This document shows positions 1-64,000 of a stretch of 64,000 nt of DNA, piece after piece (position 1 is the stretch's first letter; every line of letters starts with the position of its first letter). The position numbers and the translations under genes are program-made. Source of the stretch: Paraconexibacter algicola (GTDB taxonomy: Bacteria; Actinomycetota; Thermoleophilia; Solirubrobacterales; Solirubrobacteraceae). The notes beneath the pieces are model-generated. The model ran no database searches and was not told where the DNA came from. It was given only the letters and a program-made list of their open reading frames with translations. Where the stretch lies: NCBI RefSeq assembly GCF_003044185.1, contig NZ_PYYB01000001.1:1178001-1242000 (forward strand), in the 5' to 3' direction.

Positions 1-216
1 CCGCGTCGTGCTGTTCTGGCAGAACGTGTCGAGCAGCCGGCGCAGGCGCCGCTCCTGGTCGGTGGAGAACTTCGTCGGCCGCGTGAAGTCGACGGTGCGC
101 AGCCAGCGCGCGCGGCGACCGCCCGTCTGGTGACGGTCGGTCTCCATCGGGAGGTTGCCCTCCGACGCGCGCTCGAAGAGCTTCTCGATCTCGTCGGGCG
201 ACAGGAAGTCGGTCAT
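1..216 (-). CDS. fliM: Flagellar motor switch protein FliM, N-terminal fragment
   Basis: Only the first 72 codons lie in the window; the gene continues past the left edge. The protein begins MTDFLSPDEIEKLF, the conserved FliM N-terminal peptide that binds phospho-CheY, and then has the family segment DFTRPTKFSTDQERRLRRL (residues 43-61). FliM is the C-ring component that joins chemotaxis signalling to the rotor. The ATG overlaps the cheD stop codon by 4 bp, so fliM is co-transcribed with the upstream che genes. The remaining export and motor genes missing here probably lie further left, which is inference. Confidence 0.9.
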   Translation of the reverse strand, partial: MTDFLSPDEIEKLFERASEGNLPMETDRHQTGGRRARWLRTVDFTRPTKFSTDQERRLRRLLDTFCQNSTTR

Positions 217-740
217 GCCGCCACCCGGAGCCCGACGGGGGTGGAGAACAGCTCGACCTCGGTGCCGCCCGCCTCCTTGTAGACGACGCGGCCGTCCGCG
301 ACCCGCACGCGCATCGTGCGCCCGCGGGTGCCGCCGGTCGCCTCGGCCCGCGGGTGCAGGCGCAGCTTCGCCAGCTCGGCGTGCACGGCCTCGGCGTTGC
401 GCGCCCCGACCTGCTGGCCGCCGTCGGTGCCGAAGCTGAACATCGACGCGCCGCCGACGAGCACCGCGTCGATGCGGTGGCGGGCGGCGCCGAGCTCAAG
501 GACGGCCTCCAGGAGCGCGGGGACCGCGTGGTCGGCGTGCTTGCCGTTGGGGGTGCCGGAGGCCGGGGCGGCGGGCAGCATGATGTGCGCGAGCCCGGCG
601 ACGGTGGCGCGGCGGTCGATCAGCGCGAGGCCGATGCAGGAGCCCAGGCCGACGCAGGCCAGCACGTCGCCGGCGTCCGCGGACACGACCTGCTCTCCCA
701 TCCGGGCGAGGTGCTCCGTGCCGGTGGCCACGAGCGTCAC
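213..740 (-). CDS. cheD: Chemoreceptor glutamine deamidase CheD
   Basis: A 175-residue protein of normal CheD length. The active-site region GLGSCIGLAL carries the nucleophile Cys35, and AHIMLP carries the catalytic His52; the family GG and GR turns follow near the C-terminus. CheD deamidates glutamines on chemoreceptors and, in the CheC/CheD branch known from Bacillus and Thermotoga, binds CheC and stimulates its CheY-P phosphatase activity. It lies 4 nt after cheC and overlaps fliM by 4 bp. A shorter start at Met14 is possible. No receptor gene is present in the window, so its substrates are encoded elsewhere. Confidence 0.93.
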   Translation of the reverse strand: MTLVATGTEHLARMGEQVVSADAGDVLACVGLGSCIGLALIDRRATVAGLAHIMLPAAPASGTPNGKHADHAVPALLEAVLELGAARHRIDAVLVGGASMFSFGTDGGQQVGARNAEAVHAELAKLRLHPRAEATGGTRGRTMRVRVADGRVVYKEAGGTEVELFSTPVGLRVAA

Positions 741-744
741 GGGT

Positions 745-1329
745 CTACAGCCCGAGCCGCGCGAGGAGGTCCTCGACGCCGCCGCTCTCGGGCAGCAGGA
801 GGAAGGACATCGAGCACTCCTCGCCCTCGACGGTCAGGTCGCTGTCGAGCACGAGGGCGACCTCGAGGTCCTCGCCGCGGCCCATGAGGACGGACGCGAG
901 GATCGCGCCGAGCATGTCGTGGACGACCTGCGGCGGCGCGGGCTCGAGCGCCATGCCGGTCATCTGGGCGAGCACGTTGATGTAGGAGGTGCCGAGGATG
1001 TTCCCGACCTCCTGCAGCATCGAGCGGCCGTCGTCGCTGTGCGGGTCCAGGCCGTAGACGCTGCAGAGCGTCTGCGCGTCCTCGTCGGGCACGAGCAGCA
1101 CGACGGCGGCCTGCATGTCGCCGATGATCGGGACGAGGATGCCGTGGCGCTCCTCGTCGGGCTGGCCGGCGACGGCGACCGCGTCGGCGAGCGGCAGCGC
1201 CGCGGCCGTGGGCACGGAGATGTCGGTGGGCTTGCCCAGCAGCGACGACAGCGACGCGGCGGCCTGGCCGGAGCCGATGTTCGCCAGCTCCCGCAGGGCG
1301 TCGAGCTGGAGGTCGGAGTACGTGGTCAT
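745..1329 (-). CDS. cheC: CheY-P phosphatase CheC
   Basis: A 194-residue protein with the two pseudo-symmetric CheC active sites: ELANIG gives Glu14 and Asn17, and EVGNIL gives Glu107 and Asn110. Both E-x2-N pairs are intact, so phosphatase activity is expected. CheC removes phosphate from CheY-P and partners CheD. The start is the ATG at 1329, which overlaps the cheA stop by 4 bp; a longer open frame upstream is only a shadow of cheA. Confidence 0.93.
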   Translation of the reverse strand: MTTYSDLQLDALRELANIGSGQAAASLSSLLGKPTDISVPTAAALPLADAVAVAGQPDEERHGILVPIIGDMQAAVVLLVPDEDAQTLCSVYGLDPHSDDGRSMLQEVGNILGTSYINVLAQMTGMALEPAPPQVVHDMLGAILASVLMGRGEDLEVALVLDSDLTVEGEECSMSFLLLPESGGVEDLLARLGL

Positions 1330-3422
1330 GACGGCAGGGGCTCCTGGGTGCGCGTGGTGGTCGAGGTGGGGGCGGCGTCCGCGAGGGCGTCGCAGTCGGC
1401 CAGCAGGACGATCTGCCCGCTGGAGAGGACGGCCGCGCCGGACACCGCGGCGGCGTCGGCGACCCCGGGCGGCAGCGGGCGGGTGACGAGCTCGGTCTGG
1501 CCGATCAGGTGGCCGACCGACAGCGCGACGAGACGGTCCCCGGCGCGGATCAGGACGATGTGCTGGTCCTCGGGGGCGTCGGCGGCCTGGTCGCCCTTGT
1601 GGCCGAAGACCTCGCGGCCGCGCAGGAGCGGGATCGCCTCCTCCTCGAGGACGAGCATCCGCCGCCCGGTGACCGAGCGCACGATGCCGTCCTGGACGCG
1701 CATCGTCCGCTCGACGCGACCGAGCGGGATGCCGTAGGGCAGGCCGTCGCAGTCGACGAGCAGGGCGCTCATGATCGCGAGCGTCAGGGGCAGCCGGATC
1801 TCGGCGCTGGTGCCCTGGCCGGGCACGGCGGTGAGGACGACCTCGCCTCCGAGCGCGCGGATCTTCGTGCGGACCGCGTCCATGCCGACGCCGCGGCCGG
1901 ACAGGTCGCCGACGGTCTCGGCGGTGCTGAACCCGGGCGCGAACAGCAGCTCGATCGCGCCGGCGACGTCGAGCGTCGCCGCCTGCTCGGCGGTGATCAG
2001 GCCGCGCTGCACGGCGCGGGCGCCGACCTTCTGCGGGTCGATGCCGCGGCCGTCGTCGCTGACCGCGATGACGATGCTGCCGCCGGCGTGCCGTGCGGTG
2101 ATCGACAGCGTGCCGGTCGCGGGCTTGCCTGCGGCGACGCGCTCGTCGGGGCCTTCGAGGCCGTGGTCGAGCGCGTTGCGGATCAGGTGGACCATCGGGT
2201 CGCCGAGCGCGTCGACGACGGTGCGGTCGAGCTCGGTCTCCTGCCCGACGATGTCGAGGTCGACCTGCTTGCCGAGCTTGCTGGAGACGTCGCGGACGAG
2301 CCGCGGGAAGCGCAGGAAGACCGCCTCCACGGGGATCATGCGGATCTGCATGACCATCGCCTGGAGGGCGTGCGAGGTGCGGGTGAGCTCCTGCATCGCC
2401 TGGGTCAGGCCGGGGATGTCGGCCTCGCCGGCGAGGCCCTCGACGAGCGTGCGCTGGACGACGAGCTCGCCCATCGCGTGCATCAGCTGGTCCAGGCGCT
2501 CGGCGTCGACGCGCACGGTGGTGGCGCCCTTCTTCGCCGGTGCGGCCGCGGCGGCGGCCTGCGCGCCGGCCGCGGCCGCCTCGCGCGGGGTGGGGGCGGC
2601 GACGGGGGCGACCGGGGTCGGGGTCGCCGCAGCGGCCGGCGTCGGGGCGGGCGCGCCGTCGGCGGTCGCGAGCTCCAGCGGGGCGGGCTCCTGCGCGTCG
2701 GCGGCGGACGGGACGGGCGCCTCGACGCGGACGTCGGTGACGTCCTCGACGGAGCGGCAGGCGGCGACGAGCGCGTCGTCCTCCGCGCCGCAGACGACGG
2801 TGGCCTCGATCGTGCGGCCGGCGAAGTCGTCGACCTCGTCCGGGGTCGGGGAGCTGCTGACGACCTCGCCGTGCTCGGCGATGGCCGCGAGCACCATGAA
2901 CGCGCGGACCGCGGGCATCATCGCGTCGGGGCCGAGCGTGACGGTGACGTGCAGCAGCCGCTCCCCGTCCTGGAGCTCGGGGACGACGGCCGGGGCGGGA
3001 CCGGAGCGCGGGCCGGGATCGGCGAGCGGATCCTCGACGTCCTCCTCGCGCACGAGCGCGGCGAGGCGGGAGATCAGCGCATCGGGGTCGATCTGCTCGC
3101 CACCGGACGCCTCGATCGCGTCGATCGCGGCCTCGAGCGCGTCGAGGCACTCGAGCAGCACGTCGACGACCGCGGCGGGCAGCGTCGCGTTGCGCTGGCG
3201 CAGCAGCTCGAAGACGTCCTCCATCTGGTGCGTGAGCCGGGCGACGCCCTCGAAGCCCATCGTCGCGCTCATGCCCTTCAGCGAGTGCGCGGCGCGGAAG
3301 ATCTCGTCGAGGACCGCGCGGTCGTCGGGGCGCTCCTCGAGCGTCACGACCGCGGTGTTCAGCTCCTGCAGGTGCTCGCGGCACTCGGCCACGAACATCG
3401 GGAGGTACTCGGACATGTCCAT
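1326..3422 (-). CDS. cheA: Chemotaxis histidine kinase CheA
   Basis: A 698-residue CheA with the usual domain order. The HPt domain (1-120) has phospho-acceptor His46 in AAHSLKG. A P2-like region follows (about 155-235), then an Ala/Pro linker (250-297) and the dimerisation helices (about 303-365). The kinase domain has its N box around HLIRNALDHGLE (412-423), the G1 box DDGRG (456-460) and the G2 box GRGVGMD (509-515). The C-terminal part (about 550-680) is CheW-like. CheA phosphorylates CheY and CheB in response to receptor state. The chosen ATG lies 2 nt after the cheR stop. No cheY gene is visible in the window. Confidence 0.95.
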   Translation of the reverse strand: MDMSEYLPMFVAECREHLQELNTAVVTLEERPDDRAVLDEIFRAAHSLKGMSATMGFEGVARLTHQMEDVFELLRQRNATLPAAVVDVLLECLDALEAAIDAIEASGGEQIDPDALISRLAALVREEDVEDPLADPGPRSGPAPAVVPELQDGERLLHVTVTLGPDAMMPAVRAFMVLAAIAEHGEVVSSSPTPDEVDDFAGRTIEATVVCGAEDDALVAACRSVEDVTDVRVEAPVPSAADAQEPAPLELATADGAPAPTPAAAATPTPVAPVAAPTPREAAAAGAQAAAAAAPAKKGATTVRVDAERLDQLMHAMGELVVQRTLVEGLAGEADIPGLTQAMQELTRTSHALQAMVMQIRMIPVEAVFLRFPRLVRDVSSKLGKQVDLDIVGQETELDRTVVDALGDPMVHLIRNALDHGLEGPDERVAAGKPATGTLSITARHAGGSIVIAVSDDGRGIDPQKVGARAVQRGLITAEQAATLDVAGAIELLFAPGFSTAETVGDLSGRGVGMDAVRTKIRALGGEVVLTAVPGQGTSAEIRLPLTLAIMSALLVDCDGLPYGIPLGRVERTMRVQDGIVRSVTGRRMLVLEEEAIPLLRGREVFGHKGDQAADAPEDQHIVLIRAGDRLVALSVGHLIGQTELVTRPLPPGVADAAAVSGAAVLSSGQIVLLADCDALADAAPTSTTTRTQEPLPS

Positions 3423-3424
3423 GG

Positions 3425-4237
3425 TCAGCCGACCTTCCGGTAGGTGAACGGGTGCGTCGGCTCGAGGCCGAGGTCGGCGGCGCGCGCGACCCGCTCGGTC
3501 GCGCCGACGATGAGGTAGCCGCCCGGCCGGAGCGCCTCGACGAGCCGCTCGTGCAGCGCGTCGCGGACCTCCTCGGTGAAGTAGATGACCGTGTTGCGGC
3601 AGAGGATCAGGTCGTGGTGCTCGCGCCGCGGGCGGACCCGCAGCAGGTCGCCCTGCTCGAAGCGCACGAGCGCGCGCAGCGCGGGCCGCGCCGCCCAGGT
3701 GCCGTCGGCGGTCTGCTCGAAGTGGCGCAGCAGCGCGTCGCGCGGGGCGTCGCGCGCGTCGGCGTCGGAGAAGATCCCGCGCCGGGCCCGGGCGACGACC
3801 CGGTTGTCGATGTCGGTGCCGACGATCTCGGCGCGGACGCCGGGACCGGCGTCGAGCACGTGCGCGGCGAGCGTGTACGCCTCCGCCCCGTAGGAGCAGC
3901 CGGCGCTCCAGATCCGCAGCGGCCGTGCCGGGCCGGCGGCGCGCAGGTCGGGCAGCACGTCGCGGCCGATCCGCTCCCACTGCTCGGGGTTGCGCCACAG
4001 CTGGCTGACGTTGATCGTCATGCGGTCGAGGAACGCGTCGAGCTCCTCGTCGTCGGCGCGCAGCCGCCGCAGCTCGGCGAGCAGGTCGTCGTCGCCGTGG
4101 CGCGCGGTGATCCAGGTGCGGATCCGGCGCTCCATCTGCGGGCGCTTGTACTGGTCCAGGTCGATCCCGGTCAGGCGCCGCAGGCCGGCGGTGAACTCGG
4201 GGTACGGGTCGTGCGCGGTGCGTTCCACGATGCTCAT
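3425..4237 (-). CDS. cheR: Chemotaxis protein methyltransferase CheR
   Basis: A 270-residue SAM-dependent methyltransferase that methylates glutamates on chemoreceptors. The N-terminal helical domain (about 1-85) contains the family stretch MTINVSQLWRN, where Trp replaces the more usual Phe. The SAM-binding loop reads IWSAGCSYGAEAY, slightly different from the common GEEPY form but keeping one acidic residue. GTDID and LILCRN with IYF follow as expected. It overlaps cheB by 4 bp and is followed 2 nt later by cheA. Confidence 0.93.
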   Translation of the reverse strand: MSIVERTAHDPYPEFTAGLRRLTGIDLDQYKRPQMERRIRTWITARHGDDDLLAELRRLRADDEELDAFLDRMTINVSQLWRNPEQWERIGRDVLPDLRAAGPARPLRIWSAGCSYGAEAYTLAAHVLDAGPGVRAEIVGTDIDNRVVARARRGIFSDADARDAPRDALLRHFEQTADGTWAARPALRALVRFEQGDLLRVRPRREHHDLILCRNTVIYFTEEVRDALHERLVEALRPGGYLIVGATERVARAADLGLEPTHPFTYRKVG

Positions 4238-5328
4238 CGCAGGGCCTCCTCGGCGATGACGTCGGCGAGCTGGTGCAGCGGGACGACGCGGTCGGCCAGG
4301 CCGGCCTCGACGACCGCGCGGGGCATGCCGTAGACGGTGCAGGTCGACTCGTCCTCGACGATGACGCGGCCGCCGGCGGCCTTCACCTTGGCGGCGCCCT
4401 CCTCCCCGTCGCGGCCCATGCCGGTGAGGACGACGAGCAGCAGCCGCGAGCCCCAGGCCGCGACGGCGTCGTCGATCGTGAGGTCGGCGCGGGGACGCAG
4501 CGCGCCCACCGGGGGCGCGTCGCTGAGCACGAGCCGCCGGTCGAGGCCGATCCGCAGGTGGCTGCCGCCCGGGCACATGAGCAGCCGGCCGGGCTCGAGC
4601 ACGTCGCCGGTGCGGGCCTCGGCGACGGTCAGGGTCGCGGTGCGGTCCAGGCGCGCGGCGAGCGAGGCGGTGAAGCCGGGCGGCATGTGCTGCACGATCA
4701 CCGAGCCGAGCCCGAGCTCCGCGGGGAGGGCGGGGATCAGCTCGGCCAGCGCGCGCGGGCCGCCGGTCGAGGAGGCGATGAGCACGACGCGCTCGGTGCC
4801 GGTGCGCGCGCGGGTCGCGGCCCGCGGGGCGGGCGGCGCGACCGGGGCGGTGGCGGGCGCGCCGTCACGGGCGGGGGCGGCGGGCGCGCCACCGGGACGG
4901 CGCGGGGTGCGGCCGCGGCGGCGCAGGCCGGCGGCGGCGTGCACCTTCTCGGCGAGCTCGCCGGCGAAGCCGTCGAGGCCGGCGCCGACGGCGGGCTTGG
5001 CGACGAGGTCGAAGGCGCCCTCGGCGAGCGCGTCGACCGCGCGGGCCCCGTGCGCGGGGCTGAAGGCGGAGACCACGACGACGGGCACGGAGCGGCCGTC
5101 GCGGCGCAGCTCGCGCAGCACGCCGATGCCGTCCATGCCGGGCATCGCGAGGTCGAGCGTCATCGCGTCGGGCTGATGGGTGCGCCAGAGCGCGAGCGCC
5201 TCGTCCCCGTCGCGGGCCTGGCCGACCACCTCGAAGCCGCTCTCGGTGAGCGACTGCGTGAGGATGCGGCGCATCAGGCCCGAGTCGTCGGCGACGAGGA
5301 CGCGCTCCTTGGTGAGGGTGGCGGACAC
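4234..5328 (-). CDS. cheB: Protein-glutamate methylesterase CheB
   Basis: A 364-residue response regulator fused to a methylesterase. The receiver domain has the acidic pair in VADDS and phospho-acceptor Asp59 in LDLAMPG. An Ala/Pro/Arg linker (about 135-178) leads to the esterase, with the triad Ser187 (IASSTGG), His214 (VQHMPPG) and Asp307 (LTGMGRDG). CheB opposes CheR during adaptation and is activated by CheA. It starts 9 nt after cheW and overlaps cheR by 4 bp. Confidence 0.95.
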   Translation of the reverse strand: MSATLTKERVLVADDSGLMRRILTQSLTESGFEVVGQARDGDEALALWRTHQPDAMTLDLAMPGMDGIGVLRELRRDGRSVPVVVVSAFSPAHGARAVDALAEGAFDLVAKPAVGAGLDGFAGELAEKVHAAAGLRRRGRTPRRPGGAPAAPARDGAPATAPVAPPAPRAATRARTGTERVVLIASSTGGPRALAELIPALPAELGLGSVIVQHMPPGFTASLAARLDRTATLTVAEARTGDVLEPGRLLMCPGGSHLRIGLDRRLVLSDAPPVGALRPRADLTIDDAVAAWGSRLLLVVLTGMGRDGEEGAAKVKAAGGRVIVEDESTCTVYGMPRAVVEAGLADRVVPLHQLADVIAEEALR

Positions 5329-5337
5329 GGACGGCGC

Positions 5338-5880
5338 CTACGCGGCGACCGCGACGTCGGACGCGGCCTCGTCGGCGCCGACCGCGACGTCCTCGGGACG
5401 GACGGTGGCGGCGGCCGCGACCTCGGCCTGGGCGGAGCTGAAGTCGGCGCCGATGGCGACGATCGCCTCGGGGCTGAGCAGGACGACGAGCCGGTCGTCG
5501 ATCTTGGCGATGCCGTCGATGACGGCGCCGGAGATGCCGCCGAGCGCGCTGCCGTCGTCGATCAGCTGCTCCTCGACGGTGAGGACCTCCTCGACGGAGT
5601 CGACGACGACGCCGGCCATCTCGCTGCCGGTCTCGACGATGACGATCTTGGAGCGCTCCTCCGGCTCGCCCGCGGTGATCCCCAGGCGGGTGGCGAGGTC
5701 GAAGACCGGAAGGATCTTGCCGCGCAGGCTGATGACGCCGCGGACGCTGTGGTCGGCCGACGCGACGGTGCGCGGCTCGGTGTACCGGATGATCTCGTGG
5801 ACGTAGCTGATCGGCAGCGCGTACTCCTCCTCACCGAGGGTGAAGACGACGAGCTGACGGGCGTCGTTGCGGTCGGACAT
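5338..5880 (-). CDS. cheW: Chemotaxis coupling protein CheW
   Basis: First gene of the che-fliM operon. Residues 1-140 form a standard CheW fold (QLVVFTLGEEEYALPI, then VRGVISLRGKILPVFDL), which couples receptors to CheA. The last 40 residues are an Ala/Val-rich acidic tail that CheW proteins usually lack. The ATG at 5880 is chosen because AGGAG lies 10 nt upstream; the open frame extends further but has no CheW-like sequence. A sigma-28-like promoter lies about 60 nt upstream. Confidence 0.92.
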   Translation of the reverse strand: MSDRNDARQLVVFTLGEEEYALPISYVHEIIRYTEPRTVASADHSVRGVISLRGKILPVFDLATRLGITAGEPEERSKIVIVETGSEMAGVVVDSVEEVLTVEEQLIDDGSALGGISGAVIDGIAKIDDRLVVLLSPEAIVAIGADFSSAQAEVAAAATVRPEDVAVGADEAASDVAVAA

Positions 5881-5941
5881 GGGGAAGGTGCTCCTGGTCG
5901 GTGCGCGTCGGGGAATGCCGCGGGTGCGGCTGGTTGACCGG

Positions 5942-5968
5942 TGATCGGCCCGGTCCCCGGTGCCTTGA
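5942..5968 (-). promoter_or_regulatory. Sigma-28-like promoter of the che-fliM operon
   Basis: On the minus strand TCAA (5968-5965), 15 nt and GCCGATCA (5949-5942) match the FliA promoter pattern TAAA-N15-GCCGATAA. The -10 element is the closest to consensus in the window. The predicted leader before cheW is about 55 nt and holds the AGGAG ribosome site. Confidence 0.75.
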
Positions 5969-6026
5969 GCGTGACTGGACGCGTGCACCGTCCCTCCGGA
6001 TTGGCCCGTAACGTGTCGTGGTCCGT

Positions 6027-6440
6027 ATGACGGGCATGGACAACGTCACGCATCGCCCGTCCACCATCCGTGGACGGCGCGAGCTCTACGAAGCGGTCAT
6101 GGAGCGACTGGGCGAGCGGCTTGGCGAGCCGGATCTCCAGATCCATGACATCGCGGCGGACACGTTCGCCTCCCGCCGCCAGATCCAGCGGGTCATGGAG
6201 GAGCAGGACACGACCTTCCGCGCGGAGCTCGCGAAGATCCGCATGGACCGGGCGGCCGAGCTCCTCGCCTCCACCACCCTGCCGGTCCGCGAGGTCGCGG
6301 CCCGCGTCGGGTATCGCCAGCCCGCCCAGTTCGCGAAGGCGTTCCGGCTGCGTCACGGCTCGGCGCCCTCCGCGTACCGCGGTGAGCACGGGCACGGGCA
6401 CCGCAACGGCTACGGACTGGTCCGCAGCACCGCGGCCTGA
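6027..6440 (+). CDS. Stand-alone AraC-type HTH regulator
   Basis: A small protein (about 137 residues) made almost entirely of an AraC/XylS double helix-turn-helix domain. IHDIAADTFASRRQIQRVM forms the first HTH, and VREVAARVGYRQPAQFAKAF followed by GSAPSAYR the second. There is no ligand-binding or receiver domain. GTG 6018, ATG 6027 and ATG 6036 are all possible starts, and no good ribosome site decides between them. It is transcribed against the flanking che and flg operons, so it is a candidate motility regulator; its target is unknown. Confidence 0.75.
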   Translation: MTGMDNVTHRPSTIRGRRELYEAVMERLGERLGEPDLQIHDIAADTFASRRQIQRVMEEQDTTFRAELAKIRMDRAAELLASTTLPVREVAARVGYRQPAQFAKAFRLRHGSAPSAYRGEHGHGHRNGYGLVRSTAA

Positions 6441-6447
6441 GGCGTCG

Positions 6448-6470
6448 GCGGCGGGCGTCGGTCCCGCCGC
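6448..6470. terminator. Hairpin between convergent AraC-type gene and flbD
   Basis: GCGGCGGG and CCCGCCGC form a perfect 8-bp stem around a 7-nt loop, just after the AraC-type stop and before the flbD stop. There is no U tract, but the placement between convergent genes suggests a bidirectional terminator. Confidence 0.5.
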
Positions 6471-6484
6471 GGGCGCCCCGCCGC

Positions 6485-6715
6485 TCAGGCGAGGCTGATC
6501 GTCGGCCGTCCGGCCGCCGCGAGGCCCTCGGCGAGGATGGTGACGCGCCAGGCGCGGATCGCCGCGGTCACCTCCGCGGGGGTCTCCTCGACGAGGTAGC
6601 GGGTCCCGGTCGTCAGCGTGACCGAGGTGTCGGGCGCGGCCTCGACGTGCTGGACGAGATCCGGGTTCACGAGGAACGCCTCGCGGCTGCGCCCGAGTCG
6701 GTGGAGCTCGATCAT
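6485..6715 (-). CDS. flbD: FlbD-family flagellar protein
   Basis: A 76-residue protein with the FlbD/SwrD pattern: MIELHRLG, then VNPDLVQHVEAAPDTSVTL, then a TGTRYLVEET strand. In Firmicutes these small proteins sit in the fla/che operon and SwrD supports motor torque. Here it follows flgE after 5 nt, the conserved position of flbD. It is not the sigma-54 activator FlbD of Caulobacter. It is probably the last gene of the fliJ-to-flbD operon, since a hairpin and a convergent gene follow. Confidence 0.85.
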   Translation of the reverse strand: MIELHRLGRSREAFLVNPDLVQHVEAAPDTSVTLTTGTRYLVEETPAEVTAAIRAWRVTILAEGLAAAGRPTISLA

Positions 6716-6720
6716 GGCGA

Positions 6721-7539
6721 TCAGCGCTTGAGGTTCACGAGGTCCTGCAGCATCTCGTCGGACGTCGAGATCACGCGCGAGTTCGCCTGGAAGCCGCGCT
6801 GGGCGACGATCATCTGGGTGAACTCGGCGGCGAGGTCGACGTTGCTCATCTCGAGCGTGCCGGAGGTCGTCACGCCGAACGTGCCGCCGGGGGTGCCGAC
6901 GATCTCGGTGCCGGACGCGGGGTCGGCGATCCAGCGGTTGCCGGACACGCGGGTGAGCCCCTCCTCGTTGGGGAACTGCGCCAGTGAGATCGTGCCCGCG
7001 CTCGTGCGCGCGCCGCCGCCGGACGGGATGTAGGAGACCGAGCCGTCCTCGCCGACGATCGTGTCGGTCGCGCCGAGCGGGATCTGGATGTAGGCGTCGG
7101 TGGTGCCGGTGCGGCCCATGACGTAGTAGCCGTCGGCGGTGACGAGGTAGCCCTGGTCGTTGCGGCGGAAGTTGCCGGCGCGCGTGTACTGGGTCTCGGT
7201 CGGCATCGCGGGCGGGGCGCCGAGGCCGACGCGGAACCAGCCGTCGCCCTGGATCGCGACGTCGAGCGGGTTGCCGGTCGCCTGCAGGGAGCCGGAGCCC
7301 ATCTGGTTGTCGATCGTGCCGAGCTGGACGCCGAGGCCGACCTGCCGGCCGTTGAGGCCACCCGTGGTCGGGCCGGCGGCGGTGCCGAACTGGTAGGTCT
7401 GCTGCAGCTGGTCCTTGAACGACGCGCGGCTGCTCTTGAACCCGACGGTGTTGACGTTCGCCAGGTTGTTGGCCGTCACGTCGAGCATGATCTGGTGGTT
7501 GCGCAGACCGCTGATGGCGCTGAACATGCCTCGGATCAT
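6721..7539 (-). CDS. flgE: Flagellar hook protein FlgE (short form)
   Basis: A 272-residue hook protein. The N-terminal motif NNLANVNTVGFKSSR and the C-terminal LEMSNVDLAAEFTQMI with QRGFQANSRVI are those of FlgE; the surface domain between them is short compared with 400-residue enteric FlgE. It polymerises into the universal joint between rod and filament. The operon context (fliK, flgD, flgE, flbD) supports hook protein over a rod FlgG. GAGGGAG lies upstream of the ATG at 7539; Met5 is an alternative start. Confidence 0.9.
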   Translation of the reverse strand: MIRGMFSAISGLRNHQIMLDVTANNLANVNTVGFKSSRASFKDQLQQTYQFGTAAGPTTGGLNGRQVGLGVQLGTIDNQMGSGSLQATGNPLDVAIQGDGWFRVGLGAPPAMPTETQYTRAGNFRRNDQGYLVTADGYYVMGRTGTTDAYIQIPLGATDTIVGEDGSVSYIPSGGGARTSAGTISLAQFPNEEGLTRVSGNRWIADPASGTEIVGTPGGTFGVTTSGTLEMSNVDLAAEFTQMIVAQRGFQANSRVISTSDEMLQDLVNLKR

Positions 7540-7569
7540 CTGGTGCTCCCTCTGGTGGTGCCGGCCGCG

Positions 7570-7956
7570 CTAGGCGATGACGGCGCTGTCGATGTTGGTG
7601 AAGACGTGATCGCGCATCTGCTCGCGATCGATGGCGGTGATCACGGTCCGGTTGCGGACCGACACGACGAACGCGCTCTGGTCGACGAGCACGACGGTCT
7701 CGCGCGCGCCCTTGCCGGCGGCGCGGGTGACGCCGTCGTCGAGGCGCTGCAGCGTGGCCTGGTCGACCTCGATGCCGCGGCGACCGAGCCGCTGGAGCGC
7801 GTGGTTGGAGAACTGCACCCCGTGTGATCGGTGGGCGAGCAGCTCGCTGAAGGCCGGACCGGACGTCTGTTGCGTCCGGGCGGGCTGGGTGGGAGGCGGC
7901 CCGACCGGCCCCGAGACGCCCGGGGGCACCAGCGCGGGGTTCGGGAGGACGCTCAT
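7570..7956 (-). CDS. TIGR02530-type flagellar operon protein
   Basis: A 128-residue protein with a Pro/Thr-rich N-terminus, then FSNHALQRLGRRGIEV and VRNRTVITAIDR. This is the pattern of the conserved flagellar operon protein family TIGR02530, found between flgD and flgE in many Gram-positive bacteria; its molecular role is not established. It starts 2 nt after the flgD stop. The long open frame extending upstream is a shadow of flgD and fliK. Confidence 0.82.
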   Translation of the reverse strand: MSVLPNPALVPPGVSGPVGPPPTQPARTQQTSGPAFSELLAHRSHGVQFSNHALQRLGRRGIEVDQATLQRLDDGVTRAAGKGARETVVLVDQSAFVVSVRNRTVITAIDREQMRDHVFTNIDSAVIA

Positions 7957-7958
7957 GG

Positions 7959-8366
7959 TCAGCGCACGTCCGTGACCTGGCCGACGGAGACGAGCGCCTC
8001 GCCGACCTTGAGGTAGGAGGTGCCGTCCTGCGCGACGACGCTGCCGACGACGCCCTCCTGGCGGGTCTTGGTGGCGTCGAGGTAGCCGACGGTCTTGCCG
8101 AGCATGCCGACCGCGCGCGCGTCGCGGGTCTCGGCGGCCAGCGACGTCGTGGCGTTGGCCATGTTCGTGATCTGCTCCAGGCTCGTCATCTGGCTGAGCT
8201 GGGCGACGAACTCCTTGGAGTCGGCGGCGTTGGTCGGGTCCTGGTTGCGCAGGTTCTCGACCATCATCTTCAGGAAGGCGTCCTTGCCGAGGCTGAGCGT
8301 CTGCTCGGCGGCGGTCTGGGTGGACGGCTGGGCGGGCGTGCTGGTCGTGACGCCGGTGACGGGCAT
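7959..8366 (-). CDS. flgD: Hook-capping protein FlgD (short form)
   Basis: A 135-residue FlgD with the conserved helix region FLKMMVENLRNQDPTN followed by KEFVAQLSQMTSLEQI. FlgD caps the growing hook and is required for FlgE assembly. Only the N-terminal region and a small beta part are present, similar in length to the Bacillus protein and shorter than the enteric one. It lies 18 nt after fliK. Confidence 0.9.
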   Translation of the reverse strand: MPVTGVTTSTPAQPSTQTAAEQTLSLGKDAFLKMMVENLRNQDPTNAADSKEFVAQLSQMTSLEQITNMANATTSLAAETRDARAVGMLGKTVGYLDATKTRQEGVVGSVVAQDGTSYLKVGEALVSVGQVTDVR

Positions 8367-8384
8367 GGGCGGGTCCTCCGCGGG

Positions 8385-9701
8385 TCAGGCCACGACGTCG
8401 ACGAGCGCCCCCGCGGGCGCGGCGGCCGACGGGGCCGGGTCGGTGACGAGGTCGGGGTCGGTGTCGGCGAGCGCGTCGGCGATCGCTGCGGTGGTCGCCG
8501 CGCGGCCCGGGGCGTCCTCGCGGCCGCGGGCCTGGGCGTGCTGCTGCCAGGGGGAGCCGGCGTCGCCGTCGGCGGCGAGCCGGATGTCGAGGCTGGCGAG
8601 CTGCAGGCCGCGCTCCTCGAGCGAGCGGCGCAGCTCGGCGCCGGCCTGCGCGACGGCCTGGACGGCGTCCCCGTTCTGCGCGGTGATCTGGGCGACGAGC
8701 CCGTCGACGCTCTGGCGCAGCCGGACCTCGATGCCGCCGAGCTCCTGCGGGTGCAGCTGCAGGCGGGCGCGGGCGACGCCGCGGGCGGTGGCGACGTGGA
8801 CGAGGTCGATCATGCGGTCGACGGTCTGGGCCAGGCCGCGCTGCGCCCAGGCCTGCGGCAGCTCGCCGGGCGCGGGGGCGGGCGCCGGCGCGGTCGGGGC
8901 CGGTGCGGCGGTGGCCGCGGACGTGGGCGCCGGTGCGGGTGCGGCCGGGGTCGGTGCTGCGGCGGCCGGGGCGGCGGGTGCGCCGTCGGCGCGCTCGCCC
9001 GCGGTCGTCGGGGCGGCGGTCGCGTCGCCGGCCGCGGTCGTCTGCCCGTCGGCGGCGGGCGCGCCGGCCGCGAGCGGCGGGCCGCCGGGCAGGCCCGGAG
9101 CGGGGGTGGGCGCGGGCGCCGCGGTGCCGGTGGGGGCCGCGTCGCCGGGAAGGTCGTCGGCGTCCGCCCCCGCGGCCACCGGTGCACCGGTGGCCGCGGT
9201 CGGGACGCCTTCCGTGCCCGCACCGCCGAGGCCGGGGAGGACCGTGGGCGCCGTCCCTCCGACAGCGCCCGGGTCCCCGGTCTCGGTGGTGGGCACGGAC
9301 TCCGGCGCCGTCGCGCCGGGGACGGTGGGGAGGACCGGGACCGCGGGGGTCGCGCCCGCCGGGGGCGCGGGGACCGCGGTCGGGGCGGCCGTGGCCTCCG
9401 GGTCCTGCAGCTCGGGGGACGCGGGACCGCCGGCGGCGGGCGCGTCGGGGGCGGAGGCCGCGAGCGCGGCGGGCCGCTCGTCGCGGCGCGCGTCGTCGCG
9501 GCGCAGCCGGCCGTCGTGGTCGCGTCGCAGGTCGCGACGCTCGCGTGGCGTCTCGGTTCGGTGGCCTTCCGCAGGGGCGGTCCGGGCCGTGGTCTCGGTG
9601 AGGAGCGCGGGGAAGCCCGACGGGTCCGCCGGGCGGGCCTCGTTGCGGGCCCGTCCGCCGGGCGGAGCGCCGGGCGGCTCCGCGACTGGGGATGTCCGCA
9701 T
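8385..9701 (-). CDS. fliK: Flagellar hook-length control protein FliK
   Basis: A 438-residue protein. The first 290 residues are low-complexity Ala/Pro/Thr/Gly, as is normal for the extended ruler region. The C-terminal hook-length domain is recognisable in RARLQLHPQELGGIEVRL and in AQAGAELRRSLEERGLQL. FliK measures the hook and switches export from hook to filament substrates. The Arg/Asp-rich stretch at residues 44-75 (RRDLRRDHDGRLRRDDARRD) is unusual. It lies 6 nt after the transglycosylase gene. Confidence 0.87.
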   Translation of the reverse strand: MRTSPVAEPPGAPPGGRARNEARPADPSGFPALLTETTARTAPAEGHRTETPRERRDLRRDHDGRLRRDDARRDERPAALAASAPDAPAAGGPASPELQDPEATAAPTAVPAPPAGATPAVPVLPTVPGATAPESVPTTETGDPGAVGGTAPTVLPGLGGAGTEGVPTAATGAPVAAGADADDLPGDAAPTGTAAPAPTPAPGLPGGPPLAAGAPAADGQTTAAGDATAAPTTAGERADGAPAAPAAAAPTPAAPAPAPTSAATAAPAPTAPAPAPAPGELPQAWAQRGLAQTVDRMIDLVHVATARGVARARLQLHPQELGGIEVRLRQSVDGLVAQITAQNGDAVQAVAQAGAELRRSLEERGLQLASLDIRLAADGDAGSPWQQHAQARGREDAPGRAATTAAIADALADTDPDLVTDPAPSAAAPAGALVDVVA

Positions 9702-9707
9702 GTCGTC

Positions 9708-10370
9708 CTAGACGGTCGAGTAGGGCAGGGCGCCCGAGGTCGTGGGGGTGGTGACGGGCGTCGGCGTGAGCGCCGGCACCGGGGTGGTGGCGAGGCCGCC
9801 GGCGGGGCGCGCGGCACGCTCGGTCGCGGCGAAGCCGAGCACGCGCTCGACGTACTGCTGCGTCTCGGCGTAGGGCGGCACGCCGCCGTGGCGGGAGACG
9901 GCGCCGGGGCCGGCGTTGTACGCGGCCAGCGCCAGCCGCTCGTCGCCACCGAAGCGATCGAGCTGCTGGCGCAGGTAGCGCGCTCCACCGTCGAGGGCCT
10001 GGACCGGGTCGGTGGGGTCGGTGACCCCGAGCGACGCGGCGGTGCCGGGCATGAGCTGGGTGAGGCCGGAGGCACCGGCGGGGCTGCGGGCCGCGGGATC
10101 GAACCCGGACTCCTGGCGCACGAGGGCGCGCAGGAGGGCGGGGTCGATCCCGTGCTTGGCCGCGGCCGCGTCGATCTCGGCTCCGAACGGTTGACCGGAC
10201 GCGCTCGGCGTCGTCGTCGCGGGGGTGGTCCCGGCGGCGGCGAGCTGCGTCGCGAAGGTGGGGGCGGCGGTCGTCTGCGCGGGCGCGGGGGCGTGCAGCG
10301 CGACGGGGGTGCGGGCGGCGGCGGTGAGCTGCTGGAGCTCGGCGACGCGGTCGAAGGCGGCGATCGGCAC
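9708..10370 (-). CDS. Lytic transglycosylase (SLT domain), flagellar
   Basis: A 220-residue protein with a single SLT domain (about residues 62-185): catalytic Glu in VRQESGFDP, then [13 protein letters not shown] and [10 protein letters not shown]. Pro/Thr/Ala-rich tails flank it, and there is no obvious signal peptide, so it may leave by the flagellar export route. Between fliJ and fliK it is the likely wall-cutting enzyme for rod passage. It supplies the activity missing from the short FlgJ at 33.4 kb. The start is a GTG at 10370. Confidence 0.85.
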
Positions 10371-10373
10371 GGG

Positions 10374-10826
10374 TCAGGCGGCCTTCGCGCGGAGGTGACC
10401 CTGCAGGGCGATCTCGTCCAGGCGCACGCCCTCGGCGCGCGCGATCTCGAGGCGGTGCGCGGCGGCCTGGCGGTCGCGCAGCCGGTCGAGGACCTCGCGC
10501 TTGCGCGAGGCGGCGGTGACGACGGTGCGGCGCGCGTCGACCTCGGCGTCGGCCCGGTCGACCTCGAGCGCGGCGACCAGGCGCGTGCGCTCGAGCCGCT
10601 CCACGTACGCCTGGCGGGCGCGCAGGGCGGCGACGTCGACGGCCGCCTCGGCGGCGAGCGGTGCGGCGAAGCGGGCGGACTCGAGCTGCGCGGCGACGGC
10701 CTGCAGGCGCGCCTCGTGCCGCTCGCGGTGCGCGAGGCTGGCCGCCAGGGCCTCCTTCGCGCGGTCCTCGTCGTGGACGCGCACCCGGCGCACCCGCTCG
10801 AGACCGAAGTCGAACCGCTCCTTCAT
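10374..10826 (-). CDS. fliJ: Flagellar export chaperone FliJ
   Basis: A 150-residue, highly charged, fully helical protein that begins MKERFDFGLERVRRVR, as FliJ proteins do. FliJ is the central stalk of the FliI ATPase in the type III export apparatus. In most genomes fliJ follows fliI directly; here a plus-strand CHAP gene separates them. The ATG is only 8 nt from a sigma-28-like -10 element, so the transcript may be leaderless. The open frame upstream of this ATG crosses the promoter and is not coding. Confidence 0.85.
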   Translation of the reverse strand: MKERFDFGLERVRRVRVHDEDRAKEALAASLAHRERHEARLQAVAAQLESARFAAPLAAEAAVDVAALRARQAYVERLERTRLVAALEVDRADAEVDARRTVVTAASRKREVLDRLRDRQAAAHRLEIARAEGVRLDEIALQGHLRAKAA

Positions 10827-10834
10827 GACCGGGG

Positions 10835-10861
10835 TGGTCGGCGGGCCGCCGCGGGCGTGAA
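10835..10861 (-). promoter_or_regulatory. Sigma-28-like promoter of fliJ operon
   Basis: GCCGACCA (10842-10835, minus strand) is identical to the -10 element of the flgB and flgF promoters. It is preceded at 15 nt by TTCA rather than TCAA, so the -35 is poor. The palindrome at 10889-10904 lies just upstream and may compensate as an activator site. Confidence 0.5.
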
Positions 10862-10888
10862 GGCCCCTGGACGCAGGTCGGGGTCGCC

Positions 10889-10904
10889 TCCCCACTTCTG
10901 GGGA
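10889..10904. promoter_or_regulatory. 16-bp palindrome, putative flagellar operator (copy 1)
   Basis: TCCCCACTTCTGGGGA, the reverse complement of the copy at 23251. It is centred about 36 nt upstream of the fliJ -35 element, in the divergent space between fliJ and the CHAP gene. Confidence 0.6.
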
Positions 10905-11107
10905 TGGGCTCGAGCTGCGGTCCGCCGAGCGGGCTCCCGGGGGCCGGGAGCGCGGCGCCCCGCCCGGCCGGATCGTGAGGGTCCTCATGCGATGTGAGAA
11001 GTCCGTGAGGGCACCGCCACCCGCGGCGGCCGACGCGATTCACTCTGGGCCATCGGCGACCCGCGTCGCCGGTCACCGGCTCAGACCACTGCTCTCGGAG
11101 GACCCCC

Positions 11108-11941
11108 ATGCACCTGTCCAGGACCCAGGGGCGGCGCCGTGCGCTGCTCGCCACCACCACCGTCGCCGCCGCGCTGACGCTCGTCGGGGCCGCCGGCGCG
11201 AAGACCGCCGACGGCCCGACGGCGCGGGCGGCCGCCGCGCCCGGGACCGTGAAGGTCAACGCCGGCTACACGCTGGCGGTGCGCGCCACCCCGTCCAGCA
11301 GCGGCCGGGTAGTCCGCAAGCTCGCGAACGACACGAAGGTCCGCATCGTCTGCCAGACCCAGGGCGACCGGGTGACCGGCCGCTTCGGCACCTCGACGCT
11401 GTGGGACAAGCTGTCCGGCGGCGGCTACGTCTCCGACACCTACGTCTACACCGGCAGCGACCAGCGCGTCGCCCCGGACTGCGGCGGCTCCACCACGCCG
11501 GTGAACACGCAGCCCTCCCCCGCTCCGAGCAGCGGCCTGCCCGCGAGCGTGAAGCTCCGCGACGACTACCCGTACCCGACGCGCAGCTGGAACGGCGTCG
11601 ACCCGTGGAACTTCTACTTCCGCGAGTGCACGAGCTTCGTCGCGTACCGGATCAGCAAGGTCATCCGCGGCTTCGCCAACGGCTACAAGGGCGGCCGCTT
11701 CGGCAACGCGATGACCTGGGACGACAACGCCCGCAGGATCGGCATGAAGGTCGACCGCACGCCGAAGGTCGGCTCGATCATGGTCCGCAACTCCGGCCGC
11801 TACGGCCACGTCGCGATCGTCGCGAAGGTCGGCAGCGGCGGGAAGCGGATCTTCGTCGAGCAGTACAACGCCGGCGGCACGCACCGGTACTCCAAGGAGT
11901 GGCTGACCAGGACGTCGGTGATGACGTTCATCCACCCGTAG
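11108..11941 (+). CDS. Secreted CHAP-domain peptidoglycan hydrolase
   Basis: A 277-residue protein with a signal peptide (RRRALLATTTVAAALTLVGAAGA). A small SH3-like region follows (about 46-120: VNAGYTLAVRATPSSSG), then a Pro/Ser linker and a CHAP domain (about 165-272). The CHAP nucleophile is the Cys in RECTSFVAYR and the His lies in YGHVAIV. Such enzymes cut wall peptides or the amide link. GGAGG stands 6 nt before the ATG. It is inserted antisense between fliI and fliJ, so a role in flagellar passage is possible but unproven; general wall turnover is the alternative. Confidence 0.85.
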   Translation: MHLSRTQGRRRALLATTTVAAALTLVGAAGAKTADGPTARAAAAPGTVKVNAGYTLAVRATPSSSGRVVRKLANDTKVRIVCQTQGDRVTGRFGTSTLWDKLSGGGYVSDTYVYTGSDQRVAPDCGGSTTPVNTQPSPAPSSGLPASVKLRDDYPYPTRSWNGVDPWNFYFRECTSFVAYRISKVIRGFANGYKGGRFGNAMTWDDNARRIGMKVDRTPKVGSIMVRNSGRYGHVAIVAKVGSGGKRIFVEQYNAGGTHRYSKEWLTRTSVMTFIHP

Positions 11942-11968
11942 CGCCCGGCCGGGCCGGGTCCCGCCGCG

Positions 11969-13426
11969 TCAGACCGCGAGGTTGAGCGGCGGGATCGCGC
12001 TCGGCGAGGCCGCGTGCTGCGGGTCGGCCGGCAGGCCGACCGCGGGGTCGGCGGCCACCGACCCCTCGACGATCCCCGGCACGACGCCCGCTGCGCCCCC
12101 GACGACGGCGGCGAGCGCGGCGTCGGCCGCGAGCGCGTCCGGCCGCTCGTCGACCGTCTGCTTCAGGAACGCGTCGATCGCGGGCTTCAGGTCGATGGCG
12201 CGGTCGGCCACCGGGTCGGTCCCGCGCTCGTACGCGCCGATCGCGACGAGGTCGCGCTTGTCCTTCTCCGCGGCCATCAGCGCGCGCAGCTCCGTCGCCG
12301 CGGCGCGCGCCGCCGGGTCCATGATCTCCCCGACCAGGCGGGAGACGGACTGCAGGACGTCGACCGCCGGGTAGTGGCCCTGGTGGGCGAGCTCGCGCGT
12401 GAGGACGACGTGCCCGTCGAGGATCGAGCGGACCGCGTCGGCGATCGGCTCGTTCATGTCGTCGCCGTCGACGAGCACCGTGTAGAGCCCGGTGATCGAG
12501 CCGAGCGCGCTGGTGCCCGAGCGCTCCAGCAGCTTGGGCAGGAGCGCGAACACGCTGGGGGTGTAGCCGCGGGTCGCGGGCGGCTCCCCGATCGCCAGGC
12601 CGATCTCGCGCTGGGCCATCGCGAAGCGCGTCACCGAGTCCATCATCAGCAGCACGTCGGCGCCCATGTCGCGGAACGACTCGGCGATCGTCGTGGCGGT
12701 GAGCGCCGCCTTGATCCGCACGAGCGCGGGCTGGTCGCTCGTGGCGACGACGACCACGGAGCGCGCGAGACCCTCGGGCCCCAGGTCGCGGTCGAGGAAC
12801 TCGCGGACCTCGCGGCCACGCTCGCCGACGAGGCAGATGACGTTCACGTCCGCCTCGGTGGCCCGGGCGATCATGCCCAGCAGCGAGGACTTGCCCACGC
12901 CGGAGCCGGCGAAGATGCCGAGCCGCTGCCCGCGGCCGCAGGGGACGAGCGCGTCGAGCGCCCGGACCCCGAGCGACACGCGGTCGGTGATCCGCGGCCG
13001 CTCCATCGGGGACGGCGGGGACGCCTCGACGCTCGCGAGCACGAGGTCGTCGCCGAGCGCCAGCGGCGGACCGCCGTCGATCGGACGGCCGAGACCGTCC
13101 AGCACGCGGCCGAGCAGCGACGCGCCGGTCGGCACGCGCACCGGTGCGCCCATCGCGGTGACGCGGTCCCCGGGACCGATCCCGACGAGCTCGCCCAGCG
13201 GCATCAGCAGCGTGCGCCCGGCGCGGAAGCCGACGACCTCGGCGGGCGTCGGGGGTCGGTCGCGGCCGGTCTCGATCTCGCAGACCTCGCCGACCTCCGC
13301 CTCGAGGCCGGTGGCCTCGACGATCAGGCCGATCAGGTCGGTGACGCGTCCGCGGCGCCGGTGCAGGTCGGCGCGCCGGACGGTGGCGGCGTGCGCCCCG
13401 AGGCGCTCGGCGAGCCCGGCGGTCAC
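11969..13426 (-). CDS. fliI: Flagellum-specific ATP synthase FliI
   Basis: A 485-residue ATPase of the flagellar type III export apparatus. The Walker A motif AGSGVGKSS is at 173-181 and the Walker B region VLLMMDS at 258-264. ATRGYTPSVFA and YPAVDVLQSVSR are typical of FliI. The last 60 residues are an Ala/Pro/Val-rich extension. The start is GTG 13426, overlapping the fliH stop by 4 bp. It converges with the CHAP gene. Confidence 0.95.
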   Translation of the reverse strand: MTAGLAERLGAHAATVRRADLHRRRGRVTDLIGLIVEATGLEAEVGEVCEIETGRDRPPTPAEVVGFRAGRTLLMPLGELVGIGPGDRVTAMGAPVRVPTGASLLGRVLDGLGRPIDGGPPLALGDDLVLASVEASPPSPMERPRITDRVSLGVRALDALVPCGRGQRLGIFAGSGVGKSSLLGMIARATEADVNVICLVGERGREVREFLDRDLGPEGLARSVVVVATSDQPALVRIKAALTATTIAESFRDMGADVLLMMDSVTRFAMAQREIGLAIGEPPATRGYTPSVFALLPKLLERSGTSALGSITGLYTVLVDGDDMNEPIADAVRSILDGHVVLTRELAHQGHYPAVDVLQSVSRLVGEIMDPAARAAATELRALMAAEKDKRDLVAIGAYERGTDPVADRAIDLKPAIDAFLKQTVDERPDALAADAALAAVVGGAAGVVPGIVEGSVAADPAVGLPADPQHAASPSAIPPLNLAV

Positions 13427-14049
13427 GGGATCGCGGGGTCCTCGGCGGTGCGCGCGGCGAGCACGCCGTCGCGGACCGCCTCGCGGGCACGGTCGAGCTT
13501 CGTGGCGAGCGTCGCGTCGATCTCCCCCGCGACGGTGCGCACGAGCGCGCCGCCGCGCACCACGCGGCGCTCGGTCTGCACCTCGCAGTGCTCGATGCCG
13601 CCGAGCTGGGCGACGAGGTCCGGGACCGCGTCGCGGACGAGGTCGAGGTCGTCGGGGTGCACGAGCACGGTGACGCGCTCGCGCTCCACGAGGCAGCGCA
13701 GCGCGCCGCGCACGACGTCGACCACGAGCGCGGGGTGCGCGTCGAGCGCGCCGGCGAGGACCTGCTCGGCGATCGCGAACGCCAGCTCGACCGCCGCGTC
13801 CTCGGCCTCGCGGGCCAGGCCGTCGCGGACGGCGGCCACCTCGGCGGCCGCCTGCTGCAGCAGCCCGACGGCGGGGGCGACCGCGGCGTGCGCGTCGGCG
13901 CGGCCGGCGGCGAGCCCCTCGGCGTGCGCGGCCGCGCGGATCGCGTCGGCCTGGGCCTGCGCCTCGGCGACGAGGTCGCGGGTGCGGTGCAGCGCGGTCC
14001 CGGCGACGGGCTCCAGCGCCGGGAAGTCGAAGGCGGCGATCTCGGCCAT
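13423..14049 (-). CDS. fliH: Flagellar assembly protein FliH
   Basis: A 208-residue Ala/Glu-rich helical protein with the C-terminal FliH fold, recognisable in VTVLVHPDDLDLVRD and RVVRGGALVRTVAGEIDA. The N-terminal half carries the AxxxG/AxxxA helical spacing of FliH. FliH is the stator that links FliI to the C ring and holds it in check. Its ATG shares one base with the fliG stop and its stop overlaps fliI, a tight fliG-fliH-fliI arrangement. Confidence 0.88.
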   Translation of the reverse strand: MAEIAAFDFPALEPVAGTALHRTRDLVAEAQAQADAIRAAAHAEGLAAGRADAHAAVAPAVGLLQQAAAEVAAVRDGLAREAEDAAVELAFAIAEQVLAGALDAHPALVVDVVRGALRCLVERERVTVLVHPDDLDLVRDAVPDLVAQLGGIEHCEVQTERRVVRGGALVRTVAGEIDATLATKLDRAREAVRDGVLAARTAEDPAIP

Positions 14050-15125
14050 CAGATGACCTCGTCCTCGGCGTCCTCGCCGCCGCGGCCGAGCGTGATCGCC
14101 CCCGCCTCCTCGAGGCGGCGGATGGCGGCGACGACGCGGCCCTGCGCCTCCTCGACGACGGCGCGCCGCTGCGGCTGCGAGGTCTCGAGGTCCTCCTTGA
14201 GCATCTCCGCGCCGCGCGTGGACATGTTCGCGAAGATCCGCTCGGCGACCTCGGCCCCGACGCCGCGCAGCGCGGTCCCGAGGTCCTTCTGGTCGACCTC
14301 GCGCAGCACCAGCTGGATGTCGCGGTCGGACAGGACGACGATGTCGTCGAAGGTGAACAGCCGCTGGCGGATCTCGTCGGCGAGGTCCTGGTCGTGCTCG
14401 GCGACGGCCTGCAGGACGTTGCGCTCGGTCGACCGGCCGGCCCGGTTGAGGATCTCCGCGAGCGAGTCGACGCCACCGGCCGACGAGAACTCCTGGGTGA
14501 GGACGTTGGCGAGCTTCAGCCGCAGGCCGCGCTCGATGTCCTCGACGACGCCGGGGTTCGTGTCGCTCATCGTGGCGATCCGCAGCGCCACGTCGGCCTG
14601 GGCGTCGGGCGGCAGCGCGGCGAGCACCTTCGCGCCGAGCGTCGTGTGCAGCGAGGCGACGACGAGCGCCTGGGTCTGGCGGGCCTCGTCGGCGAGGAAC
14701 GTGGCGATCTGCTCGGGCGGCGTCTTGCGCAGGAAGTCGAACGGGCGCAGCTCCGCCGAGGCGGCGAGCGACCCGATGATCTCCTCGGCGCGCTCCTCCC
14801 CCAGCAGGTGGACGAGCACCTCGCGGGCGAACTCGGGGCCGCCGATCGCGTAGTAGTCCTTGGCGCTGAACTGCTCGGCGAGCTCGGCGATGACCGCGCG
14901 GGTCGTCTCCGCCTTGACGCGCCACATCGACGCCATCTCCGCCGACAGCGCCTCGACCTCGCGCTCGGTGAGGTGGCGCAGGATCTCGGCGGCGCGCTCG
15001 GAGCCGATCGAGATGAGGAAGATCGCCGCCTTCTGCCGGCCGTTGAGCCCGTTGAGGAGGATCCGGTCCTCCTGCGTGACGAGCTGGATCTCGGTGTTGA
15101 CCGCGACCGCCGTGCTCGTGGACAT
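14049..15125 (-). CDS. fliG: Flagellar motor switch protein FliG
   Basis: A 358-residue FliG. The N-terminal domain starts LNGRQKAAIFLISIGSERAAEIL and binds FliF. The middle domain is seen in PFDFLRKTPPEQIATFL. The C-terminal torque domain contains the charged helix FTFDDIVVLSDRDIQLVLRE, whose Arg and Asp residues face the stator. It begins directly after the fliF stop codon. An acidic tail ends the protein. Confidence 0.96.
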   Translation of the reverse strand: MSTSTAVAVNTEIQLVTQEDRILLNGLNGRQKAAIFLISIGSERAAEILRHLTEREVEALSAEMASMWRVKAETTRAVIAELAEQFSAKDYYAIGGPEFAREVLVHLLGEERAEEIIGSLAASAELRPFDFLRKTPPEQIATFLADEARQTQALVVASLHTTLGAKVLAALPPDAQADVALRIATMSDTNPGVVEDIERGLRLKLANVLTQEFSSAGGVDSLAEILNRAGRSTERNVLQAVAEHDQDLADEIRQRLFTFDDIVVLSDRDIQLVLREVDQKDLGTALRGVGAEVAERIFANMSTRGAEMLKEDLETSQPQRRAVVEEAQGRVVAAIRRLEEAGAITLGRGGEDAEDEVI

Positions 15126-16700
15126 CTACTTGTCCTCCGTGATCCAGGCGCGCAGCTGACCGGCGACCCGCTCGGGCTCGCGGGCGACGAGCTCCTCGAG
15201 CGCCATCGCGCGCGGGTCGTTCTTGAACACGCTGAGCGCCTCGTCGGGCGGCGACAGGTCGATCGGGTCCATCTCCTTGCGCGGCGCGGGCAGCGCGGCG
15301 TGCCCCTCGACGACCGGCAGCGCGCGCAGCCAGCTCGGCTCGTCGGCGAACGGGTCCGCCTCGCGGCGGCGCAGGTGCCGGGTGACGAAGAAGAGGAACA
15401 GCAGCGCGCCGAGGCCGATCGCGACCGCCTTGACGATCCCCTGCATGCCGACGGGGATCGGCAGCGGGCCGGCCGCGGGCGCCGGGGTCGCGGCGGGCGT
15501 GGCGGCGAACGCGACCTGGCTGACGGCGAGCGTGTCGCCGCGCGTGGCGCGGATGCCCGCCGCGGAGGTGAGGGCGGTGCGCAGCGCGGCGACGTCGGCG
15601 GCGGGGACCTTCTTGTCGACGACGACGGCGACGTCGAGGCGCTGCACCGTGCCGGGCGCGACCTTCGTGCGGGTGACGGTCTTGTCGACGCCGAGGTCGC
15701 GCTGCGCGGTCGTCTTGCGGTAGTTGGAGTTGCCGCCCGCGGCGCCGCCGCCGGCCGCGTAGGTCGGGATGTTCGCCGCGGTGCCCGCGGTCGCACCGGT
15801 GCCGCCGCCCTGGCTGGTCAGCGTCTCGGTCTCGGTGGTCTCCTTCAGCGGCGTGCCGCGGCGCGCGTACTGGAGCTTCTCCTGCGTGGACTCGCTGAGG
15901 TCGAGGTCGGCGGCGACCTGCACGGTCGCCTTGCCGGGCCCGAGGGTGCGGACGAGCAGCGCGTCGAGGGAGGACTCGAGCTGCGCGGCGTAGCGGGCCT
16001 CCGCGGCGGGCTTGCCGAGCGTGCCGCCGCCGTCACCGGCCATGCCGGTGCCGTCGCCCTGCGGCCAGACGAGCTGCCCGGCACCGTCGGTGATCGTGAC
16101 CTTCTTGGGGTCGAGGTCCGGGACGGAGGACGCGACGAGGTTCGCGATCCCGCGGATGGCGGACGGCTCGAGCTCCTCGGCCTTGCCGGTGAGCAGGACC
16201 GCGGCGGTGGCGGGCTTCGCCTCGTCGGCGAACAGCTCGTCCTTGGGGAGCGTCAGGCGCACCTGGGCGCCGCCGACCCCGTCGATCGTGCCGAGCGTCT
16301 GGGCGATCTGGCCCTCGAGGGCGCGCTGGTAGGCGACCTGCTGCTGGAACGAGGAGGCGCCGAGCTTCTGCTTGTCGAGCAGCTCGAAGCCGGGCTGCTT
16401 CGGCGCGCCGGAGGTGACGACGCCGGCGGAGGCGAGCGCCATCCGCGCGTCGGTCTCCATGCCCTTCTCGACCGCGAGCTCGGTGCCGCCGCGACGGATC
16501 TCGTACTTCACCCCGGCGGCGTCGAGCGCGCCGGTGACCTTCGTGGTCTCGGCCGGGTCCATGCCCGCGGCGACCGTCGAGTAGCTCGGGGCCCCCGCGA
16601 TCTTCAGCAGCAGGAACGCGACGACCACGAACGCCAGCGCGCTCGCGGCGATCGTGATCTTGCCCCGGGTGGACATGGTCGTGAGGAGCTGCGTGGGCAT
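15126..16700 (-). CDS. fliF: Flagellar MS-ring protein FliF
   Basis: A 524-residue membrane protein with two transmembrane segments, about 14-35 (ITIAASALAFVVVAFLLLKI) and 424-446 (AVAIGLGALLFLFFVTRH). The periplasmic ring-building region lies between them. The C-terminal tail (LEELVAREPERVAGQLRAWI) is the FliG-binding segment. FliF forms the base of the flagellum in the membrane. The stop codon abuts the fliG ATG. Confidence 0.95.
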   Translation of the reverse strand: MPTQLLTTMSTRGKITIAASALAFVVVAFLLLKIAGAPSYSTVAAGMDPAETTKVTGALDAAGVKYEIRRGGTELAVEKGMETDARMALASAGVVTSGAPKQPGFELLDKQKLGASSFQQQVAYQRALEGQIAQTLGTIDGVGGAQVRLTLPKDELFADEAKPATAAVLLTGKAEELEPSAIRGIANLVASSVPDLDPKKVTITDGAGQLVWPQGDGTGMAGDGGGTLGKPAAEARYAAQLESSLDALLVRTLGPGKATVQVAADLDLSESTQEKLQYARRGTPLKETTETETLTSQGGGTGATAGTAANIPTYAAGGGAAGGNSNYRKTTAQRDLGVDKTVTRTKVAPGTVQRLDVAVVVDKKVPAADVAALRTALTSAAGIRATRGDTLAVSQVAFAATPAATPAPAAGPLPIPVGMQGIVKAVAIGLGALLFLFFVTRHLRRREADPFADEPSWLRALPVVEGHAALPAPRKEMDPIDLSPPDEALSVFKNDPRAMALEELVAREPERVAGQLRAWITEDK

Positions 16701-16706
16701 GGAGGG

Positions 16707-17039
16707 CTACACCTGGGTTCGCATGACGTCGCTGATCGCGTCGACGGCCTTCGTGCGCAGCTGCGCGGCGAGCTGCATCGCCAGCTGCGCCCGCTCGACG
16801 GCGACGACGACCTGGGAGGGATCGGTCGCGGTGCCGTCGGCGAGGCTGCGGGAGGCCTTGGCGGCGTCGTTCTGGAGGGATTCGAGCTTCTGGATCTGGT
16901 CGCCGAGCATGCCGCCGAAGCCGCCGCCACCGCCGACGCCACCGGCCGCGCCGGTGCCACCGCCGCCGACCGCGTCGGCCTCGGTGATCGAGGGGATCTG
17001 CCACTCGGCGGCCGCCCCGGCCAGTGCCTCGATCGGCAT
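16707..17039 (-). CDS. fliE: Flagellar hook-basal body protein FliE
   Basis: A 110-residue protein. Residues 26-44 are a Gly-rich stretch; the C-terminal half (VVVAVERAQLAMQLAAQLRTK, ending in VMRTQV) is the conserved FliE helix that joins MS ring and rod. The ATG overlaps the flgC stop by one base, in the usual flgB-flgC-fliE-fliF order. Confidence 0.92.
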   Translation of the reverse strand: MPIEALAGAAAEWQIPSITEADAVGGGGTGAAGGVGGGGGFGGMLGDQIQKLESLQNDAAKASRSLADGTATDPSQVVVAVERAQLAMQLAAQLRTKAVDAISDVMRTQV

Positions 17040-17494
17040 CAGCGCAGGAGGTCGAGGGTGCGGGTGAACATGGACTTCGCCGTCTGCATGGCGGTCGCGT
17101 TGGCCTCGTAGGCGCGCGAGGAGCTGATGAGCTCGACCATCTCGGTGACGGTGTTGACGTTGGGCAGCTCGACGTAGCCGTCCTGGCCGGCGTCGGGGTG
17201 GCCCGGGTCGTAGACGCGCCGGTTGGGCGCGCTGTCCTGCACGATCGCCGCGACCTGCACGCCGCGTGAGGGCGCGGCGCCGGTGCGGCCCATGGCGCCC
17301 TCGAGGGCGGAGGCGAAGGTCGCGCGGGCGCCGCCCGCGGCCTCCTGGAGGACGACCTCCTTGCGGCGGTACGGCTGGCCGTCCGCGCCGCGGGTGGTCT
17401 GCGCGTTGGCGAGGTTCTCGGACGTGACGTCCATGCGCAGGCGCTCGGCGCTGAGGCCACTGCCCGCGATGTCGATGGCGTCGAACAGGCCCAT
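17039..17494 (-). CDS. flgC: Flagellar basal-body rod protein FlgC
   Basis: A 151-residue rod protein. It begins MGLFDAIDIAGSGLSAERLRMD with SENLANAQT, and ends with the rod/hook motif NVNTVTEMVELISSSRAYEANATA. DPGHPDAGQDGYVELPNVN is diagnostic of FlgC. It starts 8 nt after flgB. No strong ribosome site is visible, so it may rely on coupling to flgB. Confidence 0.95.
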   Translation of the reverse strand: MGLFDAIDIAGSGLSAERLRMDVTSENLANAQTTRGADGQPYRRKEVVLQEAAGGARATFASALEGAMGRTGAAPSRGVQVAAIVQDSAPNRRVYDPGHPDAGQDGYVELPNVNTVTEMVELISSSRAYEANATAMQTAKSMFTRTLDLLR

Positions 17495-17502
17495 GGGAGG
17501 AC

Positions 17503-17862
17503 TCAGCGGTTCCCGATCGCGGACTGGATGATCCCGGTGCGCGCCTTCGTGACCGCGACGAGCGCCTGGTACATGAGGCCGTTGCGGGCCTGGCCGGCCG
17601 CCTCGACGTCCATGTCGACGGAGTTGCCGTCGATGCGGACCGGGGCCGACGCGTCGGTGCGCTGCACGATCGCGGTGCGCCGGACGGCGTCGCGGTCGTC
17701 GGCGGCCATCGCGGCGGAGAGCTGGCCCTCGAAGTCGACCTCCTGGCGGCGGTAGCCGGGGGTGTTGACGTTCGCGATGTTCTGCGCGATCGCCGTCTGC
17801 CGCTGCGAGGTGCCGTGCATGGCGGCCTCGAGGGCGAGCTGGGTGGTGTCGAAGAGCTGCAC
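17503..17862 (-). CDS. flgB: Flagellar basal-body rod protein FlgB
   Basis: A 119-residue rod protein: LFDTTQLALEAAMHGTSQRQ, then AQNIANVNTPGYRRQEVDFE, with a C-terminal helix ending in IIQSAIGNR. The chosen start is GTG 17862, preceded at 8 nt by AAGGA. It is the first gene of the flgB-to-fliI operon, with a sigma-28-like promoter 85 nt upstream. Confidence 0.93.
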   Translation of the reverse strand: MQLFDTTQLALEAAMHGTSQRQTAIAQNIANVNTPGYRRQEVDFEGQLSAAMAADDRDAVRRTAIVQRTDASAPVRIDGNSVDMDVEAAGQARNGLMYQALVAVTKARTGIIQSAIGNR

Positions 17863-17946
17863 GGATGGCGTCCTTGGGTGGTGCACCCCTGCCGCCCGTC
17901 CTGGGCTGGTGGTGCGGCGACCGCCGTCCGTGGAGGTCACTCGGGG

Positions 17947-17973
17947 TGGTCGGCCCGGACGCCCGCGGGTTGA
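17947..17973 (-). promoter_or_regulatory. Sigma-28-like promoter of flgB operon
   Basis: Minus-strand TCAA (17973-17970), 15 nt and GCCGACCA (17954-17947). The predicted leader before flgB is about 75 nt. The 16-bp palindrome at 18005 lies about 40 nt upstream of the -35. Confidence 0.72.
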
Positions 17974-18004
17974 GCGCGACACCTGTCGCAGTGGACGCGC
18001 GGCC

Positions 18005-18020
18005 TCCCCAGAACTGGGGA
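18005..18020. promoter_or_regulatory. 16-bp palindrome, putative flagellar operator (copy 2)
   Basis: TCCCCAGAACTGGGGA, a perfect inverted repeat with 7-bp arms and a 2-nt centre, upstream of the flgB promoter. It differs by one base from the copies at 10889 and 23251. Confidence 0.6.
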
Positions 18021-18114
18021 CCCCCGGCGCGTGGCGCGGGCGGCGGCACGGGGCGCCCCGGCCCGGTCGGGGCCACGGGCGCGAGCGCGCGCCCACGAGG
18101 GCGGGCCGCGCGGC

Positions 18115-18414
18115 TCAGGCGGCGGCGCGGGCGTAGCCCGCGGCGGCGCTGCGGCCGCGGTGCAGGCCACCGAGCTGGGCGCGGGCGGCGGCGACGGCGT
18201 CGCCGAGCGCGAGCGTCACGAGCTGCTGGGTGCCGGCGGCGCGCTCGAGCGCGGCGCGGTCCTCGGGCCGCAGCCCGGCCGGGGCGAGGTCCATCAGGCG
18301 GCCCATGAGCGCCTCGCGGCGCACGTGGAGCGCGTCGAGCTCGTCGGCGCGACCGTCGAGGACGAGCGCGAGCTCCTCCTCGGCGAGCGCGGCGAGGGCG
18401 ACCGCGGGGCTCAC
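18115..18414 (-). CDS. FliT-like small helical chaperone
   Basis: A 99-residue, Ala/Leu/Arg-rich helical protein starting at GTG 18414, which overlaps the fliS stop by 4 bp. By position (flaG-fliD-fliS-this gene) and by its all-helical, Glu/Arg-rich make-up it corresponds to FliT, the export chaperone of the FliD cap. The sequence itself is too weakly conserved to prove this; FlgN-like or another helper is possible. Confidence 0.5.
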   Translation of the reverse strand: MSPAVALAALAEEELALVLDGRADELDALHVRREALMGRLMDLAPAGLRPEDRAALERAAGTQQLVTLALGDAVAAARAQLGGLHRGRSAAAGYARAAA

Positions 18415-18836
18415 GCGACCATCGGCGGGAGCGACCCGCCGCCACCGGGGGTGGTGCCGCCGGGCTGGCTGCCCGCGGCGAGCTGCGCCCACGCGTCGCG
18501 CAGGTCGTCGAGCAGCCGGATGACGGTGCGGAGCTTGTCCGCGTCGCGCTCCAGGCGCGCCTCGATCATCTGCCGCTTGCAGTAGACGTAGATCGCCTGG
18601 AGGCGCTCGGCGAGCTCGCCGGCGTCCATGTTCAGCGTCGCGAGCAGCTCGTCGACGATCGCCTCCGCGCGGGTCAGGCGGTCGCCGCCGTGCTTCCACG
18701 CGCCCTCGCCGAAGGCGGCCTCGGTCTGGCGCAGGAAGCGCAGCGCCCCGTCGTAGAGCATCACGACGAGCTGCTCGGGGGACGCGGTCAGGACGCTGCT
18801 CTCGCGGTACGCGGCGGGTCGGGCGTACGGGTTCAT
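18411..18836 (-). CDS. fliS: Flagellin export chaperone FliS
   Basis: A 141-residue FliS. It begins MNPYARPAAYRESSVLTASPEQL, where the YxxxxVxTASPEQL pattern is diagnostic; VVMLYDGALRFL and LNMDAGELAERLQAIYVYC follow. FliS binds the flagellin C-terminus and stops it polymerising in the cytoplasm. The last 25 residues are a Gly/Pro-rich tail. It lies 51 nt after fliD. Confidence 0.94.
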   Translation of the reverse strand: MNPYARPAAYRESSVLTASPEQLVVMLYDGALRFLRQTEAAFGEGAWKHGGDRLTRAEAIVDELLATLNMDAGELAERLQAIYVYCKRQMIEARLERDADKLRTVIRLLDDLRDAWAQLAAGSQPGGTTPGGGGSLPPMVA

Positions 18837-18887
18837 GGGGCGGAGGCCTCCGTGGTGTCGGTCGGGGTGAGACGCATGGCGGTCGGG

Positions 18888-20237
18888 CTAGGCCTGGCCG
18901 AGCGCGCCGAGCAGGTTGGACTGCTGGCTCTGGCTGCGGGACAGGGCGGTCTCCAGCGCGGCGAACTGCTTGCGCAGCAGCTCCTCGCGGCTGGCCAGGC
19001 GGGAGTCGAGGCGGCTCATCGCGTCCTTCAGGCGCGTGACCTCGCTGCCCGCCGCGGTGGCCGCGCCCTCGATCGTGCCGCCGACCTGGGTGGCCGGGGT
19101 GAGGGCGCCCTCGAAGCGCTGGGCGAAGCCGTCGACCCCGCCGCCGCCCAGGAGGCGCCGCACGGCGGTCGGGTCCGCGGCGAGCGTGGCGGCGAGCTTC
19201 GTGGTGTCGAGCTTGAGCTTGCCGGCCACGGCGTCGGCGCTGAACGTCGCGGAGCCGGTGGCGTCCCCCGTGGTGATGCCGAGGTCGGCGAGCGCGTCGG
19301 TGGCCTCCGGGTTGCCGGAGACGACCGCGCCGATCTGCCCGCGGAGGTTCGAGAGGATCCCCTGCAGCGCCGGGTCGCCGAACAGCGCGCCCTTGCGCGC
19401 GTCGGCGGAGGTGGACGCGTCCGGGACGCGCTTCTCGGTGAGCTTGCCGCGGACCGTGTCGACGGTCGCGTTGTAGGCGTCGATGAACGCCTTGAGCTTC
19501 TCGGTGATCGCGGCGGTGTTCGGCGCGGGCGCCCCGGCGGTCACGGTGACCTCGCCGGCGGTGACGGCCTTGAGCGTCAGCTCGACGCCGGGGACGGCGG
19601 TGGTGACGACGTTGGAGGACGCGGTGCCGGGGACGCCGTCGACGGTGAACTGGGCGTCCAGGCCGGCCTTCGCCTTGCCGGTGTCCTCGACGAGCCCGGC
19701 TCCGGAGGCGGTGATCGTGGCGGCGGCCCCGGTGGTCTTGCCGGAGAGGACGAGCTGCCCGCCGACGTTGACGGCGTACACGCCCGCGTCGGCGGAGGCG
19801 TTGATCGCGGCGACGGCGTCGTCGAGCGTCGCGCCGGCGGTGAGGTCGACGGTGGTCGAGCCGATCGTCAGCTGCGAGGTGCCGGCCTGCGGGGTGAACG
19901 CGTAGGTGCGCTGGGGTGCGCGCGCGAGCTGCCCGACCTCCAGGCGCACCCCGCCGGGGGCGGCGCCGGCGATCTGGCGGGCGGTGATCTTCGTGGTGTC
20001 GGAGCTCTCGACGGTCTGGGTCTCGCCCCAGGTGGCGGCGGAGCGCAGCGCGACCGCCGCGGTCTGCAGGGCGCTGAGCTTGCCCTTGACCTCGTTCCAG
20101 CCGTCCTGGCGGGCCTGGGCGGCCGCCTGCCGCAGCTGCAGGCGGACCTTGCCGTTGCCCTCCACGGCCATCATCGAGCTGATGATGGACTCGGTGTCGA
20201 GCCCGGACGCCATGCCGCTGAAGCTGATCGGGCTCAC
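18888..20237 (-). CDS. fliD: Flagellar filament capping protein FliD
   Basis: A 449-residue cap protein. The N-terminal part (ISFSGMASGLDTESIISSMM) is the FliD signature, with the coiled-coil helix that follows. The C-terminal helix (LKDAMSRLDSRLASREELLR, then SRSQSQQSNLL) is also typical. FliD sits on the filament tip and folds incoming flagellin. The start is GTG 20237, overlapping the flaG stop by 4 bp. Confidence 0.94.
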   Translation of the reverse strand: MSPISFSGMASGLDTESIISSMMAVEGNGKVRLQLRQAAAQARQDGWNEVKGKLSALQTAAVALRSAATWGETQTVESSDTTKITARQIAGAAPGGVRLEVGQLARAPQRTYAFTPQAGTSQLTIGSTTVDLTAGATLDDAVAAINASADAGVYAVNVGGQLVLSGKTTGAAATITASGAGLVEDTGKAKAGLDAQFTVDGVPGTASSNVVTTAVPGVELTLKAVTAGEVTVTAGAPAPNTAAITEKLKAFIDAYNATVDTVRGKLTEKRVPDASTSADARKGALFGDPALQGILSNLRGQIGAVVSGNPEATDALADLGITTGDATGSATFSADAVAGKLKLDTTKLAATLAADPTAVRRLLGGGGVDGFAQRFEGALTPATQVGGTIEGAATAAGSEVTRLKDAMSRLDSRLASREELLRKQFAALETALSRSQSQQSNLLGALGQA

Positions 20238-20596
20238 GCCGCGTCGCCCCCCTGTCGGCGGCCGGGCGCGCCGGTCCCGAGGGCGGTGACGACCTCCGCG
20301 GGCGGGACCGCGCGCAGCACGCGGCCCTCGAGGTCGCAGAGGGCGATGACGAGCCGGCCGTCGAGGTGACCGTCGTCGAAGACGATCTGGTGGCCGTCGT
20401 CGTGCAGCTCCTCGAAGAGGCGGTTGGCGGCCTCGACCTCGGCCCAGACGTCGGCGGGGATGTCCCCCGGGACGGCGGGCTCGTCGGCGAACGCCGGCGC
20501 GGTCAGCGCGGCCTTGACCGCCTCGCGGTCGGCGCGCCGCGCCCGGGCGGCGGCGAGGTCGTGGACCTGGGCGACGTGTCCTGTGGTGAAGCTCAT
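20234..20596 (-). CDS. flaG: FlaG-family flagellar protein
   Basis: A 120-residue protein. The C-terminal half has the FlaG pattern: QIVFDDGHLDGRLVIALCDL then GRVLRAVPPAEVV. FlaG proteins influence filament length and are usually encoded just before fliD, as here. AGGAGG stands 9 nt before the ATG at 20596. A sigma-28-like promoter lies about 60 nt upstream, so this gene heads the flaG-fliD-fliS operon. Confidence 0.83.
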   Translation of the reverse strand: MSFTTGHVAQVHDLAAARARRADREAVKAALTAPAFADEPAVPGDIPADVWAEVEAANRLFEELHDDGHQIVFDDGHLDGRLVIALCDLEGRVLRAVPPAEVVTALGTGAPGRRQGGDAA

Positions 20597-20654
20597 GCCG
20601 ATCCCTCCTGGATCTCCGGGCGACCCGTCCGTGGGTCGTGTCCGCGCCTTCCGG

Positions 20655-20681
20655 TGATCGGTGTCCCCGGGGCGCCCTTGA
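20655..20681 (-). promoter_or_regulatory. Sigma-28-like promoter of flaG-fliD-fliS operon
   Basis: Minus-strand TCAA (20681-20678), 15 nt and ACCGATCA (20662-20655). This is one of the two best matches to the FliA -10 element in the window. Confidence 0.75.
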
Positions 20682-20747
20682 GCGACCCCCTGGACGTTCG
20701 GTCGAGGGGCGGCGGGCAGCTGGATGTGGCGCGCGTACGGCACGCGC

Positions 20748-23201
20748 TCAGCCGGCGGGCTGGAGGTCGGGGGTGCCGGCGCGCAGGCGGCGCGCCTCGT
20801 CGGCGAGCGCCCGCGCGTCGTCGTCCAGGCCGCGGGCGACGGCGACCTCGCTGAGCCCCTCGAACGCGCGCGCGTCGGGGCCGGCGTGCTCCACGACGGC
20901 GATCCACTCGTCGGCGGCGGACTCCAGGAAGCCGCGGCGCAGGTACAGCCGGGCGAGCGCCTCGCGGCGTTCGCGCCAGGGCGCGTCGACGGCGTCGAGC
21001 ACGGGCGCGAGCCGCTCGAAGGCGTCGAACTGCTCCAGGCGCGCGAGCGCGTCGAGCATCGTCAGCACCGGCGGGCCGGCGGCGGCGGGCAGCGTCCCGG
21101 CGGCGGGGGTCGCGGCGGGCGCGTCGCGCCAGGCGCGCAGGGCGGCGACCTCGGCGGCGGGCAAGCCGACCGCCGCGGCGGCGTCGAGCTGCGCGTCGGC
21201 GACCGCGGTGCCCGCGGCGAGGCGGCAGAACAGGGCGGTGCGGGCCGCGGCGTCGGCGCACGAGGCGTCGGCGGGCACCTCCTCGGCGACGGTGCGGGCC
21301 CCGTCGAGGTCCCCGCTGGAGAGCAGCGCCTCGGCGAGGATCGCGCGGGCGGGGTGCGCGCCGGGCTGGGCGTCGAGCACGCGACGCAGCAGGGTCGCGG
21401 CAGTGCCCACGGCGCCGTGCTCGAAGCAGGCGATGCCGACGAGGAACGCGGCGGTCGGGGCGAGCGGGCCGCCGAGCGCCTCGATCTCGGAGACGACCGC
21501 GTCGCCGGGCCGGCCGGCGCGCAGGAGCACGAGGGCGAGCTGCTCGATCGTGCCGAGGTAGCCGGGGTGGTCGACGAGCGCGGTGCGCAGCAGCTGCTCG
21601 GCGGCGGCGAGGTCGCCCTGGTCGCGGCGGACCTCGGCGAGCGCGCACGCGGCCATCGAGGTGCCGCAGCCGACGGTGGCGCTGTAGCGGCTGGGCGCGT
21701 CGCCCATCTCCTGGCAGCGGGCGAAGAGCTCGGCGGCGCGGTCGAGGTCGCCGCGCGCGCGGGCACTGAAGCCCTGCTCGTAGACGACGTCGGTGAAGCC
21801 GGGCAGGAAGCCGAGGATCTCCGCGGCGACCGCGTCGACCTCCTCGAGGCGGCCGGTGACGCGCAGGGACTTCACGTAGCGCGCGGCGAGCGACGGGACG
21901 TACCCGTAGCTGCTGCGGCCCGGGTCGCTGCGCAGCGCGGCCCACGCGTGCGCGAAGCGGTCGTGCGCGCGCTCGTTCTCGCCGGCGGCGGCGTACTCGC
22001 TGCCGAGGTTGAAGGCGAGGAACGGGGTGTCGACGCCCTCCGCGGCCTGCTGCTCGAGCAGCTCGATGTTGCGGCGCGACTTGCCCTTCGCGTCGCGCAC
22101 GGCTCCGAGGTAGCCGAAGTGCTCGACGCGCACGGGGGTCCGCTCGATCCGCTCGGCGAGGTAGCCGGGGAGGTGGTGGGCGATCTGCTCGTGGACGCGG
22201 CCCTCGAAGCGGTAGGCCGGACGGTTGCGGAACACGCGCAGCGCGTCGTGGGTGACGGCGGTGCCGTCCTCGAGGTCGCCGGTGTGGTTGACCTCGACGA
22301 GGTAGAACGCCTCGCGCCAGGTGCGGCCGGTGAGGGCGCGCAGCGCGGCGACGTCCTCCTCGATCAGCACCTCGTCGGCGTCGAGGTAGAGGAGCCAGTC
22401 GCCGGTGGCGGCGTCGAAGCTGACGTTGCGGGCGGCGGCGAAGTCCCCGGTCCACTCGTGGTGCAGGATCCGCGCGCCGTGCTCGCGCGCGATCTCGACG
22501 GTGCGGTCGGTGGAGCCGGTGTCGACGACGACGATCTCGTCGACGGCGTCGCGCACGGCGGCCAGGCAGCGGCCGAGCATCGCCTCCTCGTCCTTGACGA
22601 TCATGCACAGCGAGAGCGTCAGGCCCTCGGCGGGACGGGCGCGCGCGGCGACGCGGCGGGCGCGCTCGTCGAGCGTGCGCAGCGCGGCGGTGACGGCGGG
22701 CGGCAGGCCGGGCATGCGGGTGAGCCCGGCGGCCTTGCGGCGGGCGACCTCGCGCAGGTTGCCGGCGGCGTGCGGCAGCTCGGGGTCGAGCCGCAGCGCG
22801 GCCTCGAACAGGCGGGTGGCGGGGCGCAGCGCCCCGAGCTCGTAGAGCGCGACGCCCGCCCAGTTGAGCAGCAGCGGCTCGCGCGGGTCGTCCTCGAGCA
22901 GCTCGAGCGCCGCGTCGGCGACGGCGGCGAACACGGGCGCGACGACGGCGATCGCCGAGCCGTGGACGCCCAGTCCGGCCTGCAGGAGCGCGGAGCGCGC
23001 CTCCCAGCGGCGGTGCGGGTCCTCGACGTGCGCGGCCTCGCCGAACAGGCCCCGGTAGGCGGCGACGTCGCGGCGCGCGAGCAGCGCCTGCGCGCGCGGG
23101 ACGAGCAGCGCGGCGGGTGTCGCGCGCGCCTGCGGAACGGGCGGCAGCGCGATACCGGTCCGCTCGGACGGATCGGGCGAGGACGTGAGGCGGAGGGCCA
23201 T
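20748..23201 (-). CDS. TPR glycosyltransferase (family 2), putative flagellar glycosylation enzyme
   Basis: An 817-residue protein. Residues 30-180 and 430-810 are TPR-like helical repeats rich in Ala and Leu. Between them is a GT2 domain (about 195-420) starting LSLCMIVKDEEAML, with DTGSTD at 227-232 and the metal-binding DAD at 274-276 (LYLDADEV). Similar TPR-GT2 enzymes glycosylate proteins. Its place between flaG and fliA and its own sigma-28-like promoter suggest flagellin or another flagellar protein as substrate, which is inference. The ATG is 8 nt from the -10 element, so the mRNA is probably leaderless. Confidence 0.85.
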   Translation of the reverse strand: MALRLTSSPDPSERTGIALPPVPQARATPAALLVPRAQALLARRDVAAYRGLFGEAAHVEDPHRRWEARSALLQAGLGVHGSAIAVVAPVFAAVADAALELLEDDPREPLLLNWAGVALYELGALRPATRLFEAALRLDPELPHAAGNLREVARRKAAGLTRMPGLPPAVTAALRTLDERARRVAARARPAEGLTLSLCMIVKDEEAMLGRCLAAVRDAVDEIVVVDTGSTDRTVEIAREHGARILHHEWTGDFAAARNVSFDAATGDWLLYLDADEVLIEEDVAALRALTGRTWREAFYLVEVNHTGDLEDGTAVTHDALRVFRNRPAYRFEGRVHEQIAHHLPGYLAERIERTPVRVEHFGYLGAVRDAKGKSRRNIELLEQQAAEGVDTPFLAFNLGSEYAAAGENERAHDRFAHAWAALRSDPGRSSYGYVPSLAARYVKSLRVTGRLEEVDAVAAEILGFLPGFTDVVYEQGFSARARGDLDRAAELFARCQEMGDAPSRYSATVGCGTSMAACALAEVRRDQGDLAAAEQLLRTALVDHPGYLGTIEQLALVLLRAGRPGDAVVSEIEALGGPLAPTAAFLVGIACFEHGAVGTAATLLRRVLDAQPGAHPARAILAEALLSSGDLDGARTVAEEVPADASCADAAARTALFCRLAAGTAVADAQLDAAAAVGLPAAEVAALRAWRDAPAATPAAGTLPAAAGPPVLTMLDALARLEQFDAFERLAPVLDAVDAPWRERREALARLYLRRGFLESAADEWIAVVEHAGPDARAFEGLSEVAVARGLDDDARALADEARRLRAGTPDLQPAG

Positions 23202-23209
23202 GCCCAGGG

Positions 23210-23236
23210 TGGTCGGACAGCCGACGGCGCCTTTGA
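23210..23236 (-). promoter_or_regulatory. Sigma-28-like promoter of the TPR glycosyltransferase gene
   Basis: Minus-strand TCAA (23236-23233), 15 nt and TCCGACCA (23217-23210). Only 8 nt separate it from the start codon. Palindrome copy 3 lies about 22 nt upstream of the -35. Confidence 0.68.
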
Positions 23237-23250
23237 GTTCGTGGACGTCC

Positions 23251-23266
23251 TCCCCAGAAGTGGGGA
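23251..23266. promoter_or_regulatory. 16-bp palindrome, putative flagellar operator (copy 3)
   Basis: TCCCCAGAAGTGGGGA in the divergent space between the glycosyltransferase and fliA genes, so it could act on both. It matches copy 1 exactly on the opposite strand. Confidence 0.6.
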
Positions 23267-23387
23267 TGGAGACATTCGACACACGGACGACGCAAATACC
23301 AAGAAGCGGGGATATCGCTCCTAGCACATGGGGCCGACACTCTCCCTGTCCCCGCCGGTCACGCAGCCACAAAGGACCAACGAACCC

Positions 23388-24203
23388 ATGCAGCAGGTCA
23401 CCAGCAAGCCCCACCGCCGACTGTCCTCCGAGGACGCGCTGGCGCTGTGGAAGGAGTACCGCCGGACCGAGGATCGCGCGCTGCGCGACCGCCTCGTCCT
23501 CACCTTCGCGCCGCTCGTGAAGTACATCGTCTACAAGAAGGTCCGCGAGATGCCGGCCCGCTGCGAGGTGGAGGACTTCATCTCCTGCGGCCTCGAGGCG
23601 CTGATCCAGTCGATCGACCGCTACGACCCGGTGAAGGGCGCGACGCTCGAGCAGTACGCGTGGACGCGGATCCACGGTGCGGTGCTCGACGAGCTGCGCC
23701 GCCAGGACTGGGCGCCGCGTTCGGTCCGCCGCTGGGAGCGCGACATGGAGAAGGCCGCCGACGAGTTCACGACGCTGCACGGCCGCCGCCCGAAGACCGA
23801 GGAGCTCGCCGCCGCGATGGGGGTCACGGCCGCCGAGCTGCGCCGCAAGCGCGACGAGGTCACCCAGTCCGACGTCACCTCGCTGAACACGACGGTGATG
23901 AGCGACGACGAGACGACGATCGAGCGCCTGGACACGATCGCGTCCAAGGACGAGCGCCTGGACCCGATCCACATGGCAGCGACCGACGAGGCGAAGACGA
24001 AGTTCCGCGCCGCGTTCGCCCGGCTGCCCAGGCGCGAGCGCGAGGTCGCCGTGCTGCTCTACGTGAAGAACATGACGCTGGCCGAGATCGGCGACATCCT
24101 CGGGGTCAGCGAGTCGCGCGTCTGCCAGATCCACGGCGCGATGAAGAAGACGCTGCGCGCGGCGCTCGACGCCGACGAGGCGCTGTTCAAGGCCGTCGCC
24201 TGA
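23388..24203 (+). CDS. fliA: Flagellar sigma factor FliA (sigma-28, WhiG family)
   Basis: A 271-residue sigma factor lacking region 1. Region 2 contains FAPLVKYIVYKKVREMP, CEVEDFISCGLEALIQSIDRY and ATLEQYAWTRIHGAVLDELR, all typical of FliA/WhiG. Region 3 has RRPKTEELAAAMGV. Region 4.2 is the HTH LAEIGDILGVSESRVCQIH. It should read the TCAA-N15-nCCGA(T/C)CA promoters of this window. The ATG at 23388 is chosen for AAGGA 11 nt upstream; an in-frame ATG at 23328 has no such site. No FlgM anti-sigma gene is evident here. Confidence 0.94.
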   Translation: MQQVTSKPHRRLSSEDALALWKEYRRTEDRALRDRLVLTFAPLVKYIVYKKVREMPARCEVEDFISCGLEALIQSIDRYDPVKGATLEQYAWTRIHGAVLDELRRQDWAPRSVRRWERDMEKAADEFTTLHGRRPKTEELAAAMGVTAAELRRKRDEVTQSDVTSLNTTVMSDDETTIERLDTIASKDERLDPIHMAATDEAKTKFRAAFARLPRREREVAVLLYVKNMTLAEIGDILGVSESRVCQIHGAMKKTLRAALDADEALFKAVA

Positions 24204-24240
24204 CGTACCGCCTCACCCCGCAGGTCCTCCCTCCCTCCCC

Positions 24241-24273
24241 CGCGAGCGCCCCGTTCCCACCGGGGCGCTCGCG
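24241..24273. terminator. Strong hairpin after fliA
   Basis: CGCGAGCGCCCCG and CGGGGCGCTCGCG form a perfect 13-bp stem with a 7-nt loop (24254-24260), 37 nt after the fliA stop. A U tract is lacking, as is common in GC-rich actinobacteria. Confidence 0.75.
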
Positions 24274-24299
24274 CGTTCTGCGGACCCGGCCGACACGTC

Positions 24300-24322
24300 C
24301 GATACAGAACGGTACAGTATCG
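24300..24322. promoter_or_regulatory. Palindromic operator before the alcohol dehydrogenase
   Basis: CGATAC-N11-GTATCG, imperfectly symmetric throughout, ends 4 nt before the GTG start. It covers the likely -10 TACAGT (24313-24318). A site for the TetR protein encoded downstream in the same operon is the simplest reading. Confidence 0.65.
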
Positions 24323-24326
24323 CTTC

Positions 24327-25358
24327 GTGCGTGCCCTGACCTACCTCGGCCCCCGCGACCTGCAGTGGCGCGAGGCCCCCGACCCCGTCCTCGCCGGCGA
24401 CGGCCAGGCGATCGTCCGCCACCTCGCAGTGGCCACCTGCGACCTCGACGCGCTGATCGTGTCCGGTCGCTCCCCGTTCCCGGCCCCCTTCACGCTCGGC
24501 CACGAGGGCGTCGCCGAGGTGCTCGAGATCGGCGACGGCGTCACCACGGTCCGGCCGGGCGACCGCGTGCTCGTGCCGTTCCAGATCTCCTGCGGCACCT
24601 GCGGCGCGTGCCGGGCCGGGCGCAGCGGCAACTGCGAGACCGAGGCGCTGGGCACCACCTACGGCTTCGGGTTCGGGGAGGAGCTGACGCGCTTCGGCGG
24701 CTTCCTCGCCGACCGCGTCCTCGTGCCGTACGCGGACGCGATGCTCGTCCGGCTCCCCGACGGGCTCGCCCCCGAGGTGGCGGCGGGCGCGTCGGACAAC
24801 CTCACCGACGCGTACCGGGCGGTCGCCCCGGCGCTGGCGCAGCGCCCGGGCGCCCCGGTGCTCGTGGTCGGCGGCGCGATGTCCGGGTCGATCGGCGTGT
24901 ACGCCGCCGGGCAGGCGGTCGCGCTGGGCAGCGAGGACGTCCTCTACGTCGACGCCGACCCGGGCCGGCGCGCGCTGGCGCAGGCGTACGGGGCGCGGAC
25001 GCTCGACCACGTCCCCGACCGCGTCGACCGCCGCTTCCCGGTGACGGTCGACGCGAGCGCCAGCCGCGAGGGCCTCGCGTTGGCGCTCGGGAGCCTCGAC
25101 CGCGACGGGATCTGCACCAGCACCGCGATCTACTTCGACCCGGCGACGGTGCCGTCGTTCCCGCTGCTCGGCATGTACGTCATGGGCTCGACGTTCGTGA
25201 CCGGGAGGATCCACGCGCGCCGCGACGCGCCCGCCGTGCTCGACCTGCTGGCCGCCGGGACGTTCGACCCCGGCCCCGCGACCACGCGCGTGGTCCCGTT
25301 CGACGAGGCGGCCGACGCCCTGGTCGAGGACTACGTCAAGCTCGTCTTCACGAGATGA
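24327..25358 (+). CDS. Zinc-dependent alcohol dehydrogenase (MDR family)
   Basis: A 343-residue medium-chain dehydrogenase. The catalytic-zinc ligands are the Cys in ATCDLDAL and the His in LGHEGVAEV. The structural-zinc Cys cluster CGTCGACRAGRSGNC is complete. VLVVGGAMSGSIGVYAAG is the NAD(P)-binding region, slightly altered from GxGxxG. The substrate is unknown. The start is GTG, 4 nt after a palindromic operator, and the stop overlaps the tetR start by 4 bp, so the pair is autoregulated in all likelihood. Confidence 0.87.
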   Translation: MRALTYLGPRDLQWREAPDPVLAGDGQAIVRHLAVATCDLDALIVSGRSPFPAPFTLGHEGVAEVLEIGDGVTTVRPGDRVLVPFQISCGTCGACRAGRSGNCETEALGTTYGFGFGEELTRFGGFLADRVLVPYADAMLVRLPDGLAPEVAAGASDNLTDAYRAVAPALAQRPGAPVLVVGGAMSGSIGVYAAGQAVALGSEDVLYVDADPGRRALAQAYGARTLDHVPDRVDRRFPVTVDASASREGLALALGSLDRDGICTSTAIYFDPATVPSFPLLGMYVMGSTFVTGRIHARRDAPAVLDLLAAGTFDPGPATTRVVPFDEAADALVEDYVKLVFTR

Positions 25359-25915
25359 GCGCCGCCCGCGACCGCGTCCTGCACACCGCCACGAAGCTCT
25401 TCCACCGGGAGGGCATCCGCGCGGTCGGGGTGGACCGGATCGCCGCCGAGGCGGGCGTCTCGAAGATGACGCTGTACCGGCACTTCGCGACGAAGGACGA
25501 CCTCGTCGCCGCCGTCCTCGTCGCGCGCGACGAGCCCGCGCTCGCACTGCTCGCCGCCGCGGCCGACCACGCCGAGGGCGGCGCGCGCGGCGCCCTGCTC
25601 GCCCCCTTCGCGCTCCTCGACCCGTGGTTCGCCTCGCGCGGGTTCCGCGGCTGCCCGTTCATGAACGCGCGGCTCGAGCTCGCCGACGCCGACCACCCGG
25701 CGAGCGTCGTCGCCGCCCGCCACAAGGCGGCCACGCGCGACCACTTCCACGCCCGCGCGGTCGCCGCGGGCGCCGCCGACCCCGACGCGCTCGCCGACCA
25801 GCTCGCGATCCTCTTCGACGGCGCGATCGTGCAGGCGCAGCTGCGCGACCCCGCGTCGGTCGCCGCCGCCGCGCGCGCCGCCGCCACCGCGCTGGTCGAC
25901 GCGGCGCTGGGCTAG
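25355..25915 (+). CDS. TetR-family regulator of the alcohol dehydrogenase operon
   Basis: A 186-residue repressor. The HTH is GVDRIAAEAGVSKMTLYRHF (about 25-44), followed by KDDLVAAVL. The C-terminal domain contains GFRGCPFMNARLEL, a pattern frequent in this TetR subgroup. It is translationally coupled to the dehydrogenase gene and probably binds the palindrome at 24300. The effector is unknown. Confidence 0.9.
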   Translation: MSAARDRVLHTATKLFHREGIRAVGVDRIAAEAGVSKMTLYRHFATKDDLVAAVLVARDEPALALLAAAADHAEGGARGALLAPFALLDPWFASRGFRGCPFMNARLELADADHPASVVAARHKAATRDHFHARAVAAGAADPDALADQLAILFDGAIVQAQLRDPASVAAAARAAATALVDAALG

Positions 25916-25986
25916 CGCCGCGGGTCAGCGCAGCCGCGTCGGCCGTGCCGCGAGCTGGGTGCTCGACGGCCGGACGAGCGTGGTGC

Positions 25987-26907
25987 TCACGCCTCGGCAC
26001 CCGCCGGGGTCCGGCCGGGCGAGGACGCCCACGACGGGCGGCCCGGCGTCGGGCGCGCGATCGGGAAGCCGGTGAGGAGGAACCGCGGCGGCGGCGGACC
26101 GCCCCACTGGTTGATCGTGCCGGGATGCATCGACCAGGTCTTCGGCTCGTAGCCCTCACGCATCTGCGCGAGCTCGGAGCAGCACTCGACCATCGCCCCG
26201 TCCTCGTCATGGAGGTAGAGGAAGTGGTTGTTGCCGGGCCCGTGACGCGACGGCCCCCAGATGCACTTGCGCCCGCGGTGCGCGCGGAGCCTGTCCGCGA
26301 CCCGACCCAGGGCGTTGAGATCCGGGAACGCGTAGGCGTAGTGCGAGAGCTCCGCCTTCGGGGCCCGCGTCAGCGCGATGCCGTGGTGGTCGTCGTCACA
26401 GTGCCACCAGGACGCCAGCACCCCCATCCGGTCGGCGTTGCGGAAGCCCATCGCCTCCAGGAAGCGATCCTCCGCACGGTGGTTCCAGACCTTCGTCGAG
26501 ACGTGCTCGAAGTGCGTCGGCCGCCCGTCCCGCAGCGGCACGTCGACGGTCTCCATCCCGCAGAACAGCTTGTAGACGTGCCCGCCCGGCGAGAGGACCT
26601 TCAGCGCCCGGTCGATGCCCGGCTCGCCGTCGTAGACCCCGCCGAGGAGCGTCGCGCCCGCGGCGGGCAGTGCGCTCTTGGCCCGCTCCAGCGCCGCGGC
26701 GTCCTCGACCTGCATCGCGAGGTGGTCGTAGCCACGGTTGCTGCCGTCCTGCACGAGGATCAGCTCGTGATGACGGTCGTTGCACGTGAGGTACGCCACG
26801 CCCGCGGTACGCTCGACCTCGGTCAGGCCGACGACCTGCTCCTGGAAGTCGACGGCGCGGTCGAGGTCGGCGACGTTGAGGGCGATGTGCCCGATGCGGG
26901 TGACCAT
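25987..26907 (-). CDS. Extradiol ring-cleavage dioxygenase (VOC superfamily)
   Basis: A 306-residue, two-domain type I extradiol dioxygenase. Domain 1 starts RIGHIALNVADLDRAVDFQ. In domain 2 the Fe(II) ligands are expected at His in FEHVSTKV, His in LSHYAYAF and Glu in GAMVECCSEL; all are present. It should cleave a catecholic ring next to the hydroxyls. AGGAG lies 6 nt before the ATG. It is the last gene of the acyltransferase-FAH-monooxygenase operon, which supports an aromatic substrate. The last 30 residues are a Pro-rich tail. Confidence 0.88.
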   Translation of the reverse strand: MVTRIGHIALNVADLDRAVDFQEQVVGLTEVERTAGVAYLTCNDRHHELILVQDGSNRGYDHLAMQVEDAAALERAKSALPAAGATLLGGVYDGEPGIDRALKVLSPGGHVYKLFCGMETVDVPLRDGRPTHFEHVSTKVWNHRAEDRFLEAMGFRNADRMGVLASWWHCDDDHHGIALTRAPKAELSHYAYAFPDLNALGRVADRLRAHRGRKCIWGPSRHGPGNNHFLYLHDEDGAMVECCSELAQMREGYEPKTWSMHPGTINQWGGPPPPRFLLTGFPIARPTPGRPSWASSPGRTPAGAEA

Positions 26908-26919
26908 GGGATCTCCTGT

Positions 26920-27696
26920 TCAGCTGGTCTCGGTGAGGAGCGCCTCGACGGGGCGAGGCGCGCGGCCGGTGAGCCGCTCGACGTGATCGGTCGGCGTGCC
27001 GTCGGCACCCGACGCGAAGTAGGCGGCCATGCGGACCACGTGCTCGATCTCGAAGGGCGATGCCCCCCGACGGGCGAGCCCGCGCGCGGCCAGGCGGGCG
27101 GGGATCGGGAGATAGCGCGCTCCCACCGCCGCGGCGATCTCGGCGAGCGTGACGCCGCGTGGACCGGTGAGCTGCCACGCCCCGGTCGCCGGCGTCGGGT
27201 CCAGCAGCACGCTCGCGGCGACGGCCGCCACGTCGCGCAGGTCGATCATCGCGATCGGCGCGCGGCCGAGCGGGGCGACGAGCACCGGCCCGACGCGCGG
27301 GAGCCCGAGCACGCCCTGCTGGAACATCGACGGTCGCAGGAAGGAGAAGCCCATCCCGGACGCCCCGAGCAGCTGCTCGGTCCGCCAGTGGGCGGTCGCG
27401 GTGGCGGACGCGCCGTTGGGACCCAGCGATGCGGCGCCACCGGAGACCTTCACCACGTGCCCGATCCCCGCGTCGGCCGCGGCCCGGACCGCGGCCGCTT
27501 CGAGCAGGTCCTGCTCGGGACCGTGCGGGGTGACGAGGAACAGCCGGGTGGCGCCGTCGAGCGCCCGCCGGACCGAGGGCTCGTCGCGCAGGTCGACCTC
27601 GGGCCGTCGCAGCGCCCGTGCCTGCGCGCCGCGCGCTTCGAGCAGCCGCATGACCTCGCCGCCGATCCGGCCGGTCGCTCCGAGGACGGCGATCAC
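26920..27696 (-). CDS. NmrA-like NAD(P)-binding protein
   Basis: A 258-residue Rossmann protein beginning IAVLGATGRIGGEVMRLLEA, the GxTGxxG dinucleotide motif of NmrA/isoflavone-reductase-like atypical short-chain dehydrogenases. FLRPSMFQQGVLG and GAWQLTGPRGVTLAEIA are typical of this group. The usual catalytic Tyr-x3-Lys is not evident, so it may be a redox sensor or reductase. The start is GTG 27696, overlapping the monooxygenase stop by 4 bp. Confidence 0.82.
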   Translation of the reverse strand: MIAVLGATGRIGGEVMRLLEARGAQARALRRPEVDLRDEPSVRRALDGATRLFLVTPHGPEQDLLEAAAVRAAADAGIGHVVKVSGGAASLGPNGASATATAHWRTEQLLGASGMGFSFLRPSMFQQGVLGLPRVGPVLVAPLGRAPIAMIDLRDVAAVAASVLLDPTPATGAWQLTGPRGVTLAEIAAAVGARYLPIPARLAARGLARRGASPFEIEHVVRMAAYFASGADGTPTDHVERLTGRAPRPVEALLTETS

Positions 27697-29159
27697 GTCG
27701 CCGACACCCCGCGAAGGGCGGCGACCGCCTGCCCGACATCCGCCACGCGGCCCGCCGCGAACACGAACCGGTCGGGACGCAGGAGCGCGAAGGTCAGCGC
27801 CCGGTCGTGCAGCCACGCGCCGTCGGCGCCCGGGTCGGCGACGGCGACGCCGGCCGCCTCGAAGAGCGAGGCCGCGACCGCGTCGGTCGTCACGGCGACC
27901 CAGCCGCGCGGCAGACGGTCGTCGAGTCGCCCGGTCTGGGGGAAGAGCGTCCCGACGGCGCGCCGCGGCGGCAGACGGTGCGGCGGGTGGGAGAACGCGC
28001 CGGCGCCGTAGGTCGGCAGCGGCTTGACGTTCGCGGCGAGGAACCGCTGGACGCGAGTCCCGTCGATCGCGTGCAGCCACGCGTCCCGCGCGCGGACGAC
28101 CCACGGCGAGGTCGCCTGGACGATCCCGCCCATGAGGTTCGCCGTGCGCTGCATCGCCTCCACGTGTGGTCGGCGTTCGGTCTCGTAGCTGTCCAGCAGC
28201 GCCTCGGGCGCCCCGCCCAGGACGGCGGCGAGCTTCCACGAGAGGTTCGCCGCGTCGCGCGCGCCGGAGGAGAACCCCTGGCCCGCGAACGGTGGCATCA
28301 CGTGCGCGGCATCCCCGGCCAGCAGCACGCGCCCGCGTCGCCAGGTCGCGGCCGTGCGCGTGTGGAACGTGTAGACGACCGCGCGCTCGACCTCGACCGT
28401 CTCGCCGTCGAGCCACTCGTCCAGCGCGGCGCGGACCGCGGCCGGCTCGAGGAACGGCGCCGGGTCCTCGCCAGGGTGGAGCATCCACTCCCAGCGGTGG
28501 CGTCCCGGAGACATCGGGAGCGTGACGGTGGGCCGGGCGGCCCGCCCGACGAAGTGCGGATGCGGGACGCGGGCGAGCGGCCGGTCGACCAGCGCGTCGA
28601 CGACGATCCAGCGCTGCGGGGCCGTTCGGCCCACGAACGGGACCTGCAGGCGCGCACGGACCGCGCTGCCACCGCCGTCGCATCCGATCAGATAGCGGGC
28701 CGAGAGCCTCTCGCCGCGCCCGCCGCTGGTCGGCCTGACGTGCACGTCGACGCGGTCCGCCCGACGGTCGATCGTCTCCAGATCGACGCCACGACGGACC
28801 TCCACCGTCGGCCGGTCGGCGAGCGCGCGGAGGAGGGTGCGCTCCATCGCCGGCTGGTTGATCGACACGAGCGGCGGATGGCCCAGCCGACCGACCGACG
28901 CGGCGAGGACCTCGACCGCGCGGCCGTCCTCGGTGACGACGCTCGCGCCCGCCTGCACCTGGGCGTCGGCGAGCACCGCGCCGTCCAGGCCGACGGCCTG
29001 GAGGATCCGGAGGACCTCGTCGTCCACGACCGCCGCCCGCGGGAGCGGGTACACGTCGTCCGCCCGGTCGATCGCCAGGACGCGGACGCCCTGGTCGCCG
29101 AGCAGCAGCGCAAGCAGCTGCCCGACGGGACCCAGGCCGCAGACGAGGACGTCGACCAT
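27693..29159 (-). CDS. FAD-dependent aromatic hydroxylase (MhpA-like)
   Basis: A 488-residue flavoprotein monooxygenase. The FAD site is DVLVCGLGPVGQLLALLL at the N-terminus, and GRVLLAGDAAHVMPPFAGQG with the following SGARDAANLSWKL is the second FAD motif. This matches the PobA/MhpA class, which hydroxylates phenolic rings. The C-terminal third has the thioredoxin-like remnant of MhpA relatives. Its neighbours are a ring-cleaving dioxygenase and an FAH hydrolase, as in 3-(3-hydroxyphenyl)propionate-type pathways. The actual substrate is unknown. Confidence 0.87.
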   Translation of the reverse strand: MVDVLVCGLGPVGQLLALLLGDQGVRVLAIDRADDVYPLPRAAVVDDEVLRILQAVGLDGAVLADAQVQAGASVVTEDGRAVEVLAASVGRLGHPPLVSINQPAMERTLLRALADRPTVEVRRGVDLETIDRRADRVDVHVRPTSGGRGERLSARYLIGCDGGGSAVRARLQVPFVGRTAPQRWIVVDALVDRPLARVPHPHFVGRAARPTVTLPMSPGRHRWEWMLHPGEDPAPFLEPAAVRAALDEWLDGETVEVERAVVYTFHTRTAATWRRGRVLLAGDAAHVMPPFAGQGFSSGARDAANLSWKLAAVLGGAPEALLDSYETERRPHVEAMQRTANLMGGIVQATSPWVVRARDAWLHAIDGTRVQRFLAANVKPLPTYGAGAFSHPPHRLPPRRAVGTLFPQTGRLDDRLPRGWVAVTTDAVAASLFEAAGVAVADPGADGAWLHDRALTFALLRPDRFVFAAGRVADVGQAVAALRGVSAT

Positions 29160-30079
29160 CAGACCGGGACTGCCGTCTCGGTGATCGTGTTCGTCAGGGT
29201 GCCGATCTGGTCGATCTCGAGCTCGATCGTCTGTCCGACGCGGATCCAGCGGTCGAGCTCCAGGCCGCAGCAGCCGGGCAGCGTGCCCATCGACAGCACG
29301 TCGCCGGCGTCGAGCCGCTCGCCCGCGGAGCAGTAGGCCAGCATCGCGCCGAGCGTGTGCTGGGGGTTCGCCGCGCTGCCCTCGCACCAGACCTCGCCGT
29401 CCACGCGGACGCGGCCGGTGGCCGCCGTCCAGTCGGGCAGCGCGTCGGCGGTGAGGACGTCCGAGCCGATCGAGTTGCAGAACGTCTTCGCCTTGACGAC
29501 CGGACCGAAGACGTTACGGCGCGCGTCGTCGGCCTGCACCTCCCGGGCGGACCAGTCGTTCAGCACGACCCAGCCGCCGACGGCCTCGAGCGCCTCCTCC
29601 GGGCTGGCATCCACGAGCGGCTTCGCGAGCACGCACGCGAGCTCGAGCTCGAAGTCGAGCCACCGGGTGTGCTTCGGCCACCACATCTCCTCGCCGTCGG
29701 CGAGCGTCGCCGCGTGGTTGCCGACGTAGAAGGTCGGGGCTTCCTTGAACCGGGCGTTGGGCCTGAGCTTCGGGAACGTCTTTCCGGTGACGCGCTCGAA
29801 CGTCGCGATCACCTTCGGGACGGGCGCCGGGAAGAACTTCGTCGCGAGCACGCGGCTGGAGGCGATGACGTGGTCCTCGTAGAGCATGAACGCGCGCATG
29901 GAGCGCGGCCGGAACGGCAGGCCGGCGGTCGACGGGTCCGCGGCGGTGGCGGTCAGGGCGGCCTCGCGCACAGCGGGCGTGAGCGCCAGGAACGAGAGCA
30001 GGTCACCGTCGTGGTCGACGCGGACCCAGCCGGCCGCGGTCTCGGCGATGACGCCGTCGGGTGTGGAGCGGAGCTTCAT
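29159..30079 (-). CDS. Fumarylacetoacetate hydrolase family protein
   Basis: A 306-residue FAH-fold hydrolase. The metal-binding region has WLDFELELACVLAKPL (acidic ligands), VVLNDWSAREVQ and VKAKTFCNSIG. GDVLSMGTLPGCCGLE is the C-terminal signature. Such enzymes split C-C bonds or hydrate and decarboxylate ring-fission products, the step expected after the dioxygenase. The ATG is preceded by AAAGG, and the stop shares one base with the monooxygenase ATG. Confidence 0.88.
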   Translation of the reverse strand: MKLRSTPDGVIAETAAGWVRVDHDGDLLSFLALTPAVREAALTATAADPSTAGLPFRPRSMRAFMLYEDHVIASSRVLATKFFPAPVPKVIATFERVTGKTFPKLRPNARFKEAPTFYVGNHAATLADGEEMWWPKHTRWLDFELELACVLAKPLVDASPEEALEAVGGWVVLNDWSAREVQADDARRNVFGPVVKAKTFCNSIGSDVLTADALPDWTAATGRVRVDGEVWCEGSAANPQHTLGAMLAYCSAGERLDAGDVLSMGTLPGCCGLELDRWIRVGQTIELEIDQIGTLTNTITETAVPV

Positions 30080-30095
30080 GGCGGAGCCTTTCGAG

Positions 30096-30923
30096 CTAGG
30101 AGGAGATGGCGTGGCGGACACGAGGAAGCAGGGCGCGCTGGTCGTCGGTCTCGCGCCGGGCGCGGAGCGCCGCGATGCCGGCCTCGATCTCGGCCCGGAC
30201 CAGGTCGCGGCACTCGGCGCGTGCGTCGGGATCGCTCGCCCGACCGGACCACGGGGTCGTCGGGATCGGGGCGCCGAAGCGGAAGTAGAGGCGGTCGGTC
30301 CCGGGCAGACCGGCAAAGCCGGAGCCCTTGACCACGAGGGTGCCCAGGTCGGGGCGCCCCACTCGCCGTGCGACCGCGCGCGCGGGGGCGGCGAGCCGGC
30401 TGTCCATGTCGAGGAGCACGTCGAAGCGATCCTCGGCGCCGACCGCGGCGAAGGGGACGATCGGGGCTCCGGCCTCGATCGCCATCCGCGCGAAGCCGGT
30501 GCGCTCGCCCCAGAGCAGCTCGTATCGCTGGCCCCGCCGCTTGTAGACCTCGCGGGCGCCGCCCGGGAAGACGAGGACGGCCTCGCCCGCGGCGAGGAGC
30601 GCGGCGCAGTTCTCGCGCGTGCCGGGAACGGCCCCCATGCGGATCAGGAGGTCACGCCAGCCCGGCACCGCGAAGTGGAAGCTGTCCCCCATCCCTCGGA
30701 CGCGGACGCCGCGTCGGCGCTCGAGCTCACGGACGAGGGTGGGGAGATCCTGCATGCCGAGGAGCTGGTGGTTGCCGACGAGCATGAACGGCCCGCTCGT
30801 CGGGACGTGCTCGAGGCCCTGGAGCTCGGGACGGGTGGCGCGGTGTGCGACGTCGATCGCGACCTTCAGGACGTCCGCGACGCGGCTCGCGGGGATCGGG
30901 AGCGGGCTGGCGATGTCCGGCAT
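30096..30923 (-). CDS. Phospholipid/glycerol acyltransferase-like protein
   Basis: A 275-residue PlsC-superfamily protein. VGNHQLLGMQDLP matches the catalytic His-x4-Asp region (NHQLLGMQD), and VFPGGAREV is the acyl-acceptor motif. It resembles plant-type lysophospholipid/diacylglycerol acyltransferases. It heads an aromatic-catabolism operon, an odd partner. ATG 30923 is preferred to the in-frame TTG at 30932 because TTGACA and TAGCTT promoter elements place transcription start right at it, suggesting a leaderless message. Confidence 0.8.
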   Translation of the reverse strand: MPDIASPLPIPASRVADVLKVAIDVAHRATRPELQGLEHVPTSGPFMLVGNHQLLGMQDLPTLVRELERRRGVRVRGMGDSFHFAVPGWRDLLIRMGAVPGTRENCAALLAAGEAVLVFPGGAREVYKRRGQRYELLWGERTGFARMAIEAGAPIVPFAAVGAEDRFDVLLDMDSRLAAPARAVARRVGRPDLGTLVVKGSGFAGLPGTDRLYFRFGAPIPTTPWSGRASDPDARAECRDLVRAEIEAGIAALRARRETDDQRALLPRVRHAISS

Positions 30924-30926
30924 GGA

Positions 30927-30959
30927 TGACAAGCTATCTCAAGTCTGATGATCTTGTCA
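30927..30959. promoter_or_regulatory. Divergent promoter and inverted repeat
   Basis: TGACAAG (30927-30933) and CTTGTCA (30953-30959) form an inverted repeat 19 nt apart. On the minus strand TTGACA (30960-30955) and TAGCTT (30936-30931), 18 nt apart, form a good promoter for the acyltransferase operon. A second ATCTTGT copy follows at 30960. The TetR protein encoded at 31000 is the likely ligand. Confidence 0.6.
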
Positions 30960-30999
30960 ATCTTGTGAGGCGCAATCACCATGCCGCTACGATCTCCGC

Positions 31000-31710
31000 A
31001 TGGCCAACGACGCGTCCCCCCCAGCGCCGTCCGATCGCCGGGCGCGCCGCAAGGCCGAGACCCGGGCGCGCCTGCTCGACGGCGCTCGCGTCGTCTTCGC
31101 ACGACAGGGCGTGGACGCCACGCGGATCAACGAGATCACCGAGGAGGCCGACATCGGCTTCGGCTCCTTCTACAACCACTTCGAGAGCAAGGACGCGATC
31201 GTGGCCGCCCTCGTCGAGGAGCAGGCCGTCGGTCTCGCCGCAGCGATCGACGCCGCGACGGAGGGGGTCGACGACGTCGCGGAGATCGTCAGCGTCGCGC
31301 ACCGCGCACTGATCCAGCACGCGCTCCGGGACACCGACCTGGGCTGGCTGCTCGTCCGGCTGGAGGCGTCGCACGACGTCGTCTCGCTCGCTCTCGGGCC
31401 CTACGCCGCGCGCGACCTCGAACGCGGGATCGCGGCGGGCCGGTTCGCCGTCGACGACGCGGCGATCGCCCTGGTCGCCTCCGGTGGCGCGCTGCTGGCC
31501 ACCGTCCGCGCCGCGCTCCAGGGCCGGTTCGTCGGGGACGTCGGCGTCGCGCACGCGGCAGCGGTGCTGCGGATCTTCGGCGTCCCCGCGAGCGAAGCCG
31601 CCGAGGTCGCCTCCCGCCCGATGCCGACGGTGGACGCGCCCGCCCCGTCGGCCGGCGGGCCCGGGCGCCCCGTCCCCGGCTCGCCCAGGTCCGCGACACC
31701 ACGCGGGTGA
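31000..31710 (+). CDS. TetR-family regulator, divergent to the aromatic operon
   Basis: A 236-residue repressor. The N-terminal arm is Arg-rich, and the HTH is RINEITEEADIGFGSFYNHF followed by SKDAIVAAL. The C-terminal ligand domain is followed by a disordered Ala/Pro tail (about 205-236). TACGAT ends 6 nt before the ATG with no ribosome site, so translation is probably leaderless. It is placed to repress the divergent acyltransferase-to-dioxygenase operon. Confidence 0.88.
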   Translation: MANDASPPAPSDRRARRKAETRARLLDGARVVFARQGVDATRINEITEEADIGFGSFYNHFESKDAIVAALVEEQAVGLAAAIDAATEGVDDVAEIVSVAHRALIQHALRDTDLGWLLVRLEASHDVVSLALGPYAARDLERGIAAGRFAVDDAAIALVASGGALLATVRAALQGRFVGDVGVAHAAAVLRIFGVPASEAAEVASRPMPTVDAPAPSAGGPGRPVPGSPRSATPRG

Positions 31711-31761
31711 CGCGGCCGCCGCACCCCCGCCGGACGGACCTCGACCGTCCGTCCGCCCCGG

Positions 31762-31788
31762 TCAACCCGCCGGGCGCCCGGCCGACCA
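31762..31788 (+). promoter_or_regulatory. Sigma-28-like promoter of flgF
   Basis: TCAA (31762-31765), 15 nt and GCCGACCA (31781-31788). Only 11 nt separate it from the flgF ATG, so the leader is very short or absent. Confidence 0.7.
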
Positions 31789-31799
31789 TCCGGCCCGAG

Positions 31800-32495
31800 A
31801 TGGAACGCGGCCTCTACATCGCGGCGTCCGGGATGCTCGCCGAGCAGGTCCGTCAGGACCAGCTCGCCAACGACCTGGCCAACGCCTCCACCCCCGGCTA
31901 CAAGTCCGACCGCGTGAGCCAGCACAGCTTCGCGCGGGAGCTCGACCTCGTGAACCGCCGCTCCGGTGCCGCCGTCGGCACGCTCGGGGCGGGGGCGATC
32001 ATCGCCGAGAAGCGCACCGACCTCACGCCGCAGACGCTGAAGGAGACCGGCGAGCCGCTGGACCTCGCCGTCGCGGGCGAGGGCTACTTCCAGGTGCAGA
32101 CCGCGCAGGGCGTGCGCTACACGCGCGACGGCAGCTTCACCGCCGACGCGCAGGGCCGCCTCGTCGACCAGGCCGGGGACCCGGTGCTCGGCGCCGACGG
32201 CCGGCCCGTCCGGCTGAACGCGGACGGCACCGTCGACCCGGCGCGGGTCGGTGTCGTGGCGCTCACGAACGTCGCGAAGGCCGGGGACGGCCGCTACACC
32301 GGCACGCCGGACCGCGGCGCGGAGACCGGCACGGTGCGCACCGGGGCGATCGAGACCTCGGGCGTCGACGCGTCCCGCACGATGATCGAGATGATCGGGT
32401 CGCTGCGCGCTTTCGAGGCGGGTCAGCGGGCGATCACCACGATCGACGAGACGCTGCGCCTGGCCTCCGGCCAGGTCGGCAACCTGCCCGGCTGA
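31800..32495 (+). CDS. flgF: Flagellar basal-body rod protein FlgF
   Basis: A 231-residue rod protein: MERGLYIAASGMLAEQVRQD with NDLANASTPGYKSDR, and near the C-terminus GAIETSGVDASRTMIEMIGS with RAFEAGQRAI. Placement before flgG and the GLYIAASGM start favour FlgF (proximal rod) over FlgG. The ATG at 31800 follows the sigma-28-like -10 element by 11 nt with no ribosome site. The longer open frame upstream overlaps tetR and the promoter and is not used. Confidence 0.9.
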   Translation: MERGLYIAASGMLAEQVRQDQLANDLANASTPGYKSDRVSQHSFARELDLVNRRSGAAVGTLGAGAIIAEKRTDLTPQTLKETGEPLDLAVAGEGYFQVQTAQGVRYTRDGSFTADAQGRLVDQAGDPVLGADGRPVRLNADGTVDPARVGVVALTNVAKAGDGRYTGTPDRGAETGTVRTGAIETSGVDASRTMIEMIGSLRAFEAGQRAITTIDETLRLASGQVGNLPG

Positions 32496-32558
32496 GCCGC
32501 GCGCCGCCGCCGGGTCCCCGGATCCGGCGGACGGACCTGGACGCACGTCCGACCGCGC

Positions 32559-32585
32559 TCAAGCTGCGCCCCGCCTGACCGACCA
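32559..32585 (+). promoter_or_regulatory. Sigma-28-like promoter of flgG
   Basis: TCAA (32559-32562), 15 nt and ACCGACCA (32578-32585). The predicted leader is about 52 nt and carries a GGAG ribosome site 7 nt before the flgG ATG. It probably drives flgG through to flgL and beyond. Confidence 0.7.
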
Positions 32586-32644
32586 CCGGACGGAACCGGC
32601 GCGAGCCCTCACTCGCGAACCCTCACTCCGCACTGGAGATCCGG

Positions 32645-33385
32645 ATGTTGGAAGGCATGTACACCGCGGCCGCCGGCATGGCGGCACAGCAGCGCAGGCT
32701 CGACAGCCTGGGCAACGATCTGGCGAACGTCTCGACGACGGGCTACAAGCACGTCCGCGTCGCGTTCCGCGACCTCGTCTACACGCAGGCCGCCCGCGGC
32801 GGCGCCGACGGGGTCGAGCTCGGCAGCGGCGCGGCCGTCCGGACGCTCGGCCGCACGACGCAGCAGGGCGCGATCAAGCAGACCGGCGAGCCGCTGGACG
32901 TCGCGATCACCGGTGAGGGCTTCCTCGCCGTGCGGATGCCCGACGGCCGCCAGGCGCTCACCCGCGACGGCCAGCTGCGGCTCGACGCCACCGGCCGGCT
33001 CGTCACCGCGACCGGCGGGCTGCTGATGGACCCGTCGATCACGCTGCCCGCGGGCACGCAGCCCGACCGGATCGCGATCGGCGCCGACGGCACGATCACC
33101 GCGGACGGTCGCGCGGCGGGCCGGCTGCGGCTCGTCACCGTCACCGCCCCCGGGGCGCTCGACGGCGGTGCGGACAACGTCTTCTTCGCCACGCGCGGCA
33201 GCGGCGCGCCGACCGCCGCGCCCGCCACGACGTCGGTGCAGCAGGGGGCGCTCGAGTCCTCGACGGTCGACATCGGCAGCGCGATGACCGACATGATCAG
33301 CACGCAGCGCGCCTTCGAGCTCGCCAGCAAGGCGATCCAGATGCAGGACCAGATGCTCGAGGTCGCCAACGGGGTCAAGCGATGA
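32645..33385 (+). CDS. flgG: Flagellar basal-body rod protein FlgG
   Basis: A 246-residue distal-rod protein. MLEGMYTAAAGMAAQQRRLD with NDLANVSTTGYKHVRV begins it, and GALESSTVDIGSAMTDMIST with QRAFELASKAIQMQDQML ends it, as in FlgG. LKQTG-like IKQTGEPLDVAI precedes the core domain. The stop overlaps the flgJ start by 4 bp. Confidence 0.94.
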   Translation: MLEGMYTAAAGMAAQQRRLDSLGNDLANVSTTGYKHVRVAFRDLVYTQAARGGADGVELGSGAAVRTLGRTTQQGAIKQTGEPLDVAITGEGFLAVRMPDGRQALTRDGQLRLDATGRLVTATGGLLMDPSITLPAGTQPDRIAIGADGTITADGRAAGRLRLVTVTAPGALDGGADNVFFATRGSGAPTAAPATTSVQQGALESSTVDIGSAMTDMISTQRAFELASKAIQMQDQMLEVANGVKR

Positions 33386-33678
33386 GCACCTCCGTCGGCC
33401 CCGTCGACCAGGCGCTCCTCCCGGCGGAGATCCGCTCGGGGACCGCGCAGCAGCGCGAGGCGTACACCGCCGCGCTGGGCTTCGAGCGCCAGCTGGTCGA
33501 GCAGCTCACCAAGCAGCTGTCGGCGAGCACCGAGGCCGCGGGCGAGGAGGAGGAGTCGACCTCCGCCGCCACCCAGACCTACAAGGACATGCTGCCCGGA
33601 GCGCTGGCCGACGCCGTCATCGGCGCCGGCGGGCTCGGGCTCGCCGCCCAGATCAGCCGGGACGTCGCCGCCGCATGA
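33382..33678 (+). CDS. flgJ: FlgJ rod-cap domain protein
   Basis: A 98-residue protein corresponding only to the N-terminal rod-binding half of FlgJ: FERQLVEQLTKQLSAS, then TYKDMLPGALADAVIGAGGLGLA. The muramidase half of proteobacterial FlgJ is absent; the separate SLT enzyme at 9708-10370 probably takes that role. It acts as scaffold for rod assembly. It is coupled to flgG and flgN by 4-bp overlaps on both sides. Confidence 0.87.
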   Translation: MSTSVGPVDQALLPAEIRSGTAQQREAYTAALGFERQLVEQLTKQLSASTEAAGEEEESTSAATQTYKDMLPGALADAVIGAGGLGLAAQISRDVAAA

Positions 33679-34244
33679 GCACGCTCGTCCCCACCAACGC
33701 CTTCGGGGCCGAGGTCCTCGCCCACCTCGACGCGCAGCTCGCGTCGGGCCGGCGGCTGCTCGCCCACGTGCTCGGCCAGAGCCGCGCAATCCGCGAGAAG
33801 GACGTCGCGACCGTGCTCGTGCAGCTCGAGGAGATCCAGGCGGAGATGGAGCGCCGCGCGGGCCTGGAGCAGGAGCGCGCCCGCCTGCTCACCCGCGCCG
33901 GCCAGGCGCTCGGCGTCCCCGCGTACGTCGTCACGCTCGACGCGATGGGCCAGCTGCTCGGCGACGCGATGGCGGCCGCCGCCCGCGAGCGCAGCGGCGA
34001 GCTGCGCGGCCTGCTGGAGGAGATCGCCCGCGAGCACCGCGCCAACCGCGCGCTGATGAAGCAGGAGCTCGCGTTCCTGGACCACCTCATGCGCCAGCTC
34101 GGCGCGGGCGGCGACGAGACGGGCGGCTACGGCGTCGACGCGATGCCCGCCTCCGCCTCCCGGCAGCCCTACCTCCCGGTCGGCCGCGCCGCCGCCGACG
34201 CCCCCACGAGCTCCGCACTCCGTGCGCTGGATCTGCAGGCGTAG
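33675..34244 (+). CDS. flgN: FlgN-like export chaperone
   Basis: A 189-residue helical protein rich in Leu, Glu and Arg: LLAHVLGQSRAIREKDVATV, EIQAEMERRAGLEQERARLL and EEIAREHRANRALMKQELAF. Position directly before flgK and the long coiled helices fit FlgN, the chaperone of FlgK and FlgL. The last 45 residues are a disordered Ala/Ser/Pro tail. FlgN proteins vary widely, so the assignment rests partly on context. Confidence 0.78.
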   Translation: MSTLVPTNAFGAEVLAHLDAQLASGRRLLAHVLGQSRAIREKDVATVLVQLEEIQAEMERRAGLEQERARLLTRAGQALGVPAYVVTLDAMGQLLGDAMAAAARERSGELRGLLEEIAREHRANRALMKQELAFLDHLMRQLGAGGDETGGYGVDAMPASASRQPYLPVGRAAADAPTSSALRALDLQA

Positions 34245-34250
34245 CGTCCG

Positions 34251-35561
34251 ATGCCCGTCTCCGGATTCAGCGGTCTGAACGTCGCCCTGCGCGGCCTGCT
34301 CGCCCAGCAGCGCGGACTCGACGTCACCGGCCACAACATCGCCAACGCCGAGCGCGCCGGGTACACCCGCCAGGAGGCGGTGATGAGCGCGGCCGCCTCG
34401 CTGCAGCTGTCCGCGGGCGCGGTCGCCGGTGGCGCGGGCGCGCAGCTCGGCCAGGGCGTCGAGGTCGAGCAGTACCGCCGCATCCGCGACCAGTTCCTGG
34501 ACCTGCAGGCCCGCGCGCAGACGATGAGCGCCGGCCAGCACCAGACCACCGCCAAGGCGCTCGGCAACGCGGAGGCGCTGCTGGCCGAGCCCGGGGACGG
34601 CGGCCTGGGCAAGCTCATGTCGAACTTCTGGGACGCGTGGTCGACGCTGGCCGCCAACCCCGAGTCGGCGTCGGCGAAGTCCTCGCTGATCGGCCACGCG
34701 CAGAACCTCGCCGACGGGTTCCGGCGCCTGGACGCCCAGCTCGGCCAGCTGCAGACCGTCGCCGGCCAGGAGTACACGGACCTCACGAGCGCCACGGGCG
34801 TCGTGCGCCAGACCGCCGACGAGCTCGCGCGGCTCGACGCCGCGATCGTCCAGCAGACCTCGGCCGGGCGGACCCCGAACGACCTGCTCGACCGTCGCGA
34901 CGAGCTGCTGGACCAGCTCAGCCAGTACGGGCAGGTCAGCGTCACCGACCTCGGTGGCGGCTCGGTCAGCGTCCAGTTCGGTGACGCCGCCGCCCCGCTG
35001 ACCAACGGCTCGGCCGTCACCTGGCCGCAGACGCTCACCGCGCCCGGCGGCAAGCTCGGCGCGCTGCTGACGCTCCAGTCCGCGACCGGCCCGATCGGGG
35101 CGCGCCGCACCGACCTCGACACGGTCGCCGCGCAGCTCTCGACCGCGGTCAACGCGCTGCACGGCACCCCCCCGTTCTTCTCCGGGAGCACCGCCGCGAC
35201 CCTGGCGGTCAACGCGACGTCCGCGACGCTCGACGCCGGCAGCACCGCGGCGGCCGGCGCCAACGACATCGCGCTCGCCGTCGCCGCGCTGCGCGGCGGG
35301 ACGGCGGACGGCACGTACGCGTCGCTGGTGCGCAGCCTCGGCGACGACGCCGCGGCCGCCGACCGGCTCGCCGCGACCGCGGTGACGCTGAAGGCGGTCG
35401 CCCTGGAGCGCCGGACCGAGGTCAGCGGCGTCAGCCTCGACGAGGAGATGACGAACATGGTGCGCTTCCAGCGCGCCTACCAGGCGTCCGCGCGCGTCAT
35501 GTCGACGATGGACGAGGCGCTCGACACGCTCATCAACCGCACCGGTCGCGTGGGGCTCTGA
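34251..35561 (+). CDS. flgK: Flagellar hook-associated protein FlgK
   Basis: A 436-residue HAP1. The N-terminal region has FSGLNVALRGLLAQQRGLDVTGH and NIANAERAGYTRQE. The centre has NFWDAWSTLAANPESASAKS, characteristic of FlgK. The C-terminus has SLDEEMTNMVRFQRAYQASA and MSTMDEALDTLINRTGRVGL. It is shorter than enteric FlgK (about 545), with a reduced surface domain. It forms the hook-filament junction. Confidence 0.95.
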   Translation: MPVSGFSGLNVALRGLLAQQRGLDVTGHNIANAERAGYTRQEAVMSAAASLQLSAGAVAGGAGAQLGQGVEVEQYRRIRDQFLDLQARAQTMSAGQHQTTAKALGNAEALLAEPGDGGLGKLMSNFWDAWSTLAANPESASAKSSLIGHAQNLADGFRRLDAQLGQLQTVAGQEYTDLTSATGVVRQTADELARLDAAIVQQTSAGRTPNDLLDRRDELLDQLSQYGQVSVTDLGGGSVSVQFGDAAAPLTNGSAVTWPQTLTAPGGKLGALLTLQSATGPIGARRTDLDTVAAQLSTAVNALHGTPPFFSGSTAATLAVNATSATLDAGSTAAAGANDIALAVAALRGGTADGTYASLVRSLGDDAAAADRLAATAVTLKAVALERRTEVSGVSLDEEMTNMVRFQRAYQASARVMSTMDEALDTLINRTGRVGL

Positions 35562-35567
35562 TCGACG

Positions 35568-36476
35568 ATGCGGATCACGCACACGATGCTCACCGACCGC
35601 CTGCTCGGCGACCTGCGCACCGGCAAGGACCGGATCGCCGAGGCCCAGCAGCAGGTGTCGACCGGCCGCCGGATCAACCGGCCCTCCGACGACCCCGCGG
35701 GCGCCCGCGCCGCGGTGGTGCAGCGCGCCGACCTCGCCGGCCTCGCCCGTCAGAAGGACGCGGTCGCCGAGGCGAACGACTGGACCGACGCGACCGACAC
35801 GGCGCTCGGCGGGCTCGCCGACCTGCTGCACCGCGCCCGCGAGCTGGCCACGCAGGGCGCCAACGGCTCCTACACGCAGGCCGACCGCGAGAGGATCGCC
35901 GGCGAGATCGACCAGCTCGTCGAGGCCGCCAAGGAGCGCGCGAACGCGAAGGTCGGCGACCGCTACGTCCTCTCCGGCACGGCGACCACCACCCGGCCGT
36001 ACACGCCGGGCGGCCCGGACACCTACGGCGGCGACACGGGCGCGGTGCTGCGCGAGATCGGGCCCGGGGTGACCGTGCAGGTCAACCAGCTCGGCTCCCA
36101 GATCCTCGGCTCCGGCCAGACCCCCGGGGACGGCCTGATGCTCGACACGCTCCGTGACGTCGCCCAGCACCTGCGCGGCGGCACGACCGCCGACCTCGCC
36201 GCCCTGCGCGGCGCCGACCTGCAGGGCCTGCAGGCCAACCTCGACACGATCTCGACCGCCCGCTCCGCCAACGGGGCGACCGCCGCGCGCCTGGCGTCGG
36301 CGGCGACGAGCCTCGGCGATCTCGAGCTCGCCGGCCAGACCCGGCTCGACCGGCTCGAGGGCGCCGACATGGCCCAGGCGATCCTCGCCCTCTCCACCCG
36401 GCAGTCCGCCTACGAGGCCGCGCTGAAGTCCGGCGCGACCGTCATCCAACCCTCCCTCATGGACTTCCTCCGATGA
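35568..36476 (+). CDS. flgL: Flagellar hook-associated protein FlgL
   Basis: A 302-residue HAP3, flagellin-like at both ends. It begins MRITHTMLTDRLLGDLRTGK with QQQVSTGRRINRPSDDPAGA, and ends with MAQAILALSTRQSAYEAALK then VIQPSLMDFLR. It joins FlgK to the filament. It lies 6 nt after flgK and its stop overlaps the fliW ATG by 4 bp. Confidence 0.95.
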   Translation: MRITHTMLTDRLLGDLRTGKDRIAEAQQQVSTGRRINRPSDDPAGARAAVVQRADLAGLARQKDAVAEANDWTDATDTALGGLADLLHRARELATQGANGSYTQADRERIAGEIDQLVEAAKERANAKVGDRYVLSGTATTTRPYTPGGPDTYGGDTGAVLREIGPGVTVQVNQLGSQILGSGQTPGDGLMLDTLRDVAQHLRGGTTADLAALRGADLQGLQANLDTISTARSANGATAARLASAATSLGDLELAGQTRLDRLEGADMAQAILALSTRQSAYEAALKSGATVIQPSLMDFLR

Positions 36477-36940
36477 CCAACGACAAGAAGGACCCCTCAA
36501 TGACCGTCGTGCTGCAGAGCTCGCGGTTCGGGCGGATCGAGATCCCCTCGGACGCGGTGCTCGACTTCCCCGCGGGCCTCATCGGCCTCGGGGGCACCCG
36601 CTACGCGCTGCTGGCGCGCAGCGAGGAGAGCGCGTTCGTCTGGCTGCACTCGCTGGACGATCCCGAGCTCGCCGTCCCGCTGACCAACCCCTGGCGGTTC
36701 TTCCCCACCTACGAGGTGGAGCTGGCCGACGAGGAGGCCGATCGCATCGGGATCACCGACGCGGAGGCGACCTCCGTGTACGTGACCGTCCGTGCGGCAG
36801 AGTCCCTGCAGGACTTCTGCGCGAACCTCCGCGCGCCGATCCTGATCGCGCACGGCGCCGGCCACCAGGTCATCAACCAGGCCCCGGACGCGCCCGTGCG
36901 CGCGCCGCTGTTCCCGACCGCCGCCGAGCAGGCGGCCTAG
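36473..36940 (+). CDS. fliW: Flagellar assembly factor FliW
   Basis: A 155-residue FliW. FGRIEIPSDAVLDFPAGLIG is the family signature, followed by FVWLHSLDDPELAVPLTNP. FliW binds flagellin, and when free it binds CsrA and relieves repression of the flagellin message. The ATG at 36473 overlaps the flgL stop by 4 bp; Met10 (36500) would give a protein starting nearer the family norm. csrA and fliC follow, giving the complete FliW-CsrA-FliC switch. Confidence 0.93.
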   Translation: MTNDKKDPSMTVVLQSSRFGRIEIPSDAVLDFPAGLIGLGGTRYALLARSEESAFVWLHSLDDPELAVPLTNPWRFFPTYEVELADEEADRIGITDAEATSVYVTVRAAESLQDFCANLRAPILIAHGAGHQVINQAPDAPVRAPLFPTAAEQAA

Positions 36941-37002
36941 GACGAGCGTCCACCGGACGAGTACGCTCGCACGACAGCCCATTTCCAAGGAGGAAGCCCG
37001 AG

Positions 37003-37233
37003 ATGCTCATCATCACCCGACGCCCCGGCGAGAAGCTCATGGTCGGCGACGACGTCGTGATCGAGGTCATCGAGGTGAACGGCTCGTCCGTGCGCATCGG
37101 CATCGCCGCGCCGAAGTCGATTCCCGTGTACCGGGAGGAGATCTACTCCGCGGTGAAGGAGGAGAACACGGCCGCCGCCTCGGCGGACGCCGCGCAGCTC
37201 CCCGACGACCTTCCCAGCAGCACCAACACCTAG
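37003..37233 (+). CDS. csrA: Carbon storage/translation regulator CsrA
   Basis: A 76-residue CsrA. MLIITRRPGEKLMVGDDVVI and RIGIAAPKSIPVYREEIY contain the RNA-binding strand residues (LxLTRxxGE-type start and the V/I-RE-I-Y end). The C-terminal tail is Ala/Ser/Asp-rich. CsrA represses translation by binding GGA motifs; the fliC leader 80 nt downstream contains several. AAGGAGG lies 9 nt before the ATG, the strongest ribosome site in this block. Confidence 0.96.
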   Translation: MLIITRRPGEKLMVGDDVVIEVIEVNGSSVRIGIAAPKSIPVYREEIYSAVKEENTAAASADAAQLPDDLPSSTNT

Positions 37234-37268
37234 CCAGACGCACCCCCGTCGCCGGCCCGGCCCTCACC

Positions 37269-37314
37269 GGACCAGCGGCGCTCAAGGACGAATCCCGAAA
37301 GGACCAGGACCGGA
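37269..37314 (+). promoter_or_regulatory. GGA-rich fliC leader, putative CsrA-binding region
   Basis: Five GGA motifs occur in the 45 nt before the fliC ATG (37269, 37286, 37301, 37307, 37312), two of them within the ribosome-binding region AAAGGACCAGGA and the last one touching the start codon. This arrangement is what CsrA repression needs. A TCAAGG at 37282 looks like a sigma-28 -35 but has no CCGA(T/C)CA at 15 nt. Confidence 0.55.
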
Positions 37315-38123
37315 TGTCCCTCCGCATTCAGAACAACGTCGAGGCGCTCACCGCGCACCGGCAGCTCACCACCACGAGCGCCCAGACCTCGAAGTCGATG
37401 GAGCGCCTGAGCTCCGGCTACCGCATCAACCGTGCGGCGGACGACTCGGCGGGCCTCGGCATCTCCGAGAAGATGCGCGGCCAGATCCGCGGGCTCGGCC
37501 AGGCGCAGCGCAACGCGCAGGACGCCGTGTCGCTCGTGCAGACCGCCGAGGGCTCGCTCGACGAGGTCCACTCGATGCTGCAGCGCGTGCGCGAGCTCGC
37601 GGTCCAGTACAAGAACGGCGCGCTCTCCCAGGCGTCCCGTGACGCGATCCAGACCGAGGTCAACCAGCTCGCCTCCGAGATCGAGCGGATCGGCTCGACC
37701 GCCGAGTTCAACGGCCTGTCGGTGCTGAACGCCGCGACCTCGATGACCTTCCAGGTCGGCGCCAACGACGGCGAGACGATCTCGGTCGCCACCGTGAGCC
37801 TCGGCTCCGCCGTCGGCACCGCGTACGCGTCGCTGAGCGCGACCGGCACCGCGGACATCTCCGAGATCGACGCGGCGATCGACGCGGTCACCGCGCAGCG
37901 CTCCGCGTTCGGCGCGGCGCAGAACCGGCTCGAGCACACGATGCGCAACCTCGGCGTCTACCAGGAGAACCTGGTGGCCGCGGAGTCCCGCATCCGCGAC
38001 GTCGACATGGCGGAGGAGATGGTGAGGCTCAGCAAGAACCAGATCCTCACCCAGGCCGGCACGGCGATGCTCGCGCAGGCCAACCAGGCCCCGCAGTCGG
38101 TCCTGAGCCTGCTGCGCGGCTAG
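37314..38123 (+). CDS. fliC: Flagellin FliC
   Basis: A 269-residue flagellin. The conserved N-terminal D0/D1 region begins MSLRIQNNVEALTAHRQL and includes RLSSGYRINRAADDSAGLGI and MLQRVRELAVQ. The C-terminal D1/D0 ends RIRDVDMAEEMVRLSKNQIL and SVLSLLRG. The variable D2/D3 region is almost absent, so this is a minimal Hag-like flagellin. It follows csrA after 80 nt and is probably controlled after transcription by CsrA/FliW. Confidence 0.96.
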   Translation: MSLRIQNNVEALTAHRQLTTTSAQTSKSMERLSSGYRINRAADDSAGLGISEKMRGQIRGLGQAQRNAQDAVSLVQTAEGSLDEVHSMLQRVRELAVQYKNGALSQASRDAIQTEVNQLASEIERIGSTAEFNGLSVLNAATSMTFQVGANDGETISVATVSLGSAVGTAYASLSATGTADISEIDAAIDAVTAQRSAFGAAQNRLEHTMRNLGVYQENLVAAESRIRDVDMAEEMVRLSKNQILTQAGTAMLAQANQAPQSVLSLLRG

Positions 38124-38146
38124 GAGAACGCACGGGGGCCCGACTC

Positions 38147-38166
38147 GCCGGCCCACGTGGGCCGGC
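38147..38166. terminator. Hairpin after fliC
   Basis: GCCGGCCC-ACGT-GGGCCGGC, a perfect 20-nt palindrome 23 nt after the fliC stop. A second small hairpin (CCGGCCACATGGCCGG, 38218-38233) follows before the convergent LysR gene. Together they probably end transcription from both sides. Confidence 0.65.
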
Positions 38167-38247
38167 TGACCACCCCTAGCGGCCTCAGGCGGTCGCTTCC
38201 CACCAAGGGGTGGCGGGCCGGCCACATGGCCGGACCGCCGGGCCCCG

Positions 38248-39147
38248 TCACGCTCTCCCCCAGGAGTCGGCGAGCGCCAGCACGGCGGCCGACTCCGACT
38301 CCGCCGTCCACATCGCCACGATCTCGTGGCGCAGCGGCGGGTCGAAGGGGATCGTGCGCAGGCGCGGGTGCGCGGCGGCGTCGAACCGCGACGCCGCGAC
38401 GATCGTCTGGCCGCACCCGCGGCCGGCCGAGCGCAGCATCGCGCTGGCCCCGTCGTCCAGGGACCGGACCTGCTGGATGCGCAGCTGCTCCGGCTGGCGC
38501 CCGGCCGCTGCGACGGCGAGCCAGTCGAAGACGTCCGCGGACTGCTCCCGCTCGAACATCACGAACTGGCCGCGGCCGAACGCGTCGCGCGTCATCGTCG
38601 GGCGCGCCGCCTCCGGGTGGTCGTCGCGCAGCACCGCGAGGATCTCCTCGCTGTCGAGGGTCAGGGAGCGCAGCGGCGGCCCGTACGGCATGCGGCCCCA
38701 GCCAACGACGAGGTCGAGCTGGTCTTCGTGGAGCGCGTCGAGGGCGTCGCCCTGGTGCTGGCGTACGACCTTCAGCTCGATCTCCGACCGGATCTGGGAG
38801 AACAGCCGGATCTGCTGCAGGACGCGCTCGGGCAGGTCGAGATCCACGGCGACGCGGAGCACGGCCGGCGCGGTGTCGGTCACGCGCTGCGCGGCCAGTG
38901 CGGCACGGTGCGCCGCCGCGACCGCCTCCCGCGCGCCGGGGAGGAACGCCTCGCCCGCCCCGGTCAGCTCGACCTTCCGCGCGTCACGGTCGAACAGCTG
39001 CACGCCGAGCTGGGTCTCGAGACGTCGCAGCTGCTGGGACAACGCGGGCTGCGCGACCTGCAGGCGCTCCGCCGCCCGGCCGAAGTGCAGCTCGTCCGCG
39101 ACCGCGAGGAACGACGTCAGCAGTCGCAGGTCGTAGGTCACGGACAT
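38248..39147 (-). CDS. LysR-family transcriptional regulator
   Basis: A 299-residue regulator. The N-terminal winged HTH reads FLAVADELHFGRAAERLQVA then QPALSQQLRRLETQLGVQLF, a classic LysR pattern. The effector-binding domain covers about 90-290. The ATG at 39147 faces the VOC gene at 39252; a T-N11-A palindrome lies just upstream. It most likely regulates that divergent gene. The gene converges with fliC and has no visible link to motility. Confidence 0.92.
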   Translation of the reverse strand: MSVTYDLRLLTSFLAVADELHFGRAAERLQVAQPALSQQLRRLETQLGVQLFDRDARKVELTGAGEAFLPGAREAVAAAHRAALAAQRVTDTAPAVLRVAVDLDLPERVLQQIRLFSQIRSEIELKVVRQHQGDALDALHEDQLDLVVGWGRMPYGPPLRSLTLDSEEILAVLRDDHPEAARPTMTRDAFGRGQFVMFEREQSADVFDWLAVAAAGRQPEQLRIQQVRSLDDGASAMLRSAGRGCGQTIVAASRFDAAAHPRLRTIPFDPPLRHEIVAMWTAESESAAVLALADSWGRA

Positions 39148-39148
39148 G

Positions 39149-39165
39149 GATGCACAGCATGCATC
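39149..39165. promoter_or_regulatory. LysR-type T-N11-A palindrome
   Basis: GATGC-ACAGCAT-GCATC, containing TGCACAGCATGCA (T-N11-A, 39151-39163), immediately upstream of the lysR ATG and 87 nt upstream of the VOC gene. This is the standard recognition box of LysR proteins. Confidence 0.6.
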
Positions 39166-39251
39166 ATCGGGCCCACATCGCGTCTTGGACGCGCTCCACG
39201 CGGTCCGCGAAGGTGCTCTTCCACAAGCACCCACCGCCCGAAAGGCACCCC

Positions 39252-39680
39252 ATGACCCGCATGATCTTCGTCAACCTCCCCGTCCGCGACGTCCAGGCCT
39301 CCCGCGCCTTCTACACGTCACTCGGCTTCACCATCAACGAGCGGTTCAGCGACGAGACGGTCGCCTGCGTCGTCGTCAGCGAGTCGATCTTCGTGATGGT
39401 CATGGAGCGCTCGCGCTTCGAGGGCTTCAGCCTCAACCCGATCTCCCCCGCCGGTACCACCGAGGTCCTCAACTGCCTCTCCTGCGAGAGCCGCGAGGAG
39501 GTCGACCAGCTCGTCACGAAGGCGCTCGACAACGGCGGCGCCACGTGGAAGCCGGCCATGGACATGGACTTCATGTACGGCGGCAGCTTCCAGGACCCGG
39601 ACGGCCACGCCTGGGAGCTCAACTGGATGGATCCGGCGGCCCTCCAAGGCGACGCGGCCCCGGAGGCCGCCACCGCCTAG
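39252..39680 (+). CDS. VOC-family glyoxalase-like protein
   Basis: A 142-residue single VOC protein: MIFVNLPVRDVQASRAFYTS, then a C-terminal GGSFQDPDGHAWELNWMDP. It belongs to the small lactoylglutathione-lyase-like group; the enzymatic role is not known. AAAGG stands upstream of the ATG. It is divergent from the LysR gene. Its stop codon overlaps the stop of the next, convergent gene (shared CTAG). Confidence 0.85.
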   Translation: MTRMIFVNLPVRDVQASRAFYTSLGFTINERFSDETVACVVVSESIFVMVMERSRFEGFSLNPISPAGTTEVLNCLSCESREEVDQLVTKALDNGGATWKPAMDMDFMYGGSFQDPDGHAWELNWMDPAALQGDAAPEAATA

Positions 39681-42262
39681 CGCTTCCGCTTCTTCGCGCA
39701 GGTCCGGTACGTGCGGGTCACGGTCGCCCGCTTCCCGCCCGTCGTGGTCACCCTGATCGTGACCGTGTAGGAGCCCCGTGCCCTCCCGGTCAGGTCGACG
39801 CTCACGCGGAACTCGCCTCCGCGCTTGACGATCCTGAGCTTGCGGCCCCTGAGGGTCGCCGTGACGGTCTTCAGCGTCGTCCCCTTCGGCGCCCGGACGC
39901 GGAGGGTCAGCGTGCGCCGGCTGACGCAGCGCTTCGTCGACGGTCCGCCGACGACGAGCGACTGCGCGAGGGTCGGCGCCGGGACGACGGGCGGGCCGGT
40001 GGGGACGACCGTGGGAGTCGGCTCCGGCGTGGCGGTCGGGCCGGGCGTGGCGGTCGGCGTCGGCGCGGGCGGGAGCGCCGTGAACGTCGCGGTGACCGCG
40101 CGCGCCCCCGACATCGTGACCGTGCAGGCGCCCGTACCCGTGCAGGCCCCGGACCAGCCGGCGAACTCCGACCCGGCCGCGGGCCGCGGGGTGAGCGTCA
40201 CGGCGGTGCCCTGGACGAACGCCTTCGCGCAGCTGCCGTGGTCCGCGAGCACGGTGCCGCAGTCGATGCCCGCGGGACTGCTGTCGACGTGCCCGGTGCC
40301 GGTCCCGGTCGCGGTGACGGTCAGCGGCTGGGTCGCCTCGACGATCGAGATGTCATCGATCGCGAGCCCGGAGACCTGCACCGACGCGTCGCTGTCGAGG
40401 TGGAAGCGCAGGCGCACGGTCTTGCCGGCGAACGCGGAGATGTCCGCGTCGTGCGCCCCCCATCCGGCGGCCGCCGGGACCGAGAAGGCCGGGTTGCCGA
40501 CGCCGTTGCTCATCGTCGCGTCGCGCCACTCGAAGAGGGTGCGGGCGTCGGCCGCGTCGGCGACGTTCTCGATCGAGACGCGCGCCCGGTCGAAGCTCGC
40601 GCTCTCCAGCTGGAACCACATCCACCACCGCAGCGCCAGCGGCCCGGTGGCCGCCGTCAGGTCGATCGGGGGCGAGACGAGGTCCTGGTTGCTGGAGGCG
40701 TTGTAGGTGCCGTCGAGGTCCGTCTTCCAGCAGGCGCTGCCCTGGGCGCACGTGCTGAGGCCGGCGACGGCGGTTCCCGTGCTGGTGCCGACCGTGGCCG
40801 GCGTGCCGCGCTCCCACTCGTCGGCGGCGCCGGAGTGCGTGAAGCCCTCGTCGCCGGACTCGAACGTCGCCGCGTACCGGGTCAGGCCGGCCGCGGGGGC
40901 CGGGCGGGCGCAGAGGATCAGGGAGACCGCCTCGACGGTGCCCGTGTTCCCCACGAGGTCGTCGCGCAGCCGCAGCTTCCAGGTGCCCTGCATGGGGATC
41001 CCGTCGAGCCAGGACAGCCGGTAGATGCTCTCCGGCTGCAGCGCGGTGCCCTTCAGCACCGTGAAGGACGGGGGGATCGCGGCGAACTCGTCGAACAGCG
41101 TTCCCATCTTCGTCTGCCCGCCCGCGGCCCCGCCGATGTCGGTGGCGAGCCCGATCTCGGTGCCGGAGGGGGTCACGAGCGAGATGTCGAGGTCGAGCAT
41201 CTGCGCGTGGGTCAGGTCGATCTGCAGGGCGGCGCGGTCGACGAGGCCGCTGTCGGCGACCGGGATGGCGATGTCGGTCGGGCCGCCGGGCTGGTCGGCG
41301 ATCGGCCCGCCCGCGGGGGCGGCGATCGTGCGGCACGACGGCTTCGCCGCCGGGATGACGGTGCCCGAGATCCGGTAGGTCGCGGTCGCGCCGCCGACGG
41401 CGGCGGAGGCCGAGTCGGCGAGCACGTAGTACGTGCCGGCCTGCCGCACGGTGAACGCCAGCGCCTCCGACGGCCGGTTGGGCGTGGGCGCGACGTCACC
41501 GTTGCCCGCGTCGTCGACGACGACCGACTGGTTGTCGGCGTCCCCGAAGAGGCCCAGGCCGAGCCGGCCGTCGTAGGTGGTGCCGTCGCGCTCGGGGTCG
41601 AGGTCCATCGACAGGAAGATCGTGTCGCCGGCCGCGAGCGTGACGCGGAAGAAGTCCTGCTCGGGGGCCGCCGCCGGGTTGCGGGCCCCGGACACGTACC
41701 CGGTGAAGGCGTTCGCCGTCGCGACCGAGTCGTTGCCCTCGACCTCGGGGGTGGGCGCCCCCGACCGCACGTCGAGGTACAGGTCGTACGGACGCATCGT
41801 CCCCGGGTTGACGACCTTCGTGGTGGGCTCGACCCGCAGGTAGTAGGTCCCGTCGGCCGGGATGATCGCCCCGCTGATCGAGGAGCTGAGCGCGGCGAAC
41901 GTCCCGTTGTCGTCGTCGAGCTCGAGCACGGTGGTCCCGTCGGAGGCGAGCAGCCGCAGCTCGGAGTCGGGGACCGAGCCCGCGGACCCGGAGGTGAGGA
42001 CCGCCGCCATGACGCGGTCTCCCGTCCGGGCGGTGAAGCGGTAGACGTCGACGTCGGCCACCGGGACCGCGGAGGCCCGGACCCGCGTCCCCGGCGTGAT
42101 CGGCGTCGCGGTGGCCGCCGTGCCGTTGGGCTCGACCTCGGCTCCCGGGAGCGCCGGGAGCGCCGTCGGCGCCGGGTCGACCGCGAGCGCGGTCCCCGGA
42201 GCGGCCAGGCCGCCCGAAAGTGCGCAGGCGAGCGCGACGATACGACGATGCACCGGTCCCAT
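39677..42262 (-). CDS. Large secreted multidomain surface protein
   Basis: An 861-residue exported protein. A signal peptide (RRIVALACALSGGLAAPGTALA) is followed by two pre-peptidase (PPC-like) beta domains (about 40-160 and 170-300, with DVDVYRFTARTGDR and EQDFFRVTLAAGDT). Next comes a proprotein-convertase P-like domain (about 320-455), a MAM-like jelly roll (about 470-640) and a divergent InlB B-repeat (about 650-730, SEFAGWSGACTGTGACTVTM). A Pro/Thr linker and a basic Ig-like C-terminus ending CAKKRKR close it. No catalytic domain is visible, so adhesion or matrix binding is the likeliest role. Confidence 0.8.
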   Translation of the reverse strand: MGPVHRRIVALACALSGGLAAPGTALAVDPAPTALPALPGAEVEPNGTAATATPITPGTRVRASAVPVADVDVYRFTARTGDRVMAAVLTSGSAGSVPDSELRLLASDGTTVLELDDDNGTFAALSSSISGAIIPADGTYYLRVEPTTKVVNPGTMRPYDLYLDVRSGAPTPEVEGNDSVATANAFTGYVSGARNPAAAPEQDFFRVTLAAGDTIFLSMDLDPERDGTTYDGRLGLGLFGDADNQSVVVDDAGNGDVAPTPNRPSEALAFTVRQAGTYYVLADSASAAVGGATATYRISGTVIPAAKPSCRTIAAPAGGPIADQPGGPTDIAIPVADSGLVDRAALQIDLTHAQMLDLDISLVTPSGTEIGLATDIGGAAGGQTKMGTLFDEFAAIPPSFTVLKGTALQPESIYRLSWLDGIPMQGTWKLRLRDDLVGNTGTVEAVSLILCARPAPAAGLTRYAATFESGDEGFTHSGAADEWERGTPATVGTSTGTAVAGLSTCAQGSACWKTDLDGTYNASSNQDLVSPPIDLTAATGPLALRWWMWFQLESASFDRARVSIENVADAADARTLFEWRDATMSNGVGNPAFSVPAAAGWGAHDADISAFAGKTVRLRFHLDSDASVQVSGLAIDDISIVEATQPLTVTATGTGTGHVDSSPAGIDCGTVLADHGSCAKAFVQGTAVTLTPRPAAGSEFAGWSGACTGTGACTVTMSGARAVTATFTALPPAPTPTATPGPTATPEPTPTVVPTGPPVVPAPTLAQSLVVGGPSTKRCVSRRTLTLRVRAPKGTTLKTVTATLRGRKLRIVKRGGEFRVSVDLTGRARGSYTVTIRVTTTGGKRATVTRTYRTCAKKRKR

Positions 42263-42367
42263 GGGCGGGAGCGTAGGCGCCCGGGCGGAAGGGGTAAAGG
42301 GCCCGCGTGGCGAACTCCTGCAGGTGCGTGTGACACGAAACGCCGCCCCTCCCGCACAATACGTCCA

Positions 42368-43912
42368 GTGACCGTCACGGTCGGCACCCTGCTCAGCGAT
42401 CGCTACCGGCTCGACGCCCACGTGGGCGCGGGCGGGATGTCGACCGTCTATCGGGCGTTCGACACCCGTCTGGAGCGGCAGGTGGCGATCAAGGTCCTGC
42501 ACCCGCAGGGCGCGACGGACGCCGACCAGCTCGAGCGGTTCCGCCGCGAGGCGCGCGCCGTCGCGCAGCTGAACCACCCGCACATCGTGCAGGTGATCGA
42601 CGCGGGCGAGCAGGACGACGCCTACCGTCCGACCCCGTACATCGTCTTCGAGTACGTCGAGGGCGAGACGCTGAAGGCCCGCATCCGCCGGCACGGCAAG
42701 CTGCCGATCGGCGAGGCGATCGCGTACACGATCGAGATCGCGCGCGCCCTGGGCGCCGCGCACGACGCGGGGATCGTGCACCGCGACGTCAAGCCCCAGA
42801 ACGTCCTGATCGACGAGGAGGGCTCGGCGAAGGTCACGGACTTCGGGATCGCGCGGACGCTCGACCAGGAGGGCCTGACCGCCGACGGGCGCGTGCTCGG
42901 CACGACCGACTACGTGTCCCCCGAGCAGGCGCTCGGTCACGCGGTCACCGGCCAGTCGGACCTGTACTCGCTGGGCATCGTGCTCTACGAGATGCTCACC
43001 GGGGACGTCCCGTTCAAGGGCGAGAACCAGGTGGCGGTCGCGATGAAGCACGTCCGCGAGGACCTGCCCGACGTTCAGGTCCGCCGCCCGGAGGTCAGCG
43101 GCGCGCTCGCCGCCGTCCTCGACCGGGCGACCGCGAAGGAGCTCGACCAGCGCTACCGCTCCGACGCGACGTTCGTCGCCGACCTCGAGGACGTGCTCGT
43201 CCAGGAGACGCGCCGCACCGGTCAGGCGACGGGCGAGGCGACCGCGGTGCTGCGCACGCTGCCGGAGCAGTCGCGCCGCCGGCTGCCGCGCCGGGTCACG
43301 CAGCCGTGGCGGCTCGCCGTCCCCGGTCTGCTGGCGCTGATCGCGATCGTCGGCACGGTCGTGATCCTCGCGCAGGGCGACCGGGTCGAGCGCGGCACCG
43401 GCACGCGGACCCCGGTCGACGTGAAGGCGCCGCCGGGCCTGCAGCCGATCAGCCTCGGGCAGGACCGCGCGAGCGACTACGACCCGCAGGGCGACGGGGG
43501 CGAGCACTCCGACGCGGCGAAGTTCGTGCTCGACAAGGACCCCAACTCGATCTGGGACACCGAGCGCTACCAGGGCGGCGTCCTGACGAAGACCTCCCCG
43601 CCCGCGGACCCGGCGGACCTCGGGGTCGGCATCTACCTCGACGCCAAGCCGGGCGTCGCGGCCCGCGCGATGTCGATCCGCACGACGACGCCGGGCTGGA
43701 AGGGCAAGATCTTCGTCGCCAGGAGCGCGGTCCCCAAGACGTTGCCGTCCGACGGCTGGATCGAGCTGGCCGACGTCGACGCGACCGGTCGCACGACGAG
43801 CATCGACCTCGACACCGCCCGTCAGCCGTTCCGCTACTACCTCATCTGGATCACGAAGCTGCCCGAGGGCAAGGACCGGGCGGCGATCAGCGAAGTGGTG
43901 CTCTTCCGATAG
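42368..43912 (+). CDS. Transmembrane Ser/Thr kinase with discoidin-like ectodomain
   Basis: A 514-residue Hanks-type kinase. GAGGMSTVY is the P loop, Lys42 lies in VAIKVL, and HRDVKPQN and DFGIA are the catalytic and metal loops. One transmembrane segment follows (about 313-334, LAVPGLLALIAIVGTVVILA). The outside part (about 350-514) has SDYDPQGDGGEHSDAAKFVL and SIWDTERYQG, resembling discoidin/F5-8-type sugar-binding folds rather than PASTA. The start is GTG with CACAAT 7 nt upstream and no ribosome site. ligA follows after 15 nt. Confidence 0.87.
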   Translation: MTVTVGTLLSDRYRLDAHVGAGGMSTVYRAFDTRLERQVAIKVLHPQGATDADQLERFRREARAVAQLNHPHIVQVIDAGEQDDAYRPTPYIVFEYVEGETLKARIRRHGKLPIGEAIAYTIEIARALGAAHDAGIVHRDVKPQNVLIDEEGSAKVTDFGIARTLDQEGLTADGRVLGTTDYVSPEQALGHAVTGQSDLYSLGIVLYEMLTGDVPFKGENQVAVAMKHVREDLPDVQVRRPEVSGALAAVLDRATAKELDQRYRSDATFVADLEDVLVQETRRTGQATGEATAVLRTLPEQSRRRLPRRVTQPWRLAVPGLLALIAIVGTVVILAQGDRVERGTGTRTPVDVKAPPGLQPISLGQDRASDYDPQGDGGEHSDAAKFVLDKDPNSIWDTERYQGGVLTKTSPPADPADLGVGIYLDAKPGVAARAMSIRTTTPGWKGKIFVARSAVPKTLPSDGWIELADVDATGRTTSIDLDTARQPFRYYLIWITKLPEGKDRAAISEVVLFR

Positions 43913-43927
43913 GTAGCGTGCCGGGGG

Positions 43928-45955
43928 ATGGCCGACGCTGACCCCCGGGACCGGATCGACGAGCTCGCCGCCGCGCTGCGCGCGTGGCGCGAGGAGTACT
44001 ACGCCGGCGAGCCGTCGGTCGACGACGCGACGTTCGACGCGGCCGAGGACGAGCTGCGCGGGCTGCTGGCCGAGCACCCGGACCTGACCCCGGCCGACAA
44101 CCCGCTGGACCAGGTCGGGGCCGCGCCGTCGGGCGCGCGGCGCGCGATCCGGCACGCCCGTCCGATGCTGTCGCTGGCGAAGGTCTCGCCCGCCAACCGC
44201 GAGGAGGGCGTCCGCGAGTTCGCGCAGCGGTTCCCCGGTCAGCCGCTCCGCGTCACGCCGAAGCTCGACGGGGTGTCGCTGAGCATCGTCTTCCAGGACG
44301 GGGCGCTCGAGTACGTCGCCACCCGCGGCGACGGGACGACCGGCGAGGAGGTGACGTCCGCGGCGCGCGCGGTGATCCCGGAGCTGCCGACCGCGCTCGG
44401 GGACGGCGCAGCGGGCCGGGTCGAGGTGCGCGGCGAGGCAGTGATGCTGCAGTCGACCTTCGACGCGTACAACGCGGCGCACCCGGACAAGCCGCTGGCC
44501 AACCCGCGCAACGCGTGCGCGGGCACGCTGCTGCAGAAGGACCCGGCCGCGGCGGCGGAGGCGGGGCGCGTGCTGCGGTTCTACGCGTTCGACGTGCACG
44601 CCCCCGAGGCCACGGACCTGACGGTGCAGGGCCTCGCCGACCGCGGGTTCCACGTGCCGGCGATCGAGGTCGTGGAGGGCGCCGACGCGGTGCTCGAGGT
44701 GATCGCGGCGATCGAGGCGGCGCGGCCGACGAACGACTTCGACATCGACGGCGCGGTCGTCCAGCTCGACGCGGCGAAGGCGTTCGCCGCCGCGGGCAAC
44801 CGGTCGAGCACGCCGCGCGGCGCGGTGGCGGTGAAGCTCGCGGCGGAGGAGCGCGAGACGGTCCTGCGCGACATCTCCTGGGAGGTCGGGCCGGGCGGCA
44901 AGGTCGTGCCGCGCGCGGTGCTCGAGCCGGTGTTCGTCGGCGGCACCACGGTGTCGAGCGCGACGCTCGCCAACCAGGAGGTGGTCCGCGCGCGCGGCGT
45001 GAAGGTCGGCATGCGCGTGCTGGTCAAGCGCGCCGGGGACGTGATCCCGTTCGTGTCGGGTCCCGCCCCGGGCCCGCAGCCCGACGACGTGCGCGAGGCG
45101 GAGATCCCGACGCACTGCCCGTCCTGCGGCACCGAGCTCGTCGAGCAGGGCAACTCGCGGGAGCTGTTCTGCACGAACCTCGACTGCCCGGCGCAGACGC
45201 TGCGCCGGCTGCAGTGGTGGGCGGGCCGGGCGGCGGCGGACATGGAGGCCGTCGGCGAGGTGTGGATCGCGAAGCTCTACGAGGACGGCGTCCTGCGCAC
45301 CCCGGCGGACTTCTACGCGATCACCGCCGAGCAGCTGATGGAGTACGACCGGATGGGCGAGGTCAGCTCGCGCCGGTTCGTCGAGTCGATCGAGCGGTCG
45401 AAGGACATGGGCCTGCGCCGGGCGCTGATCGGCTTCGGGATCCGTCATGCGCGTGAGGGCACGGCCAAGCGCCTGTGCCAGGCCGGCTTCGGGTCGGTGG
45501 AGGAGATCGCGGCCGCCTCGGCGGAGGACCTGGCGGCGGTGAAGGACATCGGGCCGATCGTCGCCCGGTCGATCGCGGACTACTTCGCGCGACCGGAGGT
45601 CGCGGAGCTCGTGGCGGCGCTGCGCGCGCACGGCGTGTCGCTCGACGTCCGCGACGAGGACCGGCCGGTGGAGGTGGCGGCCGCCGCCGACACGCCGCTG
45701 AAGGGGGCGACCGTCGTGGTGACCGGGGCGATCGTGCATCCGGACACGGGCGAGAAGGTCGCGCGACCGGCGTTCGTGCGGCTGCTGGAGCAGGCGGGCG
45801 CGACGAGCGCCTCGTCGGTGTCGGCGTCGACGACGTTCCTCATCACCGGCAACGACGTGGGCGCGTCGAAGACCGCGAAGGCCCAGAAGCTCGAGGTCGC
45901 GGTGGTCGACCAGGCGCAGGCGTGGGGCTGGCTGGCCGACGCGGGCGTCTCCTGA
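43928..45955 (+). CDS. ligA: NAD-dependent DNA ligase LigA-like (divergent)
   Basis: A 675-residue ligase with the full LigA layout. It has an NAD-binding Ia-like start (REEYYAGEPSVDDATFD), the nucleotidyl Lys in TPKLDGVSLS, TRGDGTTGEEV, RGEAVM, an OB fold, a Cys4 zinc finger (CPSCG and CTNLDCPAQ), HhH repeats and a BRCT domain (about 585-672). Several usually strict segments differ: EVGPGGKVVP in place of QVGRTG, and AVKLAAEE in place of YKFPA. It may be a secondary ligase rather than the replicative one. Confidence 0.85.
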   Translation: MADADPRDRIDELAAALRAWREEYYAGEPSVDDATFDAAEDELRGLLAEHPDLTPADNPLDQVGAAPSGARRAIRHARPMLSLAKVSPANREEGVREFAQRFPGQPLRVTPKLDGVSLSIVFQDGALEYVATRGDGTTGEEVTSAARAVIPELPTALGDGAAGRVEVRGEAVMLQSTFDAYNAAHPDKPLANPRNACAGTLLQKDPAAAAEAGRVLRFYAFDVHAPEATDLTVQGLADRGFHVPAIEVVEGADAVLEVIAAIEAARPTNDFDIDGAVVQLDAAKAFAAAGNRSSTPRGAVAVKLAAEERETVLRDISWEVGPGGKVVPRAVLEPVFVGGTTVSSATLANQEVVRARGVKVGMRVLVKRAGDVIPFVSGPAPGPQPDDVREAEIPTHCPSCGTELVEQGNSRELFCTNLDCPAQTLRRLQWWAGRAAADMEAVGEVWIAKLYEDGVLRTPADFYAITAEQLMEYDRMGEVSSRRFVESIERSKDMGLRRALIGFGIRHAREGTAKRLCQAGFGSVEEIAAASAEDLAAVKDIGPIVARSIADYFARPEVAELVAALRAHGVSLDVRDEDRPVEVAAAADTPLKGATVVVTGAIVHPDTGEKVARPAFVRLLEQAGATSASSVSASTTFLITGNDVGASKTAKAQKLEVAVVDQAQAWGWLADAGVS

Positions 45956-45967
45956 GCGACGCCCGCG
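45940..45967. terminator. Hairpin overlapping the ligA stop
   Basis: CGCGGGCGTC (45940-45949) and GACGCCCGCG (45958-45967) form a perfect 10-bp stem with an 8-nt loop that includes the ligA stop codon. The convergent VIT-like gene ends 17 nt further on, so it can serve both. Confidence 0.6.
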
Positions 45968-45983
45968 CGGGTGGTCGCGCCGG

Positions 45984-46511
45984 TCAGGCGTGGCCGACGA
46001 GGATGCCGACGACGGTGACGACGATGCCGCCGAGCGTCACCTGGACGAGCGAGCCGAACCACGGCACCTGCAGGTAGCGCTGCCGGACGACGGCGATGAG
46101 CACGAGCTCGACCGAGACGACCGCGTAGGCGACGGCGAGCGCGGTCTCGCGGTCGCCGATGAGGAACGGCAGGGCGTGCGCGGTGCCGCCGACGAACGTG
46201 GCGCCACCGGTGAGGAGGCCGCGGGCGACGGCGCTGCCGCGACCGGTGATGGCGCCGTCGTCGCTGAGCGCCTCGCTCATGCCCATCGAGATCGCGGCGC
46301 CGAGTGCGGCGGCGAGGCCGACGAGCAGGGCGGTCCGCGGCCCGGCCGCGTAGGCGGCGGCGAAGATCGGGGCGAGGGTCGAGATCGTGCCGTCGATGAG
46401 GCCGATGAGGGTGGGCTGCACGACCTGCAGCAGCCGGGTGCGCTCGTCGCTGCTGCGCCAGTGCCGCAGGACCTGGAGGGTCGAGGGGGGCGTGGTGGTG
46501 GCGGTCGACAT
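45984..46511 (-). CDS. VIT1/CCC1-family metal transporter-like membrane protein
   Basis: A 175-residue protein with about five hydrophobic segments. QPTLIGLIDGTISTLAPIFA and LAAALGAAISMGMSEALSDDG match the first two conserved helices of the VIT1/CCC1 iron/manganese transporter family. It is shorter than most family members (about 230) and lacks the long cytoplasmic helical insert. It is divergent from a Fur-family gene, with overlapping inverted repeats between them, which supports a metal role. Direction of transport and metal are unknown. Confidence 0.75.
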   Translation of the reverse strand: MSTATTTPPSTLQVLRHWRSSDERTRLLQVVQPTLIGLIDGTISTLAPIFAAAYAAGPRTALLVGLAAALGAAISMGMSEALSDDGAITGRGSAVARGLLTGGATFVGGTAHALPFLIGDRETALAVAYAVVSVELVLIAVVRQRYLQVPWFGSLVQVTLGGIVVTVVGILVGHA

Positions 46512-46529
46512 GCCGGGAGGATACCGCTG

Positions 46530-46561
46530 TTTGGAGAGGTTCCAAAATAGGGAACCCTAAG
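46530..46561. promoter_or_regulatory. Overlapping inverted repeats between VIT-like and Fur-family genes
   Basis: Three inverted repeats overlap: TTTGGA-N5-TCCAAA (46530-46546), GGTTCC-N7-GGAACC (46538-46556) and TAGGG-AA-CCCTA. They are the most A/T-rich DNA in this region and lie in the divergent space, as expected of a Fur-family operator, though they do not match the standard Fur or IdeR box. Confidence 0.6.
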
Positions 46562-46593
46562 ATCTGCGGCCTGCTCCTGATACGGTGGAGGAC

Positions 46594-47043
46594 GTGGCGA
46601 CGCTCACCACCCAGCACGACGCCGAGCTGACCGAGGCCCTCCGTCGCGGCGGGCTGCGCGTCACCTCCCAGCGGCTCGTCCTGCACCGGCACCTGCGCGC
46701 GCAGGACACGCACGCCACCGCCGAGCAGATCCGCGCCGCGGTCGCCGACCGCCTCCCGGGCGTGTCCGTGCAGACCGTCTACGCGACGCTCGAGCTGTTC
46801 GAGCAGCTCGGGATCGTGCGCCGCGTCGCCGCACCCGGCGGGGCCACGCTGTTCGACTCCCGGCGGGCGCCGCACCACCACCTCGCCTGCCGCGTCTGCG
46901 GCCGCGTGCAGGACCTCGACGCGCCCGCGGTGGCGCTCGACGCGGTGCTCGACGCCGCCCGCGCGGCCGGCCACGCGGACCCGGTCGCGTCGGTGACGGT
47001 CACGGGCACCTGCGCGGACTGCGCGGACATCACCCGCGGCTAA
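46594..47043 (+). CDS. Fur-family metalloregulator
   Basis: A 149-residue regulator. The winged HTH includes GLRVTSQRLVLHRHLRA and VSVQTVYATLELFEQLGI. APHHHLACRVCGRVQDL is the conserved metal and Cys region, and a second CxxC (CADC) lies near the C-terminus, so the structural Zn site is complete. Fur, Zur and PerR cannot be told apart by eye. GTG 46594 is preferred because TACGGT ends 7 nt before it (leaderless pattern); GTG 46585 is in frame. It probably controls itself and the VIT-like gene. Confidence 0.88.
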   Translation: MATLTTQHDAELTEALRRGGLRVTSQRLVLHRHLRAQDTHATAEQIRAAVADRLPGVSVQTVYATLELFEQLGIVRRVAAPGGATLFDSRRAPHHHLACRVCGRVQDLDAPAVALDAVLDAARAAGHADPVASVTVTGTCADCADITRG

Positions 47044-47121
47044 CCCACGGCTGGCCGATCGCTGGCCGGCCGGACGGCAGGCTGACCGGGCACACCGAAC
47101 CCGGTCCACCAGGAGCCCGCC

Positions 47122-47505
47122 ATGCCCGCCGTCAGCACCCCCGCCCCCACCGACGTCCTCGTCACGACCCTGCCGGTCGCGACGCCCCCGGTCCCGGACC
47201 CCGCGACGCTGCGGACCGTCCTCCTGACGCCGTCGCCCTACCGGTCGGGGGTCGCCGCGCAGCTCGCCGCTGAGGGCCGGCCGGTGCACGTCGTCGTGCC
47301 GATGCGTCCCACCCGGCTGCAGGCCTGGTGCTCGGACATCGACGGCGCGCACGCCGCCGCGCTGCGCGTCGTGCACGGCTGGCTCGACGGCCTCGCCGCC
47401 CACGGCGTCCGGGCCACGGGCGAGGTCGGGGATCCCGACCACGCGGTCGCGCTCGCCGACGCCGGGGCGCAGGCCCCGACGCTCGCGGTGCTCACGCTGC
47501 CCTGA
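47122..47505 (+). CDS. Hypothetical protein, universal-stress-like segment
   Basis: A 127-residue protein that I do not recognise firmly. VHVVVPMRPTRLQAWCSDID, then WLDGLAAHGVRATGEVGDPD, resembles the small USP-like proteins common in actinobacteria (the pattern of a nucleotide-binding-fold strand, a helix and GEVGD). The first 28 residues are Pro/Thr-rich and probably disordered. AGGAG stands 8 nt before the ATG, and codon use looks normal, so it is likely a real gene. It converges with ddl. Confidence 0.6.
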   Translation: MPAVSTPAPTDVLVTTLPVATPPVPDPATLRTVLLTPSPYRSGVAAQLAAEGRPVHVVVPMRPTRLQAWCSDIDGAHAAALRVVHGWLDGLAAHGVRATGEVGDPDHAVALADAGAQAPTLAVLTLP

Positions 47506-47519
47506 GCGCGGCCAGCGGC

Positions 47520-48506
47520 CTAGAACCGCTGCGCGCGCTCGGCGCGGTGGCGGTCCAGCGCGATGCGGCAGAGCCGGTCCACGAGCGCGGGGTAGGCGAG
47601 CCCGGAGGCGTCCCAGAGCTTCCCGTAGACGCTGGTGGCGGTGAAGCCGGGCATCGTGTTGAGCTCGTTGAGCAGGACGGTCTCGCCGTCGACGAAGAAG
47701 TCGGCGCGGGCCAGGCCGCTGCAGCCGGCGCGGGAGAAGGCCAGCGCGGCGAGCTCGCGCACGCGCGCGGCGGCGGTCTCGGAGATCCGGGCGGGCACGA
47801 CGAGCTCCATGCCGCCGGGCGTGTACTTCGCCTCGTAGTCGTACCACTCGCTCTGGATCACGATCTCGCCGAGCACGGAGACCTCGGGCGCCTCGGTCGG
47901 CCCGAGGACGGAGCACTCGATCTCCAGGCCGCTGCAGTTCGCCTCGACGATCACGCGCGCGTCGTGCGCGAAGGCGGTGCGCAGCGCGTCGGGCAGCTCC
48001 TGCGCCGCCCGGACCTTCACGATCCCGACGCTCGACCCGAGCCGTGCTGGCTTGACCCAGCACGGGAACCCGAGCGCGAGGACGTCCTCGCGCGCCGCGA
48101 CGGCGTCGACGCCCTCCCCGGCCAGCGCGAGCGCGTAGCCGACCTGGGCGATGCCGCCGACGGCCATGAGGTCCTTGAAGACGACCTTGTCCATGCACGC
48201 GGCGGAGGCCAGGACCCCGGACCCGACGTAGGGGACGTCCAGCAGCTCGAGCATCCCCTGGACGGTGCCGTCCTCGCCGAACGGGCCGTGCAGGACGGGG
48301 AAGACGACGTCGGCGCCGAGCAGGCCGTGCCCGGGGACGACCTCGACCGGGATGCCGGTGGGGTCGCGCCAGCCGCCCTCGCGGTCGAGCAGCACCGGGA
48401 CCACCTCGTGGCCGGCCTGCTCGAGACCTGCGGCGACCGCGGCGCCCGAGCGCAGCGAGACGTCGTGCTCGGAGGAGCGGCCGCCGGAGAGGACCGCGAC
48501 CCTCAC
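47520..48506 (-). CDS. ddl: D-alanine--D-alanine ligase
   Basis: A 328-residue ATP-grasp enzyme. VAVLSGGRSSEHDVSLRSG is the Ddl N-terminal signature, followed by VFPVLHGPFGEDGTVQG, FPCWVKPARLGSSVGI and LNELNTMPGFTATS. It makes the D-Ala-D-Ala end of the peptidoglycan precursor. It is the last gene of the PASTA-kinase operon, and the GTG start at 48506 overlaps the pknB stop by 4 bp, so kinase and wall precursor supply are co-expressed. Confidence 0.94.
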   Translation of the reverse strand: MRVAVLSGGRSSEHDVSLRSGAAVAAGLEQAGHEVVPVLLDREGGWRDPTGIPVEVVPGHGLLGADVVFPVLHGPFGEDGTVQGMLELLDVPYVGSGVLASAACMDKVVFKDLMAVGGIAQVGYALALAGEGVDAVAAREDVLALGFPCWVKPARLGSSVGIVKVRAAQELPDALRTAFAHDARVIVEANCSGLEIECSVLGPTEAPEVSVLGEIVIQSEWYDYEAKYTPGGMELVVPARISETAAARVRELAALAFSRAGCSGLARADFFVDGETVLLNELNTMPGFTATSVYGKLWDASGLAYPALVDRLCRIALDRHRAERAQRF

Positions 48507-50482
48507 GGCGTGGCGGTGGGGGTCGGGGTGGGCGTGGGCGTCGGGTCCGGGTTGAGGTCCGGGGAGAACGCGCCGACGGTGATCGTCACGCGCTGGCCCT
48601 TGCGGAGCTTGCCGTCCTTGGGGTCCTGGGCGAGGACGACGCCGTCCTGGTCGGGGCTGTCGACCTCCTGCTCGCGCGGGACGACGGTGAAGCCGGCGCC
48701 GGAGAGCGCGGCGGTCGCCTCGGCCGAGGTCTGGCCGGTGACGTCGGGTACGTCGACCTCCTCGGCCTCCTTGGCGACGGTGATCGTGACGCGCGAGCCC
48801 TTCGGCCGGGAGGTGCCGCCCGCCGGGTTCTGCGCGAGGACGGTGCCGACCTCCTCGTCGCTCTCCTGCTCGCGGACCGACACGGTGAAGCCCGCGTCCT
48901 CGAGCGTCGTCTCGGCGTCGTCGCGGTTCTGGTCGACGACGTTCGGGACCGCGGCGCGCTCGGCGCCCTCGGAGACTGTGATCGTCACGGTGCTGCCCTT
49001 CTCCAGCGACTCGCCCTGCCCGGGCTCGACGGAGATGACGCGGTTCTCGCCGATCTCGGCGGAGAACGCGGTCTCCTCGCGCACGAGGAAGCCGGCCTCG
49101 CGCAGCGCCTTGGTCGCCGCGTTGCGGCCCTGCCCGACGACGCGCGGGACGGTGGCGTTGCCGGGCCCGTCGCTGACGGTGAGCGTCACGGTCGAGCCCT
49201 TGTCGGCCTGGGTGCCGCCGTTCGGGATCTGGCCGATGACCTGGCCCTTGGGGGCGTTGGGGTCGTTCTTCGTGGTGATGTCGGTGTTGAAGCCGTCGGC
49301 GCGCAGCCGCGTGACGGCGCTGGCCTCGTCGACGCCGACGACCTGCGGGACCGTGACCTTGTCGCCGCCGAGCAGCAGCAGGCCGCCGACGATCGCGGCG
49401 GCGACGAGCAGGCCGGCGAGCAGCGCGACCCACCAGCGGCGCGAGCCGCGGTCGTCCTGCGGCGCCTCGGGCGGGGCGGTGGTCGGGTAGGCGTAGCCGT
49501 CGTAGGCGGAGACCTGCGGGATCGCGCCGGAGACCTGGGTGTGCTGCGAGAGCCCGGTCTCGGCGGGCGGCAGCCCGTAGGCGGTGGCGACGGCGGCGCC
49601 CGCGACGGACGTCACGCCGGTGGACCCGGCGCTGCCGCTCGCGAGGCGCTCGGCGACCTGCTCGAGCGCGGCGATGAACGCGTCGGCGTCGGCGAAGCGG
49701 CGGGCGGGGTCCTTCTCGAGCGCGCGCAGGACGACGGCGTCGAGGTCGGGGCCGACGGCGGGGTTGTAGGCGCTGGGTGGCGTGGCGGGCTCGTTGACCT
49801 GCTTGAGCGCGATCGTCACGGCGCTGTCGCCGTCGAACGGGATCCGGCCGGTGAGCAGCTCGAAGAGGATGACGCCGATGGCGTACAGGTCGGACTGCCC
49901 GGTGACCGGGTGGCCCTGCGCCTGCTCGGGCGAGAGGTACTGGGCGGTGCCCATGATCGACCCGGTCTGGGTCATGTCGGAGACGCCGGCGAGCGCGATG
50001 CCGAAGTCGGTGACCTTCGCGCGGCCCTCGCCGTCGACGATGACGTTGTGCGGCTTGAGGTCGCGGTGGATGACGCCGCGCTTGTGCGCGAACTTCGCGG
50101 CGCGCAGGATCTGGATCGCGAGCTCGACGGCGGTCGCGGGGTCCTGCGGCGCGGGCGGGTTGGTGCCGTGGACGACCTGCTTGAGGGTCTGGCCCTCCAC
50201 GTGCTCCATGGCGATGTAGTAGGTGCCGTCCCAGGCGCCGCGGTCGTAGACCGACACGACGTTGGGGTGCTGCAGGCCGGCGGCGCTGGACGCCTCGCGG
50301 CGGAACCGCTCGACGAACTCCTCGTCCTCGGAGAAGCGGCGGTGGAGGATCTTCAGGGCGACGTCGCGGCCGAGCTGGAGGTCCTCGGCGCGGTACACGT
50401 CCGCCATCCCGCCCGAGCCGATCCGCTCGACGACGCGGTAGCGACCATCGACGATGGTCTCGGGGGCAAGGCGCTCATCCAT
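48503..50482 (-). CDS. pknB: PASTA Ser/Thr kinase PknB
   Basis: A 659-residue kinase. GSGGMADVYRA is the P loop, Lys lies in DVALKIL, and HRDLKPHNV and DFGIA follow; GTAQYLSPEQA is the activation-segment end. A transmembrane helix (about 352-374) is followed by four PASTA repeats beginning VTVPQVVG, ATVPRVVG, AAVPNVVD and VDVPDVTG, then a Pro/Thr tail. PASTA domains sense muropeptides or lipid II and PknB controls growth and division. The start overlaps the pbpA stop by 8 bp. Confidence 0.95.
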   Translation of the reverse strand: MDERLAPETIVDGRYRVVERIGSGGMADVYRAEDLQLGRDVALKILHRRFSEDEEFVERFRREASSAAGLQHPNVVSVYDRGAWDGTYYIAMEHVEGQTLKQVVHGTNPPAPQDPATAVELAIQILRAAKFAHKRGVIHRDLKPHNVIVDGEGRAKVTDFGIALAGVSDMTQTGSIMGTAQYLSPEQAQGHPVTGQSDLYAIGVILFELLTGRIPFDGDSAVTIALKQVNEPATPPSAYNPAVGPDLDAVVLRALEKDPARRFADADAFIAALEQVAERLASGSAGSTGVTSVAGAAVATAYGLPPAETGLSQHTQVSGAIPQVSAYDGYAYPTTAPPEAPQDDRGSRRWWVALLAGLLVAAAIVGGLLLLGGDKVTVPQVVGVDEASAVTRLRADGFNTDITTKNDPNAPKGQVIGQIPNGGTQADKGSTVTLTVSDGPGNATVPRVVGQGRNAATKALREAGFLVREETAFSAEIGENRVISVEPGQGESLEKGSTVTITVSEGAERAAVPNVVDQNRDDAETTLEDAGFTVSVREQESDEEVGTVLAQNPAGGTSRPKGSRVTITVAKEAEEVDVPDVTGQTSAEATAALSGAGFTVVPREQEVDSPDQDGVVLAQDPKDGKLRKGQRVTITVGAFSPDLNPDPTPTPTPTPTATP

Positions 50483-51911
50483 TCAGCAACGACTCCATGA
50501 CCTGCTTGGCGATTGGTGCGGCGACGACGCCACCCTGGCCGCCGACGACGCTCTCGATCGTGACGGCGACGGCGATCTTGGGGTTCCGCGCGGGCGCGAA
50601 CCCGATGAACCACGGCTGGTTGATGTTGCGCTGCACGTCCTTCTCCGCGGTCCCGGTCTTGCCCGCAACATCGATACCCGAGAGCGCCGCGGCGGTTCCA
50701 GTGCCCTCGCGCACGACGTTGGTCATCATCGCGATGAGCTTGTCGGCGGAGCCCTCGCTCATGACGCGGGACTGCTCCTCGGGCTCGATCCGCTCGACGG
50801 TGCGGCCGTCCTCGTCGACGATCCGGTCGGTCAGGTGCGGGCGCATCAGCCGGCCGCGGTTCGCCACCGCGGCGGCGACCATCGCCATCTGCAGCGGGGT
50901 CACGCGCAGGAGGTTCTGTCCGATCGCCATGCGGCCCACGTCGATGAAGCGTGACGTGGCGGGGATCACCTTCCCGTCACGGTAGGAGCCCGACGGGAGC
51001 ATCTGGCCGTCGGGGTAGTCCAGCGGCGGGTCCTTGTCGAAGCCGAAGCGCCGCATGTACGTGCGCATCGTGTCCTTGCCGAGCCGCTCGGCGACCTCCG
51101 CCCAGACGGTGTTGACGGAGTTCGTCAGGGCGGTGGTGAGCGTGATGCGCCCGAAGCTCGCGCCGCCGGAGTTGTTCAGCGGGACGCCGGAGATCTCCTT
51201 GCCGCTGTTGCCGTCGAGCGTCGACTCGGGGGTGAACTCGCCGCTGTCGAGCGCCGCGGCCGCGGTGACGACCTTGAAGGTCGACCCGGGCGGGTAGCCG
51301 GCCTGCGTGGCGCGGTTGAGCAGCGGCGAGTTGTCCTCGTCGTTGGCCAGCCGCGAGAAGGTCTCGGCCGAGCGCAGGTCGCGCGGGTCGAAGCCGGGGA
51401 ACGACGCCATGACCTTGACCGCGCCGGTCTCGGGCTCGATCGCGACGACCGATCCCTTGCGCCCGTTCAGCGCGTTCAGCGCGACGCGCTGCGCCTCGGG
51501 GTCGAGCGTCGTGAGGACGTTCTCCCCCACCGGGGTGCGGCCGATCACGCGGTCCACCACGCTGCCGAGCTCGCCGCGCTTGCCGCTCAGCGCGTCGTTG
51601 CGCGAGCGCTCCAGGCCGGCGCGGCCGAGCGTCGTGTACGAGTAGCCGAGCGCGTGCGAGAACAGGCCGCCCTCGGGGTAGGAGCGGCGGTAGGTGTCGT
51701 CCTGGGCGGAGACGCTGCGCGCGAGCACCGTGCCGTCGGCGGCGCGGATCAGGCCGCGCTTGATCCGCTGCTCCTCGAAGACGCCACGGCGGTTGAGCGC
51801 GTTGTCGTCGAGCTGCTGCGCCTCGAACACCGTCCACCGCGACGTGAACGCGATGAGCAGCGCGAACAGCAGCAGGAAGACGACGTACAGCCGGGCGATC
51901 GGGGCGTTCAC
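50475..51911 (-). CDS. pbpA: Penicillin-binding protein PbpA (transpeptidase)
   Basis: A 478-residue class B PBP. An N-terminal anchor (ARLYVVFLLLFALLIAFTS) precedes a short dimerisation region. The transpeptidase motifs are STFK (210-213), SVN (265-267) and KTG (418-420), all intact. It cross-links peptidoglycan, working with the RodA-type polymerase encoded just upstream. The start is GTG 51911, 7 nt after rodA. Confidence 0.94.
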   Translation of the reverse strand: MNAPIARLYVVFLLLFALLIAFTSRWTVFEAQQLDDNALNRRGVFEEQRIKRGLIRAADGTVLARSVSAQDDTYRRSYPEGGLFSHALGYSYTTLGRAGLERSRNDALSGKRGELGSVVDRVIGRTPVGENVLTTLDPEAQRVALNALNGRKGSVVAIEPETGAVKVMASFPGFDPRDLRSAETFSRLANDEDNSPLLNRATQAGYPPGSTFKVVTAAAALDSGEFTPESTLDGNSGKEISGVPLNNSGGASFGRITLTTALTNSVNTVWAEVAERLGKDTMRTYMRRFGFDKDPPLDYPDGQMLPSGSYRDGKVIPATSRFIDVGRMAIGQNLLRVTPLQMAMVAAAVANRGRLMRPHLTDRIVDEDGRTVERIEPEEQSRVMSEGSADKLIAMMTNVVREGTGTAAALSGIDVAGKTGTAEKDVQRNINQPWFIGFAPARNPKIAVAVTIESVVGGQGGVVAAPIAKQVMESLLNG

Positions 51912-51918
51912 GGCGGCC

Positions 51919-53220
51919 TCAGATCTCCCGGCGCGCCTTGTCGGAGACGCACAGCAGGAGCGCGAGCAGCACGAAGTTCGCGACGATCGAGGAGCCGCCG
52001 TAGGAGATGAAGGGCAGCGTGACGCCGGTGAGCGGGATCACCTTCGTGACGCCGCCGACGATGACGAACACCTGCAGCGCGAACACCGCGGTCAGGCCGG
52101 TGGCCAGCAGCTTGGAGAACGAGTCGCGGGCGAGCATCGCGACCTTGAACCCGCGCTCGACGATGAGCAGGTAGACGAGGATCACGGCGGCGGCGCCGAC
52201 GAGCCCGAGCTCGTTGGTGATGAGCGCGTAGATGAGGTCGGTCTGCGCCGCCGGCAGGAACTGGATGTCGCCGTTCTGCAGCGTCGTGAACGCCTGGCCG
52301 AAGCCGGCGCCGAAGAAGCCGCCGTCGGCCTGCGCGAACAGCGACTGGGCGAGCTGCTCGCTGCCGCCGACCTGCTCGAAGAGCGAGCGATCGAACGGGT
52401 CGCGCCACGCGTCGATGCGGTTCTGGACGTGCCCGACGGTGTTGGCGAAGAACCAGAACCCGGCGGCGAACATCCCCAGGCCGATGAGCGGGAAGCTCAG
52501 CCGGTTCGTCGCGACGTAGATCAGCGCGAGGAACCCGCCGAAGAACATCAGCGACGAGCCGAGGTCGCGGATGAAGACGAGCAGGACCATGGCGCCGCCC
52601 CAGATGACGAGCAGCGGCCCGAGGTGCTTCAGCGGCGGGATGACGATCCCAGCGAAGGTCCGTCCCCCGGTCACGAGCAGCTGCCGCGTGTCGCGCAGGT
52701 AGGACGCGAGGAAGATGACGATGCCGATCTTCGCGAACTCGGCGGGCTGGAACGTGATCGGGCCGATGCCGATCCCCAGGTAGGCGCCGTTGGTCTGCTG
52801 CCCGATGCCGGGCACGCGCGGCAGGAGCAGCAGCGCCAGCGACCCGACCGCGATGACGTACCGGTACTGCTCGAGCTTGCGGTAGTCGCGGCAGGTGATG
52901 ATCGTCGCCGCGAACGCGATGAGGCCGAACACGAACCACTGCGCCTGCTCGCGCGCGAGGTCCTCGTCGAGGCGGTAGATCATCACCAGGCCGAAGCACG
53001 CGAGCACCGCGACGAGCGGGAACAGGTACGGGTCGGCCTCCTTGAGCATCACCCGCAGGAACAGGTGCGCGGCGAAGCAGAGGCCGAGGAAGATCGCCCC
53101 GTAGGTGAGCGACAGGTTCGTCAGCACGTCGTCGCGCTGGACGAAGACGGCCGTGAACCCGGCCGTCACCAGCAGCGACGCGGGGATCAGCGCGAAGAGC
53201 TCGCGTGTGCGCGCGCTCAT
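51919..53220 (-). CDS. rodA: SEDS peptidoglycan polymerase RodA/FtsW
   Basis: A 433-residue polytopic membrane protein with about ten to twelve helices. Family motifs are NGAYLGIGIGPITFQPAEFAK, FIRDLGSS, QNGDIQFLPAAQTDLIYALI and LPFISYGGSSI. It polymerises lipid II into glycan strands. Operon position before pbpA and pknB matches the RodA of actinobacterial kinase operons. It overlaps the phosphatase gene by 4 bp. Confidence 0.93.
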   Translation of the reverse strand: MSARTRELFALIPASLLVTAGFTAVFVQRDDVLTNLSLTYGAIFLGLCFAAHLFLRVMLKEADPYLFPLVAVLACFGLVMIYRLDEDLAREQAQWFVFGLIAFAATIITCRDYRKLEQYRYVIAVGSLALLLLPRVPGIGQQTNGAYLGIGIGPITFQPAEFAKIGIVIFLASYLRDTRQLLVTGGRTFAGIVIPPLKHLGPLLVIWGGAMVLLVFIRDLGSSLMFFGGFLALIYVATNRLSFPLIGLGMFAAGFWFFANTVGHVQNRIDAWRDPFDRSLFEQVGGSEQLAQSLFAQADGGFFGAGFGQAFTTLQNGDIQFLPAAQTDLIYALITNELGLVGAAAVILVYLLIVERGFKVAMLARDSFSKLLATGLTAVFALQVFVIVGGVTKVIPLTGVTLPFISYGGSSIVANFVLLALLLCVSDKARREI

Positions 53221-54458
53221 CCGCCGGCCTGCCCGGCGAGCTCCCCCCGCTCGATCTGACGCACCAGGTCGTTGGCGTCCTCCAGCGAGCGGAGCTTGTG
53301 CGCGGTGACCGTGTCCTGCGCGCGCGCCGGCAGCGTGCTCGCGGGCACGCCGGACACGAAGTTCTCGGAGAACATGTCCAGGCCGCCGGGCAGCTCGTAG
53401 GGCACGCCCTTGTACACGGTGACGAAGCCCTCGTCGTCGACGCCGACGAAGTACACGGCCTGGGAGGCGATGTAGCCGCCGGCCGCGAACGGGAACAGGA
53501 CGACGAGCAGCCAGATCAGGCCCCGCGCGAGCTTGCGGACGGGACCGCGCTCCTTGGCCTCCTTGACCTTCATGCCCGGCGCGCGCGGCTGGCGCTGCTG
53601 CACCGGGGCGGGCGCGGCGGTGGCGATCGACGACTCGCGCGTCGCGGGCGGGGCGTCGCGCAGCGCGGCCTGCACGTCGGCGACGGTCGGGGCGGTGTCG
53701 CCCAGGCGGGTCGCCTGGTCGTCGGCGGCGCCGGCGAACGCGACCTCCTCGAGGCGGAACAGGACGACGGTGATGTTGTCGCGGCCGCCCGCGGCGTTGG
53801 CGGCGTCGATCAGCGCCCGGCCCGCGTCGGGCAGCGACCCGGCCGCGGCGACGATCTCGCCGACGCGACCCTCGGGCACCATCGACGTCAGGCCGTCGGA
53901 GCACAGCAGGTACACGTCGCCCGCGCGGGCGCGCCAGGTGAGCCGGTCGACCTCGACCGCCGGCTCGGGCCCGAGCGCCCGGGTGATGATCGACCGCTGC
54001 GGGTGGACGTCCGCCTCCTCGGGCGTGAGCTTGCCCTCGCGGACGAGCTCGTCGACGAGCGAGTGGTCGCGCGTCAGCCGCTCAAAGCTGCCGTCCCGCA
54101 GCAGGTACAGGCGGCTGTCGCCGACGTGCGCGATCGACAGCTCCTCCTCGCCGACGTACGCGGCGGTGATCGTCGTGCCCATGCCCGCACGGTCCTCGTC
54201 GGCGCGCGAGAGCTCGTGGATCTGGGCGTTGGCGTCCTGGACGAGCGCGGCGAGGCGCTCCTCGACGCTGCCCTCGCCCTCGGGCAGGCCGGGCTCGAGC
54301 ACGGAGACCGCCATCCGCGAGGCGACCTCGCCGGCCTGCGCGCCGCCCATGCCGTCGGCGACCGCGAACAGGGGCGCCCGCGCGAACGCGGAGTCCTCGT
54401 TGGCCCGGCGGGCACGGCCGGTGTCGGTGTCCTTGAAGTAGTCGGCGACGCGAAGCAC
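53217..54458 (-). CDS. pstP: PP2C-type Ser/Thr phosphatase PstP
   Basis: A 413-residue phosphatase. The N-terminal PP2C domain (1-240) has RRANEDS, FAVADGMGG, HVGDSRLYLL, CSDGLT and GGRDNITVVL with the metal-binding Asp residues. A linker and one transmembrane helix (about 308-330) are followed by a 75-residue outside domain. It reverses phosphorylation by the kinases of this operon. The start is GTG 54458 with GAGGAA about 9 nt upstream. Confidence 0.93.
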   Translation of the reverse strand: MLRVADYFKDTDTGRARRANEDSAFARAPLFAVADGMGGAQAGEVASRMAVSVLEPGLPEGEGSVEERLAALVQDANAQIHELSRADEDRAGMGTTITAAYVGEEELSIAHVGDSRLYLLRDGSFERLTRDHSLVDELVREGKLTPEEADVHPQRSIITRALGPEPAVEVDRLTWRARAGDVYLLCSDGLTSMVPEGRVGEIVAAAGSLPDAGRALIDAANAAGGRDNITVVLFRLEEVAFAGAADDQATRLGDTAPTVADVQAALRDAPPATRESSIATAAPAPVQQRQPRAPGMKVKEAKERGPVRKLARGLIWLLVVLFPFAAGGYIASQAVYFVGVDDEGFVTVYKGVPYELPGGLDMFSENFVSGVPASTLPARAQDTVTAHKLRSLEDANDLVRQIERGELAGQAGG

Positions 54459-54478
54459 GAAAAGGGTTCCTCTGGTCC

Positions 54479-54991
54479 CTACCCCTCGAGGTAGGTGAAC
54501 TCACTGTCGCCGATCCGGACGCGGTCCCCGGCGTGGAGCGGCTGCGGGCCGCCCAGGAGCTCCTCGTTGAGGTAGGTGCCGTTGGTGGACCCAAGATCCT
54601 CCAGCACGATCACGCCACCCTGTCGCACCAGACGCGCGTGGCGCGAGCTGGCGAACGGGTCCTGGAGCCGGATCTCGGCCTGGTCTCCGCGACCCATGAC
54701 CGCTCCTTCGCCGATCTCGTACTCCATCCCTGCCGTGTGCCCGGGGGCGCGCTCGACGACGAGCCGGGCGTCGAGCCCGTCGAGGTCGGTGCGCGGCAGC
54801 TCCGCGGCGCTGTGCAGGCCGGTCGCGTCCGAGGGCGCGCCGACGATCGGCTGGAAGGCCTGCGGGCCCTGCTGCGGCTTGACCGCGCTGCGCAGGTCCT
54901 TCAGCGCGCTGCGCGACACCCAGAGGATGAACAGGTACAGGACGGCGAGGAAGCCGAACTGCAACGCGACGGAGATCGGCTCGAGCGTCAT
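54479..54991 (-). CDS. fhaB: Membrane-anchored FHA protein FhaB (FipA)
   Basis: A 170-residue protein: one N-terminal transmembrane helix (about 7-26), a linker, then a C-terminal FHA domain with GAVMGRGDQAEI, SSRHARL and LEDLGSTNGTYLN. FHA domains bind phosphothreonine, so it is an adaptor for the kinases here. It overlaps fhaA by 4 bp and precedes pstP by 20 nt, the conserved actinobacterial order. Confidence 0.92.
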   Translation of the reverse strand: MTLEPISVALQFGFLAVLYLFILWVSRSALKDLRSAVKPQQGPQAFQPIVGAPSDATGLHSAAELPRTDLDGLDARLVVERAPGHTAGMEYEIGEGAVMGRGDQAEIRLQDPFASSRHARLVRQGGVIVLEDLGSTNGTYLNEELLGGPQPLHAGDRVRIGDSEFTYLEG

Positions 54992-55767
54992 TCGACCTCG
55001 AAGGAGACGGGGACGGTGCCGATGTCGAGGCGGTCGCCGCCCCGGATCGGGGTGGCGCCGCGGGCGGGGTCGCCGTTGACGCGCACGCCGTTGGTGGAGC
55101 CGAGGTCCTCGACCACCCAGCCGTTGCCGTGCGGGCGGATCTCCGCGTGCCGGCGGCTGACGTTGGAGTCGCCGAGCACGATGTCGCACTCGCGGCTGCG
55201 GCCGATGACGGCGCCGCCCGCCGGGACGACCATCCGCCGTCCCTCGGCGACGACGAGCGCCCGGCCGCGCCGCTCGGCGCGCTGCGGCTCGAGCGGCTCG
55301 CTGAGCCGCTCGGCGCTGGAGAAGACCATCGTGCTCGAGTGCTCGGCCTGGACGACCGCGGGCACGTCGCCGGTCGCGCGGGCGCGCGGGCTCTCCTCGG
55401 GGCGCACGAGCCGGGCCTGGATGCCGAACTCGCCGAGCCGCAGCCGGTCGTCGGTGTCGAACGTGATGACCGGCCGGGACACGAGCGCGAGGCGCTCCCC
55501 GCGGGCGTGCTCGAGCACGCGGACGGCCAGCTCGTCGGCGACCTCGTGCTCGATCGCGACGAACGACTCGCGGTCCTCGGGCGAGAGCCAGACGATGTAC
55601 TCGTTCGGGACGTAGGTGCGGGACACGGACACGGTGCGGTGCTCGTCCATCTCCTTGACGAGCCGCCGGGCGATCTCGACCGGTCGCACGGGCGTGCGGA
55701 AGACACGGCCGAACGTCCCCTCGACGAGGCCGGCGATCCTGCTCTCGAGGTTGCGAAGGACGCTCAT
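54988..55767 (-). CDS. fhaA: FHA protein FhaA (DUF3662 plus FHA)
   Basis: A 259-residue cytoplasmic protein. The N-terminal DUF3662 domain reads FGRVFRTPVRPVEIARRLVK and YVPNEYIVWLSPEDRESF. The C-terminal FHA domain has GGAVIGRSRECDIVL, VSRRHAEI and LGSTNGVRVN. In mycobacteria FhaA binds phosphorylated MviN and restrains wall synthesis. It follows the polytopic kinase gene by 24 nt. Confidence 0.93.
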   Translation of the reverse strand: MSVLRNLESRIAGLVEGTFGRVFRTPVRPVEIARRLVKEMDEHRTVSVSRTYVPNEYIVWLSPEDRESFVAIEHEVADELAVRVLEHARGERLALVSRPVITFDTDDRLRLGEFGIQARLVRPEESPRARATGDVPAVVQAEHSSTMVFSSAERLSEPLEPQRAERRGRALVVAEGRRMVVPAGGAVIGRSRECDIVLGDSNVSRRHAEIRPHGNGWVVEDLGSTNGVRVNGDPARGATPIRGGDRLDIGTVPVSFEVE

Positions 55768-55791
55768 CTGCGGAAGACCTGCCCCGTCATG

Positions 55792-57615
55792 CTACGGAAG
55801 GGAACGGGTCTCGGGCCCCGAGCGTGACGGGGCGGACACCGCCCGCACCGCGACCGCGAGCACGGCGGCGAGCACCGCCCCGGCGACGAGCCCGCGCGGC
55901 TCGGGGGCGCCGGCCGTGGCCCCGAAGCCGCGCACGACCCCGCCGAGCGCCTGCGTGCCGGTCGCCAGCGCGGCCGCCCACACGGTCGCCGCGACGAGGT
56001 CGACGGCGGCGACGCGCCCGCGCACGAGCAGCGGCAGCACGGCGGCGGCGAGGCCCCAGAGCACGCCGACGAGCAGCAGCCCGCTGGACAGCACGGGCCA
56101 GGCGACGTCGGCGAGCACCGTGCCGGTCCCGAGGTCGCGCGGCGCGCGGGCGACGGCGGGATCGAGCAGGCCGGTGGCCCCGAACAGCAGCCGCTCGCCG
56201 CTGAGGGTCTCGGCGAGCAGCAGCCACCAGCAGCCGAGCAGCCCGAGCACGAACCGCTGGGCGGGCCGCGGCGCCTGGCCGGCGATCGTCGGGTAGGCGA
56301 GCGCGAGCGCCCCGAGGCCGAGGCCGGGCGCGAACGCGGGCAGCGACCACCACGCCCCGGCGCGGCGGGCGAGCAGGGCCACGGGCAGCGCCGCGAGGAC
56401 GACGTAGGTGGCGGTGCCGGCGGCCCCCGCGTCGGTGAGCCAGAGCAGCAGGCCCGTGACGGCGGCCAGCCAGCCCAGGCGCGGCAGCAGCGCGACGAGC
56501 ACCGCGGTGACCGCCGCCACGGCGAGCGGGGGCGCAAACGGCGTGGGGCCGAGCCACTGGACCGCCGCGGCGAGCAGCACCCCGGCACCGAGCCCCGCCA
56601 CGACGCGCTGCGACGGGCGCGGGCGCACGGCGGCGACGAGCGACGGGTCGTCGTCCTCCCACGTCTCGTGGCGGCCGCCCCACGCGGCGCGCTCGAGCCG
56701 CTCGGTCGCGGGGGCGGCGATCGTGCCGGGCTCGTCGCCGACGTCGTCGAGGGCGTCGCGCAGCGCGTCGCGGAGCTCCTCGACGGTGCCGCGGTCCTCG
56801 GGATGCGGGCGCACGCCGCGGTCGATCGCCGCGCACAGGGGCAGCGGCAGGTCGCGGCGCAGGCGGCCCAGCGCGGGCATCCGACGGCCGATGCGTCGCA
56901 CGGTCTGGGCGGCGTGCGCGGGCCGCGCCGGGTTCATGCCGCGCACCGGGTTGACCCCGCACAGCGCCTCGTAGAGCACGAGCGCGAGTGCGTACAGGTC
57001 GGTGGCCGGAGAGATCTCGCCCCCCTCGGCCTGCTCGGGCGCCATGTAGGCGAGCGTGCCGACGAGGTCCCCGGTGCGGGTGAGCGCGTCGTCGCCGGCC
57101 ATCCAGGCGACCCCGAAGTCGGTGAGCTTGGCGATCCCCTCGCCGTGCACGTCGCCGCCGGGCCGCGCGGGCACGAGGATGTTCCCGGGCTTCACGTCGC
57201 GGTGCACGATCCCGCGGGCGTGCGCGTGCGCGAGCGCGTCGCAGAGCACGACGCCGGTGAGCAGCACGTCGCGGTCGCTGAACGCGCCCTCGTCGAGCAG
57301 CTCGCGCAGGGTGTGGCCGCGGACGAGCTCGCTGACGAGGTACACGGTGTCGCCCTCGCGGCCCGCCTCGTAGAGCGCGACGATCCCCGGGTGCTGCACG
57401 CGCGCGGCGGCCTTGCCCTCGCGGGTTGCGCGCTTGGCGATCGCCGGGTCGCCTACCGCGATCCGCTTGACCGCCACCGCCCGGTCGAGCTGCTCGTCGT
57501 GCGCGACGTGCACGGTCCCCATCCCGCCCGAGCCGAGGCGACGCCCGAGCCGGTAGCGGCCGAGCACGAGCTCCGGGACGGCGCCGGGACGCGTGGTGTG
57601 CGGGGCGGTCTCCAC
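55792..57615 (-). CDS. Ser/Thr kinase with polytopic membrane domain
   Basis: A 607-residue protein, first gene of the fha-pstP-rodA-pbpA-pknB-ddl operon. The kinase domain (about 18-275) has GSGGMGTVHVA, VAVKRI, HRDVKPGNI, DFGVAW and GTLAYMAPEQA. Instead of one helix and PASTA repeats, the C-terminal half (about 330-595) is a bundle of eight or more hydrophobic segments, with no domain I recognise. Position suggests it feeds the same FHA proteins. The start is GTG 57615. Confidence 0.88.
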   Translation of the reverse strand: METAPHTTRPGAVPELVLGRYRLGRRLGSGGMGTVHVAHDEQLDRAVAVKRIAVGDPAIAKRATREGKAAARVQHPGIVALYEAGREGDTVYLVSELVRGHTLRELLDEGAFSDRDVLLTGVVLCDALAHAHARGIVHRDVKPGNILVPARPGGDVHGEGIAKLTDFGVAWMAGDDALTRTGDLVGTLAYMAPEQAEGGEISPATDLYALALVLYEALCGVNPVRGMNPARPAHAAQTVRRIGRRMPALGRLRRDLPLPLCAAIDRGVRPHPEDRGTVEELRDALRDALDDVGDEPGTIAAPATERLERAAWGGRHETWEDDDPSLVAAVRPRPSQRVVAGLGAGVLLAAAVQWLGPTPFAPPLAVAAVTAVLVALLPRLGWLAAVTGLLLWLTDAGAAGTATYVVLAALPVALLARRAGAWWSLPAFAPGLGLGALALAYPTIAGQAPRPAQRFVLGLLGCWWLLLAETLSGERLLFGATGLLDPAVARAPRDLGTGTVLADVAWPVLSSGLLLVGVLWGLAAAVLPLLVRGRVAAVDLVAATVWAAALATGTQALGGVVRGFGATAGAPEPRGLVAGAVLAAVLAVAVRAVSAPSRSGPETRSLP

Positions 57616-57787
57616 CGGTTCGTCGTTCCGCTCCCGGGCGAGGTGTCCTGCCGACGGGGAAGGGATCGCACCGTTTGACGGCGAACTTGCAGGGGAAACA
57701 CGCTCCTCACGGGGCGGTCATACTGCCTCTGCGGAAGCGGCGCACCCGGCCCTGCCCGGCGCTCCCCGCTGTCGCGCCCCCAAGACC

Positions 57788-58927
57788 ATGTCGTTCTTCG
57801 ACGACGACGAGCCCACACGCGCAACCAGGCCGGCCCGGCCCCGACGCCCCGCACCAGCGGCGGCCCGTCCTCGACGGTCCGCGGCCGCACCGGACCCGCA
57901 GACGCTGCGCAACCGGCAGATCGCCGCGCTCGGCGCCGGGATCGTCGTCTTCTTCCTGCTGGTCCTCGGCGTCAAGGGCTGTCTGGACAGCCGCAAGGAG
58001 CGCGCGCTCAAGGACTACAACCGCGAGGTGACGGCGATCGTCAGCTCGTCCAACGAGCAGGTCAGCGAGCCGTTCTTCGAGCTGCTCGGCGGCGCCACCG
58101 GCGACGCGACCGAGCTCGAGCAGGGGATCAACGAGTACCGCGTGGTGGCCGACCAGGACGCCCAGCGCGCCCGCAGCCTCGACGCGCCCGACGAGATGGC
58201 CCCGGCCCAGCAGAACCTCGAGCTGGTGATGAACCTGCGCGCCGAGGCGCTGCGCAAGATCGCCGACCGGATCGGCGCCGCGAAGGCCGACGGCGAGGAC
58301 AACCGCCAGAGCGCGGAGAACGCGGTCCGCCAGATCGCCGGGCAGATGAGCGCGTTCCTCGCCTCCGACGTCGTCTACTCCCAGCGCGTCGCGCCGCTGA
58401 TCAAGCAGGCGCTCGACGACGCGGAGATCAGTGGCCAGAGCATCGCGACGAGCCAGTTCCTGCCGACCGTGGCGTGGCTGAACGTCGACCAGGTCGCCGG
58501 CCGGCTGGGCGCGCAGCGTGCCGGTGGCGGGCAGGGCGCGAGCAGCGCGCCGGCCCCGGGCACGCACGGTCACGGCCTGGAGAGCACCGCGGTCGGCACG
58601 ACGACGCTGCAGCCCGGCGGCTCGGTCAACCGCGTGCAGGCCGGCTCGAACCTCGCCTTCACCGTGAAGTTCGCCAACCAGGGCGAGAACGACGAGACCG
58701 ACGTGCGCGTGTTCGTGCGCGTGCGCTCGCCCGGCACGAAGACGATCAGCGTGTCGAAGACGATCAACCAGACGAAGGCCGGCACGTCGATCACGACCGT
58801 CGTGCCGCTGACCGACGCGCCGCCGATCGGCACGCCGTCGACCGTCGAGGTCGAGGTCCGGGGCGTCCCGGGCGAGAAGGTCCTCGACAACAACAAGAGC
58901 ACCTACACCGTGCTCTTCACCCGCTAG
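57788..58927 (+). CDS. Membrane-anchored protein with CARDB-like C-terminus
   Basis: A 379-residue protein. A basic Pro/Arg/Ala cytoplasmic stretch (1-45) is followed by one transmembrane helix (about 48-66, IAALGAGIVVFFLLVLGVKG) and a long helical outside region (about 70-240). A beta domain (about 265-379: NLAFTVKFANQGENDETDVR then VEVEVRGVPGEKVLDNNKST) resembles CARDB adhesion folds. No function is known. It is divergent from the polytopic kinase gene and may belong to the same wall-signalling system, which is inference. No ribosome site is seen. Confidence 0.78.
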   Translation: MSFFDDDEPTRATRPARPRRPAPAAARPRRSAAAPDPQTLRNRQIAALGAGIVVFFLLVLGVKGCLDSRKERALKDYNREVTAIVSSSNEQVSEPFFELLGGATGDATELEQGINEYRVVADQDAQRARSLDAPDEMAPAQQNLELVMNLRAEALRKIADRIGAAKADGEDNRQSAENAVRQIAGQMSAFLASDVVYSQRVAPLIKQALDDAEISGQSIATSQFLPTVAWLNVDQVAGRLGAQRAGGGQGASSAPAPGTHGHGLESTAVGTTTLQPGGSVNRVQAGSNLAFTVKFANQGENDETDVRVFVRVRSPGTKTISVSKTINQTKAGTSITTVVPLTDAPPIGTPSTVEVEVRGVPGEKVLDNNKSTYTVLFTR

Positions 58928-58979
58928 CGGCCCGCGGCGCGCACGGTGCTCCGGGCGGCGTCCCGGATACCCTGCAGGC

Positions 58980-59507
58980 GTGGACGAGCTGAGCACGACC
59001 ACCGGGATCGTCGCGGCCGTCGCCGTGGTGCTCGCGCTCGCCGCGCTGGCGTTCGCGGTGACCGCCACCGTGCGCCTGCGCCGCATCGCCGCGCACCAGC
59101 GCGTGGTCCTCGGGACGGGCGGCGCGCAGGACCTCGTGGCCCACGCCGCGCGGCTGGAGCACTCCTTCGCGGTCCTGCACGACTACGTCGAGGACGTGTC
59201 GGCGCGGCTCGACGACCGCCTCGCGACCGCGGAGCTGCGGCTCGACGGCGCGATCACGTACCACGGGCTCGTGCGCTACGACGCCTACAACGAGATGTCG
59301 GGCCGGCAGTCGACGTCGATCGCGCTGCTCGACGCGACCCGCTCCGGGGTCGTCGTGTCCTCGATCCACCACCGGGAGAGCGCGCGGATGTACGCGAAGC
59401 TCGTCCGCAACGGGCAGGGGGAGCTGCAGCTCTCCCCGGAGGAGCAGCAGGCGATCGAGCTCGCCCTGGCCCGCGAGGTCGAGCCCGTGGACGACCAGGC
59501 GGTCTGA
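58980..59507 (+). CDS. DUF4446 family membrane protein
   Basis: A 175-residue protein with one N-terminal transmembrane helix (about 9-32) and a short coiled region. The DUF4446 domain follows: YDAYNEMSGRQSTSIALLDA, GVVVSSIHHRESARMYAKLV and LSPEEQQAIELAL. The function of the family is unknown. The start is GTG 58980 with TACCCT ending 6 nt before it, a leaderless pattern. Its stop shares one base with the pheA ATG. Confidence 0.85.
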   Translation: MDELSTTTGIVAAVAVVLALAALAFAVTATVRLRRIAAHQRVVLGTGGAQDLVAHAARLEHSFAVLHDYVEDVSARLDDRLATAELRLDGAITYHGLVRYDAYNEMSGRQSTSIALLDATRSGVVVSSIHHRESARMYAKLVRNGQGELQLSPEEQQAIELALAREVEPVDDQAV

Positions 59508-60364
59508 TGCGGATCGGCTTCCTCGGCCCGGCCGGGACGTTCTCCCACGCGGCCGTGCACGCCAGCCCGCGGACCCCCGCCGACGCGGAGCTCGTGCCCG
59601 CGGGCACGGTGCACGCGACCGTGCTCGCCGTCCAGTCGGGGACGGTCGAGCGGGCGCTGGTCCCGATCGAGAACGCCCTCGAGGGCGCGGTCAACGCGAC
59701 GCTCGACGCGCTCGCCTTCGACGCCCCGGACGTGCGGATGGTCGGCGAGGAGGTCCTCGCGGTGCGCCACTGCCTCGTCGCCGCGCAGGACGTGCCGCTG
59801 GCGGCGATCCGCACGGTGCTCTCGCACCCGCAGGCCAACGGCCAGTGCCAGGACTTCCTGCGCCGCGAGCTGCCGTCGGCCGCGGTCCTCCCGGCGGCGA
59901 GCACCGCGGAGGCGATCCGGCTCGTCGCCGCCGGCGAGGCACCCGACCCGCCGGCCGCGGCGATCGGCACCGCCCTGGCCGCCGAGCTCTACGGCGCGGT
60001 GGTGCTGCGCGAGGGCGTCGAGGACGACGCGTCGAACGTGACCCGGTTCGTGTGGCTCGCGCGCGACGGGGCCGTGGACGACGCAGCGGACGCACCGGGC
60101 GGCAGGTGGAAGACGTCGGTGGTCTTCTCCGGGGACGGCGACGGTCGACCCGGCTGGCTGGTGCGCTGCCTGAGCGAGTTCGCGTTCCGCGGCGTCAACC
60201 TCACGAAGATCGAGTCGCGGCCCGCCCGGCACCGGCTGGGCCACTACCTCTTCCACCTCGACATGGACGGGTCGATCGCCGACCCGCGGGTGGCGGAGGC
60301 GGTCGCCGCGCTGGAGATCCACGGCGCCTCCACCCGCGTGCTCGGCTCCTACCTGGCGGCCTGA
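59507..60364 (+). CDS. pheA: Prephenate dehydratase PheA
   Basis: A 285-residue enzyme that turns prephenate into phenylpyruvate in phenylalanine synthesis. The catalytic domain (1-185) has GFLGPAGTFSHAAV, VPIENALEGAVNATLD, LSHPQANGQCQDFL and DDASNVTRFVWLAR with the catalytic Thr-Arg-Phe. A C-terminal ACT domain (about 200-280; NLTKIESRPARH) is the phenylalanine sensor. There is no chorismate mutase domain. It is coupled to the DUF4446 gene. Confidence 0.95.
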   Translation: MRIGFLGPAGTFSHAAVHASPRTPADAELVPAGTVHATVLAVQSGTVERALVPIENALEGAVNATLDALAFDAPDVRMVGEEVLAVRHCLVAAQDVPLAAIRTVLSHPQANGQCQDFLRRELPSAAVLPAASTAEAIRLVAAGEAPDPPAAAIGTALAAELYGAVVLREGVEDDASNVTRFVWLARDGAVDDAADAPGGRWKTSVVFSGDGDGRPGWLVRCLSEFAFRGVNLTKIESRPARHRLGHYLFHLDMDGSIADPRVAEAVAALEIHGASTRVLGSYLAA

Positions 60365-60403
60365 GGGGCTGGCGCTCGCCGCGTCGGCCGTTACACTCGG
60401 CGC

Positions 60404-60997
60404 GTGCCATCCACCACGCCAGCAGCGCAACTGCGGTCCACGTCGCTCTCCGAGCACCGGCGACGTGGACGAGAAGGTGGCCGGGTGCTCGTCCTCAACG
60501 CGACGTACGAACCGATCAACGTGTGCACGGTGCGCCGTGCCGTCGTCCTGCTGCTGAAGAGCAAGGCCGAGGTGATCGAGCAGGGGGAGCGTCCGCTGCG
60601 CTCGGAGTGCGAGGTGATGACGCGCCCCGCGGTGATCCGGCTGACCCACTACGTGCGCGTCCCGCGCGACACGCACCGGCGCAAGATCACCCGCCGCGCC
60701 GTGTTCGCCCGTGACGGCTGGGAGTGCCAGTACTGCGGGTCGCGCCAGCAGCTGACCGTCGACCACGTGATCCCGCGCTCCAAGGGCGGCAGCTCGGACT
60801 GGACCAACATCGTCGCGTCGTGCGCCCCGTGCAACCGACGCAAGTCCGACCACCTGCCCGCCCAGGCGAACATGCACCCGCGCCGGCCGCCGCGCGAGCC
60901 GAGCCCGCACGTCTTCATCCACGTGGCGTCGCCGCGGATCCCGGCGGCCTGGCGGCCGTGGCTGCCGGACGCCGACGCCTACGCGGACGCCGCCTAG
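60404..60997 (+). CDS. HNH endonuclease family protein
   Basis: A 197-residue protein. VLVLNATYEPINVCTVRRAV is the N-terminal signature of a conserved actinobacterial group. The HNH domain (about 100-150) has FARDGWECQYCGSRQQLTVDHVIP split by a Cys pair, then SKGG, WTNIVASCAPCNRRK. The CxxC...CxxC zinc site and HNH residues are intact. Its role is unknown; presence next to housekeeping genes argues against a homing nuclease. The start is GTG with TACACT ending 6 nt before it (leaderless). Its end overlaps the convergent DUF4328 gene by 4 bp. Confidence 0.87.
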   Translation: MPSTTPAAQLRSTSLSEHRRRGREGGRVLVLNATYEPINVCTVRRAVVLLLKSKAEVIEQGERPLRSECEVMTRPAVIRLTHYVRVPRDTHRRKITRRAVFARDGWECQYCGSRQQLTVDHVIPRSKGGSSDWTNIVASCAPCNRRKSDHLPAQANMHPRRPPREPSPHVFIHVASPRIPAAWRPWLPDADAYADAA

Positions 60998-61626
60998 ATC
61001 CGTCGGTCCTCGCCGGGCGGCGCCGCGGCCGCGACCTCGGTGAGCGCCCGGACGACGCCGATCGCGGCGACCGCGGCGGCGAGGGCGAGGATGTCCCCGA
61101 TCATCGCGAGCCCGTCGGGCAGCCGCTGGTCGGCGAGGCTGTCCGGGTTGGCGGTGCCCACGACGGCGAGGCTGATCGCGGCGAGCCACGCCACCCACCA
61201 GCCGGCCAGCAGCGCGGCCGCCCGGCGGCCGCCCGCCCGCAGCAGCGCCGCCAGCACGAGCGGCGGGGCGAGGAGGTTGACCCCGGGCACCACCCAGGCG
61301 AGCAGGCCGCTGCGCGGCTCGGCGAGCCGCCCGTCGAGGCGGTCGGCGAGCCGGCGGTGCGCCGCGTGCTGCCAGGGCAGCCACAGGGCGGCGACGGCGA
61401 GCAGGCAGACGACGCTGAGTACGAGCGTGATCGTCACGTAGTCGTCGGCGCGGCCGATGACCGAGTCGGGCACGGCGATGGCGACGTCCCCGACCTGGGT
61501 GTTCACCGCGTCCTGCACGATGCGCAGCCGGTTGACGTGCGCGTAGGCGTCGGCGATCGACGCGACGGCCGCGACCCAGAGGGCGACGACGGTCAGCTGT
61601 GCGCGGCCTTCGAGGGTGCGGAGCAC
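60994..61626 (-). CDS. DUF4328-like membrane protein
   Basis: A 210-residue protein with about five transmembrane helices, roughly 10-28, 65-85, 108-128, 138-158 and 172-192. WLPWQHAAHRRLADR and the AWVVPGVNLLAPP turn match the DUF4328 family of actinobacterial membrane proteins, whose function is unknown. The start is GTG 61626 with TATGCT 8 nt upstream. It converges with the HNH gene. Confidence 0.75.
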   Translation of the reverse strand: MLRTLEGRAQLTVVALWVAAVASIADAYAHVNRLRIVQDAVNTQVGDVAIAVPDSVIGRADDYVTITLVLSVVCLLAVAALWLPWQHAAHRRLADRLDGRLAEPRSGLLAWVVPGVNLLAPPLVLAALLRAGGRRAAALLAGWWVAWLAAISLAVVGTANPDSLADQRLPDGLAMIGDILALAAAVAAIGVVRALTEVAAAAPPGEDRRI

Positions 61627-61941
61627 GGCCGCGGAGCATAGGCGACCGCACGATCGGCGGAGCGCCCCGAGAACTGCGAAGGCCGCGGTTTCGACGGACC
61701 GCGGCCTTCGCCCAACTGTGACTGGAAGATCGTCGTCCTAGGTACGTCTGCCGTGGGACCAAGCGGCAAGGAGCGACGACGGTGCCCGGCTGGTATTCCG
61801 CTGAGCGGTCCAGCCAACCGGCTCAGGTGCCGGCCACCTCCAGGGTCCCGCAAGAACTGTGACTACAGATACGGACCACCTCCTTTCTCTGGTGAACCGA
61901 CTGTAGCAACGGCCCGGACGGAACCTCAACGGTTGACCCGC
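61627..61941. other. Gene-free stretch with hairpin, repeats and nested stems
   Basis: No convincing gene lies in these 315 nt between the DUF4328 and gyrA genes. They hold a 12-bp hairpin (61678-61709) and the 10-bp direct repeat AACTGTGACT at 61714 and 61855. Between the repeats are nested complementary segments: GGCTGG/CCAGCC at 61788/61810, CCGC/GCGG at 61798/61805 and GGGACC/GGTCCC at 61755/61844. On the minus strand AGAAAGGAGGTGGTCC (61888-61873) is an extended Shine-Dalgarno sequence with no suitable start codon after it. A structured RNA or a short leader peptide is possible. Confidence 0.5.
61678..61709. terminator. Hairpin between gyrA and DUF4328 gene
   Basis: GAAGGCCGCGGT and ACCGCGGCCTTC form a perfect 12-bp stem with an 8-nt loop. 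It could end transcription arriving from the gyrA side on the minus strand; there is no U tract. Confidence 0.6.

Positions 61942-64000
<2,059 letters not shown>

What the first reader, a model, noticed from the sequence alone, without database searches (positions are those of the whole stretch)
10889..23266. One 16-bp palindrome in three flagellar promoter regions: operator of an unknown motility regulator
TCCCCAGAA(C/G)TGGGGA occurs at 10889-10904, 18005-18020 and 23251-23266, and I found it nowhere else in the window. Each copy lies 22-40 nt upstream (centre to -35) of a sigma-28-like promoter: fliJ operon, flgB operon and the glycosyltransferase; the last is also in the divergent fliA region. 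Three near-identical perfect palindromes in these positions are far from chance and suggest an activator or repressor acting with FliA. I know of no described flagellar operator with this sequence.
Basis: partly seen in the sequence, partly recalled or inferred. Interest (0 to 1): 0.82.

Follow-up and report, generated by a model that had tools for sequence, protein, structure and literature searches.

The report
Conserved flagellar operator, unknown regulator
A 16-base mirror-image DNA sequence next to flagellar genes in an actinobacterium is very probably a conserved docking site for an unidentified control protein, chiefly in front of the gene for the flagellar sigma factor, and was found only in one bacterial family.

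Summary
TCCCCAGAASTGGGGA occurs at the three stated places and nowhere else in the window; the genome has four copies. It is not chance: 39 copies (pattern TCCCCASWWSTGGGGA) against 0 of the reversed control in 146 genomes of the family, none outside the family (0 of 86 genomes; 0 of 387). The third site is the conserved one: a palindrome with at most 2 arm mismatches lies 97-155 bp upstream of fliA in 20 of 20 loci from six genera, against 2 of 42 loci of other genera; on a FliA tree the 20 fall in one supported group of 22. Its polarity flips between orthologues and unselected flanks extend it to TGGGGA[T/G]G, so a dimer probably reads it as double-stranded DNA. A weaker second copy sits at fixed spacing from a sigma-28-like -10 lacking a -35, suggesting activation of fliA. 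Two reader claims fail: the fliJ and flgB copies were found only in this genome, and the targets go beyond flagella (prepilins, c-di-GMP enzymes, a receiver protein, unrelated genes). The regulator is unidentified; a MerR-GAF candidate was rejected.

The parts
23251..23266 (.). distal operator in the fliA / glycosyltransferase divergent region (the conserved copy)
   Evidence: 20 of 20 fliA loci of six genera with at most 2 arm mismatches
23276..23288 (+). TGGACG-N-ATGTC-like element (here TCGACACACGGAC), 9 bp after the operator; role unknown
23297..23312 (+). proximal, degenerate operator TACCAAGAAGCGGGGA, 46 bp (start to start) from the distal one
   Evidence: start to -10 is 37 bp
23334..23340 (+). 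sigma-28-like -10 of fliA (CCGACAC; CCGATAC in most relatives), no CTCAA -35
23388..24203 (+). fliA (FliA/WhiG-type sigma factor)
   Evidence: Pfam Sigma70_r2/r3/r4
23211..23237 (-). sigma-28-like promoter of the glycosyltransferase gene, CTCAA-N16-CCGACC
20748..23201 (-). glycosyltransferase family 2 + TPR protein (817 aa)
   Evidence: Pfam
18005..18020 (.). operator copy upstream of flgB
   Evidence: not seen in the other 23 of 24 flgB loci compared
17948..17974 (-). sigma-28-like promoter of flgB, CTCAA-N16-CCGACC (conserved)
17503..17862 (-). flgB (start codon chosen by eye, uncertain)
   Evidence: Pfam Flg_bb_rod on the longer frame 17503-18096
10889..10904 (.). operator copy upstream of fliJ
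   Evidence: not seen in the other 15 of 16 fliJ loci compared
10835..10861 (-). weak sigma-28-like promoter of fliJ, CTTCA-N16-CCGACC
   Evidence: read by hand
10374..10826 (-). fliJ
   Evidence: Pfam FliJ

Best explanation
The palindrome is the operator of a dimeric DNA-binding protein that I could not find in the flagellar stretch examined. Its most widely kept target is the divergent promoter region of the flagellar sigma gene fliA and a glycosyltransferase gene, in one group of one family. Shown by sequence: conservation, position, symmetric use of either strand (extended half-site TGGGGA[T/G]G), and a second weaker site whose start lies, in most loci where both are seen, exactly 37 bp before a sigma-28-like -10 that has no -35. 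Inferred: a dimer on the strong distal site helps a second dimer onto the weak proximal site, which ends where the -35 should begin (centre about -42), and so activates fliA in the manner of a class II activator; the level of FliA then sets the flagellar operons. In the window's genome two further copies stand before flgB and fliJ, and the same protein probably also acts at some prepilin, flagellin, c-di-GMP-enzyme, chemotaxis and unrelated genes.
For: 39 copies of TCCCCASWWSTGGGGA versus 0 reversed controls in 146 genomes; TCCCCAGAASTGGGGA in 18 of 232 genomes of the order, all in the family, and in 2 of 396 phylum-wide, both in the family. fliA upstream: 20 of 20 loci of genera g1, g3, g5, g7, g9, g24 (15 perfect arms, 4 with one mismatch, 1 with two), against 2 of 42 loci of other genera (L119 one mismatch, L085 two) (Fisher 2.5e-14, relatedness ignored). 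The 20 FliA rows lie in a supported group of 22 (99/97), the other two being g13, without the site (52 of the 62 loci used). Orientation of the GAA centre differs between orthologous sites, which speaks against a strand-specific RNA element. Flanks that were not searched for: T or G next to the arm in 100 of 118 half-sites, then G in 75 of 118 (59 sites; p 6e-15 and 8e-9; orthologous sites are not independent). An element beginning TACC, TCCC or TACT 36-38 bp before CCGA[TC]A in 24 of 62 loci, 22 of them at exactly 37 bp.
Against: No protein-DNA or expression data; the regulator is unknown; activation is inferred from position only. On the glycosyltransferase side a mismatch-free CTCAA-N14/17-CCGA was found in 9 of 20 loci, 11-169 nt from the palindrome, which fits no single activator geometry. 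No proximal site was recognised in 4 of 20 loci (L077 and the three g24 loci), and some of the other 16 are loose. At the WS/DGAT-like gene of two genomes the site overlaps a CCGATAC-like -10 (L167, L191), and at a receiver gene it lies by the start codon (L170, L192): both look more like repressor positions. With the 18-mer and 3 mismatches allowed, the window's genome has 17 strand-matches against 10 controls, so weak sites there are little above background (G114: 13 against 3). Two genomes with the motif lack FliF (G003, 64% complete, and G004).
Confidence: 0.6

Rival explanations
1. The operator is that of a repressor of fliA and the glycosyltransferase gene: a dimer between the two divergent promoters, or a loop between distal and proximal sites, blocks both.
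For: Where a proximal site was recognised (16 of 20 loci) the distal-proximal distance is 44-48 bp, or 36 bp in one, which suits cooperative binding; some non-flagellar sites overlap a -10-like sequence or the start codon.
Against: The proximal element stands at a constant distance from the -10, abutting the place of a missing -35, typical of activator-dependent promoters.
Confidence: 0.25
2. The operator belongs to a global (metabolic or stress) regulator for which fliA is one of many targets; that three copies fall in the flagellar cluster of this window is partly happenstance.
For: Sites recur in three to six genomes each beside a stand-alone receiver gene, in the gap between an ilvB-like gene and ppx, near WS/DGAT-like genes, before a small ORF near ftsZ and before a MerR-GAF gene (gene names by eye). 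With up to 2 mismatches, 20 genomes give 153 strand-matches against 20 controls (GAAC copies count on both strands; 4 of the 20 genomes have only 1-2).
Against: 15 of the 39 copies are at fliA, and 20 of the 30 outside genome G020 are at flagellar or prepilin genes (my tally); the fliA site is the only one I saw in all six genera.
Confidence: 0.4
3. Some or all copies are transcription terminators or pieces of a dispersed repeat rather than operators.
For: The fourth copy of the genome (C2:380683, L060) is the core of a longer hairpin (6 further paired bases on each side) at a gene end, and 6 of 9 copies in genome G020 lie beside GGGGTC[A/T]GACCCC, a seventh beside a variant of it.
Against: The three window copies have no stem extension (0 bp), two of them lie between divergent genes, and the fliA copies lie upstream of promoters.
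Confidence: 0.05

Closest known systems
MalT of Actinoplanes sp. SE50/110 and of E. coli (LuxR-family activators; PMC7567727, passages seen)
   Same: A palindromic site overlapping the -35 region, about 34 nt from motif end to start site; the E. coli MalT box quoted there, GGGGA(T/G)GAGG, begins like the half-site TGGGGA[T/G]G found here; the proximal fliA site ends 21 bp before the -10.
   Different: The Actinoplanes consensus TCATCC-N5-GGATGA is a different sequence; the E. coli boxes are repeats of one asymmetric box; targets are other genes; no regulator has been identified here.
[quoted passage not shown]
   Same: A FliA/WhiG-type sigma with TAAA / GCCGATAA promoters and, in Rubrobacter, type IV pilus and c-di-GMP-enzyme genes as targets.
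   Different: That switch controls sigma activity by protein binding; the palindrome is a DNA site upstream of the sigma gene. 'Palindrom' does not occur in that paper's text.
TcrA and BldD control of flagella in Actinoplanes missouriensis (recalled, nothing read)
   Same: Actinobacterial flagellar regulators acting with FliA-type sigma factors.
   Different: As recalled, their sites do not match this palindrome; not tested.

Membership tests
Sigma-28 (FliA/WhiG) promoter | -35 CTCAA/TAAA, 15-16 bp spacer, -10 GCCGAT-like | tested here: met
   flgB: CTCAA-N15/16-CCGA without mismatch in 19 of 24 loci, window included; glycosyltransferase side of the window without mismatch. Not met by the fliA promoter, which has the -10 but no CTCAA
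Operator of a dimeric transcription factor | inverted repeat used in either orientation, conserved at orthologous promoters | tested here: met
Operator of a dimeric transcription factor | a protein binds it | not testable with these tools
   needs EMSA or pull-down
MalT-type (LuxR family) operator | GGGGA(T/G)GAGG boxes or TCATCC-N5-GGATGA | tested here: not met
   agreement for GGGGA(T/G)G only; bases further out show little preference
Operator of the MerR-GAF regulator | regulator present wherever the operator is present | tested here: not met
   no match at E 1e-10 in the four g9 and two g7 genomes, whose fliA regions carry the site; upstream sites in 3 of 30 loci examined, all g5
Intrinsic terminator | long G+C stem at a gene end | tested here: not met
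   stem extension beyond the 16-mer is 0 bp at the three window sites; 6 bp at the fourth genomic copy, L060

The most novel reading that the evidence does not exclude
A family-specific master regulator of undescribed DNA specificity sets the level of the flagellar sigma factor from a two-site operator and couples flagella, type IV pili and c-di-GMP turnover. Its proximal fliA site is older (a variant stands at the same 37-bp distance in Conexibacter and two other genera) and the strong distal palindrome was added once: a flagellar master switch caught while being rewired.
Probability: 0.35. Interest if true: 0.65.

Novelty: new member of a known kind. Interest (0 to 1): 0.5.

Why it matters
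My paper searches (open-access library only) listed no flagellar regulator or operator for these bacteria. The operator gives a DNA bait that could identify the regulator in one pull-down, and the fliA region gives a natural series of promoter states (proximal element only; proximal plus distal; palindrome missing in g13) for studying how a flagellar hierarchy is rewired.

Tried and rejected
MerR-GAF protein as the regulator: paired sites upstream of it in G005 and G011 and one in G006 suggested autoregulation, but it was not found (E 1e-10) in the g7 and g9 genomes that carry the fliA site, and of 30 MerR-GAF loci examined only those three have a site within 2 arm mismatches in the 260 bp upstream; the window's own genome (L140) has none. 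Rejected.

Receiver protein as the regulator: a site stands by it in G000, G114, G005, G011 and G003 (bioB beside it in the first four, by eye), but in G000 Pfam finds only a receiver domain in 132 aa, and three of the others are of similar length. It is a target.

Regulator inside the flagellar cluster: clustering predicted genes of 15 flagellar loci gave flagellar, chemotaxis and unnamed proteins; I recognised no transcription factor, by eye and against the flagellar queries, not by a Pfam scan of every cluster. The prepilin regions of G000 and G008 were looked at by eye only.

RNA element: at Rfam's gathering scores, 7 sources gave one match, a tRNA in L168, and none in the window. CRP, CsoR, BldD and other operators were considered from memory only. 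RamA motifs are given as GGGG/CCCC runs with one free base on either side (PMC4847777, passages), too loose to test.

Literature: no paper held at least two of five motif strings; a paper with only one would not have been listed. Searches on Thermoleophilia, Solirubrobacter and Conexibacter (listings only) gave nothing on this site.

Not examined: 8 of the 70 genomes with a fliA match (G055, G063, G066, G067, G111, G124, G127, G132, all of other genera) were not fetched; G010, G117 and G119, flagellated members of g5 and g1, had no fliA match at the threshold, so their fliA regions are untested.

Full report
The three copies are real and not chance. TCCCCAGAASTGGGGA stands at 10889, 18005 and 23251 and, within 3 mismatches, at one more place, 23297. 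Markov sequences built from the window gave no copy of the arms. The window's genome (4.74 Mb, 6 contigs) has four copies of this motif and a fifth with perfect arms but another centre (C2:631907). In 146 genomes of the family 18 have TCCCCASWWSTGGGGA, 39 places in all (recounted), and the reversed control has none. In the order 18 of 232 genomes have TCCCCAGAASTGGGGA, all in the family, so 0 of 86 others; in a spread of 396 genomes of the phylum 2 have it, both among the 9 of the family, so 0 of 387 others.

Where the copies are. 15 of the 39 places lie between fliA and a divergent glycosyltransferase/TPR gene. fliA has a match in 70 of 146 genomes. I fetched 60 regions and with the window and L054 measured up to 330 bp before fliA in 62 loci. 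In the 42 other loci L119 has a one-mismatch and L085 a two-mismatch match, at 69 and 40 bp from the start; the rest have three or more. A FliA tree of 52 of the 62 loci (10 of other genera left out) puts the 20 in a supported group of 22; the two extra rows are g13 (one of them a Patulibacter MAG), which has lost the site or never had it.

It seems to act as double-stranded DNA. The centre is GAAG or GAAC in nearly all copies, so each site has a polarity, yet orthologous fliA sites carry it in either direction. In 59 non-redundant sites (12 of 71 left out: the G020 repeat and two terminator-like loci) the bases outside the searched 16 are not random: T or G follows the arm in 100 of 118 half-sites and G comes next in 75 of 118. 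The protein therefore reads at least TGGGGA[T/G]G on each side.

The fliA promoter has a second site. Start to start 44-48 bp from the distal palindrome (36 bp in L064) lies a poorer 16-mer, often TACC...GGGGA, which I recognise in 16 of 20 loci, loosely in some. Over all 62 loci, 33 have CCGA[TC]A in the 170 bp before fliA, and 24 of these have TACC, TCCC or TACT 36-38 bp before it, 22 at exactly 37 bp (about three would be expected by chance at all eight offsets tried, my estimate from base composition). The rule misses L064, L065, L076, L081, L094 and L101, whose proximal site or -10 departs from it. 14 of the 24 belong to g10 (Conexibacter), g12 and g23, where the element reads for instance TACCCCAAATCGGTGAT or TACCCCAATCGGGCTAT and no distal palindrome was found. 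The proximal element thus looks older than the palindrome. It ends 21 bp before the -10, where flgB has its CTCAA; fliA has none there. This is the ground for the activator reading. That the Conexibacter-type element binds the same protein, or any protein, is inference.

flgB and fliJ. In the window both have the palindrome upstream of a sigma-28-like promoter. Over 24 flgB loci the promoter is kept without mismatch in 19, but only the window has the palindrome; the best others have 2-3 mismatches with other centres 57-67 bp from the start (L073-L076, L085 and others). Of 16 fliJ loci only the window has it; L073 and L075 have two-mismatch matches 200-243 bp upstream. Among these loci four others at flgB and one at fliJ are of the window's genus.

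Other targets (gene names by eye unless Pfam is named). Near prepilin-like genes in the window's genome (one mismatch; N_methyl by Pfam) and in G008 (two perfect sites); upstream of flagellin genes in G139 (perfect; Pfam) and G140 (one mismatch); upstream of a GGDEF-EAL protein in G020 (perfect; Pfam) and an EAL protein in G114 (one mismatch; Pfam); with two mismatches upstream of a HDOD protein in G114 and a chemotaxis receptor in G140 (Pfam). But sites also recur beside a stand-alone receiver gene (five genomes), in the gap between an ilvB-like gene and ppx (six), near a WS/DGAT-like gene (four), before a small ORF near ftsZ (three) and before a MerR-GAF gene (three). I looked at about 80 relaxed sites (up to 2 mismatches); many have no recurrent neighbour, as background would give. 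Perfect copies go with FliF: 16 of 62 flagellated genomes against 2 of 84 (Fisher 4e-5, relatedness ignored). With 3 mismatches on the 18-mer the window's genome is little above control (17 against 10).

The regulator. None was identified. The MerR-GAF protein and the receiver were tested and rejected. Half-site and -35 position resemble MalT-type LuxR-family activators (PMC7567727, passages); this is a lead only.

Verdict.

Noticed in passing
L043, L045, L046, L047 (two), L048; variant in L042 (genome G020): 6 of 9 copies in G020 stand beside GGGGTC[A/T]GACCCC, a seventh beside GGGGACTGTCCCC: a dispersed repeat that contains the operator sequence, or an unrelated palindromic element.
   Followed up: partly
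L060:3084 (G000:C2:380683) and L183:2994 (G008): Terminator-like hairpins with the same core and flanking complementarity, at the ends of what look like related secreted-protein genes.
   Followed up: no
L168:3015-3144, L171, L179, L196: The gap between an ilvB-like gene and ppx holds an operator, a TACAAC-like -10 and a strong G+C hairpin further on: possibly an unannotated small RNA under the same regulator, or just a shared terminator.
   Followed up: partly
window 23276-23288 and fliA regions of several genera: TGGACG-N-[A/G]TGTC, partly palindromic, recurs 9 bp from the operator at many fliA loci and near it at ppx, also in genera without the palindrome; may be a second operator or a -35.
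   Followed up: no
window 10826-10840 and 23201-23216: The sigma-28-like -10 of fliJ and of the glycosyltransferase gene lies within about 10 nt of the ATG, which suggests leaderless transcripts.
   Followed up: no
L250 (contig CAMCUD010000038.1; same length as contig C38 of G141): A MAG titled Bifidobacterium breve carries a fliA locus 75% identical to the window's and next to Svornostia's on the tree: probably a mislabelled bin.
   Followed up: no
L124-L126 (G011, G005, G006): A MerR-GAF gene divergent from a SigB/F-like sigma gene has one or two operators in between, in one genus only.
   Followed up: yes
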